A stretch of 64,000 nucleotides of DNA from Pseudomonadota bacterium (GTDB lineage: Bacteria > Pseudomonadota > Gammaproteobacteria > Burkholderiales > Burkholderiaceae_C), in assembly GCA_018241225.1 (NCBI GenBank), contig JAFEEG010000006.1:88838-152837 (forward strand). The letters run 5' to 3'. Below are positions 1 through 64,000 of this stretch, one piece after another. A program made the translations under genes and the position numbers. Each line of letters begins with the position of its first letter. Positions within the stretch are counted from its first letter, which is position 1. The notes under the pieces are model-generated. The model saw only the letters and a list, made by a program, of their open reading frames with translations, did no database searches and had not been told where the DNA came from.

Positions 1-25
1 CGCGCGCTGATTCAGCGGACGCGCG

Positions 26-859
26 TCAGCGCACGCTGAAGCTCACGGGCTTGGCCTGCACCATCGCCTTGCCGTCGGCATTGCCGATCAGTTCCAGCTT
101 CGTGCTGTAGTCGCCGCGCGGGGGGCTGAGCCACACCTCCGTCTGCCCGCCGTCGAGCTCGATCACCTCGCTCTTCTGGCCGCTGCGCTCCAGCGTGAGG
201 CGGAAGTGCCCCGTGCCGTCTAGCTTGGGGCTGGTGTGAGACACGTTGTAGCCGCTGGCGTGGAACTGCATGCGCATCGGCAGCTGCACCGCGCCGCGGT
301 CGGCAGCGCCCAGCACCTCGATGCGCTGCGGGCCCAGCACGTCGGCCGGCTTCACGTCCTTGTTCTGCTTGGTCACCGTGATGCGCATCGGCTTGCTGTA
401 GACGAAGTACGGAATGTGGCCCTGGTCGGCCAGCACCAGGCGCAGCGTGTAGCTGCCGGGCGGCAGGTCGACCACCGCCTCCATCTGGCCCTTGCCGAAG
501 TGCACGTACTTCTCGGTGAAGGGCAGCGGCTTCTTGAAGTCCAGCGGCAGCGGCTGGTCGATCAGCAGGTGGTGGTGCCCTGCCCGGCCGGCCGTCTTGC
601 CCGCCGGCACGATGCCGCGCATGCTCAGGCCGAAGCGCGCAACAAAGGGCGCCTCCACGCTGGCGCCGTCTTTCAGGTTGGTGAAATAGGCCTCGGGCGA
701 CCAGCTTGGCGGCACCACCACCCAGGGGTGCGACGGCAGGTCGGCCAGGTCGGTGTCAGCCGGCGGCGTCTGCGCGCTGGCCGGGCCCGCCAGAAGGCAG
801 GCGGCGGCCGCCAGGGCCAGAATTGTCGAAGCCTTGATCCTCACCACCCTCAGAGCCAT
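26..859 (-). CDS. Exported DUF4399-domain protein
   Basis: The 277-residue product opens with a basic n-region, a hydrophobic core and an Ala-rich cleavage site (about residues 1-29, ending PASAQ), so it is probably secreted to the periplasm. Residues about 65-165 match the DUF4399 family by eye, including the histidine-rich GHHHLLID stretch and the PGSYTLRLVLADQGH segment typical of these beta-sandwich proteins. The remaining ~110 residues look like a second beta-rich domain that I do not recognise. No enzymatic residues can be named. The ATG at 857-859 is the natural start because the signal peptide begins there. The next gene upstream on the same strand is a solute-binding protein, with 90 bp between them, so co-transcription is possible. 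Family membership is fairly sure; function is unknown. Confidence 0.8.
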   Translation of the reverse strand: MALRVVRIKASTILALAAAACLLAGPASAQTPPADTDLADLPSHPWVVVPPSWSPEAYFTNLKDGASVEAPFVARFGLSMRGIVPAGKTAGRAGHHHLLIDQPLPLDFKKPLPFTEKYVHFGKGQMEAVVDLPPGSYTLRLVLADQGHIPYFVYSKPMRITVTKQNKDVKPADVLGPQRIEVLGAADRGAVQLPMRMQFHASGYNVSHTSPKLDGTGHFRLTLERSGQKSEVIELDGGQTEVWLSPPRGDYSTKLELIGNADGKAMVQAKPVSFSVR

Positions 860-949
860 GCGACACCTTTTGTTTCAATTGGTGCGCAATTGTGTAGCCA
901 AAAGCGTGCGTCCCGGGAAACGGAATTCGGGTGTTTTTCACGAAGACGC

Positions 950-1924
950 TCAACTGCCCTTGGCCAGGCCCAGCTTGTCGATCAGCGCCTTCTCCTTTTT
1001 CACCGTTTCCTCGGCAAAGGCGGTGTACTGGGCCGAGCTCATGTAGATGGGCACCATGTCGTAGCGGCCCAGCGCGGCCAGGTAGCTGGGCTCTTCCATG
1101 GCCTGCTTGAAGGCGTCGTGCAGCTTCTTCACCACCTCGGGCGGCGTGCCCCGGGGTGCGCCGATGCCGAAGGGCGAGTTCTGCACGATGTCGTAGCCCA
1201 GCTCCTTGAGCGTGGGCGCATCGGGAAACTTGGCCAGCCGCTTGTCGCCCCAGGTGTTGAGCACGCGCAGCTTGCCCGACTCCACATGCGGCGCCCAGCC
1301 GGTGCTGTCGGACGCGGCCATCAGGTGCCCGCCCAGCAGCGCCTGCATCAGGTCGGCATTGCCCTTGTACGGCACGTGCTGCAGCTGGATGCCGGCCTGC
1401 TGCGCCAGCAGCTCGGTGGTCAGGTGCGGGCTGGTGAGGTTGCCGGTGGAGCCGTAGGTGAGCTTGCCCGGATTGGCCTTGGCATAGGCCACGAACTCTC
1501 TCCAGTTCTTGATGGGGCTGTCAGTGGGCACCACCATGCCGAAGGCGTAGCCGGTGACGTTGATCACATAGCTGATGTCCTTCACCGGGTCCCAGTTGAT
1601 CTTGGTGGTGTAGCCGATGCGAAACACGCCCAGGGGAATCTGGCCGATGGTGTAGCCGTCGGGCGCCGAGGTCTGCAGTGCCTGCGCGGGCAGCGTGCCG
1701 CCTGCACCGGGCTTGTTCTCCACGATCACCGGCTGGCCCAGCACCTTGCCGGCGTTGTCGGCCAGTTGGCGCATGGTGATGTCGGTGGGCCCGCCGGCCG
1801 GGAAGGCAATCACCAGCTTGATGGGCTTGTTCGGGAAGCCCTGGGCCTGTGCGGCCACGGGCCAGGCCAGGCTGGCCAGGGCGGCGAGCGAGGCGGTGCG
1901 AAGAAGCAAGGTGCGTCGGGACAT
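950..1924 (-). CDS. Bug-family tripartite tricarboxylate transporter substrate-binding protein
   Basis: This 324-residue periplasmic binding protein has an N-terminal signal (MSRRTLLLRTASLAALASL, twin-arginine-like) followed by the classic Bug motifs: FPNKPIKLVIAFPAGGPTD, VENKPGAGG, a YGSTGNLTSPHLTTELL segment and a C-terminal VKKLHDAFKQAM helix. Bug proteins capture small carboxylates or aromatic acids for TctAB-type transporters, and most are orphans far from their permeases. No permease gene lies nearby, so it is an orphan here too. The substrate cannot be read from the sequence. Length is normal for the family. The hdac-like gene lies 103 bp upstream on the same strand. Confidence 0.93.
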   Translation of the reverse strand: MSRRTLLLRTASLAALASLAWPVAAQAQGFPNKPIKLVIAFPAGGPTDITMRQLADNAGKVLGQPVIVENKPGAGGTLPAQALQTSAPDGYTIGQIPLGVFRIGYTTKINWDPVKDISYVINVTGYAFGMVVPTDSPIKNWREFVAYAKANPGKLTYGSTGNLTSPHLTTELLAQQAGIQLQHVPYKGNADLMQALLGGHLMAASDSTGWAPHVESGKLRVLNTWGDKRLAKFPDAPTLKELGYDIVQNSPFGIGAPRGTPPEVVKKLHDAFKQAMEEPSYLAALGRYDMVPIYMSSAQYTAFAEETVKKEKALIDKLGLAKGS

Positions 1925-2027
1925 GGGCAGGGCTCCTGGTTGGCGTGCGTGGCAGGTCCGGGCATTGGGCCGGCCCCTCGCGCAGGCGGCAATCAGGAGT
2001 CACCCGGAAGCAGAATGAAAGCTTCGC

Positions 2028-3074
2028 TCAGGCCTGCTGCTCGAAACCCTGCAGCACGTTGACCGCGTTGACGCCTACCTCGGCCACCGCATAGCCACCC
2101 TCGAACACGAAGACCGTGGGCAGGCCGGCGCCCGCCAGGTCTTCGCCGATGCGCAGGTAGTCGTCGCTCTTCAAACGGAAGCCGGCCACCGGGTCGCCCT
2201 CGAAGGTGTCGACGCCCAGCGACACCACCAGCGCCTCGGCACCCGCCGCCGCAATGCCCTGCAGCGCCTGCGCCAGCGTGGCGCGCCAGGTGGCGAAGTC
2301 CGTGCCGCGCGCCAGCGGCAGGTTGTGGTTGAAGCCCAGTCCCTCGCCGGCGCCGCGTTCGTCGGCATGGCCCAGGTAGTACGGGTAGTCGGTGCGCGGG
2401 TCGCCATGCAGGCTGGCCACGTGCACGTCGGCCCGCTCGTAGAAGATGGCCTGCGTGCCGTTGCCGTGGTGGTAGTCCACATCGAGCACGGCCACCCTCG
2501 CGGCGCCGGCATCGCGCAGGGTTTGCGCGGCGATGGCGGCATTGTTGAGGAAGCAGTAGCCACCATAGAAGTCGGCGCCCGCGTGATGGCCCGGCGGGCG
2601 CGTCAGCGCAAAGGCCGCGCGCTCGCCGCCGGCGACGCGACTGGCCGCCGTCCAGGCACAGGCGGCGCCGTGGCGCGCAGCCTGCCAGGTGCCAGCCATG
2701 AGCGGCGTGCCCGCATCGAAGGCGTAGAGGCCCACGCGCGCCGGAAAACTCGTGGGCAGCACGTCGCGCCGCATGCCGGGCGCGGGCCAGTACGAGGGCA
2801 ACACGTCGAGCGCGGCGTTGGCCGGGTCGAGCGCAACCCATTCGTCCCAGGCGCCCGCCAGGAAGTCGAGGTAGCGCGGCGCATGGACCGAACGCAGCAG
2901 CGCGTCGCCCAAGCCAGCGTCCGGCTCGCTCACCGGGCCGATGCCGCGCGCGTTCAACGCCTCGAGCACATGGTCGACGCGGGCCGGCACTTCGAAGCTG
3001 GGCACCAACTGGCCGCGGAACATCTCCATGCGGCCCTGGTGCAGCGCGTGCTGTTCGTTGTAGATGGTCAGCAT
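2028..3074 (-). CDS. Histone deacetylase family protein (acetylpolyamine amidohydrolase-like)
   Basis: A zinc-dependent deacetylase/amidohydrolase of 348 residues. The arginase-deacetylase fold is visible from the motifs RPPGHHAG, YGGYCFLNNAAIAAQ, LDVDYHHGNGTQ (Zn-ligand Asp and His) and LGVDTFEGDP, plus the C-terminal EGGYAV. Bacterial members hydrolyse acetylated polyamines or other small acetamides rather than histones. The substrate here is unknown. It starts 9 bp after the uvrA stop codon on the same strand, so it probably shares the uvrA transcript. ATG at 3072-3074 begins the usual MLTIYNEQH N-terminus. The catalytic set looks intact. Confidence 0.92.
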   Translation of the reverse strand: MLTIYNEQHALHQGRMEMFRGQLVPSFEVPARVDHVLEALNARGIGPVSEPDAGLGDALLRSVHAPRYLDFLAGAWDEWVALDPANAALDVLPSYWPAPGMRRDVLPTSFPARVGLYAFDAGTPLMAGTWQAARHGAACAWTAASRVAGGERAAFALTRPPGHHAGADFYGGYCFLNNAAIAAQTLRDAGAARVAVLDVDYHHGNGTQAIFYERADVHVASLHGDPRTDYPYYLGHADERGAGEGLGFNHNLPLARGTDFATWRATLAQALQGIAAAGAEALVVSLGVDTFEGDPVAGFRLKSDDYLRIGEDLAGAGLPTVFVFEGGYAVAEVGVNAVNVLQGFEQQA

Positions 3075-3083
3075 GATTCCTCG

Positions 3084-6000
3084 TCAGCGGTTGAGCACCG
3101 GGCGCAGCGCCTGGCCGGTGTGGGTGCCGATCTTCACCAGCTCCTGGGGCGGCGCCGCGGCCACCACCTGGCCGCCGCCGTTGCCGCCTTCGGGGCCCAG
3201 GTCGATCACCCAGTCGGCCTCGGCGATCAGGTCCAGGTCGTGCTCGATCACCACCACGCTGTGGCCGCCGTTGACCAGCCGGTGCAGCACGTGGATGAGT
3301 TTTTCAACATCGGCCATGTGCAGGCCCACCGTGGGCTCGTCCAGCACGTACAGCGTGTGCGGCGCCTTGTTGCCGCGGCGCGTGACGTCGTCGCGCACCT
3401 TGGAGAGCTCGGTGACGAGCTTGATGCGCTGCGCCTCGCCGCCCGACAGCGTGGGCGAAGGCTGACCCAGCGTGAGGTAGCCCAACCCCACGTCCTGCAG
3501 CAGCTTCAGCGGGTGCGCGATGTTGGGCATGCTGGCGAAGAACTCCACCGCCTCGTCCACCTCCATCTGCAGCACGTCGCCGATGCTCTTGCCGCGCCAG
3601 CTCACGGCCAGCGTCTCGGGGTTGAAGCGCGCACCGTGGCAGGCCTCGCAAGGCACCTTCACGTCGGGCAGGAAGCTCATCTCGATGGTGCGCACGCCGG
3701 CGCCTTCGCAGGTCGGGCAGCGGCCCTCGCCGGTGTTGAAGCTGAAGCGGCCGGGGCCGTAGCCGCGGGCCTTGGCCTCCAGTGTGTCGGCGAAGAGCTT
3801 GCGGATGGTGTCCCAGAAACCGATGTAGGTGGCCGGGCAACTGCGCGGGGTCTTGCCGATGGGGGTCTGGTCCACCTCCAGCACGCGATCGATGGTTTCG
3901 TAGCCTTCCAGCGATGCGCAGCCGGCCCAGGCCGGGCGCTTGCCGGCGGCATCGGCGTCGCGGCCCGCCTTGGTGGTGCGCTGTTGCGCAATGGCCTGCA
4001 CGTTGGCCAGCAGCACGTCCCGCGCGAGCGTGGACTTGCCCGATCCGCTCACGCCGGTGATGGCCACCAGGCGCTGCAGCGGCACGCTGGCCGTGACCTT
4101 CTTCAGGTTGTGCATTTCGGCGCCGCGCACGGTGAGCCATTGCGTCGCGCCTTCGCCCTCCTCGCCCTGAGGCAGCACCAGGCGGCGCGCATGCAGCGGA
4201 TGGCGGATGGCATCGCGCAGGTAGCGACCGGTGAGCGAACCTTCGGCCGCCTGGATGTCGGCCAGCGCGCCTTCGGCCACCACGCGGCCGCCGCGCTTGC
4301 CGGCACCGGGGCCGATGTCGATCACGTGGTCGGCGCGGCGGATGGTGTCTTCGTCATGCTCCACCACCACCAGCGTGTTGCCCTTGTCGCCCAGCTTGTG
4401 CAGCGCGTTGAGCAGGATCTGGTTGTCGCGCGCATGCAGGCCGATGGTGGGCTCGTCCAGCACGTAGCAGACGCCCTGCAGGTTGCTGCCCAGTTGCGCC
4501 GCCAGGCGAATGCGCTGCGCCTCGCCGCCCGACAGAGTGGGCGCGCCACGGTCCAGCGTGAGGTAGCCCAGGCCCACCTCTTCGAGGAATTCGAGGCGGC
4601 TCTTGATTTCGGGCACCAGGTCGCGGGCAATGTCGGCTTCGCGGCCGCTGAGTTGCAGCGTCTCGAACCACTGGCGGATGTCGCTCACGCTCATGCGCGC
4701 CAGCTCGGCAATGCCGATGCCTGCAATGCCGTTCACTGCTTCGCCAAAGATCACCGCGCGTGCCGTGGCATTCAGCCGCGTGCCTTCGCAGGTGGGGCAC
4801 ACCACTTCGCCCACATCGTCCAGTTCCGGCTCGGCAAAGGTCTGCTCGCGCCCGCGCTGGTCGTCGGCCAGCACCGAGTCGTCGAAGACCTTGCGCTGCT
4901 CCTTGCTGAGCTTGACGCCCGTGCCCACGCAATCGGGGCACCAGCCGTGCTTGCTGTTGTAGGAAAACAGGCGCGGGTCCAGCTCGGCATAGCTGGTGGC
5001 GCACACCGGGCAGGCCCGCAGCGTGGAATACACGTGCGCCTTGCCGATGCCGTCGGTGGGTGCGCCAGCCATCATCGCGCCGCGCAGGCCGGTGAGATCG
5101 CTCAGCACATGCACCACGCCCTTGCCATGCTCAAGCGCCGTGGTCAGCGCCTCGCGCAACTGCGCCTCGTTTTGCGGCAGCACGTCCAGGCTCGCCACCG
5201 GCAGCTCGATGCTGTGCTCCTTGAAGCGGTCGATGCGCGGGAAGTTGGTGGTGGGCAGGAAGGCGCCATCCACCCGCAGGTGCGTGTAGCCGCGGGGGCG
5301 GGCCCAATCGGCCAGCTCGGTGTAGACGCCCTTGCGGTTGCACACCAGCGGCGCCAGCAGGCCGACGTGCTGGCCCTTGAAGTTCTTCAGGATCTGCGCG
5401 GCAATGCTGTCGGGCGTCTGCGGCTGCACCGGCGTGTTGTCGTGGATGCAATGCTGCACGCCCAGCTTCACGAACAACAGGCGCAGGAAGTGCCACACCT
5501 CGGTGGTGGTGCCCACCGTGCTCTTGCGCCCGCCGCGCGACAGGCGCTGCTCGATGGCCACCGTGGGCGGAATGCCGTACACCGCATCCACCTCGGGCCG
5601 GCCCGCCGGCTGCACGATCGAGCGCGCATACGCATTGAGCGATTCGAGATAGCGCCGCTGGCCTTCGTTGAACAGGATGTCGAAGGCCAGCGTCGATTTG
5701 CCCGAGCCGCTCACCCCCGTCACCACGCTGAACTTGCCGCGCGGGATGTTCACCGACAGGTTCTTCAGGTTGTGCTCGCGCGCATGCACGATCTCGATGG
5801 CATCGCGCCCCGGTGCGGGCTGCGCGTGGCCGGCGTAGCTGCGCAGCACTTTCTCCGCCGCCTTGAAGGCGCCGGGTCCGATGGTGTTCTCGTAGTCGGC
5901 CAGCGCCGCGCCGGTAAGCGAGGCGCGGTTCTCGCGCACCTGTTCGGGTGCGCCCTCGGCCACGATCTGTCCGCCGCCGTCACCACCTTCGGGGCCCAGG

Positions 6001-8990
6001 TCGATGAGCCAGTCGCTGGCGCGGATCACGTCCAGGTTGTGCTCGATCACGACCAGCGAATGGCCGGCGTCCAGCAGCTTGCGCAGCGCCCGCATGAGCC
6101 GGGCGATGTCGTCGAAGTGCAGGCCAGTGGTGGGTTCGTCGAACAGGAACAGCGTGCCCTTGCGCGCCAGCGGCTGCTTGCTGGCCGAACTGGTCTTGGC
6201 CGCTTCGGCCAGGAAGCCCGCGAGCTTCAAGCGCTGCGCCTCGCCGCCGCTGAGCGTGGGCACGGGCTGGCCCAGCTTCACGTAGTCCAGGCCCACATCC
6301 ACGATGGGCTGCAGCACGCGCTGCACCTCGCGGTCGTTGGCAAATGCGGCCAAGGCTTCGGCCACGGTCAGCTCCAGCACGTCCGCCACGTTGAGCACGC
6401 GGCCGGCGCGCTCCACCGTCACTTCGAGAATCTCGGGCCGGTAGCGCTTGCCGTCGCAATCGGGGCAGCGCAGGTACACGTCCGAGAGAAACTGCATCTC
6501 CACATGCTCGAAGCCCGAGCCGCCGCAGGTGGGGCAACGCCCGTCGCCACTGTTGAAGCTGAACTTGGCGGCCGTGTAGCCGCGCTGCCTGGCCAGCGGC
6601 GCGGTGGCGTAGATCTCGCGTATGGCATCCCACGCGCCCACATAGCTGGCGGGATTGGAGCGCGCCGTCTTGCCGATGGGCGACTGGTCCACGAACACCA
6701 CGTCGCTCAGGTGGTCGGCACCCAGCAGTCGGTCGTGCTCGCCCGGCGCCTCGGTCGCCTTGCCGAAGTGGCGCATGAGCGCAGGCGCCAGCACGTCCTG
6801 GATGAGCGTGGACTTGCCCGAGCCACTCACGCCGGTGACGCACACCAGGCGCTGCAGCGGCAGCTCCACCGTCACGTTCTTCAGGTTGTGCTCGCGCACG
6901 CCTTCGAGGATGAGGCGCGGCGTCGCATCGCCCACCGGGCGCTTGAAGCCCATGCCGATGGTCTTGCGCCCGCCCAGGTAGGCGCCGGTCAGCGTCTCGG
7001 CGCTGCGCAGCGCCTGCGTGGCGCCGTCGAACACGATCTGCCCGCCGCGAACGCCAGGGCCCGGGCCCATGTCGATGATGCGGTCGGCCGCCAGCATCAC
7101 GGCCGGGTCGTGCTCCACCACCACCAGCGTGTTGCCCGCGTCACGCAGGCGCAGCATGGCCTCGGTGATGCGGTTCATGTCGCGCGGGTGCAGGCCGATG
7201 CTGGGCTCGTCGAGCACGAAGAGCGTGTTGACCAGCGAGGTGCCCAGGGCGGTCGTGAGATTGATGCGCTGCACCTCGCCGCCCGACAGCGTGCGGCTTT
7301 GCCGGTCGAGCGTCAGGTAGCCGATGCCCACGTCGTGCAGATAGCGCAGCCGGGTGGTGATTTCCTCGTACAGCAGCTTGAGCGCCTGCGCTTCGCCGCC
7401 CCTTGCGCTCTCGCCCGTGGGCGCCTCGAGCCGGTCGAAGAACTGCCGAAGCCGCTCGATGGGCAGCAGCATCAGGTCGTGCAGGCTCAGGCCAGGCAGC
7501 GCTTCAAGCTGCGCACGCGACCACTTCGCCCCCACCGGCATGAATCGCTGAACCTGTTTGCCCCCACGCTCGGCACTGTCGTGTCCTCGCTGCCCCCCCA
7601 GGGGGCTGTCGGCGCTTGGGGCGGCCCGGCGCGCCGACGGCGCCAGCACCGCATCGGCATCTTCCTTGCCGCCGATGCGCCACAGCAGGCTTTCCAGCTT
7701 GAGCCGCGCGCCGCCGCACACCGGGCAGGGCGTGTAGCTGCGGTACTTGGACAAGAGCACCCGGATGTGCATCTTGTAGGCCTTGCTCTCCAGGTAGCCG
7801 AAGAAGCGGCGCACGCCGTACCACTGCTGGTTCCACTTGCCCTTCCAGTTGGGCGAGCCTTCGATGACCCACTCTTTCTGCTCGGGCGTGAGCTTGACCC
7901 AGGGCGTGTCGCGCGGAATGCCGGCCGCCTCGGCGTGGCGCATCAGGTCGTCCTGGCACTCCTTCCAGGCCGGCGTCTGGATCGGCTTGATGGCGCCGGC
8001 GCGCAGCGTGAGCTTGTCGTTGGGAATGACCAGGCCCATGTCCACGCCGATGACGCGGCCGAACCCGCGGCAGGTGTCGCAGGCACCCACCGCCGAGTTG
8101 AAGGAGAACATGGAGGGCAGCGGGTCGGCGTAGCGGATGTCGCTTTCCGGGCAGTGCAGGCCGGTGGAGAACTTCCAGATCTCGGGCTGTGCGCCCTCTT
8201 CCGCCGGCAGCGCGTACACCGTCAGCTTGCCCGAGCCGCGCTTGAGTGCCACCTCGATGGCCTCGATGACGCGCGCACGCTCGGCGCCCGACAGTCGAAA
8301 ACGGTCCGCCACCACATCGAGCACCTTGACAACCCCCGCGCTCCCCGCTTCGCGAGGTTCGCCGCCCCCCGAGGGGGCACTCGCCTGCTTGGAGCGCCCC
8401 GGTGCTGCGCTCGTGTGCGGCCTGACCTCCTCGCGTTCGGCCTGCACACGGGTGAAGCCGCTGGCAGACAGCCACTGCTCCACTTCCTCGGCGCTGGTGC
8501 CGCCGGGCAATTCCACCGGAAAGGTCAGCACCACGCGCGGGTCGCCGGCAGCCGCGGCACGCGCCGACAACTGCGCGTAGATGGAATCGGGCGAATCGTG
8601 CCGCACCGGCAGCGCCGTCTCGCGGTCGAACAACTGGCCGGCGCGCGCGAACAGCAGCTTGAGGTGGTCGTTGAGCTCCGTCATCGTGCCCACCGTGGAG
8701 CGCGACGAACGCACCGGGTTGGTCTGGTCGATGGCGATGGCCGGCGGCACGCCCTCCACCCGGTCCACCGCCGGCTTGTCCATGCGGTCCAGGAACTGGC
8801 GCGCGTAGGCCGAGAAGGTCTCGACATAGCGCCGCTGCCCTTCGGCAAACAGCGTGTCGAAGACCAGGCTGGACTTGCCCGAGCCGCTGGGCCCGGTGAC
8901 CACCGTCAGCTCGCCGGTGCGGATGTCGAGGTCGAGGTTGCGAAGGTTGTGCTGGCGTGCGCCGCGAATCCGGATGGAGCCCTGTGTCAT
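3084..8990 (-). CDS. uvrA: Tandem (double-length) excinuclease ABC subunit UvrA
   Basis: UvrA is the DNA-damage sensor of nucleotide excision repair, loading UvrB. Normal UvrA is about 940 residues. This one is about 1968 and consists of two complete UvrA halves. Four Walker A motifs are visible (GPSGSGKSS near residue 33; GVSGSGKST near 720, 1093 and 1648), with four LSGGE-x-QR signatures, four LDEP/FDEP Walker B motifs and CxxC zinc-finger pairs in both halves (for example [11 protein letters not shown]...CPDC and [11 protein letters not shown]...CEAC). I chose ATG 8988-8990 ([10 protein letters not shown]), which begins at the conserved core; in-frame ATGs at 9017 and 9050 would add a non-conserved leader. 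Two low-complexity insertions, near residues 195-219 and 453-477, coincide with copies of a dispersed palindromic repeat. No LexA-type box was found upstream. Confidence 0.95.
7560..7631 (-). repeat. Dispersed palindromic repeat, copy A, in frame inside uvrA
   Basis: A ~72-bp GC-rich segment. Read on the minus strand it has a CCGGGCCGCCCCAAGC edge, a central GCCCCCT/GGGGGGC palindrome, a GCAGCGA segment and a GAGCGTGGGGGC end. It aligns with copies at 8332-8406 (same strand) and 20494-20578 (plus strand). Here it is translated as an Ala/Ser/Gly/Arg-rich insertion near UvrA residues 453-477 without breaking the frame. Confidence 0.75.
8332..8406 (-). repeat. Dispersed palindromic repeat, copy B, in frame inside uvrA
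   Basis: Second copy, more diverged. On the minus strand: CCGGGGCGCTCCAAGC edge, TGCCCCCTCGGGGGGCGGCGA core, GAAGCGGGGAGCGCGGGGGT end. It encodes the segment around UvrA residues 195-219 ([20 protein letters not shown]). The frame stays open, so it behaves as a peptide insertion in the first UvrA half. Confidence 0.7.
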
Positions 8991-9278
8991 GCGTGCCTTG
9001 ATGGGTGGGGCAAACATTCTATGGAGGGTCGGCTGACAGCCTGCTGCCATGCCCCGATGCTCGGTTGCAAAGGCGGGGATTGCGGCAGCCGCCGCGCCAT
9101 GCGCGCGCCAAACGCGCTAGGGCCCGGCGCAAAACGCGCACCTTCTCATGACACCGCCCGAAAAAGAGGGTGCGAAAAGTCGTGCTCAGCGGGTTTTCCC
9201 CGATCGAAGATGCGCTCGCTTCACGCGCCAATATCGCCTCCTGAATCATTTGCTTACAGCGAGCTTCGAGAGAGAACC

Positions 9279-10406
9279 ATGCGCACCAAGCGATTCGCGG
9301 GCCTACGCGCCGCAGCCCTTTCCCTGGCATGCCTTGGCGCATGCGGCATGGCACAGGCCCAGTTGGTCATCGGCCAGACAGCGGGCATCAGCGGCTCGGT
9401 GGCCGCCAGCGTGAACGAGACCATTGCCGGCGCGCAGCTGGTGATCGACGCCGTCAACGCCCAGGGCGGCGTGTACGGCGAGCGGATCGAGATCACGCGC
9501 ATGGACGACGCCTTCGACGTGAAACGCGCGGGCGCCAACGCCAAGGTGCTGATCGAGCAGCGCCAGGTGCTGGCCATGTTCATGACGCGCGGCACGCCGC
9601 ACACCCAGGCCATCATCCCGCTGCTGGACGCGCACGGCGTGGCGCTGATTGCGCCCTCCACCGGCGCCATGGCGCTGCACCAGCCAGTGCAAAGGCATGT
9701 GTTCAACGTGCGCTCCACCTACCAGCGCGAGGCCGAGAAGGCGGTGGCGCACCTGAGCACGGTGGGGATGAACCGCATCTCGGTGGTGCACGTGACCGAC
9801 TCCTTCGGCGCCGATGCGCTGGAAGGCGCGAAGAAGGGTTTTGCCAAGGCCGGCTTCGAGCCCGCGGCAGTGGTGCCCGCCGACCGCGACAAGCCCGACT
9901 ACGCGGCCATCGTGCCCAAGCTGGTGGCGGCCAACTCGCAGGCCGTGCTGTGGATCGGCTCGGGCACGGCGGTGGTCGACGGTGTGAAGGCGCTGCGCGC
10001 GGCCGGCTCGGCGGCACAGGTGGTCACGCTGTCCAACAACGCGTCCAGCGGCTTCATCCAGCAGTTGGGCGACGCCAGCAAGGGCGTGATCGTGACGCAG
10101 GTGTTTCCGAGCGAGCGCTCGGTGGCCAACGCCATGGTGAAGGAGGCCCTGACCATGGCCCGCGCCAAGGGCATGAACGAACTCTCGCCCGCATCGCTGG
10201 AAGGCTTTGCCTCGGCCAAGGTGCTGGTCGAAGGCCTGCGCCGCGCCGGCCCCAAGCCCACGCGCGCCAAGGTGGTGACCGCGCTGGAGAGCATTCGCGG
10301 CTTCGATGTCGGCGGCGGTCTGGAGGTGAGCTATTCGCCCACCGACCATAGCGGCATCGACTTCGCCGACCTGTCGATCATCTCGGACGGGCGCTTCAAG
10401 CGCTGA
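9279..10406 (+). CDS. ABC transporter periplasmic substrate-binding protein (branched-chain amino acid/amide type)
   Basis: A 375-residue type-I periplasmic binding protein of the LivK-like class. A signal peptide (MRTKRFAGLRAAALSLACLGACGMAQA) is followed by LVIGQTAGISGSVAASV, the typical first strand, and by GAQLVIDAVNAQGGVYGERIE and the C-terminal FDVGGG..DLSIISDGRFKR ending. The real start is ATG 9279-9281, because the signal peptide begins there; the open frame extends far upstream only because the opposite strand carries uvrA. No permease or ATPase genes adjoin, so it is an orphan receptor, possibly sensory or served by a distant transporter. The 288 bp between it and uvrA must hold both divergent promoters. 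Ligand unknown. Confidence 0.92.
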   Translation: MRTKRFAGLRAAALSLACLGACGMAQAQLVIGQTAGISGSVAASVNETIAGAQLVIDAVNAQGGVYGERIEITRMDDAFDVKRAGANAKVLIEQRQVLAMFMTRGTPHTQAIIPLLDAHGVALIAPSTGAMALHQPVQRHVFNVRSTYQREAEKAVAHLSTVGMNRISVVHVTDSFGADALEGAKKGFAKAGFEPAAVVPADRDKPDYAAIVPKLVAANSQAVLWIGSGTAVVDGVKALRAAGSAAQVVTLSNNASSGFIQQLGDASKGVIVTQVFPSERSVANAMVKEALTMARAKGMNELSPASLEGFASAKVLVEGLRRAGPKPTRAKVVTALESIRGFDVGGGLEVSYSPTDHSGIDFADLSIISDGRFKR

Positions 10407-10422
10407 GGCAGCGCCCGCTGCC
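10407..10422. terminator. Short GC hairpin at a convergent gene junction
   Basis: GGCAGCG-CC-CGCTGCC is a perfect 7-bp stem directly after the binding-protein stop codon and just before the convergent small gene. There is no T-run, so a terminator role is weakly supported. Confidence 0.3.
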
Positions 10423-10430
10423 AAGGGGCC

Positions 10431-10577
10431 TTACTTCGCCGGGGCCGGCTCCGGCGCATGCGTGGTGGTGTCGCCGCCGTGCTTCTCGCCCGACATGTCG
10501 ACCTTGTCGCCGGCTTGCATGATCACGAACAGCGCAATGGCAGCAAAGGCGACGAAGCCGACAACGATTTTCCACAT
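10431..10577 (-). CDS. Small single-pass membrane protein (48 residues)
   Basis: A 48-residue peptide starting MWKIVVGFVAFAAIALFVIM, one hydrophobic helix of about 20 residues, followed by a polar, charged tail (QAGDKVDMSGEKHGGD) and a Pro/Ala end. The ATG at 10575-10577 is preferred over an upstream in-frame ATG because AGGAAGGA lies a good distance upstream of it and the hydrophobic segment begins there. Its position between two unrelated genes gives no function. I do not recognise a family. The clear ribosome-binding site and tidy membrane topology argue that it is a real gene. Confidence 0.65.
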   Translation of the reverse strand: MWKIVVGFVAFAAIALFVIMQAGDKVDMSGEKHGGDTTTHAPEPAPAK

Positions 10578-10636
10578 GATGCAGTCCTTCCTGAATGGGT
10601 GAGTAAGGGGGGGGCGAGCCGGATGCAGCGCCCAGG

Positions 10637-10680
10637 AAAAAGGCTTCAGCACCGCGCTGTGCGGCGCATGAAGCCTTTTT
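10637..10680. terminator. Bidirectional intrinsic terminator
   Basis: AAAAAGGCTTCA and TGAAGCCTTTTT form perfect 12-bp arms around a ~20-base GC-rich loop, giving a T-run on both strands. It lies after the MFS gene stop (minus strand) and upstream of the 48-residue gene, so it most likely ends the transporter transcript. Confidence 0.8.
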
Positions 10681-10732
10681 GCTGGACGCCCGGCGGCACT
10701 ATGGCCGCCAGGCAGGGATCACGCGAGGGAGA

Positions 10733-12421
10733 TCAATCGTTGGCGTAGATGTTGACGTCCTTCGTCTCGCGGACGAACAGCGTGCCCACCACCAGCGTGA
10801 TGCCCGCGATGATGATCGGATACCACAGGCCGTTGTACATGTTGCCGGTGCTGGCCACGATGGCGAAGGCCGTGGTCGGCAGCAGGCCGCCGAACCAGCC
10901 GTTGCCGATGTGATACGGCAGGCTCATGGAGGTGTAGCGGATGCGGGTCGGGAACAGTTCCACCAGCATGGCGGCAATCGGGCCGTACACCATGGTCACC
11001 AGGATCACCAGGAAGGTCAGGATGACTAGCACCATGAACTTGTTCATCTTGGCCGGGTCGGCCTTGGTCGGATAGCCGGCAGCCTTCAGGTCGTCGGCCA
11101 CGCCCTTCTTGAAGGCGGCGATGTCCTTGGTCGACTGCTCGTCGAACTTGGACTTGACCACGGTGCCGTTGGGCGCCGTGATGGCCTTTTCACCGATCTT
11201 CACGATGGCGGCGGAGCCCGGTGCGCCGGCGATGTTGTCGTAGCTCACCGAGTTCTGCACCAGGAAGCGCTTGGCGATGTCGCACGAGCTCTTGAAGTCG
11301 ATCTCGCGCGCCACCGGATTGCCCTGGAACGAGCAGGTGGCCGGGTCGGCGGTCACGGTGACGGCGGCGTTGGCCTGGGCGTGGGCCAGGTCGGGGTTGG
11401 CCGCTTCGGTCAGCATCTTGAACACCGGGAAGTAGGTCAGCGCGGCCAGCAGGCAGCCGGCCATGATGATCGGCTTGCGGCCGATCTTGTCCGACAGCGA
11501 GCCGAAGATCACGAAGAAGGGCGTGCCGATCAGCAGGGCCGCGGCGATCAGCAGGTTGGCCGTGACGGCATCGACCTTGAGCTGCGCCGTGAGGAAGAAC
11601 AGCGCATAGAACTGACCCGTGTACCAGACCACGGCCTGGCCGGCCGTGAGGCCCACCAGCGCCAGGATCACGATCTTCAGGTTCTTCCACTCGCCGAAGG
11701 ACTCGGCCAGCGGCGCCTTGGAAGTCTTGCCCTCGGCCTTCATCTTCTGGAAGGCGGGCGACTCGTTCAGCGACAGGCGGATCCACACCGACACGGCCAG
11801 CAGCGCGATGGACACCAGGAAGGGAATGCGCCAGGCCCATGCGGCGAAGGCGTCTTCACCCACGACCGTGCGCACGCCCAGGATGACCAGCAGGCTGAGG
11901 AACAGGCCCAGCGTGGCCGTGGTCTGGATCCACGAGGTGTAGGCACCGCGCTTGCCGTGCGGGGCGTGCTCGGCCACGTAGGTGGCAGCGCCACCGTACT
12001 CGCCGCCCAGCGCCAGGCCTTGCAGCATGCGCAGGGCGATCAGGATGACCGGAGCGGCCACGCCGATGGTGGCGTAGCTGGGCAGCATGCCGACGATGAA
12101 GGTCGACAGGCCCATGATCAGGATGGTGACCAGGAAGGTGTACTTGCGCCCGATCATGTCGCCCAGGCGGCCGAACACGATGGCACCGAAGGGCCGCACC
12201 AGGAAGCCCGCGGCAAAGGCCAGCAGCGCGAAGATGAAGGCTGCACCCGCATCCAGGCCGCTGAAGAACTGCTTGGCAATGATCGCTGCCAGCGAGCCGT
12301 ACAGGTAGAAGTCGTACCACTCGAAAACCGTACCGAGCGAGGAAGCGAAGATGACCTTCTTCTCCTCGGCTGTCATGGGTCGGGGAGCTGCTGCCCCCCG
12401 AGAATCAAGTGCGGCTGTCAT
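10733..12421 (-). CDS. MFS transporter, metabolite:H+ symporter (MHS) family, with periplasmic insertion
   Basis: A 562-residue inner-membrane transporter with about twelve hydrophobic segments. The MHS signatures are EWYDFYLYGSLA in the first helix, GRLGDMIGRKYTF in the first cytoplasmic loop, LQGLALGGEYGGAATYVAEHAP after helix 4 and SDKIGRKP after helix 8. Relatives (ProP, ShiA, KgtP) import osmolytes, shikimate or dicarboxylates with protons; the substrate here is unknown. Typical members have about 430-450 residues. The extra length is a polar insertion of roughly 110 residues (about 345-455) between helices 9 and 10, predicted periplasmic, with two cysteines. AGAGGAGA precedes the ATG. 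A bidirectional terminator follows the gene. Confidence 0.9.
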   Translation of the reverse strand: MTAALDSRGAAAPRPMTAEEKKVIFASSLGTVFEWYDFYLYGSLAAIIAKQFFSGLDAGAAFIFALLAFAAGFLVRPFGAIVFGRLGDMIGRKYTFLVTILIMGLSTFIVGMLPSYATIGVAAPVILIALRMLQGLALGGEYGGAATYVAEHAPHGKRGAYTSWIQTTATLGLFLSLLVILGVRTVVGEDAFAAWAWRIPFLVSIALLAVSVWIRLSLNESPAFQKMKAEGKTSKAPLAESFGEWKNLKIVILALVGLTAGQAVVWYTGQFYALFFLTAQLKVDAVTANLLIAAALLIGTPFFVIFGSLSDKIGRKPIIMAGCLLAALTYFPVFKMLTEAANPDLAHAQANAAVTVTADPATCSFQGNPVAREIDFKSSCDIAKRFLVQNSVSYDNIAGAPGSAAIVKIGEKAITAPNGTVVKSKFDEQSTKDIAAFKKGVADDLKAAGYPTKADPAKMNKFMVLVILTFLVILVTMVYGPIAAMLVELFPTRIRYTSMSLPYHIGNGWFGGLLPTTAFAIVASTGNMYNGLWYPIIIAGITLVVGTLFVRETKDVNIYAND

Positions 12422-12515
12422 GTCGTCGGTCTCCTCTAGTAAGAATGGTGCGGCGCCGAAACCTCGGTGCCGTACTGGATTCTTCGACCGGCGACTGACC
12501 CTAGGCTTTCGCCAA

Positions 12516-12545
12516 ACTTAACGTTTGCTGACGAACTAGAGTCAA
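12516..12545 (-). promoter_or_regulatory. Candidate sigma70-like promoter for the MFS gene
   Basis: On the minus strand TTGACT (12540-12545) is followed after 18 bp by TTAAGT (12516-12521), about 95 bp upstream of the transporter start. The -35 is good and the -10 is weak. Confidence 0.35.
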
Positions 12546-12592
12546 ACCCGCGACGCCACTTCCGGCATGCGGAAATTGGGGGCTGAAGCGAC

Positions 12593-13237
12593 TCAGGGTT
12601 TTCCGCGGGCCGTCAGGCCGGGGCGGTTTGCTGCGTTGCACCACGCCGACTCGCCGAACCACGGATCGGCGTCGAGATAGCCGCGCAGGATGGGCAGGCT
12701 GTCGAAGCCCCAGAACTTCTGGCCGTCCACCTCGAAGGTGGGCGTGCCGAAGACGCCGGAGGCCAGGGCTTCGTCTGTGTTGGCGCGCAGTTGCGCCTTC
12801 ACCTCGTCGGCATCGGCCTCGCGCACCGGGTGCAGCCGGGCCTTGAGCGCCGCCAGTTGCGCTGCATCGCCCGGCTCGCCGCCGCCTTGCCAGATGTCGC
12901 GGAAGATGGTCTCGGTCACGAAGCGGCTGGTGTCGCCGTCATGGCTGGTGGACAGCGCCAGGCGCAGGTAGGGCAGCGGGTTGAAGGGATGCGTGGCCGG
13001 CATGTCGATGTGGATGTCGTGCGCATGGCCCAGCCACAACACATGCCGGTAGGTCCAGTCGCGCTTGTGCGGCACCTCGGCCGGCCCCAGCAGGCCGTGC
13101 TGGCGCAGCAGCGGGCCCAGCAGCACCGGGCGGTAGCGGATGTGATAGCTCAGCCCGGCCAGCGTCTCGGGCAGCTTCTCGAAGGCGAGGTACGCGAAGG
13201 GCGAGATGAAGTCGTAGTAGAAGGTGATGTTCTTCAT
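12593..13237 (-). CDS. 2-hydroxychromene-2-carboxylate isomerase / DsbA-like thioredoxin-fold protein
   Basis: A 214-residue protein of the DsbA/HCCA-isomerase family. It begins MKNITFYYDFISPFAYLAFEKLP, where the SPFAY stretch replaces the CxxC of true DsbA and holds the glutathione-binding serine of kappa-class GST-like isomerases. The C-terminal GVFGTPTFEVDGQKFWGFDSL is the conserved cis-proline and substrate-loop region. Enzymes of this family isomerise chromene carboxylates in aromatic degradation using glutathione, but no naphthalene genes are nearby, so the substrate is open. ATG 13235-13237 begins the domain, with AGAAGGA upstream; an in-frame upstream ATG adds only a basic leader. Last gene of a possible DUF1398-ybaK-DUF1289-isomerase run. 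Confidence 0.88.
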   Translation of the reverse strand: MKNITFYYDFISPFAYLAFEKLPETLAGLSYHIRYRPVLLGPLLRQHGLLGPAEVPHKRDWTYRHVLWLGHAHDIHIDMPATHPFNPLPYLRLALSTSHDGDTSRFVTETIFRDIWQGGGEPGDAAQLAALKARLHPVREADADEVKAQLRANTDEALASGVFGTPTFEVDGQKFWGFDSLPILRGYLDADPWFGESAWCNAANRPGLTARGKP

Positions 13238-13268
13238 GGCGTCGCGAAGTCCTTCTCTGTCTTGTGTC

Positions 13269-13523
13269 TCAGGTCGGATGCGTATCTTGCACCGCGCGCC
13301 GGCCGATGTGCAGCCATACCGTGCACCTGGCCGCATCGCTCATCGTGCCCCAGGCGGCGATCTCGTCCAGCGTTCGCAGGCACCCTTCGCACAAGCCGCT
13401 GGCGGCGTTCATGCGGCACACCGACACGCAAGGCGATGGCACCGGCCCACCCGCTTCTTGCGCGGCCCGTTGCACCGCTGCGGCGCGCCGGGCGAGTTCG
13501 GCCATCGTGGTGGTGGGTGTCAC
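13269..13523 (-). CDS. DUF1289 domain small cysteine-rich protein
   Basis: An 84-residue protein carrying the DUF1289 pattern: PSPCVSVCRMN, then GLCEGCLRTLDEIAAWGTMS, giving a C-x3-C...C-x2-C set that probably binds a metal or iron-sulfur cluster. The stop codon of the upstream ybaK gene overlaps a GTG start at 13521-13523 (GTGA arrangement), so the two genes are translationally coupled. An alternative ATG start at 13503-13505 would shorten it by six residues. Function of the family is unknown. Confidence 0.85.
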   Translation of the reverse strand: MTPTTTMAELARRAAAVQRAAQEAGGPVPSPCVSVCRMNAASGLCEGCLRTLDEIAAWGTMSDAARCTVWLHIGRRAVQDTHPT

Positions 13524-14023
13524 GCGGCGGGCGGCTGCACCACGTCGGCCACCGGCGCGCCGGTGAGCTTCTCGAGCTGCGCGGGGCTGAGCTTGACCAC
13601 CGCGTGCGGATGGCCCGCGGCAGCCCAGATTTCCTCGAAGCGGAACAGTTCGCGATCGATGAGCGTGACCGGCTCGGTGGCATGCGCAAAGGGCGACACG
13701 CCGCCGATCGAGAAGCCGGTGGCAGCCTTCACGAAGTCGGCGTCGGCGCGGCCCGTCTTGCCAACGATGGCGTCGACCTTCTTCTCGTCCACGCGCCGGT
13801 CGCCCGAGGCGACCACCAGCACCGCCACGTTGTCGCTCTTGCGCTTGAAGATGATGCTCTTGGCGATCTGCCCCACGTCGATGCCCAGCGCATCGGCCGC
13901 CTGCTGCGCGGTGCGCGCCGCGTCGTCGAGCATCTGCGGCGCGTGCGGATGGCCGGCGGACTGGAGCAGGCGCGCGACGCGTTGGACGGTTTCAGGCAAG
14001 GCTGTGAGTTCGGCGCCGCACAT
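13520..14023 (-). CDS. YbaK/EbsC-family aminoacyl-tRNA deacylase
   Basis: A 167-residue member of the YbaK/ProX trans-editing family, which hydrolyses mischarged aminoacyl-tRNAs (for example Cys-tRNA-Pro) in the cytoplasm. Visible signatures are DVGQIAKSIIFKRKSDNVAVLVVASGDRRVD with the conserved lysine, the GGVSPFAH loop and LIDRELFRFEEIWAAAGHPHAVVKLSP. Length is normal. It overlaps the downstream DUF1289 gene by four bases. Whether it is specific for Cys, Ala or another residue cannot be told from the sequence. Confidence 0.92.
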   Translation of the reverse strand: MCGAELTALPETVQRVARLLQSAGHPHAPQMLDDAARTAQQAADALGIDVGQIAKSIIFKRKSDNVAVLVVASGDRRVDEKKVDAIVGKTGRADADFVKAATGFSIGGVSPFAHATEPVTLIDRELFRFEEIWAAAGHPHAVVKLSPAQLEKLTGAPVADVVQPPAA

Positions 14024-14081
14024 GAGGCTTCTTCCTTCGGGCTGGGGTCGGTGATCGAAGCGCCCGAGTTTAGGCGCCTGG

Positions 14082-14489
14082 CTATTTCGACGTGGGTGCC
14101 GCGCCGGGAAACCACTCGGTGTGCTGGTCGCCGCTGCGCCCCCAATACGTGACGCGCTGCCCGCGCAGGAAGGCGATGTAGCCCTGCACGCCGGCCGTCA
14201 TCGCGCGGTGGACGAAATCCCGGTAGGGCTGGTTCTTCTGCTGGCTGTCGAGGATGTTGGCGCGCAGTGCCGCCGCATCGAAGTCCGCGGCCACCGCCGG
14301 CAGGCCTTCGTACGGAATGGGCGTCGCCACCGTGTCGCCCTTGGCACTGTAGAAGGTCTTGCGCAAGGCCACGAAGTCGACGTGGTAGTACTCGCAGCCG
14401 GTTTCCATCAGCCGGCGAACCACTTCGGGGAACGGGATGGTGCCCGACAGTGTTGCGCGTGCGGCTTCTGAAACGATTTCGCTGTTCAT
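14082..14489 (-). CDS. DUF1398 family protein (YbcV-like)
   Basis: A 135-residue protein matching DUF1398: IPFPEVVRRLMETGCEYYHVDFVALRKTFYS, then FDAAALRANILDSQQ and VQGYIAFLRGQRVTYWGRSGDQHTEWFPG. The family occurs in enterobacteria and burkholderias; some members are thought to act on heme-like or small ligands, but no function is established. It lies 58 bp upstream of ybaK on the same strand. The ATG at 14487-14489 has GGAGGAAACA just before it, a strong ribosome-binding site. Confidence 0.85.
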   Translation of the reverse strand: MNSEIVSEAARATLSGTIPFPEVVRRLMETGCEYYHVDFVALRKTFYSAKGDTVATPIPYEGLPAVAADFDAAALRANILDSQQKNQPYRDFVHRAMTAGVQGYIAFLRGQRVTYWGRSGDQHTEWFPGAAPTSK

Positions 14490-14557
14490 CTTGTGTTTCC
14501 TCCTTGATTGAACTCATGTCCTGGTTGCAGTGACATGCAACCCCGATGCAAATGGAT

Positions 14558-14756
14558 CTATGAGCTGTCCGGTCGCACTCGATCCAACTGTTTGATGAGT
14601 TCCGGCAGCGCTGCCTGCACGGTGTCCCACACCACATCGAGGTTGATGTCGAAGTAGCCGTGGGCGATGCGGTTGCGCATGCCACGCATGCTTCGCCAAG
14701 GCACTTCGGAATGGGCCTTCGCGAACTCGGCATGGCCATCGGCGGCTCTCGCTCAT
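14558..14756 (-). pseudogene. hepT: HepT-type HEPN toxin gene, internally deleted
   Basis: The stop of the upstream mntA overlaps an ATGA start (ATG 14754-14756), the normal coupling of this operon type, and the frame opens MSESR. From about 14741 the HepT reading continues in a different frame: DGHAEFAKAHSEVPWRSMRG, RNRIAHGYFDINLDVVWD and so on, to a TAG at 14558-14560. The Rx4HxY RNase motif (RNRIAHGY) survives. About 45-50 residues of the N-terminal helices, including the usual NLIIIGEAA stretch, are missing. A single internal deletion with frame loss explains this. The product cannot be a functional HEPN RNase unless rescued by frameshifting. Confidence 0.85.
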
Positions 14757-15043
14757 ACGGGTCGCGCTTCAGCGAGCACCTTGGCTCGAAACTTCGGTGG
14801 CAGATCGGTTGGCGTCAGAACATCGACATGCACACCAAGCAAGGACTCCAGTTCATCTTGCAGTCCGCCCAGGTCGAACATCGTTGCGCCAGGCAAGGCG
14901 TCGACCAGCAGGTCGAGATCACTGCCTTCCTGGTCGGTGCCGTTCAGTACGGAGCCGAAAACACGCGGATTGACCGCACGGAAGCGCTCCGTGGCCTCAC
15001 GCACTGCGGTTCTCTTCATGTCAAGCGCAATGGACGGTCGCAT
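14753..15043 (-). CDS. mntA: MntA-type nucleotidyltransferase antitoxin
   Basis: A 96-residue minimal nucleotidyltransferase. The catalytic signature FGSVLNGTDQEGSDLDLLVD contains GS-x10-DxD. The C-terminal LGVHVDVLTPTDLPPKFRAKVLAEARPV is the usual ending of MntA proteins, which AMPylate and neutralise HepT RNases in type VII toxin-antitoxin systems. I place the start at ATG 15041-15043; ATG 15017-15019 (MKRTAVREA) is an alternative. It is followed by a deleted hepT, so the antitoxin is now without its local partner. It could be a decaying remnant or could act on another HEPN toxin elsewhere in the genome. Confidence 0.88.
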   Translation of the reverse strand: MRPSIALDMKRTAVREATERFRAVNPRVFGSVLNGTDQEGSDLDLLVDALPGATMFDLGGLQDELESLLGVHVDVLTPTDLPPKFRAKVLAEARPV

Positions 15044-15134
15044 GGCACCCCTTGTCGATACTTCTCGCGATGGTAGGCGACCAGCGTCGCGCCCGCCCAG
15101 TACTCGGTCGGCCATGCACGCTGCCGTCTCGCCC

Positions 15135-15851
15135 TTACGGCTCGCGCGTGCAGTTCGCACGAAAGAAGGATTCCAGCCGCGCCGGACAAACCTGCCGGAT
15201 GCTCGCCTGCCCGCTGCGCCCGCGCGGCCCGCCGTTGGCCTTGAGAAAGGCATAGAGGCGCCGGTCGTCGTCGTAGTGCATGGTTTCCCGATACAGCGGC
15301 GCGGCCGCCACGCCCAGTTCGCGCCGGAACAGCATCGTGTTGCCGTCGCACATCTCGTAGGCCACGCGGCGCGTTGGGTCGTCGCCCACGGATTCGAAGC
15401 GGTCGACGCCGATCTCGTCCCCGCCCGGCGCCACGATGCGCCGCAGGCACGAGGCCCAGTTCAGTCCATGAGCTGCCGACAGCAAAGACGCAGCATGGCC
15501 AGGCGCCCAGACCACGTCGTCGTCCGCAAAGGTCACCCACGGCGTACTGGCCGCCATGAGCCCGACCGCGCGCAGCGGCGAGCCCGGCGCCTGGCCGTTG
15601 CGGCCGAAGCCGGCGCCGAGCACCAGGCTCAGTCGCCGCGGCCCGTCGTACGCTGCGAGCGGCCGGGCCTTGGGTTCACGCATGTCGTCCCACAGCAGGA
15701 TGTGGAAGATCTTCGACGCCCCCAGCGTCTGCGCCTCGATGGAGGCAATGAGCGCATCGAGCCCCGCTCGGCCGATGGTGGGCGTCAGAACGGTCAGGAC
15801 GCAGTCGCGCGAGTCGGCGTGGCCGGGCTGCTCGCGAACGTCCTGCGGCAT
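15135..15851 (-). CDS. Glycosyltransferase-like (GT-A fold) protein
   Basis: A 238-residue protein resembling family-2 glycosyltransferases: VLTVLTPTIGRAGLDALIASIEAQT is the nucleotide-binding first strand and helix, and MAASTPWVTFADDDVVWAPGHAASL carries the acidic DDD cluster that normally coordinates the metal and sugar nucleotide. A later MHYDDDRRLYAFLK motif may serve acceptor binding. No transmembrane helix is seen. It stands alone, with no polysaccharide genes around it, so the product is unknown. It lies 36 bp downstream of liuE on the same strand and may be co-transcribed with it. Confidence 0.7.
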   Translation of the reverse strand: MPQDVREQPGHADSRDCVLTVLTPTIGRAGLDALIASIEAQTLGASKIFHILLWDDMREPKARPLAAYDGPRRLSLVLGAGFGRNGQAPGSPLRAVGLMAASTPWVTFADDDVVWAPGHAASLLSAAHGLNWASCLRRIVAPGGDEIGVDRFESVGDDPTRRVAYEMCDGNTMLFRRELGVAAAPLYRETMHYDDDRRLYAFLKANGGPRGRSGQASIRQVCPARLESFFRANCTREP

Positions 15852-15887
15852 GACGTCGTCGCTCCGGGGGGCGCGGTGGCCCGGCGC

Positions 15888-16808
15888 TTACCCCGCCCGC
15901 TTGTTCAGGATGGCCGTGGCCGCGCGCGAGGCCGGCTTGCGGCCCAGCGCCTCGCTGATGTAGGCGCCGGCATCGATGAGCTTGTCCAAGTCGATGCCGG
16001 TCTCGATGCCCATGCCCTGCAGCAGGTACACCACGTCTTCCGTGGCCACGTTGCCGGTGGCGCCCTTGGCGTAGGGGCAGCCGCCCAGGCCGGCGGACGA
16101 GGTGTCGTACTGCCACACGCCCATCTCCAGGCTGGCCAGCGTGTTGGCAATGGCCTGGCCATAGGTGTCGTGGTAGTGGCCCGAAACGTCGTCGATGCCG
16201 AAGTGCTTGAGGGTGGCCTCCAGCGCGCGCTGCACCTTGATGGGCGTGCCCACGCCGATGGTGTCGGCCACGCCCACGTGCTGCACGCCGATGCCCTTCA
16301 TGAGGCCGGCCAGCATGTCCACGCGCGACGGTGCGATCTCGCCCTCGTAGGGGCAGCCCACGGTGCACGACATGGCGCCGCGCACGTAGATGCCTTTTTC
16401 GCGCGCCGCCTCCACCACCGGCGCAAAGCGCTCGATGCTCTCGGCTATGGAGCAGTTGATGTTCTTCTGGCTGAAGGCTTCGCTGGCGGCGCCGAACACC
16501 ACGATCTCGTCGGGCCACTCTTCGCGCGGTGCGGCCACCGCGGCTTCGAAGCCCTTCATGTTGGGCGTGAGCACCGAGTAGCGCACGCCGGCCTTGCGCT
16601 GGATGCCATGCATCACCTGCGCGTTGTCGGCCATCTGCGGCACCCACTTGGGGCTGACGAAGCTGGTGACCTCGATTTCCTTCAGGCCCGCGTCCTGCAG
16701 GCGGTGGATGAGGCCCAGCTTGACCTCGGTGGGCACCGGCTGCTTCTCGTTCTGCAGGCCGTCGCGCGGGCCGACGTCGACGATCTTCACGCGGGATGGG
16801 TAGTTCAT
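15888..16808 (-). CDS. liuE: Hydroxymethylglutaryl-CoA lyase (LiuE)
   Basis: Cleaves 3-hydroxy-3-methylglutaryl-CoA to acetyl-CoA and acetoacetate, the last step of leucine degradation. The 306-residue protein shows VKIVDVGPRDGLQNEKQPVPT (catalytic Arg-Asp), EVTSFVSPKWVPQMAD, a SCTVGCPYEGEI region, the metal-binding GHYHDTYGQAIAN and the active-site GLGGCPYAKGATGNVATED with its catalytic cysteine. ATG 16806-16808 begins the conserved N-terminus. It follows the ghrA-like gene by 28 bp and closes the liuB-dinB-liuC-DUF4126-liuD-ghrA-liuE run. Confidence 0.96.
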   Translation of the reverse strand: MNYPSRVKIVDVGPRDGLQNEKQPVPTEVKLGLIHRLQDAGLKEIEVTSFVSPKWVPQMADNAQVMHGIQRKAGVRYSVLTPNMKGFEAAVAAPREEWPDEIVVFGAASEAFSQKNINCSIAESIERFAPVVEAAREKGIYVRGAMSCTVGCPYEGEIAPSRVDMLAGLMKGIGVQHVGVADTIGVGTPIKVQRALEATLKHFGIDDVSGHYHDTYGQAIANTLASLEMGVWQYDTSSAGLGGCPYAKGATGNVATEDVVYLLQGMGIETGIDLDKLIDAGAYISEALGRKPASRAATAILNKRAG

Positions 16809-16836
16809 GGGGCTTGTCCTTTCGTGTCTCGTCGTC

Positions 16837-17760
16837 TCAATAGCCGCGCGCCGTGTCGACCACGCCGGCCACGGGCTCGCCGCGGTCCATTGCGCGGATC
16901 TTGCCGGCGATCTGCGCCACGGTTTCGTCGCGCAGGGTGCGGGCCGATGCATGCGGGGTGACGGTGATGCGCGGGTGGCGCCAGAAGGGATGGTCGGCGG
17001 GCAGCGGCTCTGTCTGGAACACATCCAGCGTGGCGCCCGAGAGCTGGCCCGAGTCGAGCAGCGCAATCAGGTCGTCTTCCACCAGGTGCGCGCCGCGCGC
17101 CACGTTGATGAGCAAGCCGCCGAACTGCAGCTTGCTCAGGGTGTCGTGGCGCAGGATGCCGCGCGTGTCGGGCGTCAGGGGCAGCAGGCACACCAGCACC
17201 TTGCTGGCCGCGAGAAAGTCATTCAGCTGCGCTTCGCCGGCGAAGCCGCGAACGCCTTCCACCTCGCGCGGCGAGCGGCTCCAGCCATTCACCGGAAACT
17301 CGAAGTGCTGCACGGCCTTGGCCACGCGCTGGCCCAGCACGCCCATGCCCATGATGCCCACCGGGAAGTCCTGGCGCTGGCGTGGGCGACGGTAGGTCCA
17401 TTCGCCGTCCTTCGCGGCCTCCTGGTAGTAGTCCAGTTCGCGAAAGTGGCGCACCAGCGCATGGCAGACGAACTCGGCCATCTGCACCGCCATGCCGCCG
17501 TCGTCGATGCGCACCAGTTGCGTGGTGGGCGGTAGCTTGAGCTTGAGGATGGCATCCACCCCGGCGCCGATGTTGAAGATGGTCTTCAGCCCCGGCGCCT
17601 GCTCGTCGAGCATCTGTTGCGGCGGCGCCCAGACCACGGCATGGTCGGCCTGCGGCGCGCCGGGCGCCCAGACGTCGACCTCGGCATCGGGCAGCGCCTC
17701 GCGCAGCGCCTTGATCCAGGGTTCGGGACGGTTGTCGGTGAGGTAGACGGTGATTCGCAT
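16837..17760 (-). CDS. ghrA: Glyoxylate/hydroxypyruvate reductase A-like 2-hydroxyacid dehydrogenase
   Basis: A 307-residue NAD(P)H-dependent 2-hydroxyacid dehydrogenase of the GhrA subgroup. It shows GIMGMGVLGQRVAKAVQHFEFPVNGWSRSP (Rossmann glycine loop), LLPLTPDTRGIL, the substrate-binding NVARGAHLVEDDL with its arginine, DVFQTEPLPADHPFW (catalytic Glu) and TPHASART with the catalytic histidine. Relatives reduce glyoxylate or hydroxypyruvate in the cytoplasm. It sits between liuD and liuE. It has no required step in leucine breakdown, so it may be a passenger or may reduce a 2-keto acid by-product. Confidence 0.9.
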   Translation of the reverse strand: MRITVYLTDNRPEPWIKALREALPDAEVDVWAPGAPQADHAVVWAPPQQMLDEQAPGLKTIFNIGAGVDAILKLKLPPTTQLVRIDDGGMAVQMAEFVCHALVRHFRELDYYQEAAKDGEWTYRRPRQRQDFPVGIMGMGVLGQRVAKAVQHFEFPVNGWSRSPREVEGVRGFAGEAQLNDFLAASKVLVCLLPLTPDTRGILRHDTLSKLQFGGLLINVARGAHLVEDDLIALLDSGQLSGATLDVFQTEPLPADHPFWRHPRITVTPHASARTLRDETVAQIAGKIRAMDRGEPVAGVVDTARGY

Positions 17761-17808
17761 GGCTGCGAGCTTATTCCCAAGCGTGCTTGTCGCCGTCCAC
17801 CGGGGCCT

Positions 17809-19815
17809 TTACGCGGCCAGCTTCAGCAGTTCGGCGCCCTCGGTCACCTGGTCGCCGGGCTGGTAGAGCAGCTCTTGCACGGTGCCGTCGGCCGGCGCGG
17901 CAATGGTGTGCTCCATCTTCATGGCCTCCATCACCGCCAGCGGCTGGCCGCGCGTGACCTTGTCGCCGGCCTTGACGGCAAAGGACACCACCTTGCCCGG
18001 CATCGGGGCCGTGAGGCGCCCGCCCTCGGCCTGCGTGTCGCCCGCGTGGGCCAGGCGGTCGATGGCGGTGATGCGCGTCGCGCCCTGGGTGCCGAAGATG
18101 TAGGCGGTGCCGCCCAGCTCGTCGACGCGCACCGTGTGGCGCCGGCCATTGAACTCGACCTCGGTCTCGCCGTCGGGCAGGCGCCCTATCACCAGGGGAC
18201 CGTGCACGTCGCCCACCTTCAGGTCGAAGGTGCCGTCATGCAAGTAGCGCAGCTGCGCCTCGTGCTTGTCGCCGTGGAACTCGAAGCTGAAAGGGCGTGC
18301 AGGCGCGCCCAGTGCGCGCCAGCCGTCGCGGCGGCTGAAGGGGTCGCGGCTCGCGCCCGCCTGCTCCTGCAGCACGGTGTTGCCCACGGCGGCGGCCACG
18401 GCCAGCGGCAGGCCCAGCGGCTCCTGGTTGAACAGCACGGCGCGCTCGCGCTCGATCAGGGCGGTGTCCAGCTTCGCCTGCGAGAAGGACTCGGTGCGCA
18501 GCACGCCGCGCAGGAACTGCACGTTGGTCGCCAGGCCCACGATGTGCGTCTGCGCCAACGCCGCATCGAGCCGAGCCAGGGCCTCGGCCCGCGTTGCGCC
18601 GTGCACGATGAGCTTGGCGATCATCGAGTCGTAGAAGGGCGAGATCTGCCCGCCTTCGCGCACTCCGTCGTCCACCCGGACCGGGCTGCGCTCGAAGCTG
18701 CTGTGCGGCGGCTTGCGGTACACGTGCAGCGTGCCGGTGGCGGGCAGGAAGCCGTTGTCGGGGTTCTCGGCGCAGATGCGCGCCTCGATGGCGTGGCCCT
18801 GGATCTTGAGCTCGTCCTGCTTGAGCGGCAGCGGCTCGCCGGCCGCCACGCGTAGTTGCCACTCCACGAGGTCCAGCCCGGTGATGGCCTCGGTGACCGG
18901 GTGCTCCACCTGCAGGCGGGTGTTCATCTCCATGAAGTAGAACTTCATCGCGTCGGGGTCTTCGTAGCCGCCGGTCTGCTCCACGATGAATTCCACCGTG
19001 CCGGCGCCCACGTAGTTCACGGCGCGCGCGGCATTGACCGCCGCCTCGCCCATCTTCTTGCGCATGGCCTCGGTCATGCCGGGCGCGGGCGCTTCTTCCA
19101 GCACCTTCTGGTGGCGCCGCTGCACCGAGCAGTCGCGCTCGAACAGGTAGACGTAGTTGCCGTGCGTGTCGCCAAACACCTGGATCTCGATGTGGCGCGG
19201 GCGCTGTACGTATTTTTCGATGAGCACCGCGTCGCTGCCGAAGCTGTTGATGGCTTCGCGCTGGCACGAGGCGAGCGCCGCCGCAAAGTCCTCGCTCTTT
19301 TCGACGATGCGCATGCCCTTGCCGCCGCCGCCCGCGCTGGCCTTGATGAGCGCTGGATAGCCGATGCGGTCGGCCTCGCGCTGCAGCAGATCGCCGCCCT
19401 GCTCCGCGCCGTGGTAGCCCGGCACCAGCGGCACGCCGGCCTTTTCCATCAGGCGCTTGGATTCGGCCTTCAGGCCCATGGCCAGGATGGCCTCGGCCGG
19501 CGGGCCGATGAAGACCAGGCCGGCCTTGGCACAGGCGCGGGCGAAGTCCTCGTTCTCCGACAGGAAGCCGTAGCCGGGGTGCACCGCCTGCGCGCCGGTG
19601 GCCTGGGCTGCTTCCAGGATCCTTTCCCAGCGCAGGTAGCTGTCCTTGGGTGCGCTGCCGCCCAGGTGGATGGCTTCGTCGCAAGCGCGCACGTGGTTGG
19701 CGTGCGCGTCGGCGTCCGAATATACGGCCACCGTCTGAATGGCCATGCGGCTGGCGGTGGCGGCGACGCGGCAGGCGATTTCACCGCGATTGGCGATAAG
19801 GATTTTCTTGAACAT
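17809..19815 (-). CDS. liuD: Methylcrotonyl-CoA carboxylase biotin-containing alpha subunit (LiuD)
   Basis: The ATP-dependent biotin carboxylase and carrier subunit of the enzyme converting 3-methylcrotonyl-CoA to 3-methylglutaconyl-CoA. Length is 668 residues. The N-terminal domain begins MFKKILIANRGEIACRVA; the ATP-grasp domain shows KASAGGGGKGMRIV and FMEMNTRLQVEHPVTE; then RICAENPDNGFLPATG; the C-terminal biotinyl domain carries MEAMKMEHTI with the biotinylated lysine near residue 634. Assignment to LiuD rather than propionyl- or acetyl-CoA carboxylase rests on the surrounding liuB, liuC and liuE genes. It starts 4 bp after the DUF4126 stop codon. Confidence 0.95.
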   Translation of the reverse strand: MFKKILIANRGEIACRVAATASRMAIQTVAVYSDADAHANHVRACDEAIHLGGSAPKDSYLRWERILEAAQATGAQAVHPGYGFLSENEDFARACAKAGLVFIGPPAEAILAMGLKAESKRLMEKAGVPLVPGYHGAEQGGDLLQREADRIGYPALIKASAGGGGKGMRIVEKSEDFAAALASCQREAINSFGSDAVLIEKYVQRPRHIEIQVFGDTHGNYVYLFERDCSVQRRHQKVLEEAPAPGMTEAMRKKMGEAAVNAARAVNYVGAGTVEFIVEQTGGYEDPDAMKFYFMEMNTRLQVEHPVTEAITGLDLVEWQLRVAAGEPLPLKQDELKIQGHAIEARICAENPDNGFLPATGTLHVYRKPPHSSFERSPVRVDDGVREGGQISPFYDSMIAKLIVHGATRAEALARLDAALAQTHIVGLATNVQFLRGVLRTESFSQAKLDTALIERERAVLFNQEPLGLPLAVAAAVGNTVLQEQAGASRDPFSRRDGWRALGAPARPFSFEFHGDKHEAQLRYLHDGTFDLKVGDVHGPLVIGRLPDGETEVEFNGRRHTVRVDELGGTAYIFGTQGATRITAIDRLAHAGDTQAEGGRLTAPMPGKVVSFAVKAGDKVTRGQPLAVMEAMKMEHTIAAPADGTVQELLYQPGDQVTEGAELLKLAA

Positions 19816-19819
19816 GGAA

Positions 19820-20479
19820 TCAGTCCCCGGAGGAGTTCTTCTTGATCTGGAAGGCGGGCGTCACGCCCGGATCAGGACGGCCGCTGAAGATGCGGGCGAG
19901 CCGGCCAAACAACGACTTGAGAAAGCGCCAGCTCTTGTGAATGAGCCAGACGCTGAGAATGAGCACGAGCACCAGCAGCACGCCGAACACCAGCGGGTGC
20001 GCCACGGCCAGCCAGAGGCTCGCGGGCACCGCACTGTCTTCGACCAGCGAAGCGCCCACGTTGGTGAACGGCTCGGGCGAGGTGTTGATGGCTGCGCGGG
20101 TGGTGGCCTTGGCCACGTGCGACGTAGCGGCCAGGCTGCCGCCAACGATGGCCGCCACCAGCGCCATGGCGCCATGGTCCACGCCGAACACACCGGCGGC
20201 CAGCGCGGCGCCGGCCGGCACGCGGATGACGGTGTGCACGATGTCCCACAGCGAATCCAGGCCCGGAATCTTGTCGGCGAAGAATTCGACGAACACCATG
20301 AAGCCGCTGGCGATCAGCACCGCCGGATGCGCCAGCAGCTGCAGCCCGCCTGGCAGCGGAATCCAGCCCAGGTAGCCGGCCAGCCCGGTGAGAAAGACCA
20401 CCAGGTACAGCCGCACGCCGCTGGCCCAGCCGAGGGCACCGGCCAGGGCAATGAGTTCGGGTGTGGTCAGGCTGTCCAT
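19820..20479 (-). CDS. DUF4126 integral membrane protein
   Basis: A 219-residue inner-membrane protein with several hydrophobic segments. LIALAGALGWASGVRLYLVVFLTGL and FFADKIPGLDSLWDIVHTVIRVPAGAAL match the DUF4126 family, and a long C-terminal helix (VFGVLLVLVLILSVWLIHK) precedes a basic tail. I start it at ATG 20477-20479 (MDSLTTPEL); the in-frame upstream extension is encoded by the dispersed palindromic repeat and is unlikely to be translated. It lies between liuC and liuD. No function is known, and the position may simply reflect insertion into the operon. Confidence 0.88.
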   Translation of the reverse strand: MDSLTTPELIALAGALGWASGVRLYLVVFLTGLAGYLGWIPLPGGLQLLAHPAVLIASGFMVFVEFFADKIPGLDSLWDIVHTVIRVPAGAALAAGVFGVDHGAMALVAAIVGGSLAATSHVAKATTRAAINTSPEPFTNVGASLVEDSAVPASLWLAVAHPLVFGVLLVLVLILSVWLIHKSWRFLKSLFGRLARIFSGRPDPGVTPAFQIKKNSSGD

Positions 20480-20493
20480 GGCGATGGCGGCCG

Positions 20494-20578
20494 CCGCCGG
20501 GCCGCCCCAAGGCGAGCCGCGCCGCCCCCTTGGGGGGTGGAGTTGCACGCAGCGAAGCGAAGTGAAAAGCCGGGGGGC
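20494..20578 (+). repeat. Dispersed palindromic repeat, copy C, between liuC and DUF4126 gene
   Basis: An ~85-bp element: CCGGGCCGCCCCAAGGCGAG edge, GCCCCCTTGGGGGG palindrome, then GCAGCGAAGCGAAGT and a CCGGGGGGC end. It fills almost the whole gap between the liuC stop and the DUF4126 start. It is the plus-strand counterpart of the two copies embedded in uvrA. Confidence 0.75.
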
Positions 20579-20579
20579 A

Positions 20580-21380
20580 TCAGATCAACCAGTTGGGCTT
20601 GCGCTTTTGCAGGAACGATTGCACGCCTTCGCGCCCCTCTTCGCTCGCACGGATGTCGGCAATGCCCTGCACCGTCTGCGCCACCAGCGCGTCGTCGATC
20701 TCGCGCCCGGACACGTCGTCGATCAGCTTCTTGCAGGCGCGCACGGCCGCAGGGCTGGCGTTGCACAGCGCCTTGGTCAGCGCGTCGACCTTGGCATCGA
20801 GCTCGTCGGCCGTCACCACTTCATGAACGAAGCCAATGCGATGCGCCTCGGCCGCGGAGAAGCGCTCGGCGGTGAGGAAGTAGCGCTGCGCCGAGCGCGT
20901 GCCCATGGCACGCAGCACGTAGGGGCTGATGGTGGCCGGGATCAAACCGATCTTCACCTCGCTCAGGCAGTAGCCGGCGGTGTCCACGCTCACCGCCATG
21001 TCGCAGGCCGCCACCAGGCCCATGCCGCCGGCGTACACGTCGCCCTGCACGCGGGCGATCACCGGCTTGGGGCTTTCGTGGATGGCGCGCAGCATGCTCG
21101 CCAGGCCCGCTGCGTCCTGGGTGTTCTGCTCGCGCGTGAAGTCGGCGGCGCGGCGCATCCAGTTGAGATTCGCGCCGGCACAGAAGGCCGGGCCGCGCGC
21201 GCCCAGCACGATCACCCGCACATCGGCCTTGCCGCTGGCCAGCGCAAAGGCCCGGCTCAGCTCGCCAATGACCTCGTCGTCGAAGGCGTTGCGCAGCTCC
21301 GGGCGGTTGAGCCAGATGCGGGCCACCGGGCCTTCGGCCTGCAGCTCCAGCGTGTTGAATTGCGTGTTGTCCGTGCTCAT
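20580..21380 (-). CDS. liuC: Methylglutaconyl-CoA hydratase / enoyl-CoA hydratase family (LiuC)
   Basis: A 266-residue crotonase-fold protein expected to hydrate 3-methylglutaconyl-CoA to HMG-CoA. It shows ARIWLNRPELRNAFDDEVI, the first oxyanion-hole motif GARGPAFCAGANLNWM, and AGGMGLVAACDMAVS with SEVKIGLIPATISPYVL, which carries the catalytic glutamate. ANLNWM, in place of the DLK/DI of ordinary enoyl-CoA hydratases, is typical of LiuC. Its ATG start overlaps the stop of the dinB-like gene upstream by the ATGA pattern, so the two are coupled. Confidence 0.93.
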   Translation of the reverse strand: MSTDNTQFNTLELQAEGPVARIWLNRPELRNAFDDEVIGELSRAFALASGKADVRVIVLGARGPAFCAGANLNWMRRAADFTREQNTQDAAGLASMLRAIHESPKPVIARVQGDVYAGGMGLVAACDMAVSVDTAGYCLSEVKIGLIPATISPYVLRAMGTRSAQRYFLTAERFSAAEAHRIGFVHEVVTADELDAKVDALTKALCNASPAAVRACKKLIDDVSGREIDDALVAQTVQGIADIRASEEGREGVQSFLQKRKPNWLI

Positions 21381-21889
21381 GAGTTGCCTGCCTCCTGGTG
21401 CAGTAGATAAGACCAGTCCAGCTCGGGCGCCGGCCTGTCCATGCCGGTGAGCGCCGCCGAGATCTGGCCGCGGTGGTGGGTGGGGTGGTTGAAGGCATGG
21501 CCGAGTGCCAGCGCGTAGGGAACGCACATCGCCCGGCCGTCGCTGCGGGCGTAGTCCAGCTCGTCGTCGAGGCGCGATGCATCGAGCCCCTCGATCCAGG
21601 GCGACCAGCGGCGCGTGGCCGCCTTCAGCGCCGCCATCAGCGGGTCGCGTTCGTGGTAGAGCTCGGTGTCGAGCGACATGCGCGGCGAAACGCCTTCGGC
21701 CAGGCGCGCATGCCAGAGGTTGTCGGTCACCAGCAGGTGGTTCACCGTGCGATGCACCGACCCGAAGTAGAGCTTGCAGTCCTGGTGCCACTGCGCGTCG
21801 GTGAGGTGCGCCAGGTGTTCGTCCAGCAGGCGCGCCGTGGCCCACGCGTGGTAGCGAGAGAGTGCGGCGAAGTAGCTCTTGATCTGCAT
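21377..21889 (-). CDS. DinB-family putative metal-dependent protein
   Basis: A 170-residue four-helix protein of the DinB/YfiT superfamily. It begins MQIKSYFAALSRYHAWATARLLDEHL, a strongly conserved DinB start. The three metal-binding histidines are visible in SVHRTVNHLLVTDNLWHARL (helix 2) and ALGHAFNHPTHHRGQISAAL (helix 4). Family members include glutathione- or mycothiol-dependent transferases, and most are uncharacterised. The stop overlaps the liuC start by four bases and liuB lies 22 bp upstream, so it is an integral member of the liu operon here. A role tied to CoA-ester metabolism is only inference. Confidence 0.87.
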   Translation of the reverse strand: MQIKSYFAALSRYHAWATARLLDEHLAHLTDAQWHQDCKLYFGSVHRTVNHLLVTDNLWHARLAEGVSPRMSLDTELYHERDPLMAALKAATRRWSPWIEGLDASRLDDELDYARSDGRAMCVPYALALGHAFNHPTHHRGQISAALTGMDRPAPELDWSYLLHQEAGNS

Positions 21890-21911
21890 GTCGAACCTCG
21901 CTGGTACCCGC

Positions 21912-23516
21912 CTACATGCGGAACACGCCGAAGCGCGGCTCGGGCACCGGCGCATTGCGCGTGGCGGCCAGGCCCAGCGCCAGCACGCGGCGCGTGTCGG
22001 CCGGGTCGATGATGCCGTCGTCCCACAGGCGGGCCGTGGCGTAGTAGGGGTGGCCCTGGCGCTCGTACTGGTCGCGGATGGGCTTCTTGAAGCCCTCTTC
22101 CTCGTCGGCGCTCCACTGGCCGCCCTTGGCCTCGATGCCGTCGCGCTTGACCGTTGCCAGCACGCTGGCCGCCTGCTCGCCGCCCATGACGCTGATGCGC
22201 GCATTCGGCCACATCCACAGGAAGCGCGGCGAATAGGCGCGGCCGCACATGCCGTAGTTGCCCGCCCCGAAGCTGCCGCCGATGATGATGGTGAACTTGG
22301 GCACATTGGCGGTGGCCACCGCCGTCACCATCTTGGCGCCGTGGCGGGCAATGCCCTCGTTCTCGTACTTGCGACCCACCATGAAGCCGGTGATGTTCTG
22401 CAGGAACACCAGCGGGATCTTGCGCTGGCAGCACAGCTCGATGAAGTGCGCGCCCTTCTGTGCCGACTCGGAAAACAGGATGCCGTTGTTGGCCACGATG
22501 CCGATGGGCATGCCCTCGATCTCGGCAAAGCCGCACACCAGCGTGGTGCCGAAGCGCGCCTTGAACTCGTGGAACTCGCTGCCGTCGACGATGCGCGCGA
22601 TGATCTCGCGCACGTCGAAGGGCTTGCGCGTGTCGGTGGGGATCACGCCGTAGAGCTCCTGCGCGTCATAGGCCGGTGCACGCGGCGCCTCGCCTTCGCC
22701 AGCCGCCTTGGCCGCGTTGAGGTTGGCCACCGCCGTGCGCGCCAGCGCCAGCGCATGCAGGTCGTTCTGCGCCAGGTGGTCGGCCACGCCCGACAGGCGC
22801 GTGTGCACGTCGCCACCGCCCAGGTCTTCGGCGCTCACCACCTCGCCGGTGGCGGCCTTCACCAGCGGCGGGCCGCCCAGGAAGATGGTGCCCTGGTTCT
22901 TCACGATGATCGATTCGTCGCTCATCGCCGGCACGTAGGCCCCGCCTGCAGTGCACGAGCCCATGACCACGGCGATCTGCGCGATGCCCTGGGCGCTCAT
23001 GTTGGCCTGGTTGTAGAAGATGCGGCCGAAGTGGTCGCGGTCCGGGAAGACCTCGTCCTGGTTGGGCAGGTTGGCGCCGCCGGAGTCCACCAGGTAGATG
23101 CAGGGCAGGCGGTTCTGCTCGGCAATCTCCTGGGCGCGCAAGTGCTTCTTCACCGTCATGGGGTAGTAGGTGCCGCCCTTCACGGTGGCGTCGTTGCACA
23201 CCACCATGCAGTCCACGCCATTGACGCGGCCAACGCCGGCGATGATGCCCGCGCCCGGCGCGTCGCCGTTGTACATGCCGTGCGCGGCCAGCGGCGACAG
23301 TTCGAGGAAGGGCGTACCCGGGTCCAGCAGTTGTGCCACGCGGTCGCGCGGCAGCAGCTTGCCGCGCGCCGTGTGCTTGGCGCGCGCCGCCTCGCCGCCG
23401 CCGGCTTCAACCTGCGTGAACTGGGTGCGAAGGTCGTCGACCAGCGCGCGCATGGCCGAAGCGTTGGCCTGGAAGGCCTCCGAGCGAGGGTTGAGTTGGG
23501 TGACGAGTTTGCTCAT
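21912..23516 (-). CDS. liuB: Methylcrotonyl-CoA carboxylase carboxyltransferase beta subunit (LiuB)
   Basis: The 534-residue carboxyltransferase partner of LiuD. It shows [22 protein letters not shown], the CoA-binding [38 protein letters not shown] and the late [30 protein letters not shown] oxyanion region characteristic of MCC-beta. The ATG at 23514-23516 begins [15 protein letters not shown]. It is the first gene of the liuB-dinB-liuC-DUF4126-liuD-ghrA-liuE operon and is separated by only 48 bp from the divergent antiporter gene. Both promoters must fit in or overlap that gap. Confidence 0.96.
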
Positions 23517-23564
23517 GTTTGTTCTTCAGATCTGGTTGTGCGGCGCTGTCGTGCGCGATGATGC

Positions 23565-25340
23565 GTGCCACCGGCCCTTGGCGCCGACCGACTTGCCGCC
23601 TACTTCGTGAATACCGTTGAAACCGTCCTCGTGGTGCTGATGCTCGGCGCAATCACGGGCATTGCCGCTCGCTACCTGCGCGCCATTCCGCTGCCCTTGA
23701 TCCAGATCGCGCTGGGCGCGTTGATCTCGTGGCCGCGCCAGGGCCTGCACATCGAGTTCGATCCCGAACTGTTCTTGCTGCTGTTCATTCCGCCGCTGCT
23801 GTTCTCGGACGGCTGGCGCATTCCCAAGCGCGAGTTCTTCAAGCTGTACAAGCCCATATTGCGGCTGGCCTTCGGCCTGGTGCTGGTGACGGTGCTGGGC
23901 CTGGGCTGGCTCATCCACTGGATGATTCCGCAGATGCCGTTGACCGTGGCCTTCGCACTGGCGGCAGTGGTGTCGCCCACCGACGCGGTGGCTGTCTCGG
24001 CCATCACGCGCAACCTGGGCATGCCGGCCAAGACCATGCACATCCTGGAAGGCGAGTCGATGCTCAACGACGCGTCGGGCCTGGTGGCGCTGAAATTCGC
24101 CGTGGCCTTCACGCTCACGGGCCTGTTCTCGTGGACCGGCGTGGCGCGCGAATTTGCCTGGGTCGCCGTGGGCGGCCTGGCGGTGGGCGCCGGGCTGGGC
24201 TGGGGCTTTGCCTGGCTGCGCGACCTGGTCACCCGCCGCGTGGGCGACGTGGCTGCCACGCAGATGGTGATGCTGATCCTGCTCTTGCCCTTTGCTGCCT
24301 ACATGCTGGGCGAGCGGCTGGGCGTCTCGGGCATCCTGGCCGCCGTGGCGGCAGGCTTTGCCACCAACTACGCCGACCTGCAGCGCGGCGACTTCATTGC
24401 CGAGCGCATGCAGACGGCCGGCGCCTGGGCCATGATCGAATCGGCCTTCAACGGCGCCATCTTCCTGCTGCTGGGGCTGCAGCTGCCGTCCATCCTCGCC
24501 AGCATGGCCGGCTCCGAGTACGCGGGCTGGCAGCTGGCCGGCTATGTACTTGCCATTTGCGCCGCGCTGCTGCTCATGCGCTGGGGCTGGCTGCAGCTGG
24601 CCGTGCAGGGCAGCCTCTTGAAGGCGCACCTGGAAGGCAAGATGCGGCGCGGGCCGTCGAAGCTGCTCAACCTGGCCAGCACGCTGGCCGGCATTCGCGG
24701 CGCGGTGACGCTGGCCGGCGCCCTGTCGGTGCCGCTGGTAATGAGCGACGGCCGCACGCCCTTTCCGGCACGCGACCTTCTCGTCTTCCTGGCCGCCGGC
24801 ACCATCATCGTGACGCTGGTGCTGGCCAGCATCGGGCTGCCACTGATCCTGCGCCGGCTTCCGCAAGTTGCGGACCCCCTGGAGGCACGCGAAGAGCGCG
24901 AGGCGCGGCTGGCCGCCTGCCGCGCTGCCATTGCCAGCCTGGCGCTCGACCCCGACCGTGCCGAGGCCCACGACACCGACTGGGTCACGCAATACCAGGA
25001 AACCGTGGGCCGCCTCACGCAGGACTACCGCCGGCGCATGGGCCTGCTGGACGACCACGGCGAAGGCGCCACGCCCGAAGCGCGTGCCGAATCGCCCGAG
25101 GCGCAGCGCCAGCGAAACGAGCGCTACCTGATGGAGCTGGAGCTGCGCCTGAAGTGCCTGCACATCGAGCGCGACACGCTGTACGCCGAGCGCCATGCCC
25201 ACCGCATCAACGACGAGTCGCTGCGCAGCCTGGTGGCCGAACTGGATCTGTCCGAGATCTCGCTCATCAAGCGCCTGAAGGTGGCGCGCAAGACGGCCGA
25301 GGCCGCGCCGCACCCGGCGCCAGCAGACGGGGAGCGCTAG
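23565..25340 (+). CDS. CPA1-family Na+/H+ antiporter
   Basis: An inner-membrane monovalent cation/proton antiporter of up to 591 residues. About twelve hydrophobic segments span residues 14-430. The core motifs are FIPPLLFSDGWRIPKREF, the ion-binding VSPTDAVAVSAI with LEGESMLNDASGLVALKFAVAF (conserved Asp pair), and AGIRGAVTLAGALSVP. A hydrophilic C-terminal tail of about 140 residues (rich in Arg/Glu, probably coiled coil) lies in the cytoplasm. Two GTG starts are possible, 23565 and 23607; the second gives the more family-like NTVETVLVVLMLG N-terminus. It is transcribed away from liuB and interrupts the liu region. Confidence 0.92.
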   Translation: MPPALGADRLAAYFVNTVETVLVVLMLGAITGIAARYLRAIPLPLIQIALGALISWPRQGLHIEFDPELFLLLFIPPLLFSDGWRIPKREFFKLYKPILRLAFGLVLVTVLGLGWLIHWMIPQMPLTVAFALAAVVSPTDAVAVSAITRNLGMPAKTMHILEGESMLNDASGLVALKFAVAFTLTGLFSWTGVAREFAWVAVGGLAVGAGLGWGFAWLRDLVTRRVGDVAATQMVMLILLLPFAAYMLGERLGVSGILAAVAAGFATNYADLQRGDFIAERMQTAGAWAMIESAFNGAIFLLLGLQLPSILASMAGSEYAGWQLAGYVLAICAALLLMRWGWLQLAVQGSLLKAHLEGKMRRGPSKLLNLASTLAGIRGAVTLAGALSVPLVMSDGRTPFPARDLLVFLAAGTIIVTLVLASIGLPLILRRLPQVADPLEAREEREARLAACRAAIASLALDPDRAEAHDTDWVTQYQETVGRLTQDYRRRMGLLDDHGEGATPEARAESPEAQRQRNERYLMELELRLKCLHIERDTLYAERHAHRINDESLRSLVAELDLSEISLIKRLKVARKTAEAAPHPAPADGER

Positions 25341-25409
25341 CGCACGAGCGGCCTGGCGGGCTGGCAGAATCGGCGCCCCCATCCAAGCAACAAGAGAGGC
25401 AACACCATC

Positions 25410-25820
25410 ATGAACGCCACATCCCCCGCCGTCCCGCGCGCCTACGACGCCTCCAACGCCACCGCCGAAGAAGCCGCCGTGCGCGTGCCGATCGAGCAGT
25501 ACTTCCAGGGCCACGCCAAGGACGACGCCTCGTACATGCGCCAGGCCTTCCTGCCCACCGCGCACATCGAGTCGATGCGCGAAGGCCCCTTCACCTCCTG
25601 GACGCGCGAGGTCTACTGCGAGCGCTTCAAGGGCACGCCGGCCCCCGACGAAGCCACGCGCGTGCGCCGCATCGACTGGATCGACGTGCACGGCACGGCC
25701 GCCTGCGCCAAGATCACGCTGATCCATGGCCCGGTCACCTTCACCGACTACTTCGTGCTGCTCAAGACCGAAGAGGGCTGGAAGATCGCCAACAAGGCGT
25801 TCCACGGCCAGCCCACCTAA
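25410..25820 (+). CDS. NTF2-like / putative lumazine-binding domain protein
   Basis: A 136-residue cone-fold protein. The segment VRVPIEQYFQGHAKDDASYMRQAFLPTAHIESMREG and the ending TFTDYFVLLKTEEGWKIANKAFHGQP are characteristic of the lumazine-binding-like NTF2 subfamily. The domain usually binds small hydrophobic ligands or acts as an isomerase/dehydratase scaffold, and no catalytic residues can be assigned here. AAGAGAGGCAAC precedes the ATG. It follows the antiporter by 69 bp on the same strand. Substrate unknown. Confidence 0.85.
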   Translation: MNATSPAVPRAYDASNATAEEAAVRVPIEQYFQGHAKDDASYMRQAFLPTAHIESMREGPFTSWTREVYCERFKGTPAPDEATRVRRIDWIDVHGTAACAKITLIHGPVTFTDYFVLLKTEEGWKIANKAFHGQPT

Positions 25821-25849
25821 GGCTTCTTGCAGCTGACGAGGCGCAGGCG

Positions 25850-27511
25850 TCAAGCCGTCTTCTCCTCGTCGAGCTTCAGGATCGCCTTCATCTCGTCGCG
25901 GATCTTGAACTTCTGGATCTTGCCGGTCACCGTCATCGGGAAGGCGTCCACGAAGCGGATGTAGCGCGGCACCTTGTAGTGCGCGATCTGCCCCTTGCAG
26001 AACTCGCGCACTTCTTCCTCGCTCACCTGCTGGCCCGGCTTGGCAATGATCCAGGCGCACAGCTCCTCGCCGTACTTCTTGTCCGGCAGGCCCACCACCT
26101 GCACGTCCTGCACCTTCGGGTGGCGGTACAGGAACTCCTCGATCTCGCGCGGGTAGATGTTCTCGCCGCCGCGGATCACCATGTCCTTGATGCGGCCCAC
26201 GATGTTGACGTAGCCCTCGGCGTCCATGGTGGCCAGGTCGCCGGTGTGCATCCAGCCTTCGGCGTCGATGGCCTCGGCGGTTTTCTCGGCATCGTCCCAG
26301 TAACCGTGCATGACCGAGTAGCCGCGGGTGCAGAACTCGCCGCGCTCGCCGCGCGGCACCACGGCGCCGGTCTCGGGGTCGACGATCTTGATCTCCAGGT
26401 GCGGCTGCACCGTGCCCACCGTGGCCACACGCTTTTCCAGCGGCGTGTCGGTGCTGCTCTGGCAGCTCACCGGACTGGTCTCGGTCATGCCGTAGGCAAT
26501 GGTGACCTCGGCCATGTGCATCTTCTCGACCACGCGCTTCATCACCTCGATCGGACAGGGCGAGCCGGCCATGATGCCGGTGCGCAAGGTGGAGAGGTCG
26601 AACTGCGCAAAGCGCGGATGGTCCAGCTCGGCGATGAACATGGTGGGCACGCCATGCAGGCCCGTGCACTTCTCGGTCTGCACCGTCTCCAGCACCGTGA
26701 GCGGGTCGAACCCGTCGTTGGGATACACGATGGCCGAGCCATGCGTCAGGCACGCCAGGTTGCCAAGCACCATGCCGAAGCAGTGGTACAGCGGCACCGG
26801 AATGCACAGGCGGTCGGCCGGCGAGAGCTTCATGCACTCGCCGATGAAGAAGCCGTTGTTCAGGATGTTGCGGTGGGTGAGCGTGGCGCCCTTGGGAAAG
26901 CCCGTGGTGCCGCTGGTGAACTGGATGTTGATGGGGTCGCCGGCCTTGAGCGTCTCCTGCACCTGCGCCACGCGCGCATCCTGCGCGTCGCCGGTGGCCA
27001 GCAGCGCCGAGAAGCGCTGTGCGCCGGCTTCGTCGGCCTCGCCCGCGCGGTCGATCCACCAGATGTTCTTCAGTTGCGGCAGCCTGGCCGAGCCCAGTTC
27101 GCGCAGCATGCCCAGGTATTCGCTGGTCTTGAAGCGCGGCATGGTCACCAGCGCCTTGCAGCCCACCTTGTTGAGCGCGTACTCCACCTCGGCCGTGCGG
27201 TACGCCGGGTTGATGTTGACCAGGATGAGCCCTGCCTTGGCCGTGGCCAGCTGCATCAGCACCCAGGCCGCGTTGTTGTGCGACCAGATCCCGATGCGGT
27301 CGCCCGGCACCAGGCCAGTCCTGAGCAGCGCACTGGCCAGCTGGTTGGACGCCGTCTGCAGTTCGCGGTAGGTGAAGCGCCGGCCTTCATGGTGGCTGAT
27401 GAGCGCATCGCGCTCTGGTTGGCGCGCCACCATGGCATCGAAGAAATCGCCGATGGTCTGTTCGATCAGCGGTGGCGTGGTGTCGCCCTTGGCGTAGCTC
27501 TGGCTCGTCAT
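25850..27511 (-). CDS. AMP-binding acyl-CoA synthetase
   Basis: Activates a carboxylic acid to its CoA ester via an acyl-adenylate. The 553-residue protein shows [20 protein letters not shown] (P-loop-like motif), [10 protein letters not shown], the [24 protein letters not shown] region, [21 protein letters not shown] and a C-terminal [13 protein letters not shown] with the catalytic lysine. It belongs to the medium-chain or fatty-acyl-CoA synthetase group. ATG 27509-27511 has AGGAGA six bases upstream, which rules out a longer start. Placed just after the PaaI thioesterase and liuA, it probably works on branched or short acids feeding the liu pathway; exact specificity is inference. Confidence 0.93.
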
Positions 27512-27571
27512 GGTCTGTCTCCTGTTGTCGGCCGTGCCGCCCGCCATGATGGAGCGGCGCGGCGGTAGAAC

Positions 27572-28012
27572 CTACTGGCGGATGCTCACGATGGTGGCCT
27601 GCATGAGCGCAATGGTCTTGCCCTCGGCCACGCCCGGCGCAAAGGCCAGTACTTCGCCCGTGCACACGGAAAGCGTCTTGCCCGCGCTCTGCACCCGGCC
27701 AATGGCCAGGAACCGTTCGCCCAGCGCGGGCCGCATGAAGTTGATCTTGAATTCGGCCGTCACCACGTCGTCGCCGGCGGCCGCGCGGGTCAGCGCCGCG
27801 TAGCCGCAGGCGCTGTCGACGATGCTGGTGATGGCGCCGGCATGCACGTAGCCGCGCTGCTGCGACAGGCCGCGCGAAAAGGGCAGCTCGATGTGCACCT
27901 CGCCAGGGGCCACGTGCACCAGCCGCGCGCCCAGGGTCGTCATGAGACCCTGCGTGTCGAAGCTCGCGCCTACGCGCTGGAGCAGCCCGGCCGTGTCCTG
28001 CGTCATGGCCAC
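27572..28012 (-). CDS. PaaI-family hotdog thioesterase
   Basis: A 146-residue single-hotdog acyl-CoA thioesterase. It shows GEVHIELPFSRGLSQQRGYVHAGAITSIVDSACGYAAL, where the HAGAITSIVDSA helix carries the catalytic acidic residue, and TAEFKINFMRPALGERFLAIGRV. Such enzymes rescue CoA from stalled acyl-CoA intermediates. It lies 10 bp after liuA and 60 bp before the acyl-CoA synthetase, so the three probably form one transcript from the liuA promoter. Confidence 0.9.
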   Translation of the reverse strand: MAMTQDTAGLLQRVGASFDTQGLMTTLGARLVHVAPGEVHIELPFSRGLSQQRGYVHAGAITSIVDSACGYAALTRAAAGDDVVTAEFKINFMRPALGERFLAIGRVQSAGKTLSVCTGEVLAFAPGVAEGKTIALMQATIVSIRQ

Positions 28013-28022
28013 CGCCTTGGCC

Positions 28023-29195
28023 TCAGGCGGTTTCGTTGAACAGCTCTCGGCCGATCAGCATGCGGCGCACTTCGCTGGTGCCCGCGCCGATTTCGTAGAG
28101 CTTGGCGTCGCGCCACAGGCGCTCCACCGGAAACTCCTTGGTGTAGCCCACGCCGCCCAGCGTCTGGATGGCTTCGCCGGCCATCCAGGTGGCCTTCTCG
28201 GCCGAGTACAGGATGGCGCCGGCCGCGTCCTTGCGGAAGGTGCGCGCATGGTCGTTGCGGTCGCAGGCCTTGCCCACGGCGTACACGTAGGCGCGGGTGG
28301 CCTGCCAGGTGCTGTACATGTCGGCGATCTTGCCCTGCATGAGCTGGAACTCGCCGATGCTCTGGCCGAACTGCTTGCGCTCGTGCACGTACGGAATCAC
28401 CGCGTCCATGCAGGCGGCCATGATGCCCAGCGGGCCGCCGGAGAGCACTGCGCGCTCGTAGTCCAGGCCGCTCATCAGCACCTTGGCGCCGTTGCCTTCG
28501 CCGCCCAGGATGTTTTCTTCGGGCACTTCGCAGTTGTCGAAGAACAGCGGGAAGGTGTTGGAGCCGCGCATGCCCAGCTTGTCCAGCTTGGTGCCGGCCG
28601 AGAAGCCCTTGAAGTTCTTCTCGACGATGAAGGCCGTCATGCCGCGCGCGCCCATCTCGGGCTCGGTCTTGGCGTAGATGACCAGCGTGTCGGCGTCGCC
28701 GCCATTGGTGATCCACATCTTGGAGCCGTTGAGCACGTAGTAGCCGTTCTTCTTCTCGGCCTTGAGCTTCATGCTCACCACGTCGGAGCCGGCGTTGGGC
28801 TCGCTCATGGCCAGCGCGCCCACGTGCTCGCCGCTCACCAGCTTGGGCAGGTACTTCTTCTTCTGCGCTTCGGAGCCGTTGCGGTGGATCTGGTTGACGC
28901 ACAGGTTGGAGTGCGCGCCGTAGGACAGGCCCACGGATGCGGAGGCGCGCGAGACTTCCTCCATGGCCACGATGTGCGCCAGGTAGCCCAGTTGCGTGCC
29001 GCCGTACTCTTCCTTCACCGTCATGCCGTGCAGGCCCAGGTCGCCCAGCTTTTTCCACAGGTCGTGCGGGAAGAGGTTGTCGCGGTCCACCTCGGCGGCG
29101 CGCGGCGCGATCTCGGCCTGCGCAAAGTCGCGGATGGCATCGCGCAGGGAATCGATGGTGTCGCCCAGGTCGAAGTTCAGGCCGGGATCGTGCAT
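28023..29195 (-). CDS. liuA: Isovaleryl-CoA dehydrogenase (LiuA)
   Basis: FAD-dependent oxidation of isovaleryl-CoA to 3-methylcrotonyl-CoA, passing electrons to ETF. The 390-residue protein carries the acyl-CoA dehydrogenase signatures [18 protein letters not shown] and [19 protein letters not shown], then [21 protein letters not shown] and the C-terminal [46 protein letters not shown] near residue 95 and the glutamate in GLDYER fit the isovaleryl subgroup. ATG 29193-29195 gives [15 protein letters not shown], the conserved start. The divergent AraC-type gene begins 110 bp away, with direct repeats between them. Confidence 0.95.
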
Positions 29196-29237
29196 GGGGT
29201 TGTCTCCTTCAGATAAGCCGCAGCTTACGCCCAGCCT

Positions 29238-29276
29238 TGGCGCAAATGGCGCCACAATGGTTGCAAATTACGCCAC
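29238..29276. promoter_or_regulatory. Candidate operator between liuA and the AraC-type regulator
   Basis: GCAAATnnCGCCAC occurs twice, at 29242-29255 and 29263-29276, exactly 21 bp apart (two helical turns). This is the layout expected for an AraC-family protein binding two direct half-sites. The first copy also lies inside a perfect inverted repeat, TGGCGC-AAATG-GCGCCA (29238-29254). The position between divergent genes supports a regulatory role. Confidence 0.6.
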
Positions 29277-29305
29277 CCCTGACCGACCGCGCTGGTCCGC
29301 ATCTC

Positions 29306-30373
29306 ATGCCCCCGACCCCCTCCCGCAGCGCCCGCGCCGCCACGCCAATGGCCTTCGTGCAGGCGATCGTTCGCGCCTACGCCCTGTACGGCAAGAATCC
29401 CGGCGCGGCCCTGGCAGCGGCACAGATCGCGCCGCGAGAGCTCGTCAATCGACAGGCCCGGGTCACGGCAGCACAGTTCGAGGCGCTCAACGCCCACGCG
29501 ATGCAGGAGTTGGACGACGAAGCGCTGGGCTGGTTCAGCCGCCGCCTTCCCTGGGGCAGCTACGGCATGCTGTGCCGCGCCTCCATTACCGCGCCCGACC
29601 TGGGCGTGGCCATCAAGCGCTGGTGCCGGCACCACCGGCTGCTGACCGAGGACATCCTGATCTCGCTGCATGTGCACAACGGCGTGGCCACGGTGCGCAT
29701 TGCCGAGCAGCGGCCGCTCCCGCCGCAGCTGCGCGAGTTCTGCCTGGTGTCGTGCCTGCGCTTTCTGCATGGCTATGCCAGCTGGGCCATCGATTCGCGC
29801 GTGAGCCTGCGCGAGGCGAGCTTTCCCTTCGAGGCCCCGCCGCATGCCGACGCCTACCCGCTGCTGTTCTGCGACCGTCTGCAGTTCGGCGCGGCGGCCG
29901 AGGCCAGCTACAGCTTCGACGAGCGCTATCTGCACCTGCCCCTGCAGCGCGACGAGCGGGCCTTGCGCAGCATGCTGCGGCGCGCCCTGCCCCTGACCGT
30001 GCTGCAGTACCGGCGCGACCGCCTGCTGGGCCAGCGGGTGCGTGAGCTGCTGCGAACCCGACCCCAGGAAGCCGGCAACGCGTCGGCCCTGGCCGCGCTG
30101 CTCAACAGCTCGACGCGCACCCTGCACCGGCAACTCAAGGACGAAGGCACCTCGCTGCAGGCGATCAAGGACGAGGTGCGGCGCGAGCAGGCGACGCAGC
30201 AGCTGCGCCGGGGCAACAAGCCGATCAAGCAGGTGGCCCTGGCCGCTGGTTTTCGCAACGAGAAGAGTTTTGCCCGGGCCTTCAGGCAATGGACGGGCGT
30301 GTCGCCAGGCGAGTTCCGGCGAGGCGAAGCGGGCGATGGGAACGACAAGGGAGACAAAGGCCTACAAGACTGA
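29306..30373 (+). CDS. AraC-family transcriptional regulator
   Basis: A 355-residue regulator. The N-terminal half (about residues 20-200) resembles the arabinose-binding-like ligand domain of the PF12625 type (QIAPRELVNRQARVTAAQFEALN..., WGSYGMLCRASITAPDLGVAIKRWCRHH). The C-terminal ~100 residues form two helix-turn-helix motifs: SALAALLNSSTRTLHRQLKDEGTS and KQVALAAGFRNEKSFARAFRQWTGVSPGEFR. It is divergent from liuA, so control of isovalerate/leucine use is likely, although most described liu regulators are MerR- or TetR-type. The start is the ATG at 29306; a second ATG at 29348 would remove 14 residues. Confidence 0.92.
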   Translation: MPPTPSRSARAATPMAFVQAIVRAYALYGKNPGAALAAAQIAPRELVNRQARVTAAQFEALNAHAMQELDDEALGWFSRRLPWGSYGMLCRASITAPDLGVAIKRWCRHHRLLTEDILISLHVHNGVATVRIAEQRPLPPQLREFCLVSCLRFLHGYASWAIDSRVSLREASFPFEAPPHADAYPLLFCDRLQFGAAAEASYSFDERYLHLPLQRDERALRSMLRRALPLTVLQYRRDRLLGQRVRELLRTRPQEAGNASALAALLNSSTRTLHRQLKDEGTSLQAIKDEVRREQATQQLRRGNKPIKQVALAAGFRNEKSFARAFRQWTGVSPGEFRRGEAGDGNDKGDKGLQD

Positions 30374-30529
30374 GCCCGCAAGTCGGCCGGCCCCTACACG
30401 AAGAAGGACTGGTCTCGCACAACGCAGGCGGCCTGGCGCGAGGGGCGCTCGCGCAGTCGGCCTACGCGCCAAAACCCTGCCCTGCGCAAAATTGTGGATC
30501 AGTTCCTTCGTATGTGCGCTGTGTCCAAG

Positions 30530-30964
30530 ATGTCCCTAGTCACCATCCTCGTCGAAGACAACCCGGCCATCCGCGAGAACCTGCTGGCGGCCATGGACGA
30601 GCTGACCGACCTGGAAGTGGTGGCCACCGCCGAGACTGCATCGCAGGCCGCCTCAGCCCTCAGTGCCTATGGCGAGAGCTGGGAGTTGGCCGTGGTCGAC
30701 CTCTTTCTCAAGCAAGGCTCGGGCCTGACGGTGCTCAAGGCGTGCCAGGGGCGCTCGCCAACCCGCCATGTCCTGGTGCTCACCAACTATCCGACTCCCG
30801 AGATCCGCAAGCGCTGCCTGGCACTGGGCGCCGACGGCGTGTTCGACAAGTCCACCGAGCTGGAAGCGTTCTTCGACCGGTGCAACGCCTACGCCAAGGA
30901 ATCCAACCATCTGCACCGTGGCCAGGCCGGCAGCACGCAGGCGATGACGCCCAGGACGTTCTGA
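30530..30964 (+). CDS. Single-domain response regulator (receiver)
   Basis: A 144-residue receiver protein without an output domain. VTILVEDNPAIRENL supplies the acidic pair, WELAVVDLFLKQGSGL the phospho-acceptor aspartate, VLVLTNYPTPE the switch threonine and DGVFDKSTELEAF the conserved lysine. The ~25 residues after the receiver are polar and show no DNA-binding helix. It may relay a signal to a partner protein; a hybrid kinase gene 1.2 kb away on the other strand is a candidate partner. The start is ATG 30530; in-frame ATGs at 30494 and 30512 are possible but add no domain residues. Confidence 0.88.
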   Translation: MSLVTILVEDNPAIRENLLAAMDELTDLEVVATAETASQAASALSAYGESWELAVVDLFLKQGSGLTVLKACQGRSPTRHVLVLTNYPTPEIRKRCLALGADGVFDKSTELEAFFDRCNAYAKESNHLHRGQAGSTQAMTPRTF

Positions 30965-30976
30965 GGACTTGCCCCC

Positions 30977-31690
30977 TCAGGCGCTTCCGGCGGCACCCAG
31001 GGTGTGCGAGCCATGCCCGGCCAGCACGGCCGGCAGCTGCGCCATGTCCACGAAGACCTGCGCCACACCCACGGCGCGCAGGGCCGCCGCGCTGCTGTGC
31101 GACAGGCCCCCCGGGCTGTAGCCGAACACGGTGGCTCCGGCGGCAATGCCGGCGCGCGCCCCCGTCACCGTGTCTTCCACCACCGCACAGCGCCTGGGGT
31201 CGACGCCCAGGGCGCGCGCTGCCGCCAGGTACACGTCCGGGAAGGGCTTGGAGCGTGGCGTCTCGTGGCCGCTGAAGATGCGGTTCTGGAAATACGGTGC
31301 CAGGCCCACCTTGGCCAGCTGCAGCTCGACCTTGATGCGATCGGCGCCCGAGGCACAGGCGATGTGCCCGCCCAGTTGTGCATGCACCGCATGCACCGCC
31401 GCCAGCGCGCCGGGCACCACCTGCAGCTCGCGGTCGAGCGCCTCGTTGCGCCGCTCGCGAAAGGAGGCCAGCCACTCGGCCGTCAGGCTCTGGCCGGTGC
31501 GCGCCTCGATCTGCGGCGCCTCGTCCTTGACCGCCTTGCCGACAAAGGTGGCCATGCACTCCTCCAGGGTCATGACCCAGCCCAGCTCTTCGAGCATGTC
31601 GCGCAGCACGCGGTTGGTGATGGGTTCGGAATCGACCAGCACGCCGTCGCAGTCGAACAGCACGGCATCGAAAGGCAGGGAAGCACTCAT
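30977..31690 (-). CDS. HAD-superfamily phosphatase (beta-phosphoglucomutase/GPH-like)
   Basis: A 237-residue HAD subfamily IA hydrolase. Motif I is FDAVLFDCDGVLVDSEPITN, motif II lies in HIACASGADRIKVELQL, the lysine motif in ETPRSKPFPDVYLAAARALG and motif IV in RRCAVVEDTVTGARAGIAAG. The helical cap between motifs I and II is of the phosphoglucomutase/pseudouridine-phosphatase size. Substrates of this group are small sugar or glycolate phosphates; which one cannot be said. It ends only 12 bp from the convergent response regulator. Confidence 0.9.
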   Translation of the reverse strand: MSASLPFDAVLFDCDGVLVDSEPITNRVLRDMLEELGWVMTLEECMATFVGKAVKDEAPQIEARTGQSLTAEWLASFRERRNEALDRELQVVPGALAAVHAVHAQLGGHIACASGADRIKVELQLAKVGLAPYFQNRIFSGHETPRSKPFPDVYLAAARALGVDPRRCAVVEDTVTGARAGIAAGATVFGYSPGGLSHSSAAALRAVGVAQVFVDMAQLPAVLAGHGSHTLGAAGSA

Positions 31691-31732
31691 GGGGAGGGAA
31701 GGTGAAAGAAGAAACGCCGGCTGGCTTCACAT

Positions 31733-32167
31733 TCAGCCACCGGCGGCATCCACATAGTACCAACGCCATGTGCCGGCCTCGTCGGGCTCGCGCACGAAGC
31801 GGCTCTTCTCGTGCAGGCGGCTGGCGCGTCCGCCCGCGTCGCGCATGCGCGCCACGAACTCGACCTGGGCGTGGGTGTCGTCCTGGCGCGTGTGCGAGCG
31901 CACCTCCAGGCCCAGCCAGCGGACGCCGGGCTCGAAGTCGAGCTGCGACGGGCGCTGGCCCGGATGCCAGGTGGCCCGCAGGTAGGGCGCGTTCTCGAGC
32001 ACGAAGGCGCTGTAGCGCGAGCGCATGAGCGATTCGGCGTCGGGCGCGGGCATGGCGTCGAAGTGGTCGAGGTAGCGGCCGCAGCACTGGCCATGCGCCA
32101 ACGCCCGGCCCTTTGCGTCGACTCGGCCGCACGGGCATGGCCCGCGCTTGGGTTCAGCGGAAGACAT
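31733..32167 (-). CDS. YchJ/UPF0225 family SEC-C motif protein
   Basis: A 144-residue protein with a cysteine-rich N-terminus, GPCPCGRVDAKGRALAHGQCCGRYL, the zinc-binding SEC-C type, followed by the NTF2-like YchJ domain: ESLMRSRYSAFVLENAPYLRATWHPGQRP and FVARMRDAGGRASRLHEKSRFVRE, ending WRWYYVDAAGG. Family function is unknown. It lies 17 bp downstream of the hybrid kinase gene on the same strand and 42 bp upstream of the HAD gene, so kinase-ychJ-HAD may be one transcript. Confidence 0.92.
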   Translation of the reverse strand: MSSAEPKRGPCPCGRVDAKGRALAHGQCCGRYLDHFDAMPAPDAESLMRSRYSAFVLENAPYLRATWHPGQRPSQLDFEPGVRWLGLEVRSHTRQDDTHAQVEFVARMRDAGGRASRLHEKSRFVREPDEAGTWRWYYVDAAGG

Positions 32168-32184
32168 TGCGCGCGCCCCCTTGT

Positions 32185-33972
32185 CTATGCTGCAGCAGCG
32201 CCGCCGGCCAGTGCGGCACGCAGCGCCCGCGCATCGGCCGGCTTGTACAGAAGCGGGAAACCCGCCAGCTCGACCTCGGTGCGGTGCGCCGTGTCGGTCT
32301 CGCCGGTGAGGATGACCACCTGCCGCACCTTGCCCACCGCGTGCAGCGCCTGCGCCGCCGCCAGGCCCGACAGGCCGCTGCCCAGGCGCAGGTCGCCCAG
32401 CAGCACGTCGAAGTCACCGGGCAGCTGCCAGGCCTCGTGCGGGTGCGCGGCCAGTGCCACCTCATGGCCCCATCCGCGCAGCAGTGCATGCATGGCCAGG
32501 CGCACCGGCTCTTCGTCGTCGAGTACCAGCACGCGCTTGGGCGAGTCATCCGCGTCATCTGCCGCAACATGGGGCTGGGTTGCCGTCGGCTTGGCTGCAC
32601 GGGCTGCAGGCAGGGTCAGGCTGAAGGTGCTGCCGCGCCCGGGCGCCGAACGCAGCTCGATGCGCGAATGCAGCATGCGCGCCATGCTGGCCACCAGCGA
32701 CAGGCCCAGCCCCAGGCCGCGGCTGCGGTCGCGCCCCGGGTTGTCGGCCTGGAAGAAGGGCTCGAAGACCTGTTCGCGCAGCGACTCGGCGATGCCGAGG
32801 CCCGAGTCACGCACTTCGATGCGCCAGGCCTCCTTGCCATCGATATGCCGACGCCGCACGGCCACCAGCACGGTGCCGCGCGGCGTGTACTTGATGGCGT
32901 TGTCCACCAGGTTGGCCAGCAGGCGCGACAGCACCCGCGCATCGGCATGCAACACGGCCTGCGTCGGCGCCAGTCGCAGGCGCAGGCCCTTGGCGGCGGC
33001 GTCGGCCGCAAAGCGCCCTTGCAGCGATTGCAGCAGCGGCGCCAGCGGCACCGCATGCAGCCGCACCTTGGTGCCTTCGCCATCGGCCTGGGCGATGTCC
33101 AGCAGCGCATCGACCGAGGTGCGCAAGGCGTCCACGCTGTCCTGCATGAAGCGCAGCGTCTGCGGCTGCGGCGGCTGCCTGGGGCTGAGCGAAGCCACGA
33201 ACATCGACAGCGCATGCATGGGCTGGCGCAGGTCATGGTTGGCCGCGGCGAAGATGCGCGCGCGCTGCGCGGCCAGCTGCGCCACGTGGTCGAGCTGGCG
33301 CGACAGCGCATCGGCCAGGCGGGCGTTCTCGAAGCCGCTTTCGATGGAGCGCACCAGCAGGCGGTTCTGCTTGCGCGTGTAGTACAGCGTGGCCAGCATC
33401 TGCCACAGCGCCAGGACGCCCATGAGCGTGGGCAGCGGATCGCCCTCCAGCAGCAGGCGGGCCGACAGGCTCAGGTAGCACGGCACGGTGAACAGCACCG
33501 CGGCGCGCCACCACTGCGCAATCGCCGCAGCCGAGGCGCTGGTCATGGTGCTGACGAAGAAGTACATCAGCAAGATGAGCGGCAGGCTGTCGCCAGGAAA
33601 GAACAGCCACGGCGCCAGCGCCCACACCACGCCCGGAAAGAGCATGCGCGTTTCCAGCCGGCGCCGGATCTCGAAGGCCTGTTCCACCCGATAGCCCTTG
33701 GGCTGCTCGCGGTGCAGGTGGAAATACATGTGCAGCTGCATGCCATGCACCAGCGCTGCCCATGCCAGCGCGCCCTTGTCGCCGGTCAGGACCAGGAAGG
33801 TGATCCAGAAGATGGCGGCCGTGAAGGCGGCACTGAACGGGGTGTCGCGCGTGTCGAGCACGTAGGTGCGCGCCAGCGTCTGGTCGACCAGCGGGTTGGC
33901 GTGCGGGGTGTCGGCCCAGATCCGGCGAAGCGCGGCAAGGGGCCCGGGCAATTCGGCGGTGGCTTCAGGCAT
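32185..33972 (-). CDS. Hybrid sensor histidine kinase/response regulator, membrane-bound
   Basis: A 595-residue hybrid kinase. About residues 45-200 hold roughly five to six hydrophobic segments and no large periplasmic domain, so sensing is probably within the membrane or cytoplasmic. The dimerisation helix carries FAAANHDLRQPMHALSMFV with the phosphorylated histidine near residue 248. The ATP-binding domain has VDNAIKYTPRG (N box), RDSGLGIAESL (G1) and RSRGLGLGLSLVA (G2). The receiver starts RVLVLDDEEPVRLAM with the acceptor Asp in VLLGDLRLGSGL. The family is common in Comamonadaceae; the signal is unknown. It is divergent from the carboxypeptidase gene. Confidence 0.92.
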   Translation of the reverse strand: MPEATAELPGPLAALRRIWADTPHANPLVDQTLARTYVLDTRDTPFSAAFTAAIFWITFLVLTGDKGALAWAALVHGMQLHMYFHLHREQPKGYRVEQAFEIRRRLETRMLFPGVVWALAPWLFFPGDSLPLILLMYFFVSTMTSASAAAIAQWWRAAVLFTVPCYLSLSARLLLEGDPLPTLMGVLALWQMLATLYYTRKQNRLLVRSIESGFENARLADALSRQLDHVAQLAAQRARIFAAANHDLRQPMHALSMFVASLSPRQPPQPQTLRFMQDSVDALRTSVDALLDIAQADGEGTKVRLHAVPLAPLLQSLQGRFAADAAAKGLRLRLAPTQAVLHADARVLSRLLANLVDNAIKYTPRGTVLVAVRRRHIDGKEAWRIEVRDSGLGIAESLREQVFEPFFQADNPGRDRSRGLGLGLSLVASMARMLHSRIELRSAPGRGSTFSLTLPAARAAKPTATQPHVAADDADDSPKRVLVLDDEEPVRLAMHALLRGWGHEVALAAHPHEAWQLPGDFDVLLGDLRLGSGLSGLAAAQALHAVGKVRQVVILTGETDTAHRTEVELAGFPLLYKPADARALRAALAGGAAAA

Positions 33973-34099
33973 GGGGCAGCGTCATTGTGCACAAGGCGTG
34001 CCGGGGCTGAACTTGCGCCGTGTTTTCCGATCCTCCAGTGCGCAAACCCAAAATCCGGCGATTGATCCGCGACAATTGACCCTCTGCCCCTGAACGCCC

Positions 34100-35338
34100 A
34101 TGCATTTCAAGACTTTCTCCATTCTTCCGGTCGCCCTGGCAATTGCCGCGGGCGCACTGGCTCCCAGCACGGTGTCCTTCGCCACCACCAAGGCACCCAA
34201 GCACGTCACCCAGAAGAAGGCCCCGGCCGAAACTGCACCCGCACCCGTGGCCGGGCAGACCGCCGTGGCCACCGGCGCACCGGCGCTGGCGGCCAAGGCC
34301 TGGCTGCTGATGGACTTCGACTCCGGTGAAGTGCTGGCCTCGGCCAACCCCGACGAGCCGCTGCCGCCCGCATCGCTCACCAAGATGATGACCAGCTTCC
34401 TGGTCGAGCAGGCCCTGCGCTCGGGCAAGCTCAAGAAGGACGAGCTGGTCTCGGTCAGCCAGAACGCCTGGTGCCGCGGCTCGAGCACCGAGTCGTGCAT
34501 GTACCTGCCGCTCAACAGCCAGGCCACGGTGATCGACATCCTGCGCGGCATCATCATCCAGTCGGGCAACGACGCGTCCAAGGCCATCGCCGAACACATG
34601 GCCGGCTCCGAGGAGGGCTTTGCCAAGCTCATGAACGCCGAAGCCCAGCGCCTGGGCATGACGCACACGCACTTCATGAACGCCACGGGCCTGCCCGACC
34701 CGGATCACAAGGCCTCGGCACGCGACCTCGCCATCCTGGCGCGCGCCATCATCCGCGACAGCTCGGAGTACTACCCGATCTACGCGGAACGCGACTTCAC
34801 CTACAACAAGATCAAGCAGGGCAACCGCAACGCCCTGCTCTACACCGACCCGACGGTGGACGGCCTGAAGACCGGCCACACCAACGATGCGGGCTTCTGC
34901 CTGGTCACCTCGTCCAAGCGCAACGGCATGCGCCTGATCACGGTGATCCTCAACACCAACAGCATGCAGGCGCGCGCCGACCAGACGCGCACGCTGCTGG
35001 GCTGGGGCTTTGCCAACTTCGAGAAGGCCACGCCCATCCAGCCCACCGCGGTTGTCGCAACGCCCAAGGTCAGCTTCGGCAAGGCCGACACGGTGGCGGC
35101 AGGCCTGGGCGCGCCCTGGTCGGTCACCGTGCCGCGCGGCCAGGAGGTCAAGACCTCGGTGCAGATCAACCCCAACCTGGAAGCACCGGTGGCCAAGGGC
35201 GCGGTCATCGGCAAGGTGGTGGCCGAGTCCAACGGCAAGCCGGTGGGCGAAGCGCCGCTGGTGGCCCAGGCCGAAGTGGAACGCTCGGGCTGGCTGCTGC
35301 GCATCTGGCAGCACATCCTCAAGCTTTTTGGTAAGTAA
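34100..35338 (+). CDS. dacC: D-alanyl-D-alanine carboxypeptidase (PBP5/6-like, peptidase S11)
   Basis: Removes the terminal D-Ala from peptidoglycan pentapeptides. The 412-residue protein has an N-terminal signal (MHFKTFSILPVALAIAAGAL), a basic/Ala-rich linker, then the three penicillin-binding motifs: SLTK (in LPPASLTKMMTSFLV), SGN (in IIQSGNDASKAIA) and KTG (in VDGLKTGHTNDAGFC). A PBP5-type C-terminal domain follows from about residue 300. The last 20 residues (SGWLLRIWQHILKLFGK) form an amphipathic membrane anchor, as in DacA/DacC. A strong hairpin follows six bases after the stop. Naming dacA versus dacC is uncertain. Confidence 0.93.
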   Translation: MHFKTFSILPVALAIAAGALAPSTVSFATTKAPKHVTQKKAPAETAPAPVAGQTAVATGAPALAAKAWLLMDFDSGEVLASANPDEPLPPASLTKMMTSFLVEQALRSGKLKKDELVSVSQNAWCRGSSTESCMYLPLNSQATVIDILRGIIIQSGNDASKAIAEHMAGSEEGFAKLMNAEAQRLGMTHTHFMNATGLPDPDHKASARDLAILARAIIRDSSEYYPIYAERDFTYNKIKQGNRNALLYTDPTVDGLKTGHTNDAGFCLVTSSKRNGMRLITVILNTNSMQARADQTRTLLGWGFANFEKATPIQPTAVVATPKVSFGKADTVAAGLGAPWSVTVPRGQEVKTSVQINPNLEAPVAKGAVIGKVVAESNGKPVGEAPLVAQAEVERSGWLLRIWQHILKLFGK

Positions 35339-35343
35339 AAGAA

Positions 35344-35382
35344 ACGGGGGCGAGGCGGAATGGATTCCCGCCTCGCCCCCGT
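35344..35382. terminator. Strong hairpin terminator between convergent genes
   Basis: ACGGGGGCGAGGCGG (35344-35358) pairs perfectly over 15 bp with CCGCCTCGCCCCCGT (35368-35382). On the minus strand the stem is followed by a T-rich run (TTTCTTTTACTT), so it should terminate the DUF3597 transcript, and it probably also stops readthrough from dacC. Confidence 0.85.
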
Positions 35383-35399
35383 GGTGCGCTGACTAGCGA

Positions 35400-35795
35400 T
35401 CAGTCGCGCAGTTCTGCGGGAATCGTGCCGCCGTTGGCCGCAATGCGCGACATGACCTGGCGATGCAGCCAGATGTTCCATGCCGCAGAGCCCGGCTCGT
35501 CGCTGCCCGAGTAGGTGAACTCGGAGGCCAGCTCCTTGCGCGCCGCAAGGCTGCTGTCCAGCCCGACCAGCTTGAGCAGGTCCACGATCGAGCTACGCCA
35601 GTTCAGCGCGCTGGCGCCGGGCATGGCGTCAAGGATGGGCGCCACGTCGCCCAGCGGAATGGCCGGTGGCGGCGCAGCCACCGCAGGCGCGCTTGCGCCA
35701 GCAGCATCGGCAGCAGGCGCCGGCGGTGCGGCAACGACTTCGGCTGCGTTGGCCGAGGGAAAAATCTTCGAGAAAATCTTGCCAAAAAAGCTCAT
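35400..35795 (-). CDS. DUF3597 family protein
   Basis: A 131-residue protein starting MSFFGKIFSKIFPSANA, then a low-complexity Ala/Pro linker (about residues 17-50), then VAPILDAMPGASALNWRSSIVDLLKLVGLDSSLAARKELASEF and AAWNIWLHRQVMSRIAANGGTIPAEL. This is the DUF3597 arrangement, a KfrB/LysM-neighbour type small domain of unknown role. ATG 35793-35795 is chosen because the conserved MSFFGKIFSKIF begins there. It is transcribed alone and ends at a strong terminator. Confidence 0.85.
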   Translation of the reverse strand: MSFFGKIFSKIFPSANAAEVVAAPPAPAADAAGASAPAVAAPPPAIPLGDVAPILDAMPGASALNWRSSIVDLLKLVGLDSSLAARKELASEFTYSGSDEPGSAAWNIWLHRQVMSRIAANGGTIPAELRD

Positions 35796-35891
35796 GTGTA
35801 CTCCCACTTGGTTTGGTTGATTTGCCTTGAATGCGACCGCGGGCTGCGGGCGCAAGCGGCGTTCTAGCACAATCCGTTGACAAATTGGGTG

Positions 35892-37019
35892 TCAAAGCGC
35901 GCGCTGAATTAGCAGTTTCTGGATATCGGAAGTGCCTTCGTAGATCTGGCACACCCGCACGTCGCGGTAGATGCGCTCCAGCGGAAAGTCGTTCACATAG
36001 CCGTAGCCGCCCAGTGTCTGGATGGCCGCGCTGCACACGCGCTCGGCCATCTCGCTGGCAAACAGCTTGGCCATGGCTGCCTCCTTCAGGCACGGCAGGC
36101 CCGCATCGCGCAGCGACGCCGCATGCCAGATGAGCTGGCGCGCCGCCTCGATCTGCGTGGCGCATTCGGCCAGCCTGAAGCCCACGGCCTGCTGCTCGAA
36201 GATGCTGCCGCCGAAGGCCTGGCGCTCCTTGGCGTAGCCCACTGCGAACTCGAAGGCACTGCGTGCCATGCCCACGCTCTGCGCGGCAATGCCGATGCGC
36301 CCGCCTTCGAGTGCGCCCAGCGCGATCTTGTAGCCCTCGCCTTCCTGGCCGATGAGGTTCTCGTGCGGAATGCGGCAGGCGTCGAAGTTGATCTGCGCCG
36401 TGTCGCTGCTGTGCTGGCCCAGCTTGTCTTCCAGGCGCGCCACGTTGTAGCCGGGCGCGCTGGTGGGCACGATGAAGGCGCTCATGCCGCGCTTGCCGGC
36501 GGCCTTGTCGGTCACGGCGATGACGATGGCCACCTGGCCGTTCTTGCCGCTGGTGATGAACTGCTTGACGCCGTCGATCACATAGCCGTGCGCATCCTTG
36601 CGCGCCGTGGTGCGCAGGCTCGACGCATCGCTGCCGGCCTGCGGCTCGGTCAGGCAGAAGGCGCCCAGCATCTGGCCCAGCGCCAGCGGCTGCAGCCATT
36701 GTTTCTTCTGCTGCGCATTGCCGTAGCGCATGAGGATGGCGTTGACGGGGCAGTTGGTCACGCTGATGGCGGTGCTGGTGCCGCCGTCGCCAGCGGCAAT
36801 TTCTTCCAGCACCAGCGCCAGCGTGAGGTAGTCCAGGCCCGCGCCACCATCTTCCTCGGGCACGCAGATGCCGTAGGCACCCAGCGCAGCCAGGCCTTCG
36901 TGCGCCTCTTTCGGAAAGGCGTGCTCGAGGTCCCAGCGCGCGGCGTGGGGCCAGAGCTGTTCTTGAGCGAAGGCGCGCACGGCGTCGCGGATGGCTTCCT
37001 GGTCGGGGGTCAGCAGCAT
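35892..37019 (-). CDS. Acyl-CoA dehydrogenase
   Basis: A 375-residue FAD acyl-CoA dehydrogenase. It shows LGAFCLTEPQAGSDASSLRT (first signature), VKQFITSGKNGQVAIVIAVT, YAKERQAFGGSIFEQQAVGFRLAE, the EGGRIG region with the glutamate expected for the short-chain group, and QTLGGYGYVNDFPLERIYRDVRVCQIYEGTSDIQ. The substrate is probably a short straight- or branched-chain acyl-CoA. It lies downstream of the PPOX gene (34 bp) and thiolase, suggesting a beta-oxidation transcript thiolase-PPOX-acd. Confidence 0.94.
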   Translation of the reverse strand: MLLTPDQEAIRDAVRAFAQEQLWPHAARWDLEHAFPKEAHEGLAALGAYGICVPEEDGGAGLDYLTLALVLEEIAAGDGGTSTAISVTNCPVNAILMRYGNAQQKKQWLQPLALGQMLGAFCLTEPQAGSDASSLRTTARKDAHGYVIDGVKQFITSGKNGQVAIVIAVTDKAAGKRGMSAFIVPTSAPGYNVARLEDKLGQHSSDTAQINFDACRIPHENLIGQEGEGYKIALGALEGGRIGIAAQSVGMARSAFEFAVGYAKERQAFGGSIFEQQAVGFRLAECATQIEAARQLIWHAASLRDAGLPCLKEAAMAKLFASEMAERVCSAAIQTLGGYGYVNDFPLERIYRDVRVCQIYEGTSDIQKLLIQRAL

Positions 37020-37053
37020 GGCTTGTCTCTCTCGGTCCTTGTTTCTCTTTGGT

Positions 37054-37680
37054 TCAACCGGCAGGTGCCTGCTCGGCGCGCAGCTGGGCGTTGTAGCGCT
37101 CGATCATCTGCTCTTGCGTTTCGGCCGCGCCGATGCCGATCTGGTCGTGCATCATCTGCCCCATCGACGGCATGTCGCGTGGCTTCCATGTGTCCGGATG
37201 CCACAGCTTCGAGCGCATGAAGGCCTTGGCGCAATGCAGGTAGGCCTCGCGCACCGACACTTCGATCACCACCTTGGGCCGGCGCCGCTCTTGCGCAAAC
37301 ACATCGCAGAAGGCCGGCTCGTCGCGCAGGCGCGCGGTGCCGTTCACCCGCAGCGTCTCGTCGATGGCCGGAATCATGAACAGCAGCGACACGCGCGGAT
37401 CGGCCAGCAGGTTCTGCAGCGTGTCGAGCCGGTTGTTGCCGCCGGCATCGGGCAGCAGCAGCGTGGCGCCGTCGTCCGACGCCTTGACGAAGCCGGGTTC
37501 GCCGCCGCGCGGCGTGGCGTCGAGCAGCGCGCCGCCCTGCCCGGCGCTGGCCATCACGCAGAAGGGCGAGCGGGCGATGAAGTTGCGCCCGTGCACATCC
37601 AGGCGGGGCAGTTGCTTGAGCGCGGAGCGCTCACCGGGCGCGCCGTACAGCGCGCGCAGTTGTTCGGGGGTCTCGATCAC
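37054..37680 (-). CDS. PPOX-class FMN-dependent flavoprotein (MSMEG_1061 type)
   Basis: A 208-residue pyridoxamine-phosphate-oxidase-like split-barrel protein. It shows RNFIARSPFCVMASAG, GGNNRLDTLQNLLADPRVSLLFMIPAIDETLRVNGTARL (FMN phosphate site) and KAFMRSKLWHPDTW near the C-terminus. No ATG fits the domain start. GTG at 37678-37680 opens VIETPEQLRALYG 17 bp after the thiolase stop and gives the family length, so I use it. Members reduce or oxidise unknown small molecules with FMN or F420. The genomic link to fatty-acid genes suggests, but does not prove, a related role. Confidence 0.86.
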   Translation of the reverse strand: MIETPEQLRALYGAPGERSALKQLPRLDVHGRNFIARSPFCVMASAGQGGALLDATPRGGEPGFVKASDDGATLLLPDAGGNNRLDTLQNLLADPRVSLLFMIPAIDETLRVNGTARLRDEPAFCDVFAQERRRPKVVIEVSVREAYLHCAKAFMRSKLWHPDTWKPRDMPSMGQMMHDQIGIGAAETQEQMIERYNAQLRAEQAPAG

Positions 37681-37696
37681 GTTTTGACGGGCGCGA

Positions 37697-38881
37697 TCAG
37701 ACCAGCTCGATCGCCACGGCCGTGCCTTCGCCGCCGCCGATGCACAGCGTGGCCACGCCGCGCTTCTTGCCGCGCGTCTGCAAGGCATGGATGAGCGTGA
37801 CCATGATGCGCGCGCCGCTGGCGCCGATGGGGTGGCCCAGCGCGCAGGCGCCGCCGTGCACGTTGACGATGTCGTGCGACACGCCCAGCTCATTCATCAG
37901 CGCCATGGGCACCACCGCGAAGGCCTCGTTCACTTCCCACAGGTCCACGTCCTTGACGCCCCAGCCGATCTTGGCAAAGAGCTTCTGCGTGGCGCCCACC
38001 GGGGCGGTGGAGAACCATTCGGGCTGCTGCGCATGCGTGGCATGGCCGACCAGGCGGGCGATGGGCTTGGCGCCGAGCTTCTTCGCGGTGCTCTCGGTCA
38101 TCATCACCAGCGCCGCGGCACCGTCGTTGATGGACGAGCTGGATGCGGCGGTGATGGTGCCGCCGTCCTTCTTGAAGGCCGGCTTGAGCGTGGGGATCTT
38201 GTCCAGCTTGACCTTGCCCGGGCCTTCGTCGACCGAGATGATGGTGTCGCCGGCGCGGCCCTTGACAGTGACGGGGGCGATCTCCGTCTTGAACAGGCCG
38301 TCCTTGGTGGCGTGCTGTGCGCGCTGCACGCTGGCAATGGCAAAGGCGTCCTGCTCTTCGCGGCTGAACTTGTACTTGGCGGCGCAGTCCTCGCCGAAGG
38401 TGCCCATGCTGCGGCCTGGCTGGTAGGCGTCTTCGAGGCCGTCGAGCATCATGTGGTCGAAGATGCGGTCGTGGCCCATGCGGTAGCCGCCGCGGCCCTT
38501 GAGCATGAGGTAGGGCGCGTTGGTCATGCTTTCCATGCCGCCGGCCACCATCACCTCGTGGGTGCCGGCCAGCAGCAGGTCGTGCGACAGCATGGCCGCC
38601 TTCATGGCCGAGCCGCACATCTTGCTGAGCGTGACGGCACCCGCGCTGTCGGGCAGGCCGCCCTTGTAGGCCGCCTGGCGCGCCGGGGCCTGGCCCTGGC
38701 CGGCCATCAGGCAGTTGCCGAACAGCACCTCGCCCACCACGTCCGGCTGGATGCCCGCGCGCTCGACGGCGGCCTTGATGGCAGCGCCGCCCAGGTCGTG
38801 CGCGGAAAGCGAACTGAAGTCGCCCTGGAAGCTGCCCATGGGGGTGCGGGCTGCACCGACGATGACGATGGATTCGGACAT
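37697..38881 (-). CDS. Acetyl-CoA C-acyltransferase (thiolase)
   Basis: A 394-residue thiolase catalysing condensation or thiolysis of 3-ketoacyl-CoA. The nucleophilic cysteine is in TLSKMCGSAMKAAML near residue 88. The other catalytic motifs are NVHGGACALGHPIGASGARI (His) and GVATLCIGGGEGTAVAIE (second Cys). The N-terminus IVIVGAARTPMGSFQGDF is standard. It may complete acetoacetate or fatty acid breakdown and feed AceK-controlled acetyl-CoA metabolism; aceK lies 42 bp upstream on the same strand. Confidence 0.95.
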   Translation of the reverse strand: MSESIVIVGAARTPMGSFQGDFSSLSAHDLGGAAIKAAVERAGIQPDVVGEVLFGNCLMAGQGQAPARQAAYKGGLPDSAGAVTLSKMCGSAMKAAMLSHDLLLAGTHEVMVAGGMESMTNAPYLMLKGRGGYRMGHDRIFDHMMLDGLEDAYQPGRSMGTFGEDCAAKYKFSREEQDAFAIASVQRAQHATKDGLFKTEIAPVTVKGRAGDTIISVDEGPGKVKLDKIPTLKPAFKKDGGTITAASSSSINDGAAALVMMTESTAKKLGAKPIARLVGHATHAQQPEWFSTAPVGATQKLFAKIGWGVKDVDLWEVNEAFAVVPMALMNELGVSHDIVNVHGGACALGHPIGASGARIMVTLIHALQTRGKKRGVATLCIGGGEGTAVAIELV

Positions 38882-38923
38882 GCGGATCTCCTTGCGATGA
38901 ATGAAACGGATGGGTGAAGAAAA

Positions 38924-40762
38924 TCAGAAATACGGGGCGTGGCCACTGCCGTCGTGGTGGAAGCGCTGCGCCTCGTCGTAGGGAAAGACGTCGAACATGT
39001 GGCCGGCCTTGATGCGCTCCTTGTGGCTTTGCCAGAAGCCGGCATCGAGCAGGTCGGCATGGTGCGCCATGAAGGCCTCGCGCACCCGGTCGTTGCCCAG
39101 CAGGAAAGGTGCGAAGGTCTCGGGAAACACGTCCTTGGGACCTACCGGGTACCAGACCTCGCCGCTCATCTCGTCCTCCTCGTTGCGCGGGGCGGGCACC
39201 TTGCGGAAGTTGCAGTCGGTGAGGTATTCGATCTCGTCGTAGTCGTAGAACACCACCTTGCCGCCGCGCGTGACACCGAAGTTCTTCCACAGCATGTCGC
39301 CGGGGAAGATGTTGGCCGCGACCATGTCCTTGATGGCATTGCCGTACTCGACCACCGCATGCTCGAGCTGATGCTGCGCGTGCTGCGCCTGTGCCTCGCT
39401 CTGCGCATGCTCGATCTGGTCGAAATTCTCTTGCAGGAAGATGTTCAGCGGGATCATGCGCCGCTCGATGTAGACGTGCTTGAGCACCACCTCCATCTCA
39501 CCGTTGCCGTCACGGTCTCCGATGCTCAGCTGGCTGGGGGCGAACTTCTCAATCTCCTCGATCAGGTCGGGCTCGAAGCGGTCCAGCGGAAAGCCCACCT
39601 CGCTGTACTCCAGCGTGTCGGCCATGCGGCCCACCCGGTCGTGCTGCTTGACCAGCAGGTACTTGCCCTTGACCTGCTCGCGCGTGGTGTCCTTGGGCGG
39701 CGGATAGAAGTCCTTGATGAGCTTGAACACGAAGGGAAAGGACGGCAGGTCGAACACCAGCATCACCATGCCCTTGATGCCCGGCGCGATGCGGAACCGG
39801 TCGCTGGAGTAGTTCAGGTGCGACAGGAAGTCGCGATAAAACAGCGTCTTGCCCTGCTTGGCCAGGCCCAGCGCGTTGTAGATTTCGGCGCGCGGCTTGC
39901 GCGGCATGAGCGAGCGCAGGAACTGCACGTAGGCCGAGGGCACCTCCATGTCGACCATGAAGTAGGCCCGCGCAAAGCTGAACAGCATCTGCAGGTCGTC
40001 TTCGCCGAACAGCGCCGCGTCCACATGGAAGCGGCCGTCGCCGTCGTGCAGGATAGGCAGCGAAAACGGCAGCTCCACAAAGCCGTTGATGATCTTGCCC
40101 ACCACGTACGCGCCCTTGTTCCGGTAGAACAGGCCGGAGAGCACCTGCACCTGGAAGTTGGCGCGCAGCTTGACCTGGTGAAAACGCGCCAGAACGGCCT
40201 GCGACACCCGGCGCGCGTCGCGATGCAGGTTGGTCCAGCGGCCCAGCAGGCCGAAGTCCTCCAGCATGCGCACGACGGTGTCGTCGAGCGAGACCTCGGG
40301 CGCGTCCTGCGCCGGGTAGTAGGCCCGGTAGGTGGGCGCGTCGCGCGGCTCGATGTATTCGGTGCTGATGGCCGGGCGAACGAAGATGAAGTCGTTCTGG
40401 AAGTAGGCCCGGTGCAGGATCTTGGTGGTGACCGAATTGAAGAAGGTCTCGGCCAGCTCCGGCTGGTGGTGGTTCACCAGCAGGCCGATGAAGTGCAGCT
40501 TGACCTGGTGCCACACCTCCATCGGCTGCTCACCGGCCTTGAACTCCTTCTCGAGCCGGGCCACGGCCTCGTGCACCCGCAGGTCGTAGAACTCGATGCG
40601 CTCGCGCTGCGCGCGCTGCTGGCCGTGCCAGTCGGCGGTTTCGAAGCGGTGCTTGGCGCGCGCCGACTCGGCACGGAACAACCTGTAGTGCCGGTTGAAG
40701 CCGTCGGCCATGGCCTTGGCAATGCCATAGGCCAGGGGCGAGTCCAGGCGCTGCGGGAACAT
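38924..40762 (-). CDS. aceK: Isocitrate dehydrogenase kinase/phosphatase AceK
   Basis: A bifunctional enzyme that phosphorylates and dephosphorylates isocitrate dehydrogenase, switching carbon between the TCA cycle and the glyoxylate shunt during growth on acetate or fatty acids. The 612-residue sequence has the regulatory N-terminal domain with FNRHYRLFR, then [21 protein letters not shown] (ATP-binding lysine), [26 protein letters not shown] (catalytic/metal-binding DYDE) and the C-terminal [20 protein letters not shown]. Length and motifs are normal. Its company of acyl-CoA dehydrogenase and thiolase fits a fatty acid to acetyl-CoA to glyoxylate theme. Confidence 0.96.
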
Positions 40763-40814
40763 GCAGGAGCGCGCTAGTGCGTGGTGACTGCGGGTGGCGC
40801 CTTGCGGCGGGCCG

Positions 40815-41480
40815 TCAGGCCTTGCCTGTCCACTTGGCCCGGATGCGCTCGACCGCGGCCTGGTGCACGGATTCGAGCGATTCGGTGCTGCGCACGGTCA
40901 TGCCCAGGTCGTTGAGCAGGCCGTCGTGCACGCCAAAGGCCCAGCCGTGGATGCGCACGTTCTGGCCGCGGCTCCAGGCGTCGGTCATCACCGTGCTGAC
41001 GCAGACATTGACCACCTGCTCCACCACGTTGAGCTCGCACAGCGCGTCGGCTCGCTTGTCTTCGGGCACCTCTTCGAGCAATGCGCGATGACGATCGCGC
41101 ACATCCTGGATGTGGCGGATCCAGTTGTCGGCCAGCCCCACGCGAATGTTCTTCAGCGCCGCCTTCACGCCGGCGCAGCCGTAGTGCCCCACCACCATGA
41201 TGTGCTCGACCTTGAGCAGGTCGACCGCGAACTGGATGGTGGACAGCGCGTTCAGGTCCGAATGCACCACCACGTTGGCCACATTGCGATGCACGAACAC
41301 TTCGCCCGGCTCCAGGCCGGTGATCTGGTTGGCCGGCACGCGGCTGTCGGAGCAGCCGATCCACATGTACTTGGGCGTTTGCTGCTTGACCAGGCTGGTG
41401 AAGAAGCCGGGGCGGTCACGCTCGATCTGGGCAGCCCAGGCACGGTTGTGGGCGAAGAGGTCGTTGAGGCTGTTTGGCAT
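40815..41480 (-). CDS. can: Beta-class carbonic anhydrase
   Basis: Interconverts CO2 and bicarbonate, supplying bicarbonate for carboxylases such as LiuDB. The 221-residue protein shows [14 protein letters not shown] (zinc Cys and the Asp-Arg dyad), [13 protein letters not shown] and [15 protein letters not shown] (zinc His and Cys). N- and C-terminal lengths match the Can/CynT type. It is transcribed leftwards, between the merR-like gene and aceK; spacing is 33 bp from merR, so it could be in the same transcript. Confidence 0.95.
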
Positions 41481-41513
41481 GGTGTGATTTCTCTCGGGTG
41501 GGATGGCGTTGGT

Positions 41514-41915
41514 TCAGGCGGCGCCGCGACGGGCCCGCGACAGCGAGGCGCGCGCCTTGCGCTCGTGCTCGCGCACTTCTTCCAGGTTGGCTTGCACTTC
41601 GGTCAGTTGCGCCTCGAGCTGGCGGCGGTGTTCACCCAGCACGTTCAGGAATTTTTCGAGCTGGGGCACCGTGTCGCGCGGGCTGTCGTACACGTCGAGG
41701 ATGTCCTTGGCCTCGACCAGGCTCAGGCCCAGGCGCTTGGCCCGCAGCGTGAGCAGCAGCCGGGCGCGGTCGCGGCTGCTGTAGACGCGCACCCGCCCGC
41801 CAGGGCCGGCGCGCTCGGGCGAGATCAGCCCCATGTCCTCGTAGAAGCGGATGGCCCGCGTGGTGAGGTCGAATTCCTGGGCGAGCTCGCTGATGGTGTA
41901 AGTTGGCGCGGACAT
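41514..41915 (-). CDS. MerR-family regulator, LiuR-like
   Basis: A 133-residue MerR protein. The winged helix is TYTISELAQEFDLTTRAIRFYEDMGLISPERAGPGGRVRVYSS, followed by RDRARLLLTLRAKRLGLSLVEAKDILDVYD and a C-terminal coiled coil (about residues 75-125). There are no metal-binding cysteines. The sequence resembles the LiuR group that controls leucine/isovalerate and fatty acid genes. The liu genes are 12-26 kb away, so the gene is displaced from its usual target. It is divergent from an MBL-fold gene with a perfect 20-bp palindrome between them, the likely operator and autoregulation site. Confidence 0.85.
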   Translation of the reverse strand: MSAPTYTISELAQEFDLTTRAIRFYEDMGLISPERAGPGGRVRVYSSRDRARLLLTLRAKRLGLSLVEAKDILDVYDSPRDTVPQLEKFLNVLGEHRRQLEAQLTEVQANLEEVREHERKARASLSRARRGAA

Positions 41916-41996
41916 GTATCCGAATGCGTTTGAAGTCTCCGTTGCCAGAGTGACAGCACGATTTCGCGTGTGTCCCTACAATGGGCGAAACACATC

Positions 41997-42016
41997 TGAC
42001 GTTTACGTAAACGTCA
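41997..42016. promoter_or_regulatory. Perfect 20-bp palindrome, candidate MerR/LiuR operator
   Basis: TGACGTTTACGTAAACGTCA is a perfect palindrome located 81 bp upstream of the LiuR-like start and 7 bp upstream of the MBL gene ATG. MerR dimers bind palindromes of this size, and ACGT-centred palindromes fit the LiuR type from memory. No other copy of the exact sequence was noticed in the window. Confidence 0.7.
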
Positions 42017-42023
42017 ATCGTAC

Positions 42024-43091
42024 ATGAACCTTCTCGAAAGCGAACTGCATTACCCCCTCGGCGACCAACTTCCGGACCCCGGAAGCACGCTGGAGGTGGC
42101 GCCCGGCGTGCGTTGGGTGCGCATGGTGCTGCCCTTTGCACTGAACCACATCAACCTGTGGCTGGTGCGCGACGAGATCGAAGGGCGCCAGGGCTGGTCG
42201 GTGGTGGACTGCTGCATTTCCCGCGACGAGGCGCGCGCGCAATGGGAGCAGATTTTCGCCTCACAGCTCGACGGCCTGCCTATTTTGCGCGTGATCGTGA
42301 CGCACATGCACCCCGACCACATCGGGCTGGCCGACTGGCTGTGCACGCGCTGGAATGCGCCGCTGTGGATCAGCGCCACCGACTACAACGTGGCGCGCGT
42401 GCTCACGACCATGGGCGACAACGCCGCCGGCGGCGAGGAAGCGGCCGACTTCTTCGCGGCCCACGGCCTGCTCGATGCGGAATCGATCGCCAAGATCCGC
42501 GCCCGCACCAGCTACTACGCGAACATGGTCCCGAGCGTGCCCAAGAACTTCGTGCGCATGATGGACGGCGACCAGTTCCTCATCGGCGGACGCATGTGGC
42601 GCTGCATCAGCGGCTACGGCCATGCGCCCGAGCACATCTCGCTGTACTGCGAGGAGCTCAACGTGCTGCTGGGCGGCGACATGATGCTGCCGCGCATCTC
42701 CAGCAACGTGAGCGTGCATGCGGGCGAGCCTGAATCGAATCCGCTGCGCCTGTTCCTGCAGAGCATCAAGCGCTTCAACGAACTGCCGGCCGACGTGCTG
42801 GGCCTTCCCGCGCACGGAAAGCCCTTCACCGGCGTTCACAAGCGGGTGCGCCAGCTGGAAGACCACCACCGCGACCACCTGGCTGCGCTGATGGAGGCGT
42901 GCAGCAAGGGCGCCCTGACCGCGGCAGAGGCGCTGCCGGTGCTGTTCAAGCGCGCGCTCGATTTGCACCAGATGACCTTTGCAATGGGCGAGACGGTGGC
43001 GCACCTGCACTACCTGTGGTTCTCCGGCCAACTGCGCCGCACGCTGGGCGAAGACGGCATCTACCGTTTCGGCCTGCCTGGCCACGCCTGA
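42024..43091 (+). CDS. MBL-fold metallo-hydrolase
   Basis: A 355-residue metallo-beta-lactamase-fold hydrolase. The two-metal site is seen in ILRVIVTHMHPDHIGLADWL (HxHxDH), CISGYGHAPEHISLYCEE (His), LLGGDMMLPR (bridging Asp) and LPAHGKPF (last His). A C-terminal helical domain of about 90 residues (RQLEDHHRDHLAALMEACSKG) is typical of the hydroxyacylglutathione-hydrolase-like group acting on thioesters or lactones. No good ribosome-binding site precedes the ATG, and the candidate LiuR operator ends 7 bp before it. The LRR-kinase gene follows 16 bp later, so the two are probably co-transcribed. Confidence 0.9.
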   Translation: MNLLESELHYPLGDQLPDPGSTLEVAPGVRWVRMVLPFALNHINLWLVRDEIEGRQGWSVVDCCISRDEARAQWEQIFASQLDGLPILRVIVTHMHPDHIGLADWLCTRWNAPLWISATDYNVARVLTTMGDNAAGGEEAADFFAAHGLLDAESIAKIRARTSYYANMVPSVPKNFVRMMDGDQFLIGGRMWRCISGYGHAPEHISLYCEELNVLLGGDMMLPRISSNVSVHAGEPESNPLRLFLQSIKRFNELPADVLGLPAHGKPFTGVHKRVRQLEDHHRDHLAALMEACSKGALTAAEALPVLFKRALDLHQMTFAMGETVAHLHYLWFSGQLRRTLGEDGIYRFGLPGHA

Positions 43092-43107
43092 ACAAGCCCT
43101 ACTTCCG

Positions 43108-44457
43108 GTGAACGAAGCCACGGCGCCAATGCGTGAACGCCTGCGCCGCGCAGCGCTCGCAGGCGCCACGCGGCTCGACCTGGCCGGGCTGGGGCTCACC
43201 GAGTTCCCGCGCGAGATCTTCGAGCTGGCCGATACGCTGGAGATCCTCAATCTCTCGGGCAATGCACTGCATGAACTGCCGGCCGACCTGGCGCGGCTGC
43301 GCAAGCTGCGGATCCTGTTCTGCTCCGAGAACCGGTTCACCCGGCTGCCCGAGGCGCTGGGCGAATGCCCGGAGCTGGACATGGTGGCCTTCAAGAGCAA
43401 CCGCATCGCGCAGATGAGTGGCGCTGCGCTGCCGCAGCGCCTGCGCTGGCTGATCCTCACCGACAACGAGATCCCCGAAATACCCGCCGAACTGGGCCGG
43501 CGCCCGCGCCTGCAAAAGCTCATGCTCTCGGGCAACCGGTTGACGGCGCTACCCGATTCGATGGCTGCCTGCCGGCAGCTGGGGCTGCTGCGCATTGCCT
43601 GCAACCGCTTCGACGCATTGCCCGGCTGGCTGTTCGAGCTTCCGCGACTGTCGTGGCTGGCATTTGCTGGCAACCCGGTCGCGCAGGCCAATGAAGAACG
43701 CGCGGTGCTGGCGCACCCGGTGCCCGACATCGACTGGGGCGCCCTGCAACTGCATGAAGTGCTGGGCCAGGGCGCATCGGGCGTCATCTACCGCGCGACC
43801 TGGCGACAGGACGACGGCCAGCAAGTCGCCGTGGCCGTGAAGCTTTTCAAGGGGCACATCACCAGCGACGGCTCGCCCCATTCGGAAATGGACGCCTGCA
43901 TGGCGGCCGGCGCGCACCCGAACCTCATTGCGGTGCGTGGCCGCATTGCCGGCCATCCCGAAGGCACGCCGGGCCTGGTGCTGGAGCTGGTCAGCCCCAC
44001 CTATCGCAACCTGGCCGGCCCGCCCAGCTTCGACAGCTGCACGCGCGATGTGTACGCCCACGACATCGCCTTCGACTGGCCCGGCCTGCTGGCCCTTGCG
44101 GGCGGTACCGCCTCCGCGCTGGCGCAGTTGCATCGCCGAGGCATGGTGCATGGCGACTTCTATGCCCACAACATCCTGTGGGACGGCGGGCAACACGCGC
44201 TGCTGGGCGATTTCGGCGCCGCCTCCTTCACGGCGCCGCAAGGCCGCGAGGCCCTGGCGCTGCAGCGCATCGAGGCACGCGCCTTCGGCTGCCTGCTCGA
44301 GGAGCTGCTCGAGCGATGCGAAGGGGCGCCAGCCCCTGCCCAGCGCGAAGCGCTTGCGCAACTGCAGGCACGCTGCTTCGACCCCGACCTGCACCAGCGC
44401 CCGGGTTTGGACGAAATCGCCGACACCCTGGCCCAATTGACCCAAGCGGCCCACTGA
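43108..44457 (+). CDS. Leucine-rich-repeat Ser/Thr protein kinase
   Basis: A 449-residue cytoplasmic protein joining about seven leucine-rich repeats (residues ~18-190; e.g. LEILNLSGNALHELPADLARL, RLQKLMLSGNRLTALPDSM) to a protein kinase domain (~205-440). The kinase has LGQGASGVIYRATW (glycine loop), VAVAVKLFKG (ATP lysine), MVHGDFYAHNILWD (catalytic loop, HGD instead of HRD) and LLGDFGAASF (DFG). LRR-kinases are plant-like but occur in pseudomonads and comamonads. Kinase targets are unknown. GTG 43108 is used as start because it lies 16 bp after the MBL stop; ATG 43129 is an alternative. No transmembrane helix. Confidence 0.88.
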   Translation: MNEATAPMRERLRRAALAGATRLDLAGLGLTEFPREIFELADTLEILNLSGNALHELPADLARLRKLRILFCSENRFTRLPEALGECPELDMVAFKSNRIAQMSGAALPQRLRWLILTDNEIPEIPAELGRRPRLQKLMLSGNRLTALPDSMAACRQLGLLRIACNRFDALPGWLFELPRLSWLAFAGNPVAQANEERAVLAHPVPDIDWGALQLHEVLGQGASGVIYRATWRQDDGQQVAVAVKLFKGHITSDGSPHSEMDACMAAGAHPNLIAVRGRIAGHPEGTPGLVLELVSPTYRNLAGPPSFDSCTRDVYAHDIAFDWPGLLALAGGTASALAQLHRRGMVHGDFYAHNILWDGGQHALLGDFGAASFTAPQGREALALQRIEARAFGCLLEELLERCEGAPAPAQREALAQLQARCFDPDLHQRPGLDEIADTLAQLTQAAH

Positions 44458-44569
44458 GCGGCTGCCAGCACGCGCTGGAACCTTGGTGACGCCGCCGCCG
44501 CATGCCGCGGCTTAAGCTGCTCGGCTGCTGCATTCAACCAAGCCAACACCACACGCTGGAGACAAGACC

Positions 44570-45346
44570 ATGGACACCCGCAACCTCTTCTCGCTGCAAG
44601 GCCGCACCGCGCTCATCACCGGCGGCTCGCGCGGCATCGGCCGCATGATCGCGGAGGGCTTCCTGGCCCAGGGCGCCCGCGTCTACATCTCGGCGCGCAA
44701 GGCCGAAGCCTGCGACCAGACGGCCAAGGAGCTCTCGGCCTTCGGGCACTGCGTGTCGCTGCCGGCGGACGTCTCCACCGTGGAAGGCGCCAAGGGCCTG
44801 GTCGATGCCTACGCCAAGCACGAGAAGACGCTGGACATCCTGGTGAACAATGCCGGCGCCGCCTGGGGCGCGCCGTACGACGAGTTTCCGGAAAGCGGCT
44901 GGGACAAGGTGGTGGACCTGAACCTGAAGGCGCCCTTCTTCCTCACCCAGGCCCTCACGCCCATGCTGCGCACGGCGGCCGCTGCCGGGCACCTGGCCAA
45001 GGTGATCAATATCGCCTCCATCGACGGCGTGTCGGTCAATCCGCAAGAGACCTATTCGTACGCCGCGAGCAAGGCCGGCCTGATCCACATGACGCGTCGC
45101 ATGGCGCTGCGCCTGGCCCGCGACGGCATCGCGGTGAGCGCCATTGCCCCTGGCGCCTTTGCATCCAGCATGAACAAGGACGCGCGCGACCATGCGGAAG
45201 AAGTCAAGCAGCGCATTCCGGCGGGTCGCATCGGCACGCCCGAGGACATGGCCGGCGCGGCCATCTACCTGGCTTCGCGCGCTGGCGACTACGTGATGGG
45301 CTCGACCCTCATCGTCGACGGCGGCGTCACCCACGCAAGGGGCTGA
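44570..45346 (+). CDS. SDR-family oxidoreductase
   Basis: A 258-residue short-chain dehydrogenase/reductase. It shows ALITGGSRGIGRMIAEGF (cofactor glycine motif), LDILVNNAGAAWG, KVINIASIDGVSV (catalytic Ser) and YSYAASKAGLIHMTR (YxxxK), ending STLIVDGGVTHARG. The arginine-containing SARKAE after strand 2 suggests NADP(H). Relatives include RhlG-type 3-oxoacyl-ACP reductases; the substrate is unresolved. 55 bp downstream the GFA gene follows in the same orientation. Confidence 0.92.
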   Translation: MDTRNLFSLQGRTALITGGSRGIGRMIAEGFLAQGARVYISARKAEACDQTAKELSAFGHCVSLPADVSTVEGAKGLVDAYAKHEKTLDILVNNAGAAWGAPYDEFPESGWDKVVDLNLKAPFFLTQALTPMLRTAAAAGHLAKVINIASIDGVSVNPQETYSYAASKAGLIHMTRRMALRLARDGIAVSAIAPGAFASSMNKDARDHAEEVKQRIPAGRIGTPEDMAGAAIYLASRAGDYVMGSTLIVDGGVTHARG

Positions 45347-45401
45347 CACCGCGCCGCGGCGCATGCGAACATTGCGCTCTCCCACACAGGAGCAGCGCAG
45401 C

Positions 45402-45902
45402 ATGACCGACGCCACTGACTTCCCTGCCGAAGGCGGCTGTACCTGCCGCCAGGTGCGCTATCGGCTCACGTCGCGGCCGATGATCGTGCACTGCTGCCAT
45501 TGCCGCTGGTGCCAGCGCGAAACCGGGGCGTCGTTTGCGCTCAACGCGATGATCGAAGCGGACCGGGTGGAGCTGCTGGCTGGCGAGCCCGAGCTGGTGA
45601 ACACGCCATCCCTGAGCGGCAAGGGCCAGAAGATCTGGCGCTGCCCCAACTGCCGCATCGCGGTGTGGAGCAACTACGCCGGCCTGGGCGAGGCAGCGCG
45701 ATTCGTGCGCGTGGGCACACTCGACAACCCCGACCTGCTGCCGCCCGACATCCACATCTTCACCGAGTCGAAGCAGCCATGGGTGGCGCTGCCGCCCGAC
45801 AAGCCGGCCGTGGCCCAGTACTACAAGGCCTCCGAACTCTGGCCGAAGGAAAGCCTGGAGCGCCGCGCAACCCTGATCGCCAAGGTCCAGCAGCGCGCCT
45901 GA
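45402..45902 (+). CDS. GFA-family (glutathione-dependent formaldehyde-activating-like) protein
   Basis: A 166-residue zinc protein with the Mss4-like fold. The seven metal-binding cysteines appear as EGGCTCRQVRYRL, HCCHCRWCQRETGASFALNAM and IWRCPNCRIAVWSNY. Original family members spontaneously assist formaldehyde-glutathione adduct formation; most are uncharacterised. ATG 45402 has AGGAG about eight bases upstream, which excludes the in-frame ATG at 45363. Probably co-transcribed with the SDR gene. Confidence 0.9.
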   Translation: MTDATDFPAEGGCTCRQVRYRLTSRPMIVHCCHCRWCQRETGASFALNAMIEADRVELLAGEPELVNTPSLSGKGQKIWRCPNCRIAVWSNYAGLGEAARFVRVGTLDNPDLLPPDIHIFTESKQPWVALPPDKPAVAQYYKASELWPKESLERRATLIAKVQQRA

Positions 45903-45908
45903 TTCGAA

Positions 45909-46250
45909 TCAGGCGCCCTGGCGCTGCGGCGCAAGGCCGCGCAGCAGCGCTCGCAGCCGCCGCCACAGCCAGACCAGCGGCTCGGCCGGCTCGACCAGCA
46001 GCAGATGCACCTCGCCGGCGGCGGGCTCCATCTCCAGCCAGCCGCCGTCCTCCAGTTGCAGCCACTGGCCTTCGCCGATGCGATGCAGGGGGCTCACCGC
46101 CGTGTCCGACAGCCAGCGCGCCGGCTCGCGCAAGCGCAGCGAGCCCGACAGCACCTGCACGCCGGTGTTGGGGCGCACGGGAATGTGCAGCGTCTGCCCC
46201 ACCGGAAGCCGCAAGGGGCGGATGGTGGATTCGGAGTCGATCGTCCTCAT
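45909..46250 (-). CDS. DUF2917 family protein
   Basis: A 113-residue cupin-like small protein. RPLRLPVGQTLHIPVRPNTGVQVLSGSLRLREPARWLSD and IGEGQWLQLEDGGWLEME match DUF2917, with a Trp/Leu/Arg-rich C-terminus (EPLVWLWRRLRALLRGL). ATG 46248-46250 begins the conserved region. It ends six bases from the convergent GFA gene and is divergent from the MocR-type regulator, with 185 bp between them. In several genomes DUF2917 genes sit beside such regulators, but I cannot show a functional link from sequence. Confidence 0.82.
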   Translation of the reverse strand: MRTIDSESTIRPLRLPVGQTLHIPVRPNTGVQVLSGSLRLREPARWLSDTAVSPLHRIGEGQWLQLEDGGWLEMEPAAGEVHLLLVEPAEPLVWLWRRLRALLRGLAPQRQGA

Positions 46251-46435
46251 GGTGGCACCTCGTCGTCTATGAGCTGGAAGTGCCTTCATCGTAGAAACCG
46301 GGCCCGCGAAAAAACAGGCACAACAACAGGCCATCTGATGCGAAGCAGTTGCCTATTTCATCGCTCTGTTATGGTGCTTTTTTTACCAACTGCATCTGTC
46401 CCGGATGCGCCGCCTGCGCGAGCATCACCCCCCCA

Positions 46436-47935
46436 ATGGACCCGCAACAGCCGCCACAGCTGTACAAGCGCCTTGCCGCGCACTACCTGGACGCGATCCG
46501 CGCCGGCACGCTGGCGCGCGGCGCGCGCATGCCGTCGCTGCGCAAGCTCATGCAGTTGCACGGCATCAGCCTGTCGACCGCGCTGCAACTGTGCCGCGAG
46601 CTGGAAAGCGCCGGCTGGCTGGAGGCGCGCGACCGCTCGGGCTACTTCGTGCGCACGCCCGCGCGCGCCAGCCTCGCACCGCTGAACGAACCGGCGCTCG
46701 CCGCGCCCGATCCGGCGCAGTACGTGGGCATTCATGCGCGGGTGTCCGCCTTCGTGTCGAACCGGCGCAACCAGTCGGTGAAGATCAACTTTTCCATCGC
46801 CCGCGCCGCGCCGCAGCTCTACCCGGGCGAAGCACTGCGCACCGCCATGGCCAAGGGCCTGCGCCAGCGGCCCGAGATGCTCACCACCGCGCCGCAGCAG
46901 CGCGGCGAGGCCAGCTTTCGCTCGGTGCTGGCGCGGCGTGCGCTGGCCAGCGGCATGACCCTGGCGCCCGACGACATCCTGGTCACCAACGGCTGCATCG
47001 AGGCGCTCAACCTCGCGCTGCGCGCGGTGGCCAGTGCCGGCGACACCATCGCGGTGGAGTCGCCCACCTTCTATGGCCTGCTGCAGGTGCTCGAGAGCCT
47101 GGGCCTGCGCGCGCTGGAAATTCCCACCAGCCCGCAGACCGGCATCTCGCTCGAAGCGCTGGAGCTGGCGGCCGATACCTATGGCGAGATCAAGGCCGTG
47201 GTAGTGATTCCGCACCTGCAGAACCCGCTGGGCAGCGTGATGCCCGACGAGAACAAGCAGCGGCTGCTGCGCTTTTGCGAGGCGCGTGACATCGCGCTGA
47301 TCGAAGACGACACCTACAGCGCGCTGGTCGACAGCGCGGCGCCGCCGCGCGCCATCAAGTCGTGGGACCGCAGCGGGCGGGTGATCCACTGCGCCTCGCT
47401 GCACAAGATCCTGGCGCCCGGTCTGCGCCTGGGCTGGATGGCGGCGGGCCGCTGGCAGGCGCGGGTGGAAATGCTCAAGTACGCGCAGACGCGCAACAAC
47501 GAAAGCCTGGCCCAGCTGGGCGCCGCCGAGTTCATGGCCACCGGCGCCTACGACCGGCACCTGCGCCGCCTGCGCGCCGCGCTGGCCACGCAACGCGAGC
47601 AGACGGCCGAGGCCATTGCGCGCTACTTTCCGCCGGGCACGCGCATGAACGTGCCGCCGGGCGGCCTGCAACTGTGGGTGGAGCTGCCCGAAGGCCTGTC
47701 GGGCAACCGCCTGTGCGACGAGGCGCTGGCCGAGCAGATCCTGATCGCGCCAGGTTCGCTGTTCTCGAATTCAGTGCGCTTCGACCGCTTCACGCGGTTG
47801 AACTGCGGCTGGCCCTACACAGAAGAGATCGACGCTGCCCTGCGCCGGCTGGGCGAGATCGCCACCGCCCAGTTGCGCACGCCGGCGTCCCGGCCCCCGC
47901 CCGTCAGGACCAGCGCGACAGCTGCTCTTCCTTGA
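46436..47935 (+). CDS. MocR-type regulator (GntR HTH fused to PLP aminotransferase fold)
   Basis: A 499-residue fusion. Residues ~1-75 form a GntR winged helix (QLYKRLAAHYLDAIRAGTLARGARMPSLRKLMQLHGISLSTAL). The rest is an aminotransferase class I fold with VESPTFYGLLQVLESLG, PHLQNPLGSVMPDENKQRLL, IEDDTYSAL and SLHKILAPGLRLGWMAAG, where the lysine binds PLP. MocR proteins use bound PLP or amino compounds as effectors. ATG 46436-46438 starts at the domain edge. The divergent DUF2917 gene is the obvious candidate target. Its last 32 bases overlap the convergent metalloprotease gene. Confidence 0.9.
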   Translation: MDPQQPPQLYKRLAAHYLDAIRAGTLARGARMPSLRKLMQLHGISLSTALQLCRELESAGWLEARDRSGYFVRTPARASLAPLNEPALAAPDPAQYVGIHARVSAFVSNRRNQSVKINFSIARAAPQLYPGEALRTAMAKGLRQRPEMLTTAPQQRGEASFRSVLARRALASGMTLAPDDILVTNGCIEALNLALRAVASAGDTIAVESPTFYGLLQVLESLGLRALEIPTSPQTGISLEALELAADTYGEIKAVVVIPHLQNPLGSVMPDENKQRLLRFCEARDIALIEDDTYSALVDSAAPPRAIKSWDRSGRVIHCASLHKILAPGLRLGWMAAGRWQARVEMLKYAQTRNNESLAQLGAAEFMATGAYDRHLRRLRAALATQREQTAEAIARYFPPGTRMNVPPGGLQLWVELPEGLSGNRLCDEALAEQILIAPGSLFSNSVRFDRFTRLNCGWPYTEEIDAALRRLGEIATAQLRTPASRPPPVRTSATAALP

Positions 47936-48815
47936 GCTGCCGGCGCAGCTGGTGGTAGTCGGGCACCACGCTTTCCACCGTTTCCCAGAAGCGCGAGCTG
48001 TGGTCCATGACGCGCAGGTGGGAGAGCTCGTGCGCCACCACGTAGTCGATCACCGGCATGCGGAAATGCACCAGCCGCCAGTGCAGGCGGATGCCGCCAT
48101 CGGCGCTGGCGCTGCCCCAGCGGGTGGCGGCATTGGACAGCGAGAGCTTGCTCCAGCGCACACCCAGGCGCGGCGCGAAATGGTCGAGCCGCTCGGTGAA
48201 GATGCGACGCGCCTGGCGCATGAGCCAGGCTTGCGCCGCATCGCGCACCTGGGCGCTGCTGGCATTGCCGGCCAGCGCCAGACGCAGCACGCGCTCGCCG
48301 CCTGCATTGCCTTCACCGCCTGGCCCTACGTCGAGGATGGCACCGCCGCTGCCGGCAAAGGCATGGCGCGGGTCGAGCCGGACGATCACCGGCTCACCCA
48401 GGAAGTTGAATGTCGCACCGTCGCGCCATTCGATGCGCGAGGATTCCATGCGCTGGTGGCGCTCGCGCGTCTCGTCCAGCTTGCGCACGATCCATTCGGA
48501 CTTTTCCAGCAATGCTGCGTCCACGTCGCGCAGTGCCACCCAGCGCGGCGCCCGCACGCTCAGGCCCTCGGCCCCCACCACGAAGCCGATGGTGCGGCGC
48601 TGGGCCCGGATGAACTCGTAGGCCACCCGGGCATGGCCCAACATGATTTCGCGAGATGCCCGCGGATGCGTGAAATTGGCCGGCGCCAGGGCATCGGCCA
48701 AGGGAAGGGCCGGCGCTGCGGGGCCTGGTTCGGGCGCAGGCGCAGGTGCTGGCGCCACGGACGGCGCAGCCGGCGCGTCGAACAGGTCGAGCGTCATTTG
48801 CAGCAAGCCACGCAT
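47904..48815 (-). CDS. SprT/YgjP-like zinc metalloprotease (DUF45)
   Basis: A 303-residue M48-related protein. A low-complexity Ala/Pro N-terminus (about residues 10-45) precedes the YgjP domain: RTIGFVVGAEGLSVRAPRWV, WSKLSLSNAATRWGSASADGGIRLHWRLVHF and the zinc site VIDYVVAHELSHLRVMDHSSRFWETV (HExxH plus a later His). It is a member of the conserved corC-lnt-glyQS-gmhB-plsC run, lying 17 bp downstream of plsC. Substrate unknown. The gene start could be 48815 or the MTLDLFD methionine six residues later. Confidence 0.9.
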   Translation of the reverse strand: MRGLLQMTLDLFDAPAAPSVAPAPAPAPEPGPAAPALPLADALAPANFTHPRASREIMLGHARVAYEFIRAQRRTIGFVVGAEGLSVRAPRWVALRDVDAALLEKSEWIVRKLDETRERHQRMESSRIEWRDGATFNFLGEPVIVRLDPRHAFAGSGGAILDVGPGGEGNAGGERVLRLALAGNASSAQVRDAAQAWLMRQARRIFTERLDHFAPRLGVRWSKLSLSNAATRWGSASADGGIRLHWRLVHFRMPVIDYVVAHELSHLRVMDHSSRFWETVESVVPDYHQLRRQLKEEQLSRWS

Positions 48816-48832
48816 TGCGAACCTCGTGCGCG

Positions 48833-49576
48833 CTACTTCTGGCCGGCGTAGGCCTCGGGGTCGAGGCGGCGCATCTCGGCCTCGATCCAGGCCTCGACCT
48901 CGCGCATCAGTTCGTCAGGCTTGCGGCCTTCGCTGGAGATGGCGGGCCCGATGGAAACGTCCACCACGCCCGGGCGCTTGATGAACGCCTTGCGCGGCCA
49001 GACCTTGGCCGAGGTCACGGCAATGGGAATGACCGGCGCGCCGGTTTCCACCGCCAGGCGCGAGCCGCCCGACTTGTAGTGGCCCGCCTGGCCACGCGGA
49101 ATGCGCGTGCCCTCGGGGAACATGATGATCCAGATACCCTGCGCCAGCAGGCGCTTGCCCTGCGCCACCACCTTGTTGAAGGCCTGCGCACGCAGGCTGC
49201 GGTCGATGTGGATCATGTCCAGCCGCGCCATGGCCCAGCCGAAGAAGGGCACGTAGATCAGCTCACGCTTGAACACGAAGGCCAGCGGATGCGGCATCAG
49301 CGTGGGCAGGTAGAAGGTCTCGAAAGTGGACTGGTGCTTGACCAGCAGGATGGCGCCGGCGCGCTTGTCCTGCGGCAGGTTCTCCATGCCGGTGACGCGC
49401 GTGTGGATGCCCAGGATGACCCGCGCACCTCCGATGGCCCAGCTCAGCCAGCGCACCGCCATCCAGTACAGCGGTTCGCTTTTGGTCCAGAGCGACGCAA
49501 CCAGCATGATGATGGCCCAGGGCATGACGGTGACGAGCATCCACAAGGCATGGATGATGGAACGAATCAGGGGCAT
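48833..49576 (-). CDS. plsC: 1-acyl-sn-glycerol-3-phosphate acyltransferase
   Basis: Makes phosphatidic acid from lysophosphatidic acid at the inner membrane. The 247-residue protein has a hydrophobic N-terminus (ALWMLVTVMPWAIIMLVASLW), then the acyltransferase motifs VKHQSTFETFYLP (HxxxxD-like, here H-x4-E), MIHIDRSLRAQAFNKV, IIMFPEGTRIPRGQAGHYKSG (motif III) and VIPIAVTSAKVWP (motif IV). The motif-I acid is glutamate, as in other bacterial PlsC variants. It lies 24 bp downstream of gmhB in the conserved envelope cluster. Confidence 0.93.
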   Translation of the reverse strand: MPLIRSIIHALWMLVTVMPWAIIMLVASLWTKSEPLYWMAVRWLSWAIGGARVILGIHTRVTGMENLPQDKRAGAILLVKHQSTFETFYLPTLMPHPLAFVFKRELIYVPFFGWAMARLDMIHIDRSLRAQAFNKVVAQGKRLLAQGIWIIMFPEGTRIPRGQAGHYKSGGSRLAVETGAPVIPIAVTSAKVWPRKAFIKRPGVVDVSIGPAISSEGRKPDELMREVEAWIEAEMRRLDPEAYAGQK

Positions 49577-49600
49577 GAAGGAAGAAGAATCTGAAGAAAG

Positions 49601-50182
49601 TCAGGCAGCGTTGGCGATGCCGGCCTGCTGCGCTTCGCGCGCCAGCAGGAAGTCGACGAAGGCGGGCAGGTCCTCGTGCACCCGGGTACCCGGTGGATAC
49701 ACCGAGGGCAGCGGGTCGACGCCGCGGCAGGCCGCGCCCATGCCGGTGAGCAGCAGGTGCGGCTCGCACCCTGCCGCATGGCCGGCCTGCAGGTCGCGCA
49801 GGCTGTCGCCCGCGGTGGGCATGCCGCGCAGCTCGATGCCGTAGCGCTCGCCGATCTGCTCGAACAGACCCGGCATGGGCTTGCGGCAGTTGCAGCCTTC
49901 GTCGGGCGCATGTGGGCAGAAGAACACCGCGTCGACGCGGCCGCCCACGGCGGCCAGCATCTTGTGCATCTTGGCGTGCATGGCGTTGAGGGACGCCATG
50001 TCGAACAGCCCGCGCCCCAGGCCCGACTGGTTGGAGGCGATGGCCACCACCCAGCCCGCGTGGTTGAGCCGCGCAATGGCTTCCAGCGCGCCGGGCAGCG
50101 GCGTCCATTCGACGTCGCTCTTCACGAAATCCTCGCGGTGCACGTTGATGGTGCCGTTGCGATCGAGAATGACGAGCTTCAT
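49601..50182 (-). CDS. gmhB: D-glycero-D-manno-heptose 1,7-bisphosphate phosphatase GmhB, atypical motif I
   Basis: A step in ADP-heptose synthesis for the LPS core. The 193-residue HAD protein shows VAIASNQSGLGRGLFDM, the zinc loop FFCPHAPDEGCNCRKPMPGL and PTAGDSLRDLQAGHAAGCEPHLLLTG. Motif I, normally LDRDGTIN, reads LDRNGTIN (residues about 6-13): the second aspartate, the usual general acid, is asparagine. The first Asp nucleophile is kept. Base-level reading at 50150-50182 confirms the AAC codon. ATG 50180-50182 is the start. It is downstream of glyS by 40 bp and upstream of plsC. Confidence 0.88.
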   Translation of the reverse strand: MKLVILDRNGTINVHREDFVKSDVEWTPLPGALEAIARLNHAGWVVAIASNQSGLGRGLFDMASLNAMHAKMHKMLAAVGGRVDAVFFCPHAPDEGCNCRKPMPGLFEQIGERYGIELRGMPTAGDSLRDLQAGHAAGCEPHLLLTGMGAACRGVDPLPSVYPPGTRVHEDLPAFVDFLLAREAQQAGIANAA

Positions 50183-50222
50183 GGCATGGCCTTGCACGGC
50201 GTGGTGTCCCATTCTCTGCAAA

Positions 50223-52361
50223 TCAGACCGCCAGGCGCTCGAGTTGCGCCACGCGGTTCATGGCGCCATGCAGCTTGGACAGCAGGCCCAGGCGGTTCAG
50301 GCGCAGGTCGGTTTCCTCGGCGTTGACCATGACGCCATCGAAGAAGGCGTCGACCGGCGCGCGCAGCGCGGCCAGGGTCTGCAGCGAGGCGGTGTAGTCG
50401 CCGGCGGCGAATTGCGCATCGGCCTTGGGCACCACGCTTTGCATGGCTTCGTAGAGCGCGCCTTCGGCCGGCTCGCGGAACAGCGCGGCGTTGACGTGCG
50501 CGTCTGCCTCGGGCGATTTTTTCAGGATGTTGCCGATGCGCTTGTTGGCGGCCGCCAGTGCGGGCGCCTCTGGCAACGCCGCAAATGCGCGCACTGCGGC
50601 CAGCAGCTCGGGCACCAGCGCCAGGCGCTGGGGCTGCGAGACCAGCACGGCGTCGGCCTCCTGGGCGCTGGCACCCTGCTCGCGCAGGCTGCCCGAGAGC
50701 CGGTCGAAGACGAAGGCCTGCAAGCCGCTGACCGCGCCGTCGGCGTCGAACCCGGCCACGGCCGAGAACTGCTGCGCGGCCTTGGCCAGCAGCGACTGCA
50801 GTTCCAGCGGGAGCTTTTTCTCGACCAGCATGCGGATCACGCCCAGCGCGTGGCGGCGCAGCGCGAACGGGTCGCGATCGCCCGAAGGCAGGTTGCCGAT
50901 GCCGAACATGCCCACCAGCGTTTCGAGCTTGTCGGCCAGCGCCACCACCACGCCGACGTCGCCGCGCGGCAGGCTGTCGCCGGCAAAGCGCGGCTTGTAG
51001 TGGTCTTCGATGGCATCGGCCACTTCGGGCGCCAGGCCGTCATGCAGTGCGTAGTAGCGGCCCATGGTGCCTTGCAGCTCGGGGAATTCGCCCACCATGT
51101 CGGTGACCAGGTCGGCCTTGGCCAGCTGCGCGGCCTGCGTGGCGCGGGCGGCCAGTTCGGCGTCGCCCAGCGCCTCGGCTATGGCACGCGCGATGTGCAT
51201 CACGCGCGTCACGCGCTCGCCCTGGGTGCCCAGCTTGTTGTGATAGACGACCTTGTTCAGTTGCTCGACGCGCGAGGCCAGCGACTTCTTGCGGTCCTGG
51301 TCGAAGAAGAACTTGGCGTCGGCCAGGCGCGGGCGCACCACACGCTCGTTGCCGCCGATGACGGCGCTGGCGTCCTGCGGGCGGATGTTGCTCACCACCA
51401 GGAACTTGTTGGTCAGGCGGCCATGGGCGTCCAGCAGCGGGAAGTACTTCTGGTTGGCCTTCATCGTGAGGATGAGGCACTCCTGCGGCACGTCGAGAAA
51501 CTCGCGCTCGAATTCGCAGATGAGCACATTGGGGCGCTCGACCAGCGCGGTGACTTCGTCCAGCAGCGCGTCATCGTCGATGGGCACGGAGCCAGCGCCG
51601 ACCTTGAGGGCCGCCTCGGACAGCTGGCGGGCGATTTCCTGGCGGCGCGCCTCGAAGCCCGCGATGACGGCACCCTCGTCATTGAGTTGCAGCGCATAGC
51701 TGTCGGCATCGCGCAGCACGACCGGATCGACGCTGGCTTCGAAGCGGTGACCATGGGTTTCGCGGCCCGAGCGCAGGCCCAGGGCCTCCAGCGGCACCAG
51801 GTCGGCGCCATGCAGCGCCACCAGGCCGTGGGCGGGGCGCACGAAGCTGACGCTGGTCCAGCCGGGCAGCTCGCCGGTTTCGAGCTGGTAGCTCATCACC
51901 TTGGGAATGGGCAGCTTGGCAATCGCTTCTGCCAGGGCCTTCTGCAGACCCTCGGCCAGCTGCGCGCCACGCGCGGTGCTTTCGAAGAACAGCGCTTCGG
52001 CCTTGCCGTCCTGCGCGCGCTTGAGACCGGCCACCGCGGAGGCGTCAGCCCCCAGCGATGCGAGCTTCTTGAGCAGCGCCGGCGTCGGCTGGCCGGCCGC
52101 GTCCAGGCCCACGCTCACGGGCATGAGCTTTTGCGAGATGGCCCTGTCGGCAGCCTGCGCCGCCACGTCGGTGATGTGCGCCGCCAGGCGACGAGGCGAG
52201 GCATAGGCGGTGAGCACCGAGCCGCCATCGGCCAGGCCCTGGGCCACGAGCTGGTCGCGCAGCACACCGGCAAACGCGTCGCCCAGCTTGCGCAGCGCCT
52301 TGGGCGGGAGTTCCTCGACGAAGAGTTCGACGAGCAGGTTCTTCTTGTTGTTCATGGTCAT
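50223..52361 (-). CDS. glyS: Glycyl-tRNA synthetase beta subunit
   Basis: Partner of GlyQ in the tetrameric glycyl-tRNA synthetase; it recognises tRNA-Gly and supports charging. The 712-residue sequence starts MTMNNKKNLLVELFVEELPPKAL, the family hallmark, and contains FVRPAHGLVALHG, RPNVLICEFEREFLDVPQECLILTMKANQKYF, the HD-like DMVGEFPELQGTMGRYYALHDG and GDRDPFALRRHALGVIRM motifs, and a C-terminal DALR-type domain. ATG 52359-52361 follows the glyQ stop by three bases; an ATG six bases later (52353-52355) is equally possible. Confidence 0.97.
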   Translation of the reverse strand: MTMNNKKNLLVELFVEELPPKALRKLGDAFAGVLRDQLVAQGLADGGSVLTAYASPRRLAAHITDVAAQAADRAISQKLMPVSVGLDAAGQPTPALLKKLASLGADASAVAGLKRAQDGKAEALFFESTARGAQLAEGLQKALAEAIAKLPIPKVMSYQLETGELPGWTSVSFVRPAHGLVALHGADLVPLEALGLRSGRETHGHRFEASVDPVVLRDADSYALQLNDEGAVIAGFEARRQEIARQLSEAALKVGAGSVPIDDDALLDEVTALVERPNVLICEFEREFLDVPQECLILTMKANQKYFPLLDAHGRLTNKFLVVSNIRPQDASAVIGGNERVVRPRLADAKFFFDQDRKKSLASRVEQLNKVVYHNKLGTQGERVTRVMHIARAIAEALGDAELAARATQAAQLAKADLVTDMVGEFPELQGTMGRYYALHDGLAPEVADAIEDHYKPRFAGDSLPRGDVGVVVALADKLETLVGMFGIGNLPSGDRDPFALRRHALGVIRMLVEKKLPLELQSLLAKAAQQFSAVAGFDADGAVSGLQAFVFDRLSGSLREQGASAQEADAVLVSQPQRLALVPELLAAVRAFAALPEAPALAAANKRIGNILKKSPEADAHVNAALFREPAEGALYEAMQSVVPKADAQFAAGDYTASLQTLAALRAPVDAFFDGVMVNAEETDLRLNRLGLLSKLHGAMNRVAQLERLAV

Positions 52362-52364
52362 GGT

Positions 52365-53273
52365 TCAGGCCGCCTTCTTTGCCGGGATCTGAGCCACCCA
52401 CTCGCGCGGGGCCATCGGGAAACCCAGCCGTTCGCGGCTGTCGTAGTAGCTCTGCGCAACGGCACGCGCCAGGTTGCGGATGCGGCCGATGTAGGCGGCG
52501 CGCTCGGTCACGCTGATGGCGCCGCGAGCGTCCAGCAGGTTGAAGCTGTGTGCGGCCTTGAGCACCTGCTCGTAGGCGGGCAGCGCCAGTTGCTCTTCCA
52601 TGAGGTGCTTGGCCTGCTTTTCGTGCGCGGCAAAGGCCTGGAACAGGAAGTCGGCGTCGGAGTGCTCGAAGTTGTAGGTGGACTGCTCCACCTCGTTCTG
52701 CTTGTAGACGTCGCCGTAGCTCAGGCCTTCGGTCCACTTGAGGTTGTAGACGTTGTCCACGCCCTGCAGGTACATGGCCAGGCGCTCCAGGCCATAGGTG
52801 ATCTCGCCGGTGATGGGCCGGCAGTCGATGCCGCCCACCTGCTGGAAATAGGTGAACTGCGTCACTTCCATGCCGTTGAGCCAGACCTCCCAGCCCAGGC
52901 CCCAGGCGCCCAGCGTGGGGTTCTCCCAGTCGTCCTCGACAAAACGGATGTCGTTCTTCTTGAGGTCGAAGCCCAGGGCCTCCAGCGAGCCCAGGTACAG
53001 CTCCAGGATGTTGGCCGGCGCCGGCTTGAGCACGACCTGGTACTGGTAGTAGTGCTGCAGGCGGTTGGGGTTCTCGCCGTAGCGGCCGTCCTTGGGACGG
53101 CGGCTGGGCTGCACATAGGCAGCCTTCCATGGCTCGGGTCCTATGGCGCGCAGGAAGGTGGCCGTGTGCGAGGTACCCGCGCCCACCTCCATGTCGTAGG
53201 GCTGCAGCAGGGCGCAGCCCTGGGCATCCCAGTACGACTGCAGTTTGAGAATGATCTGTTGGAAGGTCAGCAT
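52365..53273 (-). CDS. glyQ: Glycyl-tRNA synthetase alpha subunit
   Basis: The class II catalytic subunit of bacterial (alpha2-beta2) glycyl-tRNA synthetase. The 302-residue protein opens [36 protein letters not shown], a near-invariant GlyQ start, and contains [32 protein letters not shown] (motif 2 region) and [24 protein letters not shown] (motif 3). Length is standard. It leads a glyQ-glyS-gmhB-plsC-DUF45 transcript on the minus strand. Confidence 0.97.
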
Positions 53274-53417
53274 GGGCTGGCCGGCAGTGGCCGGACGTAT
53301 GAATCGCTCGAGGGGCGGGTGCCCGCGAAATGAGCGATTTTACGAGGCCCGGCGAAAGGCGCTCGCCCCAGATGCCACGGCCTTCGTGCAGCCCGCCGGC
53401 AACGCAGCCCCCAAAAG

Positions 53418-53445
53418 AAAACGCCGGGAGGCTTCCCGGCGTTTT
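53418..53445. terminator. Bidirectional intrinsic terminator
   Basis: AAAACGCCGGGA (53418-53429) pairs with TCCCGGCGTTTT (53434-53445) around a 4-base loop. On the plus strand it runs into TCCTT; on the minus strand the stem ends in T-rich DNA. It lies just downstream of the small secreted gene on the minus strand and must be its terminator. Confidence 0.85.
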
Positions 53446-53465
53446 TCCTTCTGTGTGCGTGCCGC

Positions 53466-53843
53466 TTACTTGCGCGCCTGTGACGAGTCCATGGCCACGT
53501 ACGACTTGCTGGCCTGCTCGTAGGCTGCCTGGTTGCCGCTCAGAGGCGCATCGCCGTAGGCCAGGCCGGCCAGACCGGTCTTGGACCAGGCCACCGCATC
53601 GGCGCTGACCTGGGCCCGGTTGTTCTGGCTGACCTGCGCAAACTCGCGCGGATTGCCTTCGGGGTAGCCCAGCGTGGGCGCGGTGGCGAGCCATTGCTTG
53701 GTCTGCGCCGCGACCTGTTCGTGCGTGGCCTGCGTGGGCAGGGGCTGGGGACGCGGATCGCCTTCGGAATAGTCTGCAAACGCAGGCATTGCCGCGGCAG
53801 CCAGGGACAAGGAAAGAACGGCGGCAGAGATGGTCTTGTGCAT
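53466..53843 (-). CDS. Small secreted protein with internal repeats
   Basis: A 125-residue protein with a clear signal peptide (MHKTISAAVLSLSLAAAAMPAFA). The mature part contains two degenerate ~35-residue units, each opening with an aromatic-x-E-G-D/N-P-R pattern: YSEGDPRP and YPEGNPRE. These share Q, QV, A, W and T at equivalent positions (11 identities over 31). A partial third unit may begin at YGDAPL. I do not recognise a family. It has its own terminator and lies between the glyQ and asparaginase genes. Confidence 0.8.
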   Translation of the reverse strand: MHKTISAAVLSLSLAAAAMPAFADYSEGDPRPQPLPTQATHEQVAAQTKQWLATAPTLGYPEGNPREFAQVSQNNRAQVSADAVAWSKTGLAGLAYGDAPLSGNQAAYEQASKSYVAMDSSQARK

Positions 53844-54029
53844 CGAATAACTCCCTATTTTGAGATGTGACAGCTTGAGAATCGTGCGGCGAAGTACATG
53901 GCAACGCCGTCCAGAGCCCGCGCATTTTGGAGTAGTGCGCGGGGCGGACTGTCAATCAAAAGTCAGTGGAGGGTTGCTCGTGCAAATTCACAACACTGCT
54001 CACCATCGTTTGCTGCATTTCTGCGCCTT

Positions 54030-55289
<1,260 letters not shown>

Positions 55290-55294
55290 TCAGC

Positions 55295-56917
55295 TCAATC
55301 CCGCGGCGCCGAGCTGCGCTGCGCACCCAGCCGGCGCGCCCGCATGCGCCCCGCCAACGTGGCCGCCACGATCGACAAGGCGCCGATCCACAGCGGCCAG
55401 AGGCCGTACTTGGAAACCCAGCGGGCGTAAGGCGTGAGGCCGTTGCGGCCTTCCACCTGCGCATTGAGTACGCCGCGTGTCATGCGCGGCAGCTCGTGCG
55501 TGACGCGGCCGCGGTGGTCGATGACCACCGTCGCGCCCGTGTTGGTGGCGCGAACCATGGGCCGCTCGAACTCGATGGCGCGCATGCGCGAGATGGCGCG
55601 GTGCTGGTCGATGGCGATGGTGTCGCCGAACCACGCGATGTTGCTCACGTTGAGCAGGACGGTGGGCGCATGCGCCTCGTCGCGGAAGTTCGCGCCGATT
55701 TCGTCGCCGAAGAGGTCCTCGTAGCAGATGTTGGGCGCAAGACGCTGCCCCTGCCACTCGAATGAAGGTTGAGCCAGCCCGCCGCTGCGGAAGTCGCCCA
55801 GCGGGATGTTCATCAAGTTCGTGAACCAGCGAAACATCGATGGAACGAACTCGCCGAAAGGCACCAGGTGCGCCTTGTCGTAGCGGTAGGGCTGCGCTCG
55901 GCCTGGCGCAAAGCCCAGCACCGAATTGGTGTAGTCGCGGCCACTGCCCAATGGCACGCCGACGATCGCCGCCTGGTCGCCAGAGGCATAGCGCTGTGCG
56001 ATAGCGTCGAGGTAGCCCGGCGGCAACTGGGCGGGCAACAGCGGCAGCGCCGTTTCTGGCGTGATCACCAGTGGAGCCCGGTTGGCCATGAGTTGCTCGC
56101 CGTACCAGCGCAAGGCCACCGCAATGCCGCCGCCTGGAACAAATTTCTCGTCTTGCGGAATGTTGCCCTGGAGCAGCGCCAGGTCGACGCGGCCGGCACT
56201 TTCGGCGAGCGCAGATGGTTTGCAGTCGGTACGAAGGCACTGCGATGCCGTTCCGCCATAGAGCAGAAATGCCGCCAGCAACACGGGAAGCACCCAGGAC
56301 CGCATGCGCCGCGGATCGAGGCTGGGCGTGCGGGCCAGCAGCACGGCAATGATGGCGGCCAGTGCGCCAATGCCGTAGACCCCCACGCTGCGCGCAAAGA
56401 CCATCAGCGGCCCGTCCACATGGGCATAGCCGCCGGCGCCCCACGGAAAGCCGGTGAACAGGGTGTTGCGCAGCAGCTCGGCCATGGTCCACAGGGCAGC
56501 GAACAGCAATGCCGAGGGCAGCATGCGGCGCGGCGCCCAGCGCGCGTAGAGTGCACCGGCCAGCCCGTAGTACAGGGACAGCGCCGCAGAAAGCAGGAAG
56601 GTCGCCAGCGCGGCAAGCGGCGCCGCCAGCCCGCCATAGGTATGCATGGAAACATAGAGCCACCAGGTGGCGCCGCATAGCCATGCCGTGGCAAAGGCCC
56701 AGGCGGCATAGCCGGCGCGGCGCCAGGCGCCGGACGGGTTACCGGCACGGATCTGGTCGAGCAGCCACACGAGCAGGCCCAGCGAAACCAGTTGCAGCCA
56801 CCATTGTGGCTGTCCGTTCGTCGGCCATGCAATCGAAGCAGCCTGCGCGAGGCCCGCCACCCAGGGCAACAGCCGGCCCAGCCAGGGGCTCGGCCGGGTG
56901 TGAGGCGCGGTGTTCAA
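55295..56917 (-). CDS. lnt: Apolipoprotein N-acyltransferase
   Basis: Adds the third acyl chain to lipoproteins at the inner membrane. The 540-residue protein has an N-terminal half of five to seven transmembrane helices and a nitrilase-like periplasmic domain with the Glu-Lys-Cys triad: ITPETALPLLP (~287), YRYDKAHLVPFGE (~346) and APNICYEDLFGDE (~400). It ends with one more hydrophobic helix and a basic tail. Its predicted start is a TTG overlapping the corC stop (TTGA), as expected in this tightly coupled pair. Confidence 0.95.
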   Translation of the reverse strand: MNTAPHTRPSPWLGRLLPWVAGLAQAASIAWPTNGQPQWWLQLVSLGLLVWLLDQIRAGNPSGAWRRAGYAAWAFATAWLCGATWWLYVSMHTYGGLAAPLAALATFLLSAALSLYYGLAGALYARWAPRRMLPSALLFAALWTMAELLRNTLFTGFPWGAGGYAHVDGPLMVFARSVGVYGIGALAAIIAVLLARTPSLDPRRMRSWVLPVLLAAFLLYGGTASQCLRTDCKPSALAESAGRVDLALLQGNIPQDEKFVPGGGIAVALRWYGEQLMANRAPLVITPETALPLLPAQLPPGYLDAIAQRYASGDQAAIVGVPLGSGRDYTNSVLGFAPGRAQPYRYDKAHLVPFGEFVPSMFRWFTNLMNIPLGDFRSGGLAQPSFEWQGQRLAPNICYEDLFGDEIGANFRDEAHAPTVLLNVSNIAWFGDTIAIDQHRAISRMRAIEFERPMVRATNTGATVVIDHRGRVTHELPRMTRGVLNAQVEGRNGLTPYARWVSKYGLWPLWIGALSIVAATLAGRMRARRLGAQRSSAPRD

Positions 56918-57792
56918 TCCGCTGCGTCGCCGCCGCGCGCGGGCGACACCTTGAACCAGCGCACCGCACCGCCTTTGGTGTGCAGCACGAAGAAGTCGAA
57001 GCCGCCGATGGTGTGGTGCTCGCCGCGCTTGGGCACGTGGCCCATCTCGTGGGCGATGAGGCCACCGATGGTCTCGAAGTCTTCCGAGAGCTGCTCTTCG
57101 TTGAGCTCGATGGCAAAGGCCTCGGCCACGCGCTCGACAGGCGTGTCGCCCGAAACGCGATAGGTGTGGTCGGCCAGCCCGAAGATGTCGCCTTCGTCTT
57201 CGGCAATGTCGAACTCGTCCTCGATCTCGCCCACGATCTGCTCGAGCACGTCCTCGATGGTGATCAGGCCGGCCACGCGACCAAACTCGTCGATGACGAC
57301 GGCCAGGTGGTTGCGGTTGCCGCGAAACTCGCGCAGCAGGTCGTTCAGGCCTTTGCTTTCGGGAACGAAGGTGGCCGGGCGCAGCAGTGCGCGGATCGAC
57401 AGCGAAGGCGAGCGTTGCAGCTTGAGCAGGTCCTTGGCCAGCAGGATCCCGATGATGTTTTCCTTGTCGCCTTCGTAGACGGGAAATCTCGAGTGGGCGG
57501 TGTCGATCACCGTGTGAATCAGCGTCTCGAGCGGATCATCGATGTTGACAAGGTCCATGCGCGGCGCGGCGACCATCACGTCGCCGGCCGTCATGTCGGC
57601 CATGCGCAAGACGCCTTCGAGCATGACGCGCGACTCTGCGCCGATCACGTCGTTGTCCTCGGCGTCGGCCAGGGTTTCGATCAGCTCGTCGCGCGAGTCT
57701 GGTCCGGGATGGATGAACTCGACGAGCTTCTGGAGAAAACTGCGCTTGTCTTCCCGCTCGTTGTTGGGGCGGTCAGGGTGTGGGTCTGCCAC
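56914..57792 (-). CDS. corC: CorC/HlyC-family CBS-domain protein
   Basis: A 292-residue cytoplasmic protein with two CBS domains (DVMVAAPRMDLVNIDDPLETLIHTVIDTAHSRFPVYEGDKENIIGILLAKDLL, and FRGNRNHLAVVIDEFGRVAGLITIEDVLEQIVGEIEDEFD) and a C-terminal transporter-associated domain (VERVAEAFAIELNEEQLSEDFETIGGLIAHEMGHVPKRGE). These soluble CorC proteins are linked to magnesium/cobalt efflux. It overlaps lnt by four bases and leads the corC-lnt pair. Confidence 0.94.
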   Translation of the reverse strand: MADPHPDRPNNEREDKRSFLQKLVEFIHPGPDSRDELIETLADAEDNDVIGAESRVMLEGVLRMADMTAGDVMVAAPRMDLVNIDDPLETLIHTVIDTAHSRFPVYEGDKENIIGILLAKDLLKLQRSPSLSIRALLRPATFVPESKGLNDLLREFRGNRNHLAVVIDEFGRVAGLITIEDVLEQIVGEIEDEFDIAEDEGDIFGLADHTYRVSGDTPVERVAEAFAIELNEEQLSEDFETIGGLIAHEMGHVPKRGEHHTIGGFDFFVLHTKGGAVRWFKVSPARGGDAAD

Positions 57793-57881
57793 TGCAGGAG
57801 GGCGGAAGTTGGGGGAAGTACAAGGATACCGGATTGGCCGGTCGCCCTGATGAAACTCCCTTCACACCTCTTTCGGGGCGC

Positions 57882-58616
57882 TCAGGCCGAAGACTTGTCG
57901 CGAGCCTCTTGCACGCCCCGGCGCACTTCCTGCAAGCCAGCCAGGAAGGCCCAGAACTGCTTGGCCCGGGTCTTGAGCTGGAAGTCGATCTCGGCGAAAT
58001 GGTCGAGCGCGATTTCGCTCATGCGACTGTCGAGCGTGGGCTCGGGAAGCTCCAGGTGAGCCTCCGATTCGGAGCCGCTGCGCACCACGCTGGCGCCGGC
58101 TTTGCGGGCGATCTTGAGCATGGCGGCGTTTTCGCTGAGCGCGTGGATGAACAGCATGCGCACATCGGCATTGCGCGCGGTAACTTCGGCCCGCTCGAAC
58201 AGGCGGGCGCCGTAGCCACGCCCGCGCGCGTGCTTGGAGACGGAAACGCCGAACTCCGCGCACTCGTTGGGCTGCCCCTCCGGCGCGAACGCCAGGTGGG
58301 CCATGGCGATCAACTCGAGGCGGCGGTTATAGATGCCGAACAGTTCGTCGCGCTCGAAGTCCAGTCCGTCGACGTAGCGGCGGATCTGTTCGTCCGAGGC
58401 GCTGTAGCCAAAGCGAAGATAACGGTCGTGCGCGTCCAATGCCAGCAGATGCTTGGCGATGCGCTCGCGCTCATCGGGGCCGATCGAACGGATCGGCACC
58501 AGAACGGGCTGCTGGTGGGCCGCGGGGGTCGAGGCGCTACGGGGCTCGATCATCGGCATTCTGAGAAAGGAACCGGCGCCCAGCGAGGCTTTGAAAATGG
58601 CCATGGCTTGATGCAT
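57882..58616 (-). CDS. GNAT-family N-acetyltransferase
   Basis: A 244-residue protein with an acetyltransferase core near residues 60-190: IGPDERERIAKHLLALDAHDRYLRFGY, HLAFAPEGQPNECAEFGVSVSKHARGRGYGARLFERAEV (acetyl-CoA motif R/QxxGxG/A as ARGRGYGA) and LFIHALSENAAMLKIARKAGA. The N-terminal ~30 residues are Ala/Gly/Pro-rich. The extra C-terminal helical tail is not typical of the minimal family. The substrate is unknown. A promoter-like TTGGAT-N16-TATATT lies so close to the first ATG that the mRNA could be leaderless. Confidence 0.86.
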   Translation of the reverse strand: MHQAMAIFKASLGAGSFLRMPMIEPRSASTPAAHQQPVLVPIRSIGPDERERIAKHLLALDAHDRYLRFGYSASDEQIRRYVDGLDFERDELFGIYNRRLELIAMAHLAFAPEGQPNECAEFGVSVSKHARGRGYGARLFERAEVTARNADVRMLFIHALSENAAMLKIARKAGASVVRSGSESEAHLELPEPTLDSRMSEIALDHFAEIDFQLKTRAKQFWAFLAGLQEVRRGVQEARDKSSA

Positions 58617-58920
58617 GCCTCAAATATAAGGGTTTTCCCTGAGAATCCAAGCACCTGCGGGACATGTCCATTCAGTATCCGGGGCGTTCTGCCAAGGTTT
58701 GCTCAACGCGGGTGGACCATGCAACTGAAAGGTGGGCGCCCCATGAACTTAGTCGAATCCTGAAGGGACGCAAGTTCTGTGCGATCCACGCAATCCCCAG
58801 TTGCCTTGTCGCCCAAGGTCGCGTTCGCGACAGGAATCGGGCGCGCGTGGGCGCCCGCTAGGACAAGCCCGCTGTAAGGCGCTCGGATGCTTGCGGAGAA
58901 TGCGGGCCAAAGGAGATTGC
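58617..58920. other. 304-bp divergent intergenic region
   Basis: Between the GNAT gene (minus) and the acyl-CoA ligase (plus). On the minus side, TTGGAT-N16-TATATT ends six bases before the GNAT ATG. On the plus side, AGGAG lies just upstream of the ligase ATG. I saw no other gene, repeat or strong hairpin in it. Confidence 0.5.
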
Positions 58921-60609
58921 ATGCAGACATCTGTGCTCAAGAATTACCCCGCCGGCGTACCTCATACAGTTGACCCGGAGCAATTTGGATCTCTGGGGCA
59001 GCTTTTCGAAGAATCCTTCAAGCGATACGCGCAGCGGCCATTCTCGGTGTGCATGGAGCAATGGATGTCCTACGCGGAGCTGGACGAACTCTCCGCGGCG
59101 CTGGGCGCATGGTTGCAAGACAAGGGTTTGGAGCCGGGGGCCCGAGTGGCCATCATGCTTCCCAACATTCCTCAGTTTGCGGTGACGATGGCTGCCGTGC
59201 TTCGCGCGGGCTACACCTGCGTCAATGTCAATCCGCTCTACACGGCCCGCGAACTGGAACACCAACTCAAGGATTCGGGGGCAACCTCGATCATCATCCT
59301 CGAGAACTTCGCTCAGACGCTGGAGCAAGTGATTTCGCGCACCAAGGTCCAGCATGTGGTGCTGACCGCGATGGGCGACCTGCTCGGCGGCATGTATGGC
59401 CGTTGGATTACCTTTGCGGTGCGCAACCTCGCGAAGATGGTGCCGCCATTCAAGCTGCCGCTGGACCAGGCACGGACGGTGACTCGCTTTCCCGATGCGC
59501 TTGCGGCGGGGCGCTCTCGCAAGCTGGCGCCCAGCGGGAGCACGCTCGATTCGGTCGCCTTCTTGCAGTACACCGGCGGGACGACCGGCCAGTCCAAGGG
59601 CGCCGTGCTTACGCACCGGAATATCGTCGCCGCCACACTCCAGGCAGAGGCCTGGTTCAGCCCCGCACTCGGGCGCGCGGGAGACCTCAGCAAGATCAAC
59701 AGCATTGCAGCGCTGCCGCTGTATCACATCTTCGCGCTTACCTTGTGTCTGCTGGCGATCCGTCAAGGCTCGCACCTGACGCTGATCCCCAATCCGCGGG
59801 ACATGCGGAAGTTCATCGCAGTGCTCAAGAAGCGGCCGTTTCACATGCTGCCTGCCGTCAACACATTGTTCAACGGTCTGCTGATGCAGCCGGAGTTCAA
59901 GAGCCTGGACTTCTCTTCGCTCTTCGTATCGCAAGCCGGCGGCATGGCCGCGTCCGAAGGCACGGCCAAGCGCTGGAAGGAGGCCACTGGTTGCACGATG
60001 ATCGAAGGCTGGGGAATGAGCGAGACATGTGCCATTGGCACCAACAATCCGGTCATGAGCCAGCAGTTCAGCGGCACGATCGGCCTGCCGCTGCCAGGCA
60101 TCGATATCGCCATCAAGGATGACGCCGGCCATACGGTTTCAGATGGCGAAGCGGGCGAACTCTGCATCAAGGGGCCGAACGTGATGGTCGGCTACTACAA
60201 CCAGCCGGTTGAAACGGCCGCTGCATTCACTGCAGACGGGTTCATGCGCACTGGCGATATCGCTGTCATGCAGGACGACGGTCACTGCCGTATCGTCGAT
60301 CGCAAGAAGGACATGATTTTAGTCAGCGGCTTCAATGTCTTTCCGAACGAGCTGGAAAACGTGATTTCGCTTTGCCCCGGTGTTGTCGAATGCGCCGCTG
60401 TTGGCGTGCCGGACGAGAAGCAAGGCGAGGCAATCAAGGTGTTTGTCGTCCGGCGCGACACTTCGCTGAGCGAGGATGACGTGCTTCGCTACTGCCACGA
60501 CCGATTGACCGGCTACAAACGGCCCAAGCACATCGAGTTCAGAGACGCACTGCCCAAGACGAACGTGGGCAAGATCCTGCGGCGCGAGTTGCGTACCGCG
60601 GCGCATTGA
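58921..60609 (+). CDS. fadD: Long-chain acyl-CoA ligase (FadD-like)
   Basis: Activates fatty acids to acyl-CoA for beta-oxidation. The 562-residue protein shows VAFLQYTGGTTGQSKGAVLTH, YHIFALTLCLL, EGWGMSETCAIGTNNP, GELCIKGPNVMVGYYNQP, RTGDIAVMQDDGHCRIVDRKKDMILVSGFNVFPNELE and a C-terminal NVGKILRRELR with the catalytic lysine. ATG 58921 has AGGAG upstream and starts MQTSVLKNYPAGVP, a standard FadD N-terminus. It is followed 16 bp later by an MBL-fold gene. Codon choice looks somewhat less GC-biased than in the block to its left. Confidence 0.93.
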   Translation: MQTSVLKNYPAGVPHTVDPEQFGSLGQLFEESFKRYAQRPFSVCMEQWMSYAELDELSAALGAWLQDKGLEPGARVAIMLPNIPQFAVTMAAVLRAGYTCVNVNPLYTARELEHQLKDSGATSIIILENFAQTLEQVISRTKVQHVVLTAMGDLLGGMYGRWITFAVRNLAKMVPPFKLPLDQARTVTRFPDALAAGRSRKLAPSGSTLDSVAFLQYTGGTTGQSKGAVLTHRNIVAATLQAEAWFSPALGRAGDLSKINSIAALPLYHIFALTLCLLAIRQGSHLTLIPNPRDMRKFIAVLKKRPFHMLPAVNTLFNGLLMQPEFKSLDFSSLFVSQAGGMAASEGTAKRWKEATGCTMIEGWGMSETCAIGTNNPVMSQQFSGTIGLPLPGIDIAIKDDAGHTVSDGEAGELCIKGPNVMVGYYNQPVETAAAFTADGFMRTGDIAVMQDDGHCRIVDRKKDMILVSGFNVFPNELENVISLCPGVVECAAVGVPDEKQGEAIKVFVVRRDTSLSEDDVLRYCHDRLTGYKRPKHIEFRDALPKTNVGKILRRELRTAAH

Positions 60610-60625
60610 TCAGACGCAGGCAGGC

Positions 60626-61546
60626 ATGACTTTCGAACTGCCGCCGGGTGTCTGTCTGCTTGAGCGCGGGTGGCTGTCCTCCAACAATGTCTTGCTGATG
60701 GGGCGACACGGTACAGCCTTGGTCGATTCTGGCTACACCAGTCATTCGGAGCAGACACTTGGGCTGGTCGACCTCGCGCTATCGGGCCAGCCACTGGATC
60801 TGCTGCTGAACACCCACCTGCATAGTGATCACTGCGGTGGCAACGCGGCTTTGCAAGCCCGCTACCCTGAAGTGAAGACTCTGATTCCCCCAGGAGAATC
60901 CGATGCGGTCCGCCAATGGGATGAGGCGAAGCTGAGCTACCTGGCCACCGGCCAGGCCTGCCCACGCTTTGCATTCGACGACCTGCTGCAGCCAGACACA
61001 TGGCTGGAAATGGGCGACGCCGCATGGCAGATACACGCCGCCCCGGGCCACGACCCACATGCGATCATCCTTTTTGAACCAATTTCCCGTCTACTTATTT
61101 CGGGCGATGCTCTGTGGCAAAGAGGGTTTGGCGTCGTGTTCCCCGAGATGTGGGGGGAGCCGTCATTCGACCAGGTCGGAGCAACGCTCGACCTGATCGA
61201 GTCGCTACGCCCGGCATGCGTGATTCCTGGCCACGGTACAGCGTTCGACGAAGTGGACACCGCCTTGTCTACAGCGCGAGAACGTCTGAATGCCTTCATC
61301 CAGTCACCCGAGAAGCACGCACGACACGCCGTCAAAGTACTGATCAAGTTCAAGCTTCTGGATGCGAGGTGCCTCTCACGTGTCGACTTTGACCGCTGGA
61401 TTGCCAACGTCACCTATCTAGAGCAAGTGCGCCGACGCTTCGCACCCGACGTTAGCATCGAAACGTGGGGAGCCGAGTTGCTCAAAGAATTGGTCAAGAC
61501 TGGTGCCGCACGCGAGCAGGGCGACCTCGTTCTTGACTCACTCTGA
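60626..61546 (+). CDS. MBL-fold metallo-hydrolase
   Basis: A 306-residue metallo-beta-lactamase-fold protein. LLLNTHLHSDHCGGNAALQ is the HxHxDH metal site; IHAAPGHDPHAIILFEP, LLISGDALWQRG and CVIPGHGTAFDEVDTAL supply the other ligands. A C-terminal domain of about 80 residues follows. It differs from the MBL protein at 42 kb and is probably co-transcribed with fadD, so hydrolysis of an acyl-CoA or related thioester is plausible but unproven. The IS66-family element begins 22 bp beyond its stop codon. Confidence 0.9.
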   Translation: MTFELPPGVCLLERGWLSSNNVLLMGRHGTALVDSGYTSHSEQTLGLVDLALSGQPLDLLLNTHLHSDHCGGNAALQARYPEVKTLIPPGESDAVRQWDEAKLSYLATGQACPRFAFDDLLQPDTWLEMGDAAWQIHAAPGHDPHAIILFEPISRLLISGDALWQRGFGVVFPEMWGEPSFDQVGATLDLIESLRPACVIPGHGTAFDEVDTALSTARERLNAFIQSPEKHARHAVKVLIKFKLLDARCLSRVDFDRWIANVTYLEQVRRRFAPDVSIETWGAELLKELVKTGAAREQGDLVLDSL

Positions 61547-61654
61547 GCTTCTGCATTTGCCCTTGGCGGTAAGCGTCCGGCCATCCCGTCTTGATTCCCG
61601 CCGCTCTGGCTAGGAGCATCGTGTTCACTACTCCACTTATTTCTTGGCGGACAC

Positions 61655-62044
61655 GTGAACACTATCGAGGCGACAGCGGTGAAGGGAGAGCGCCGTCGGA
61701 GGCGCCGTCACAGCGATGAATTCAAGGCGAACCTGGTCGCCGCGTGTGCTCGACCCGGTGTATCGATCGCCTCGGTGGCGCTGGCCAATGGCATCAACGC
61801 GAACCTGCTGCGTCGCTGGATGATCGAAGGGGGTCAAGGGCTTCCCGGCCCTGAAGCGACCGCCGAGCTATCGCGCGATCAGGGCAACGGAGCGTTCGTC
61901 GCTGTGCAGCTTGGCGCTGCGCAGCCCTCTCCGGTCCAGGACATCCGCATCGAGCTCAAGCGCGGTGCGACCACAGTGGTTGTGCACTGGCCGAGCAGTG
62001 CATGCGCGGCGAGTGCCGCGTGGCTTCGCGAGATCCTGCGTTGA
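61655..62044 (+). CDS. tnpA: IS66-family TnpA-like accessory protein
   Basis: The first of the three IS66 genes, 129 residues, with a helix-turn-helix: RRRHSDEFKANLVAACARPGVSIASVALANGINANLLRRWM. The C-terminal part (AVQLGAAQPSPVQDIRIELKRGATTVVVHWP) is typical of IS66 TnpA. The stop overlaps the tnpB start (TTGA). Confidence 0.88.
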   Translation: MNTIEATAVKGERRRRRRHSDEFKANLVAACARPGVSIASVALANGINANLLRRWMIEGGQGLPGPEATAELSRDQGNGAFVAVQLGAAQPSPVQDIRIELKRGATTVVVHWPSSACAASAAWLREILR

Positions 62045-62373
62045 TCCGGATCGAATCGATCTGGATGGCGGTCCAGCCGCTAGACATGCGCGCCGGCACC
62101 GAGGCGGCGCTGGCCCGCGTCGTGGTGGTGTTCGGCGCCGCGCGCCCACATCACGCCTACCTCTTTGCGAACCGGCGCGCCAACCGCATGAAGGTCCTCG
62201 TGCACGACGGCATCGGCGTGTGGCTGGCAGCCAGGCGGCTGAACAGCGGCAAGTTTGCCTGGCCCAAGAACATCGACGGGACGCTCACGTTGAGCCGGCC
62301 GCAGTTCGATGCGTTGGTGCTGGGACTACCTTGGCAACTCGTCGGTGAGGCCGGTGTGATCACCACGTTGTAG
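62041..62373 (+). CDS. tnpB: IS66-family TnpB (Orf2) protein
   Basis: A 110-residue IS66 TnpB: MAVQPLDMRAGTEAALARV, then HHAYLFANRRANRMKVLVHDGIGVWLAARRLNSGKFAWP, close to family consensus. The TTG at 62041 overlapping the tnpA stop is the likely start; an ATG at 62065 begins MAVQPLDMR. Its function in transposition is required but mechanistically unclear. Confidence 0.88.
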   Translation: MIRIESIWMAVQPLDMRAGTEAALARVVVVFGAARPHHAYLFANRRANRMKVLVHDGIGVWLAARRLNSGKFAWPKNIDGTLTLSRPQFDALVLGLPWQLVGEAGVITTL

Positions 62374-62413
62374 CGCGTCCATTGCGGTATCTGCGGATGG
62401 TGCGTGGACATCG

Positions 62414-63958
62414 TTGCCGGCACGATCACTGTCCGTGATCGCCGACGACATCGACACGCTGGACCCGCAAGAGCTTCGCGAGAGGCTGCGCAAGGCGGAC
62501 GCGCAGTTGACGTTCCAGCAGTCGATCATCGACAAGCTCACGCACGAGAACGCGATCCTCAAGCGGCTGAAGTTCGCCGCCAAGAGCGAGGCGTACAACG
62601 CCGAGCAGAAGAGCCTGCTCGAGGAGACGCTGGACACCGATCTGGCCGTCGTCGCCGCGGAGATAGAAGCGCTGCAGGGAACAAGGCTGCGCGCTGAGAG
62701 GCAACAGGCCAAGCGCGAGAATCTGCCTGCAAACCTGCCGCGTCGCGAGATCCACCACGAGCCGGAGAACACCACATGCGGATGCGGCGAGCCGCTACAG
62801 CGAATCGGTGAGGACGTCGCCGAGAAGCTGGACTACCGGCCTGGCCTGTTCACGGTGGAGCGCCACATCCGCGGCAAGTGGGTGTGCAGGTGCTGCGAGA
62901 AGATCACCCAGGCCCCGGTTCCTGCGCATGTGATCGACAAGGGTATGCCAACCACCGGCCTGCTCGCGCAGGTGCTGGTCGCCAAGTACCTGGACCACCT
63001 GCCGCTTTACCGACAGGAAGCGATCTTCGAGCGCGCGGGCCACGTCATCGCCCGCTCGACACTGGCGCAGTGGGTGGGTGAGTGCGGCATGCAGCTTCAG
63101 CCGCTCGTGGACGCGCTGGCGGCAGAGCTCTTGCGACACGACGTGCTGCACGCCGATGAGACCCCAGTGGCGATGCTCAAGCCCGGAATCGGGAAGACCC
63201 ATCGGGCGTACCTGTGGAGCTACTGCACGACGCAGTTCAACCCGATCCAGGGCGTCGTGTTCGACTTCGCCGAAAGCCGGGGCGGCCAGCACGTGCGTGA
63301 CTTCCTCCAGCTCAGCGGCACGAACGCCAAGCCTAGCTGGCAGGGCAAGCTCGTCACCGACGACTTCAGCGGCTACAAGGCCTGCTTCGAGCTCGGGGTG
63401 ACCGAGGTTGGCTGCATGGCTCACGCGCGGCGCAAGTTCCACGAGCTATGGGCCAACCATGGCAGCCCGGTCGGCGAGCAGGCGCTGAAGTTCTTCGGCG
63501 AGCTGTATGACGTCGAGCGAGAGGTGGCCGGAGCCGACAGCGCCGGCAGGCTCGAACTTCGACGACGACGATCAAGGCCAGTGGCCGATGCGTTGCATCA
63601 GTGGATGCGCCAGCAGCGGCAGAAGATCCCCGACGGATCCGCGACCGCCAAGGCAGTCGACTACAACCTCAAACGCTGGGATGCGCTCACGCGCTTCCTG
63701 GAAGACGGCGATCTGCCGATCGACAACAACTGGGTTGAGAACCGCATCCGGCCCATCGCGCTGGGAAGACAGAACTGGTTGTTCGCCGGATCCTTGCGCG
63801 CGGGCAAACGAGCGGCCGCCGTGATGAGTCTGATCCACTCCGCCAAGCTCAATGGGCACGACCCATACGTCTATATCCGCGACGTCCTGTCGCGGCTGCC
63901 GACGCAGCCTGCCAGCAGCATCGAAGAGCTACTGCCTCATCACTGGCAGCACAACTAA
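62414..63958 (+). CDS. tnpC: IS66-family transposase TnpC (DDE)
   Basis: The 514-residue transposase. It has an N-terminal coiled coil (LRKADAQLTFQQSIIDKLTHEN), a cysteine zinc-finger segment (TTCGCGEPLQRIGEDVAEKLDYRPG and GKWVCRCCEKITQAP), the catalytic core with HDVLHADETPVAML and GKLVTDDFSGYKACF (aspartates), and IDNNWVENRIRPIALGRQNWLFAGS carrying the catalytic glutamate. The C-terminus (SAKLNGHDPYVYIRDVLSRLPTQP) is typical. The start is given as TTG 62414; the reading frame is intact. Confidence 0.94.
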   Translation: MPARSLSVIADDIDTLDPQELRERLRKADAQLTFQQSIIDKLTHENAILKRLKFAAKSEAYNAEQKSLLEETLDTDLAVVAAEIEALQGTRLRAERQQAKRENLPANLPRREIHHEPENTTCGCGEPLQRIGEDVAEKLDYRPGLFTVERHIRGKWVCRCCEKITQAPVPAHVIDKGMPTTGLLAQVLVAKYLDHLPLYRQEAIFERAGHVIARSTLAQWVGECGMQLQPLVDALAAELLRHDVLHADETPVAMLKPGIGKTHRAYLWSYCTTQFNPIQGVVFDFAESRGGQHVRDFLQLSGTNAKPSWQGKLVTDDFSGYKACFELGVTEVGCMAHARRKFHELWANHGSPVGEQALKFFGELYDVEREVAGADSAGRLELRRRRSRPVADALHQWMRQQRQKIPDGSATAKAVDYNLKRWDALTRFLEDGDLPIDNNWVENRIRPIALGRQNWLFAGSLRAGKRAAAVMSLIHSAKLNGHDPYVYIRDVLSRLPTQPASSIEELLPHHWQHN

Positions 63959-64000
63959 ACCCCGAACTCGCCGTCAAGGCGTGTTGGCCGGACGCTTACC

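Follow-up and report, generated by a model that had tools for sequence, protein, structure and literature searches.

Two repeat segments in a double-length uvrA-like gene

The window, by which we mean the whole 64,000-nucleotide stretch of DNA that was analysed, contains a uvrA-like gene that is placed at 3084–8990 by a scripted gene call and scores above cut-off against the NCBIfam models PRK00349 and TIGR00630. Its translation runs for 1988 residues without an internal stop, so the frame is indeed open across both of the repeat segments (copies A and B) that the original prediction had located within it. A further copy (C) lies between two genes elsewhere in the window, and the positions of all three are collected in Table 1. 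Because the likely start of the protein is the MTQG at 8990, the UvrA residue numbers of the original prediction are about 20 lower than those used here.

Table 1. Features of the window, with positions counted from its first nucleotide
Feature	Position	Strand	Remarks
uvrA-like gene, double-length UvrA paralogue	3084..9050	−	1988-aa ORF by translation; likely start 8990
Repeat copy A	7560..7638	+ (opposite to uvrA)	encodes ~28 aa, residues 473–500
Copy A, GC palindrome GCCCCC..GGGGGC	7592..7606	+	
Copy A, variable 8-bp stem, inner arm	7608..7615	+	pairs with 7631–7638
Copy A, conserved 15-nt loop TTGGGGCGGCCCGGC	7616..7630	+	exact match
Copy A, variable 8-bp stem, outer arm	7631..7638	+	
Repeat copy B, degenerate loop	8332..8412	+ (opposite to uvrA)	encodes ~26 aa, residues 212–237
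Repeat copy C, intergenic, codirectional neighbours	~20488..20578	−	oriented like both genes
Genes flanking copy C	19820–20479 and 20580–21380	− (both)	scripted gene calls
37-codon mini-ORF through copy C	20467..20580	−	ATG overlaps upstream stop (TGATG)

Two other UvrA-like genes are present in the same genome, which belongs to the genus Variovorax. One encodes 1024 residues, adjoins ssb and is above the NCBIfam cut-offs; the other encodes 840 residues and occupies a separate location. The usual neighbourhood of the housekeeping uvrA is ssb, and the ssb-linked gene is presumably the housekeeping copy. The description of the window gene as a core DNA-repair ATPase is therefore not secured, and we refer to it as a double-length paralogue. 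We also note that in two alignments to solved UvrA chains, among the matches listed, one matched stretch covers residues 244–464 and 244–461, which fall between the two inserts.

The claim that the two UvrA segments and the intergenic copy belong to one repeat family is borne out by sequence comparison. Copy A is 81% identical to copy B over 47 nt (E = 8e-9) and 81% identical to copy C over 43 nt (E = 1e-7), and the relationship between B and C is weaker (75% over 44 nt, E = 7e-4). The repeat is also dispersed, as predicted: a BLAST search of the genome with copy A returns 41 matches at E ≤ 10, 25 of them with E < 0.02, and copy B is not among the 41. Outside this genome, the best relatives of copy A are other copies in the genus (91.8% over 73 nt, E = 8e-24) and those of copy C are likewise genus copies (83% over 66 nt), and the best relative of copy B is a Xenophilus copy (L134; 88.6% over 70 nt, E = 2e-20). 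Since A and B have different best relatives, they are probably separate insertions.

Anatomy and distribution of the repeat

The organization of the repeat was derived by aligning copies from the genome of the window (G000) with 80 public-record loci among the matches listed. The unit is GC-rich, spans ~75–90 bp and consists, in order, of CCCCCACG..., a small hairpin and the GCCCCC/GGGGGC palindrome, followed by the fixed loop TTSGGGCGGCCSGGC between two variable arms. The right end is formed by the fixed 15-nt loop, which closes a stem of 8 bp whose two strands covary from copy to copy; this arrangement is new here. For 25 copies in G000, a set that keeps one probable chance match (L102) and one degenerate copy (L104), stem pairing reaches 7.08 of 9 positions, compared with 3.52 ± 0.33 when the arms are dealt among copies. 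The corresponding values for 84 public-record copies among the matches listed, a few of which are tandem neighbours, are 6.63 of 8 and 3.43 ± 0.14. Pairing in the public copies is 0.75–0.98 at positions 1–8 and drops to 0.43 at position 9 and 0.29 at position 10 (0.28 and 0.24, respectively, when dealt); position 1 is uninformative because it is nearly invariant. The small hairpin also covaries in the 34 copies where it can be read, with 1.53 versus 0.82 ± 0.12 for the outer two pairs and 2.94 versus 2.51 ± 0.09 for the inner three. Predicted single-strand folds of the A, B and C stretches are no better than those of shuffled sequences (z = −0.25, −0.30 and 0.35); folding energy was therefore dropped as structural evidence, and the argument for structure is drawn from covariation. 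A search of Rfam with 12 sources (the window and 11 loci) gave no match at the gathering score.

The stem arms vary between copies yet pair with the adjacent arm, and direct repeats of the arm region are found at some left ends. Both observations suggested that the arms might be templated by the host or act as guides, with the inner arm copied from, or directed to, the target DNA. This idea is contradicted by a genome in which the repeat has been amplified (G023), where an identical pair of arms recurs in 20 of 46 copies, spread over 18 loci. Constant arms at 18 loci imply that both arms are part of the element and differ between subfamilies, and we rejected a target-derived arm as an explanation with next to no prospect of being correct.

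An exact-match pattern for the repeat is found in 55 of the 61 genus genomes, with 0 to 53 copies each, and the reversed control pattern has no match in the same 61. A scan of public genomes yields at least 80 loci which, among the matches listed, are mostly from Burkholderiales and represent Variovorax, Ramlibacter, Hydrogenophaga, Xenophilus, Rhodoferax, Polaromonas, Acidovorax, Achromobacter, Bordetella, Pigmentiphaga, Roseateles and Sphaerotilus. Six of nine Bordetella genomes contain the repeat; Bordetella genomosp. 4 (L164) has 15 copies, several of them in tandem at a spacing of 75–77 bases.

Placement was judged with a home-made codon-usage gene call. In G000, 20 of 23 copies are flanked by codirectional genes, with 18 of these oriented like the genes, and the remaining three lie inside genes, all in the opposite orientation; this set excludes copy B and a copy in a molybdopterin-oxidoreductase-like ORF (L023). 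Among 31 copies sampled from the genus, 19 of the 24 intergenic ones are codirectional and oriented like their neighbours, three are codirectional but opposite, one is flanked by divergent and one by convergent genes, and the seven inside genes are divided between opposite (four) and same (three) orientations. In-frame copies within genes other than uvrA occur in kdpB (TIGR01497) and an FAD oxidoreductase (NF006002), both with NCBIfam matches above cut-off. A further copy lies within the molybdopterin-oxidoreductase-like ORF, for which the Pfam match is above and every NCBIfam match below cut-off.

The repeat is very probably the Beta-proteobacterial repeat element (BRE), a match made by description, from its size, the taxa that carry it, its tandem arrays and the occasional copy in coding sequence. 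In the open-licence literature searched, the name BRE occurs in a single paper. As described by Hot et al. (2011, PMC3110155), BRE is a GC-rich, mostly intergenic element of 75–91 bp that is found in Bordetella and in Comamonadaceae (Polaromonas, Rhodoferax, Acidovorax), forms tandem copies with few bases between units and has some copies wholly inside coding sequences. The unit length and base composition reported above are in agreement, as is the tandem spacing in Bordetella; the same four genera are among our listed matches; tandem arrays are present in G023 and Bordetella; and coding copies occur in uvrA and other genes. The BRE section of that paper assigns the element no function, structure or mini-ORF reading, and its main text does not mention Variovorax (PMC3110155). 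The third published locus has BRE copies beside lexA (PMC3110155). Within ~1.5 kb flanks of our loci L331–L363, which come from other species than the published ones, we found no LexA-like neighbor by a motif search.

Other repeat families provide useful comparisons. The GTAG and CGTC REPs, as far as they are treated in PMC3733652, are units of 20–40 bp carrying the respective tags, and for the GTAG families an association with transposase genes is described; intragenic REPs occur in uvrA and uvrB, and several are in DNA-repair genes. Like the present repeat, they are dispersed palindromes that make in-frame insertions of 20–30 residues, twice in one uvrA. Differences are that no such tag was noticed in our copies on reading by eye and that no repeat-flanked tyrosine transposase gene of the RAYT type is found in the genome of the window. 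The same source describes Rickettsia palindromic elements as palindromic repeats lying in frame inside protein genes (PMC3733652); they are likened to the window repeat by description and belong to another lineage. Enterobacterial RU elements are small mobile repeats with open frames that are found in genes (Delihas 2007, PMC2759123), and the abstract of that study concerns fusions in annotated genes, with no mention of coupled linkers at operon junctions. Intragenic repeats having thus been published for other families, what happened in uvrA is by itself a further instance of an already known phenomenon.

Sites with and without the repeat in relatives

Alignment of UvrA proteins from relatives, as proposed with the original prediction, shows that both peptides (26 and 28 residues) are absent between conserved flanks in 22 of 22 genus UvrAs. 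The alignment covers 22 of 24 genus relatives, leaving out one gene split over contigs (G007) and one that is incomplete (G012), and the reading frames were picked by UvrA motifs. None of the 22 carries the same peptides encoded by unrelated DNA. A UvrA match is present in every genome across 59 other genera, and 29 of these loci were read by pattern. Site 1 is readable in 10 of them, where it is empty in seven and occupied by unrelated inserts in three (G097, G124, G120); site 2 is readable in 10 and is empty in all. The three unrelated inserts indicate that the loop at site 1 is variable, and to that extent they fit a history in which both segments are ancient UvrA loops, lost in relatives, whose likeness to the repeat is a chance effect of high GC content. 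Such a history is very unlikely given the empty sites throughout the aligned genus relatives and in most readable loci of other genera, and chance resemblance is hard to reconcile with the E values obtained for copies A and B outside their own genome. Our preferred reading is that the segments represent two separate insertions of a dispersed repeat that forms hairpins and is non-autonomous. It would have spread in Variovorax by some mobilizing mechanism, and at least some of the insertions would have left a short stretch of the target directly repeated.

Members of the repeat family are present in frame at other positions of UvrA as well: near residue 285 in the genus relatives G003, G005, G008 and G015, and near residues 545 (G127) and 165 (G099) in other genera. 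The loop and palindrome were detected together in 7 of 58 scanned uvrA loci (G000, G003, G008, G015, G099, G127 and, doubtfully, G034), a scan that misses the degraded copy of G005. The copy near residue 285 is present in G003 and absent in G013, which is 93.2% identical. A second repeat family occupies UvrA loops near residues 543, 1438 and 1628 in several relatives. With the same and other repeats found at several positions, UvrA loops appear as repeated landing sites, which matches the occurrence of other REPs in uvrA (reported in PMC3733652). The inserted peptides are probably tolerated because the protein is a paralogue and the loops that they enter are variable ones, which receive other repeats too.

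Comparisons at gene junctions give a similar picture. Between ddl and ftsQ, the repeat is present in G000 and absent in 16 of 16 relatives with a readable junction; one further genus relative could not be read and another (G018) has no match. The stop and start are close together in these relatives, and in G000 the sequence CTGACATG flanks the insert on both sides. At the hslV–hslU junction G000 alone has the repeat: in the stretch read, no repeat is seen in 20 of 23 relatives, and the other three (G015, G006, G012) have a different repeat that may be related. Presence and absence between species at uvrA, ddl–ftsQ and hslV–hslU support mobility of the repeat, and transposition is the route that these patterns suggest. 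In a comparison with MITEs, direct repeats at the element ends score above shuffles (mean of 5.11 versus 4.26 for 92 copies) and are clear in a minority of copies; several copies share identical ends, CTGACATG, on both sides, as at ddl–ftsQ. The search for a transposase partner in the genome of the window found none beyond one weak Y1_Tnp match (45.8 bits), whose 3324-base locus contains no repeat copy and one loop-like 15-mer with three mismatches. The suggestion that the repeat is still mobile, or was so recently, is thus favored by the differences within the genus, but copy B is degenerate and a mobilizing enzyme was not found.

Reading frames through the repeat at gene junctions

A common arrangement is seen where the repeat separates two genes. 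An ATG is located at the stop codon of the upstream gene (in contexts such as ATGA, TGACATG and TGATG), and its reading frame crosses the repeat and ends at the start of the next gene. Many intergenic copies are readable in this way as mini-ORFs of 26–37 codons. This coupled reading of intergenic copies, from upstream stop to next start, is new here; the open-licence literature that was searched gave no account of repeat-borne coupled mini-ORFs and nothing relevant on the loop sequence or on MITEs with translational coupling, and it added nothing further on in-frame palindromic repeats in uvrA. The view that the repeat normally sits between genes is too narrow, since a large share of the intergenic copies can be read as coupled mini-ORFs. 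The same applies to copy C, which is intergenic as described but contains a mini-ORF of this type; its end overlaps the start of the next gene by 13 nt, and it is scored as not coupled under the distance limits set in advance for the stop and start.

For counting, we considered copies with an ATG no more than 26 nt upstream and another no more than 34 nt downstream, and defined coupling as an in-frame stop that begins between 6 nt before and 1 nt after the downstream start. Reading frames shifted by 1 and 2 served as controls. In the sense direction, coupling in frames 0/+1/+2 is found at 15/1/5 of 17 sites in G000 (23 copies), 12/2/3 of 17 in the genus sample (31 copies) and 6/1/3 of 10 in G023 (46 copies). 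These three sets shaped the rule and have at least one copy in common (L236 = L285). A clean set was therefore assembled from 80 further copies by removing 26 that share a flank with the earlier sets and seven that share one with each other, leaving 47 sites. Twenty-nine of these have an ATG on both sides, and coupling is observed at 20/0/6. Fifteen are coupled in frame 0 only, five in frames 0 and +2, one in +2 only and eight in none, so that 15 of the 16 sites coupled in a single frame use the true frame; nine of the 29 are not coupled in it. Coupling in the +2 frame often occurs where the next gene begins with ATGA. The 47-site set replaces a wider count of 29/2/9 of 44 (71 sites), which had at least 14 of its 80 copies in common with the genus sample; the new set is smaller but proportionally no weaker. 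Public records, mostly from other genera, give a weaker signal, with 9/1/5 of 35 copies having an upstream ATG (71 examined).

The peptides do not appear to be what is preserved. At the palindrome, the 20 coupled clean sites use the three codon phases 3, 5 and 10 times, with two undetermined, which rules out a conserved leader peptide; it appears instead that readability and end point are kept. Frame keeping without selection might also be a mechanical outcome of an element of fixed length and a target duplication of fixed length, and the CTGACATG ends shared by several copies are what such an insertion process would leave. However, the offset from ATG to element, the element length and the distance from loop to stop each take all values modulo 3, and this variation, together with the use of all three codon phases among coupled copies, makes the mechanical explanation improbable.

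A more substantial alternative, though one that we still consider unlikely, is that the repeat owes its retention mainly to its RNA or DNA structure, as a 3′-end stabilizer, a partial terminator or a protein site between genes, and that its open frame is a by-product of GC content. The two covarying hairpins are what this explanation expects, and the preference for codirectional genes in the same orientation (18 of 20 intergenic copies for G000, 19 of 24 for the genus sample) is also consistent with it. One Bordetella genome has T/A tracts as stem arms, frequently next to terminator-like hairpins. Over the element itself, 40 of 47 copies have no stop in any sense frame, irrespective of whether the frame is used, and 22 of 47 have none in any antisense frame. 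What structure or open frames alone do not predict is that frame 0 should end at the next start. It does so at 20 of the 29 clean sites, compared with 0 and 6 for the shifted frames.

We consider it likely that the uvrA segments are in-frame insertions of a dispersed BRE-like repeat that is kept at gene junctions as readable, coupled mini-ORFs. Being GC-rich and mostly devoid of stop codons, the repeat could be read by ribosomes, and this property may explain its persistence in gene-dense DNA. A copy inside a gene would then yield a loop peptide, and a copy at an operon junction a coupled mini-ORF. As the mini-ORF spans the interval from the upstream stop to the next start, both neighbors would keep their signals, and the downstream gene could still be reached by terminating or re-initiating ribosomes. 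Shine–Dalgarno-like motifs precede nine of the 20 mini-ORF starts and six of the 20 downstream starts. In copies with a GGGAGG-like outer arm (for example L435 and L459), the downstream motif is located within that arm, and a ribosome on the mini-ORF could therefore open the hairpin.

A broader proposal, which we advance tentatively and regard as having somewhat less than an even chance, is that this mobile palindromic family, which is found in Burkholderiales, would owe its survival to translation. Its junction copies would be mini-genes of 26–37 codons readable in any frame, the covarying 3′ hairpin would serve as a coupling switch and the UvrA and KdpB copies would reflect the same strategy. 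Repeats are usually treated as untranslated spacers. If this family is instead tolerated through reading in any frame, this would explain its spread through tightly packed operons and into proteins, would provide a natural test set for termination–reinitiation coupling and would mark the variable loops of UvrA as recurrent landing sites. If survival does depend on translation, Variovorax would make many unannotated small peptides without conserved sequence, from which new small proteins and linker loops could continually arise.

When the copies are read antisense, coupling in the clean set is weaker (6/2/1 of 13). The corresponding counts are 1/0/1 of 11 for G000, 3/1/1 of 9 for the genus sample and 5/0/0 of 10 for G023, where the opposite reading yields MSAAPGRPKQAR..., a peptide that begins like that of copy B.

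Copy number and a Y1_Tnp match

When one identical search pattern was applied to both genomes, 53 exact copies of the palindromic repeat were counted in the Variovorax relative G023, versus 10 in the genome of the window. Many of the G023 copies (loci L261–L300) are almost identical and some are in tandem; the repeat has undergone a recent burst in this relative. The whole genome of the window contains a single match to Y1_Tnp (IS200/RAYT-like, 45.8 bits; locus L081, C54:61391-61714), and the palindromic repeat was not found in the locus of this match.

The hslV–hslU junction and more distant copies

At the hslV–hslU junction, which holds the palindromic repeat in the genome of the window, three relatives (G015, G006 and G012; L378, L382 and L385) carry a different GC-rich repeat of the CCGGCAAAGCCGG type, and this junction has therefore been hit more than once. 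The two repeats are possibly related. Copies in a Bordetella genome (L331–L340) differ from those of Variovorax in that their variable arms, the paired sides of the stem, are T/A tracts and in that they often adjoin terminator-like hairpins. A Variovorax-like junction copy is also present in a record titled as a Desulfobulbus MAG (L127), perhaps a mis-binned contig.

Other inserts in UvrA loops

In the UvrA orthologues of several relatives (for example G004, G017, G018, G020, G003, G008 and G011; L061–L080), loops near residues 543, 1438 and 1628 are occupied in frame by a second repeat family, which encodes PSPLPLAGEGRGEG/PHPNPPPEGE-like peptides. A PEPVEGG-like insert is also present in UvrA of G127, from another genus. 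Site 1, the loop that holds copy B, contains unrelated inserts of ~20–35 aa in the other genera represented by G097, G124 and G120 (L399, L401 and L425).
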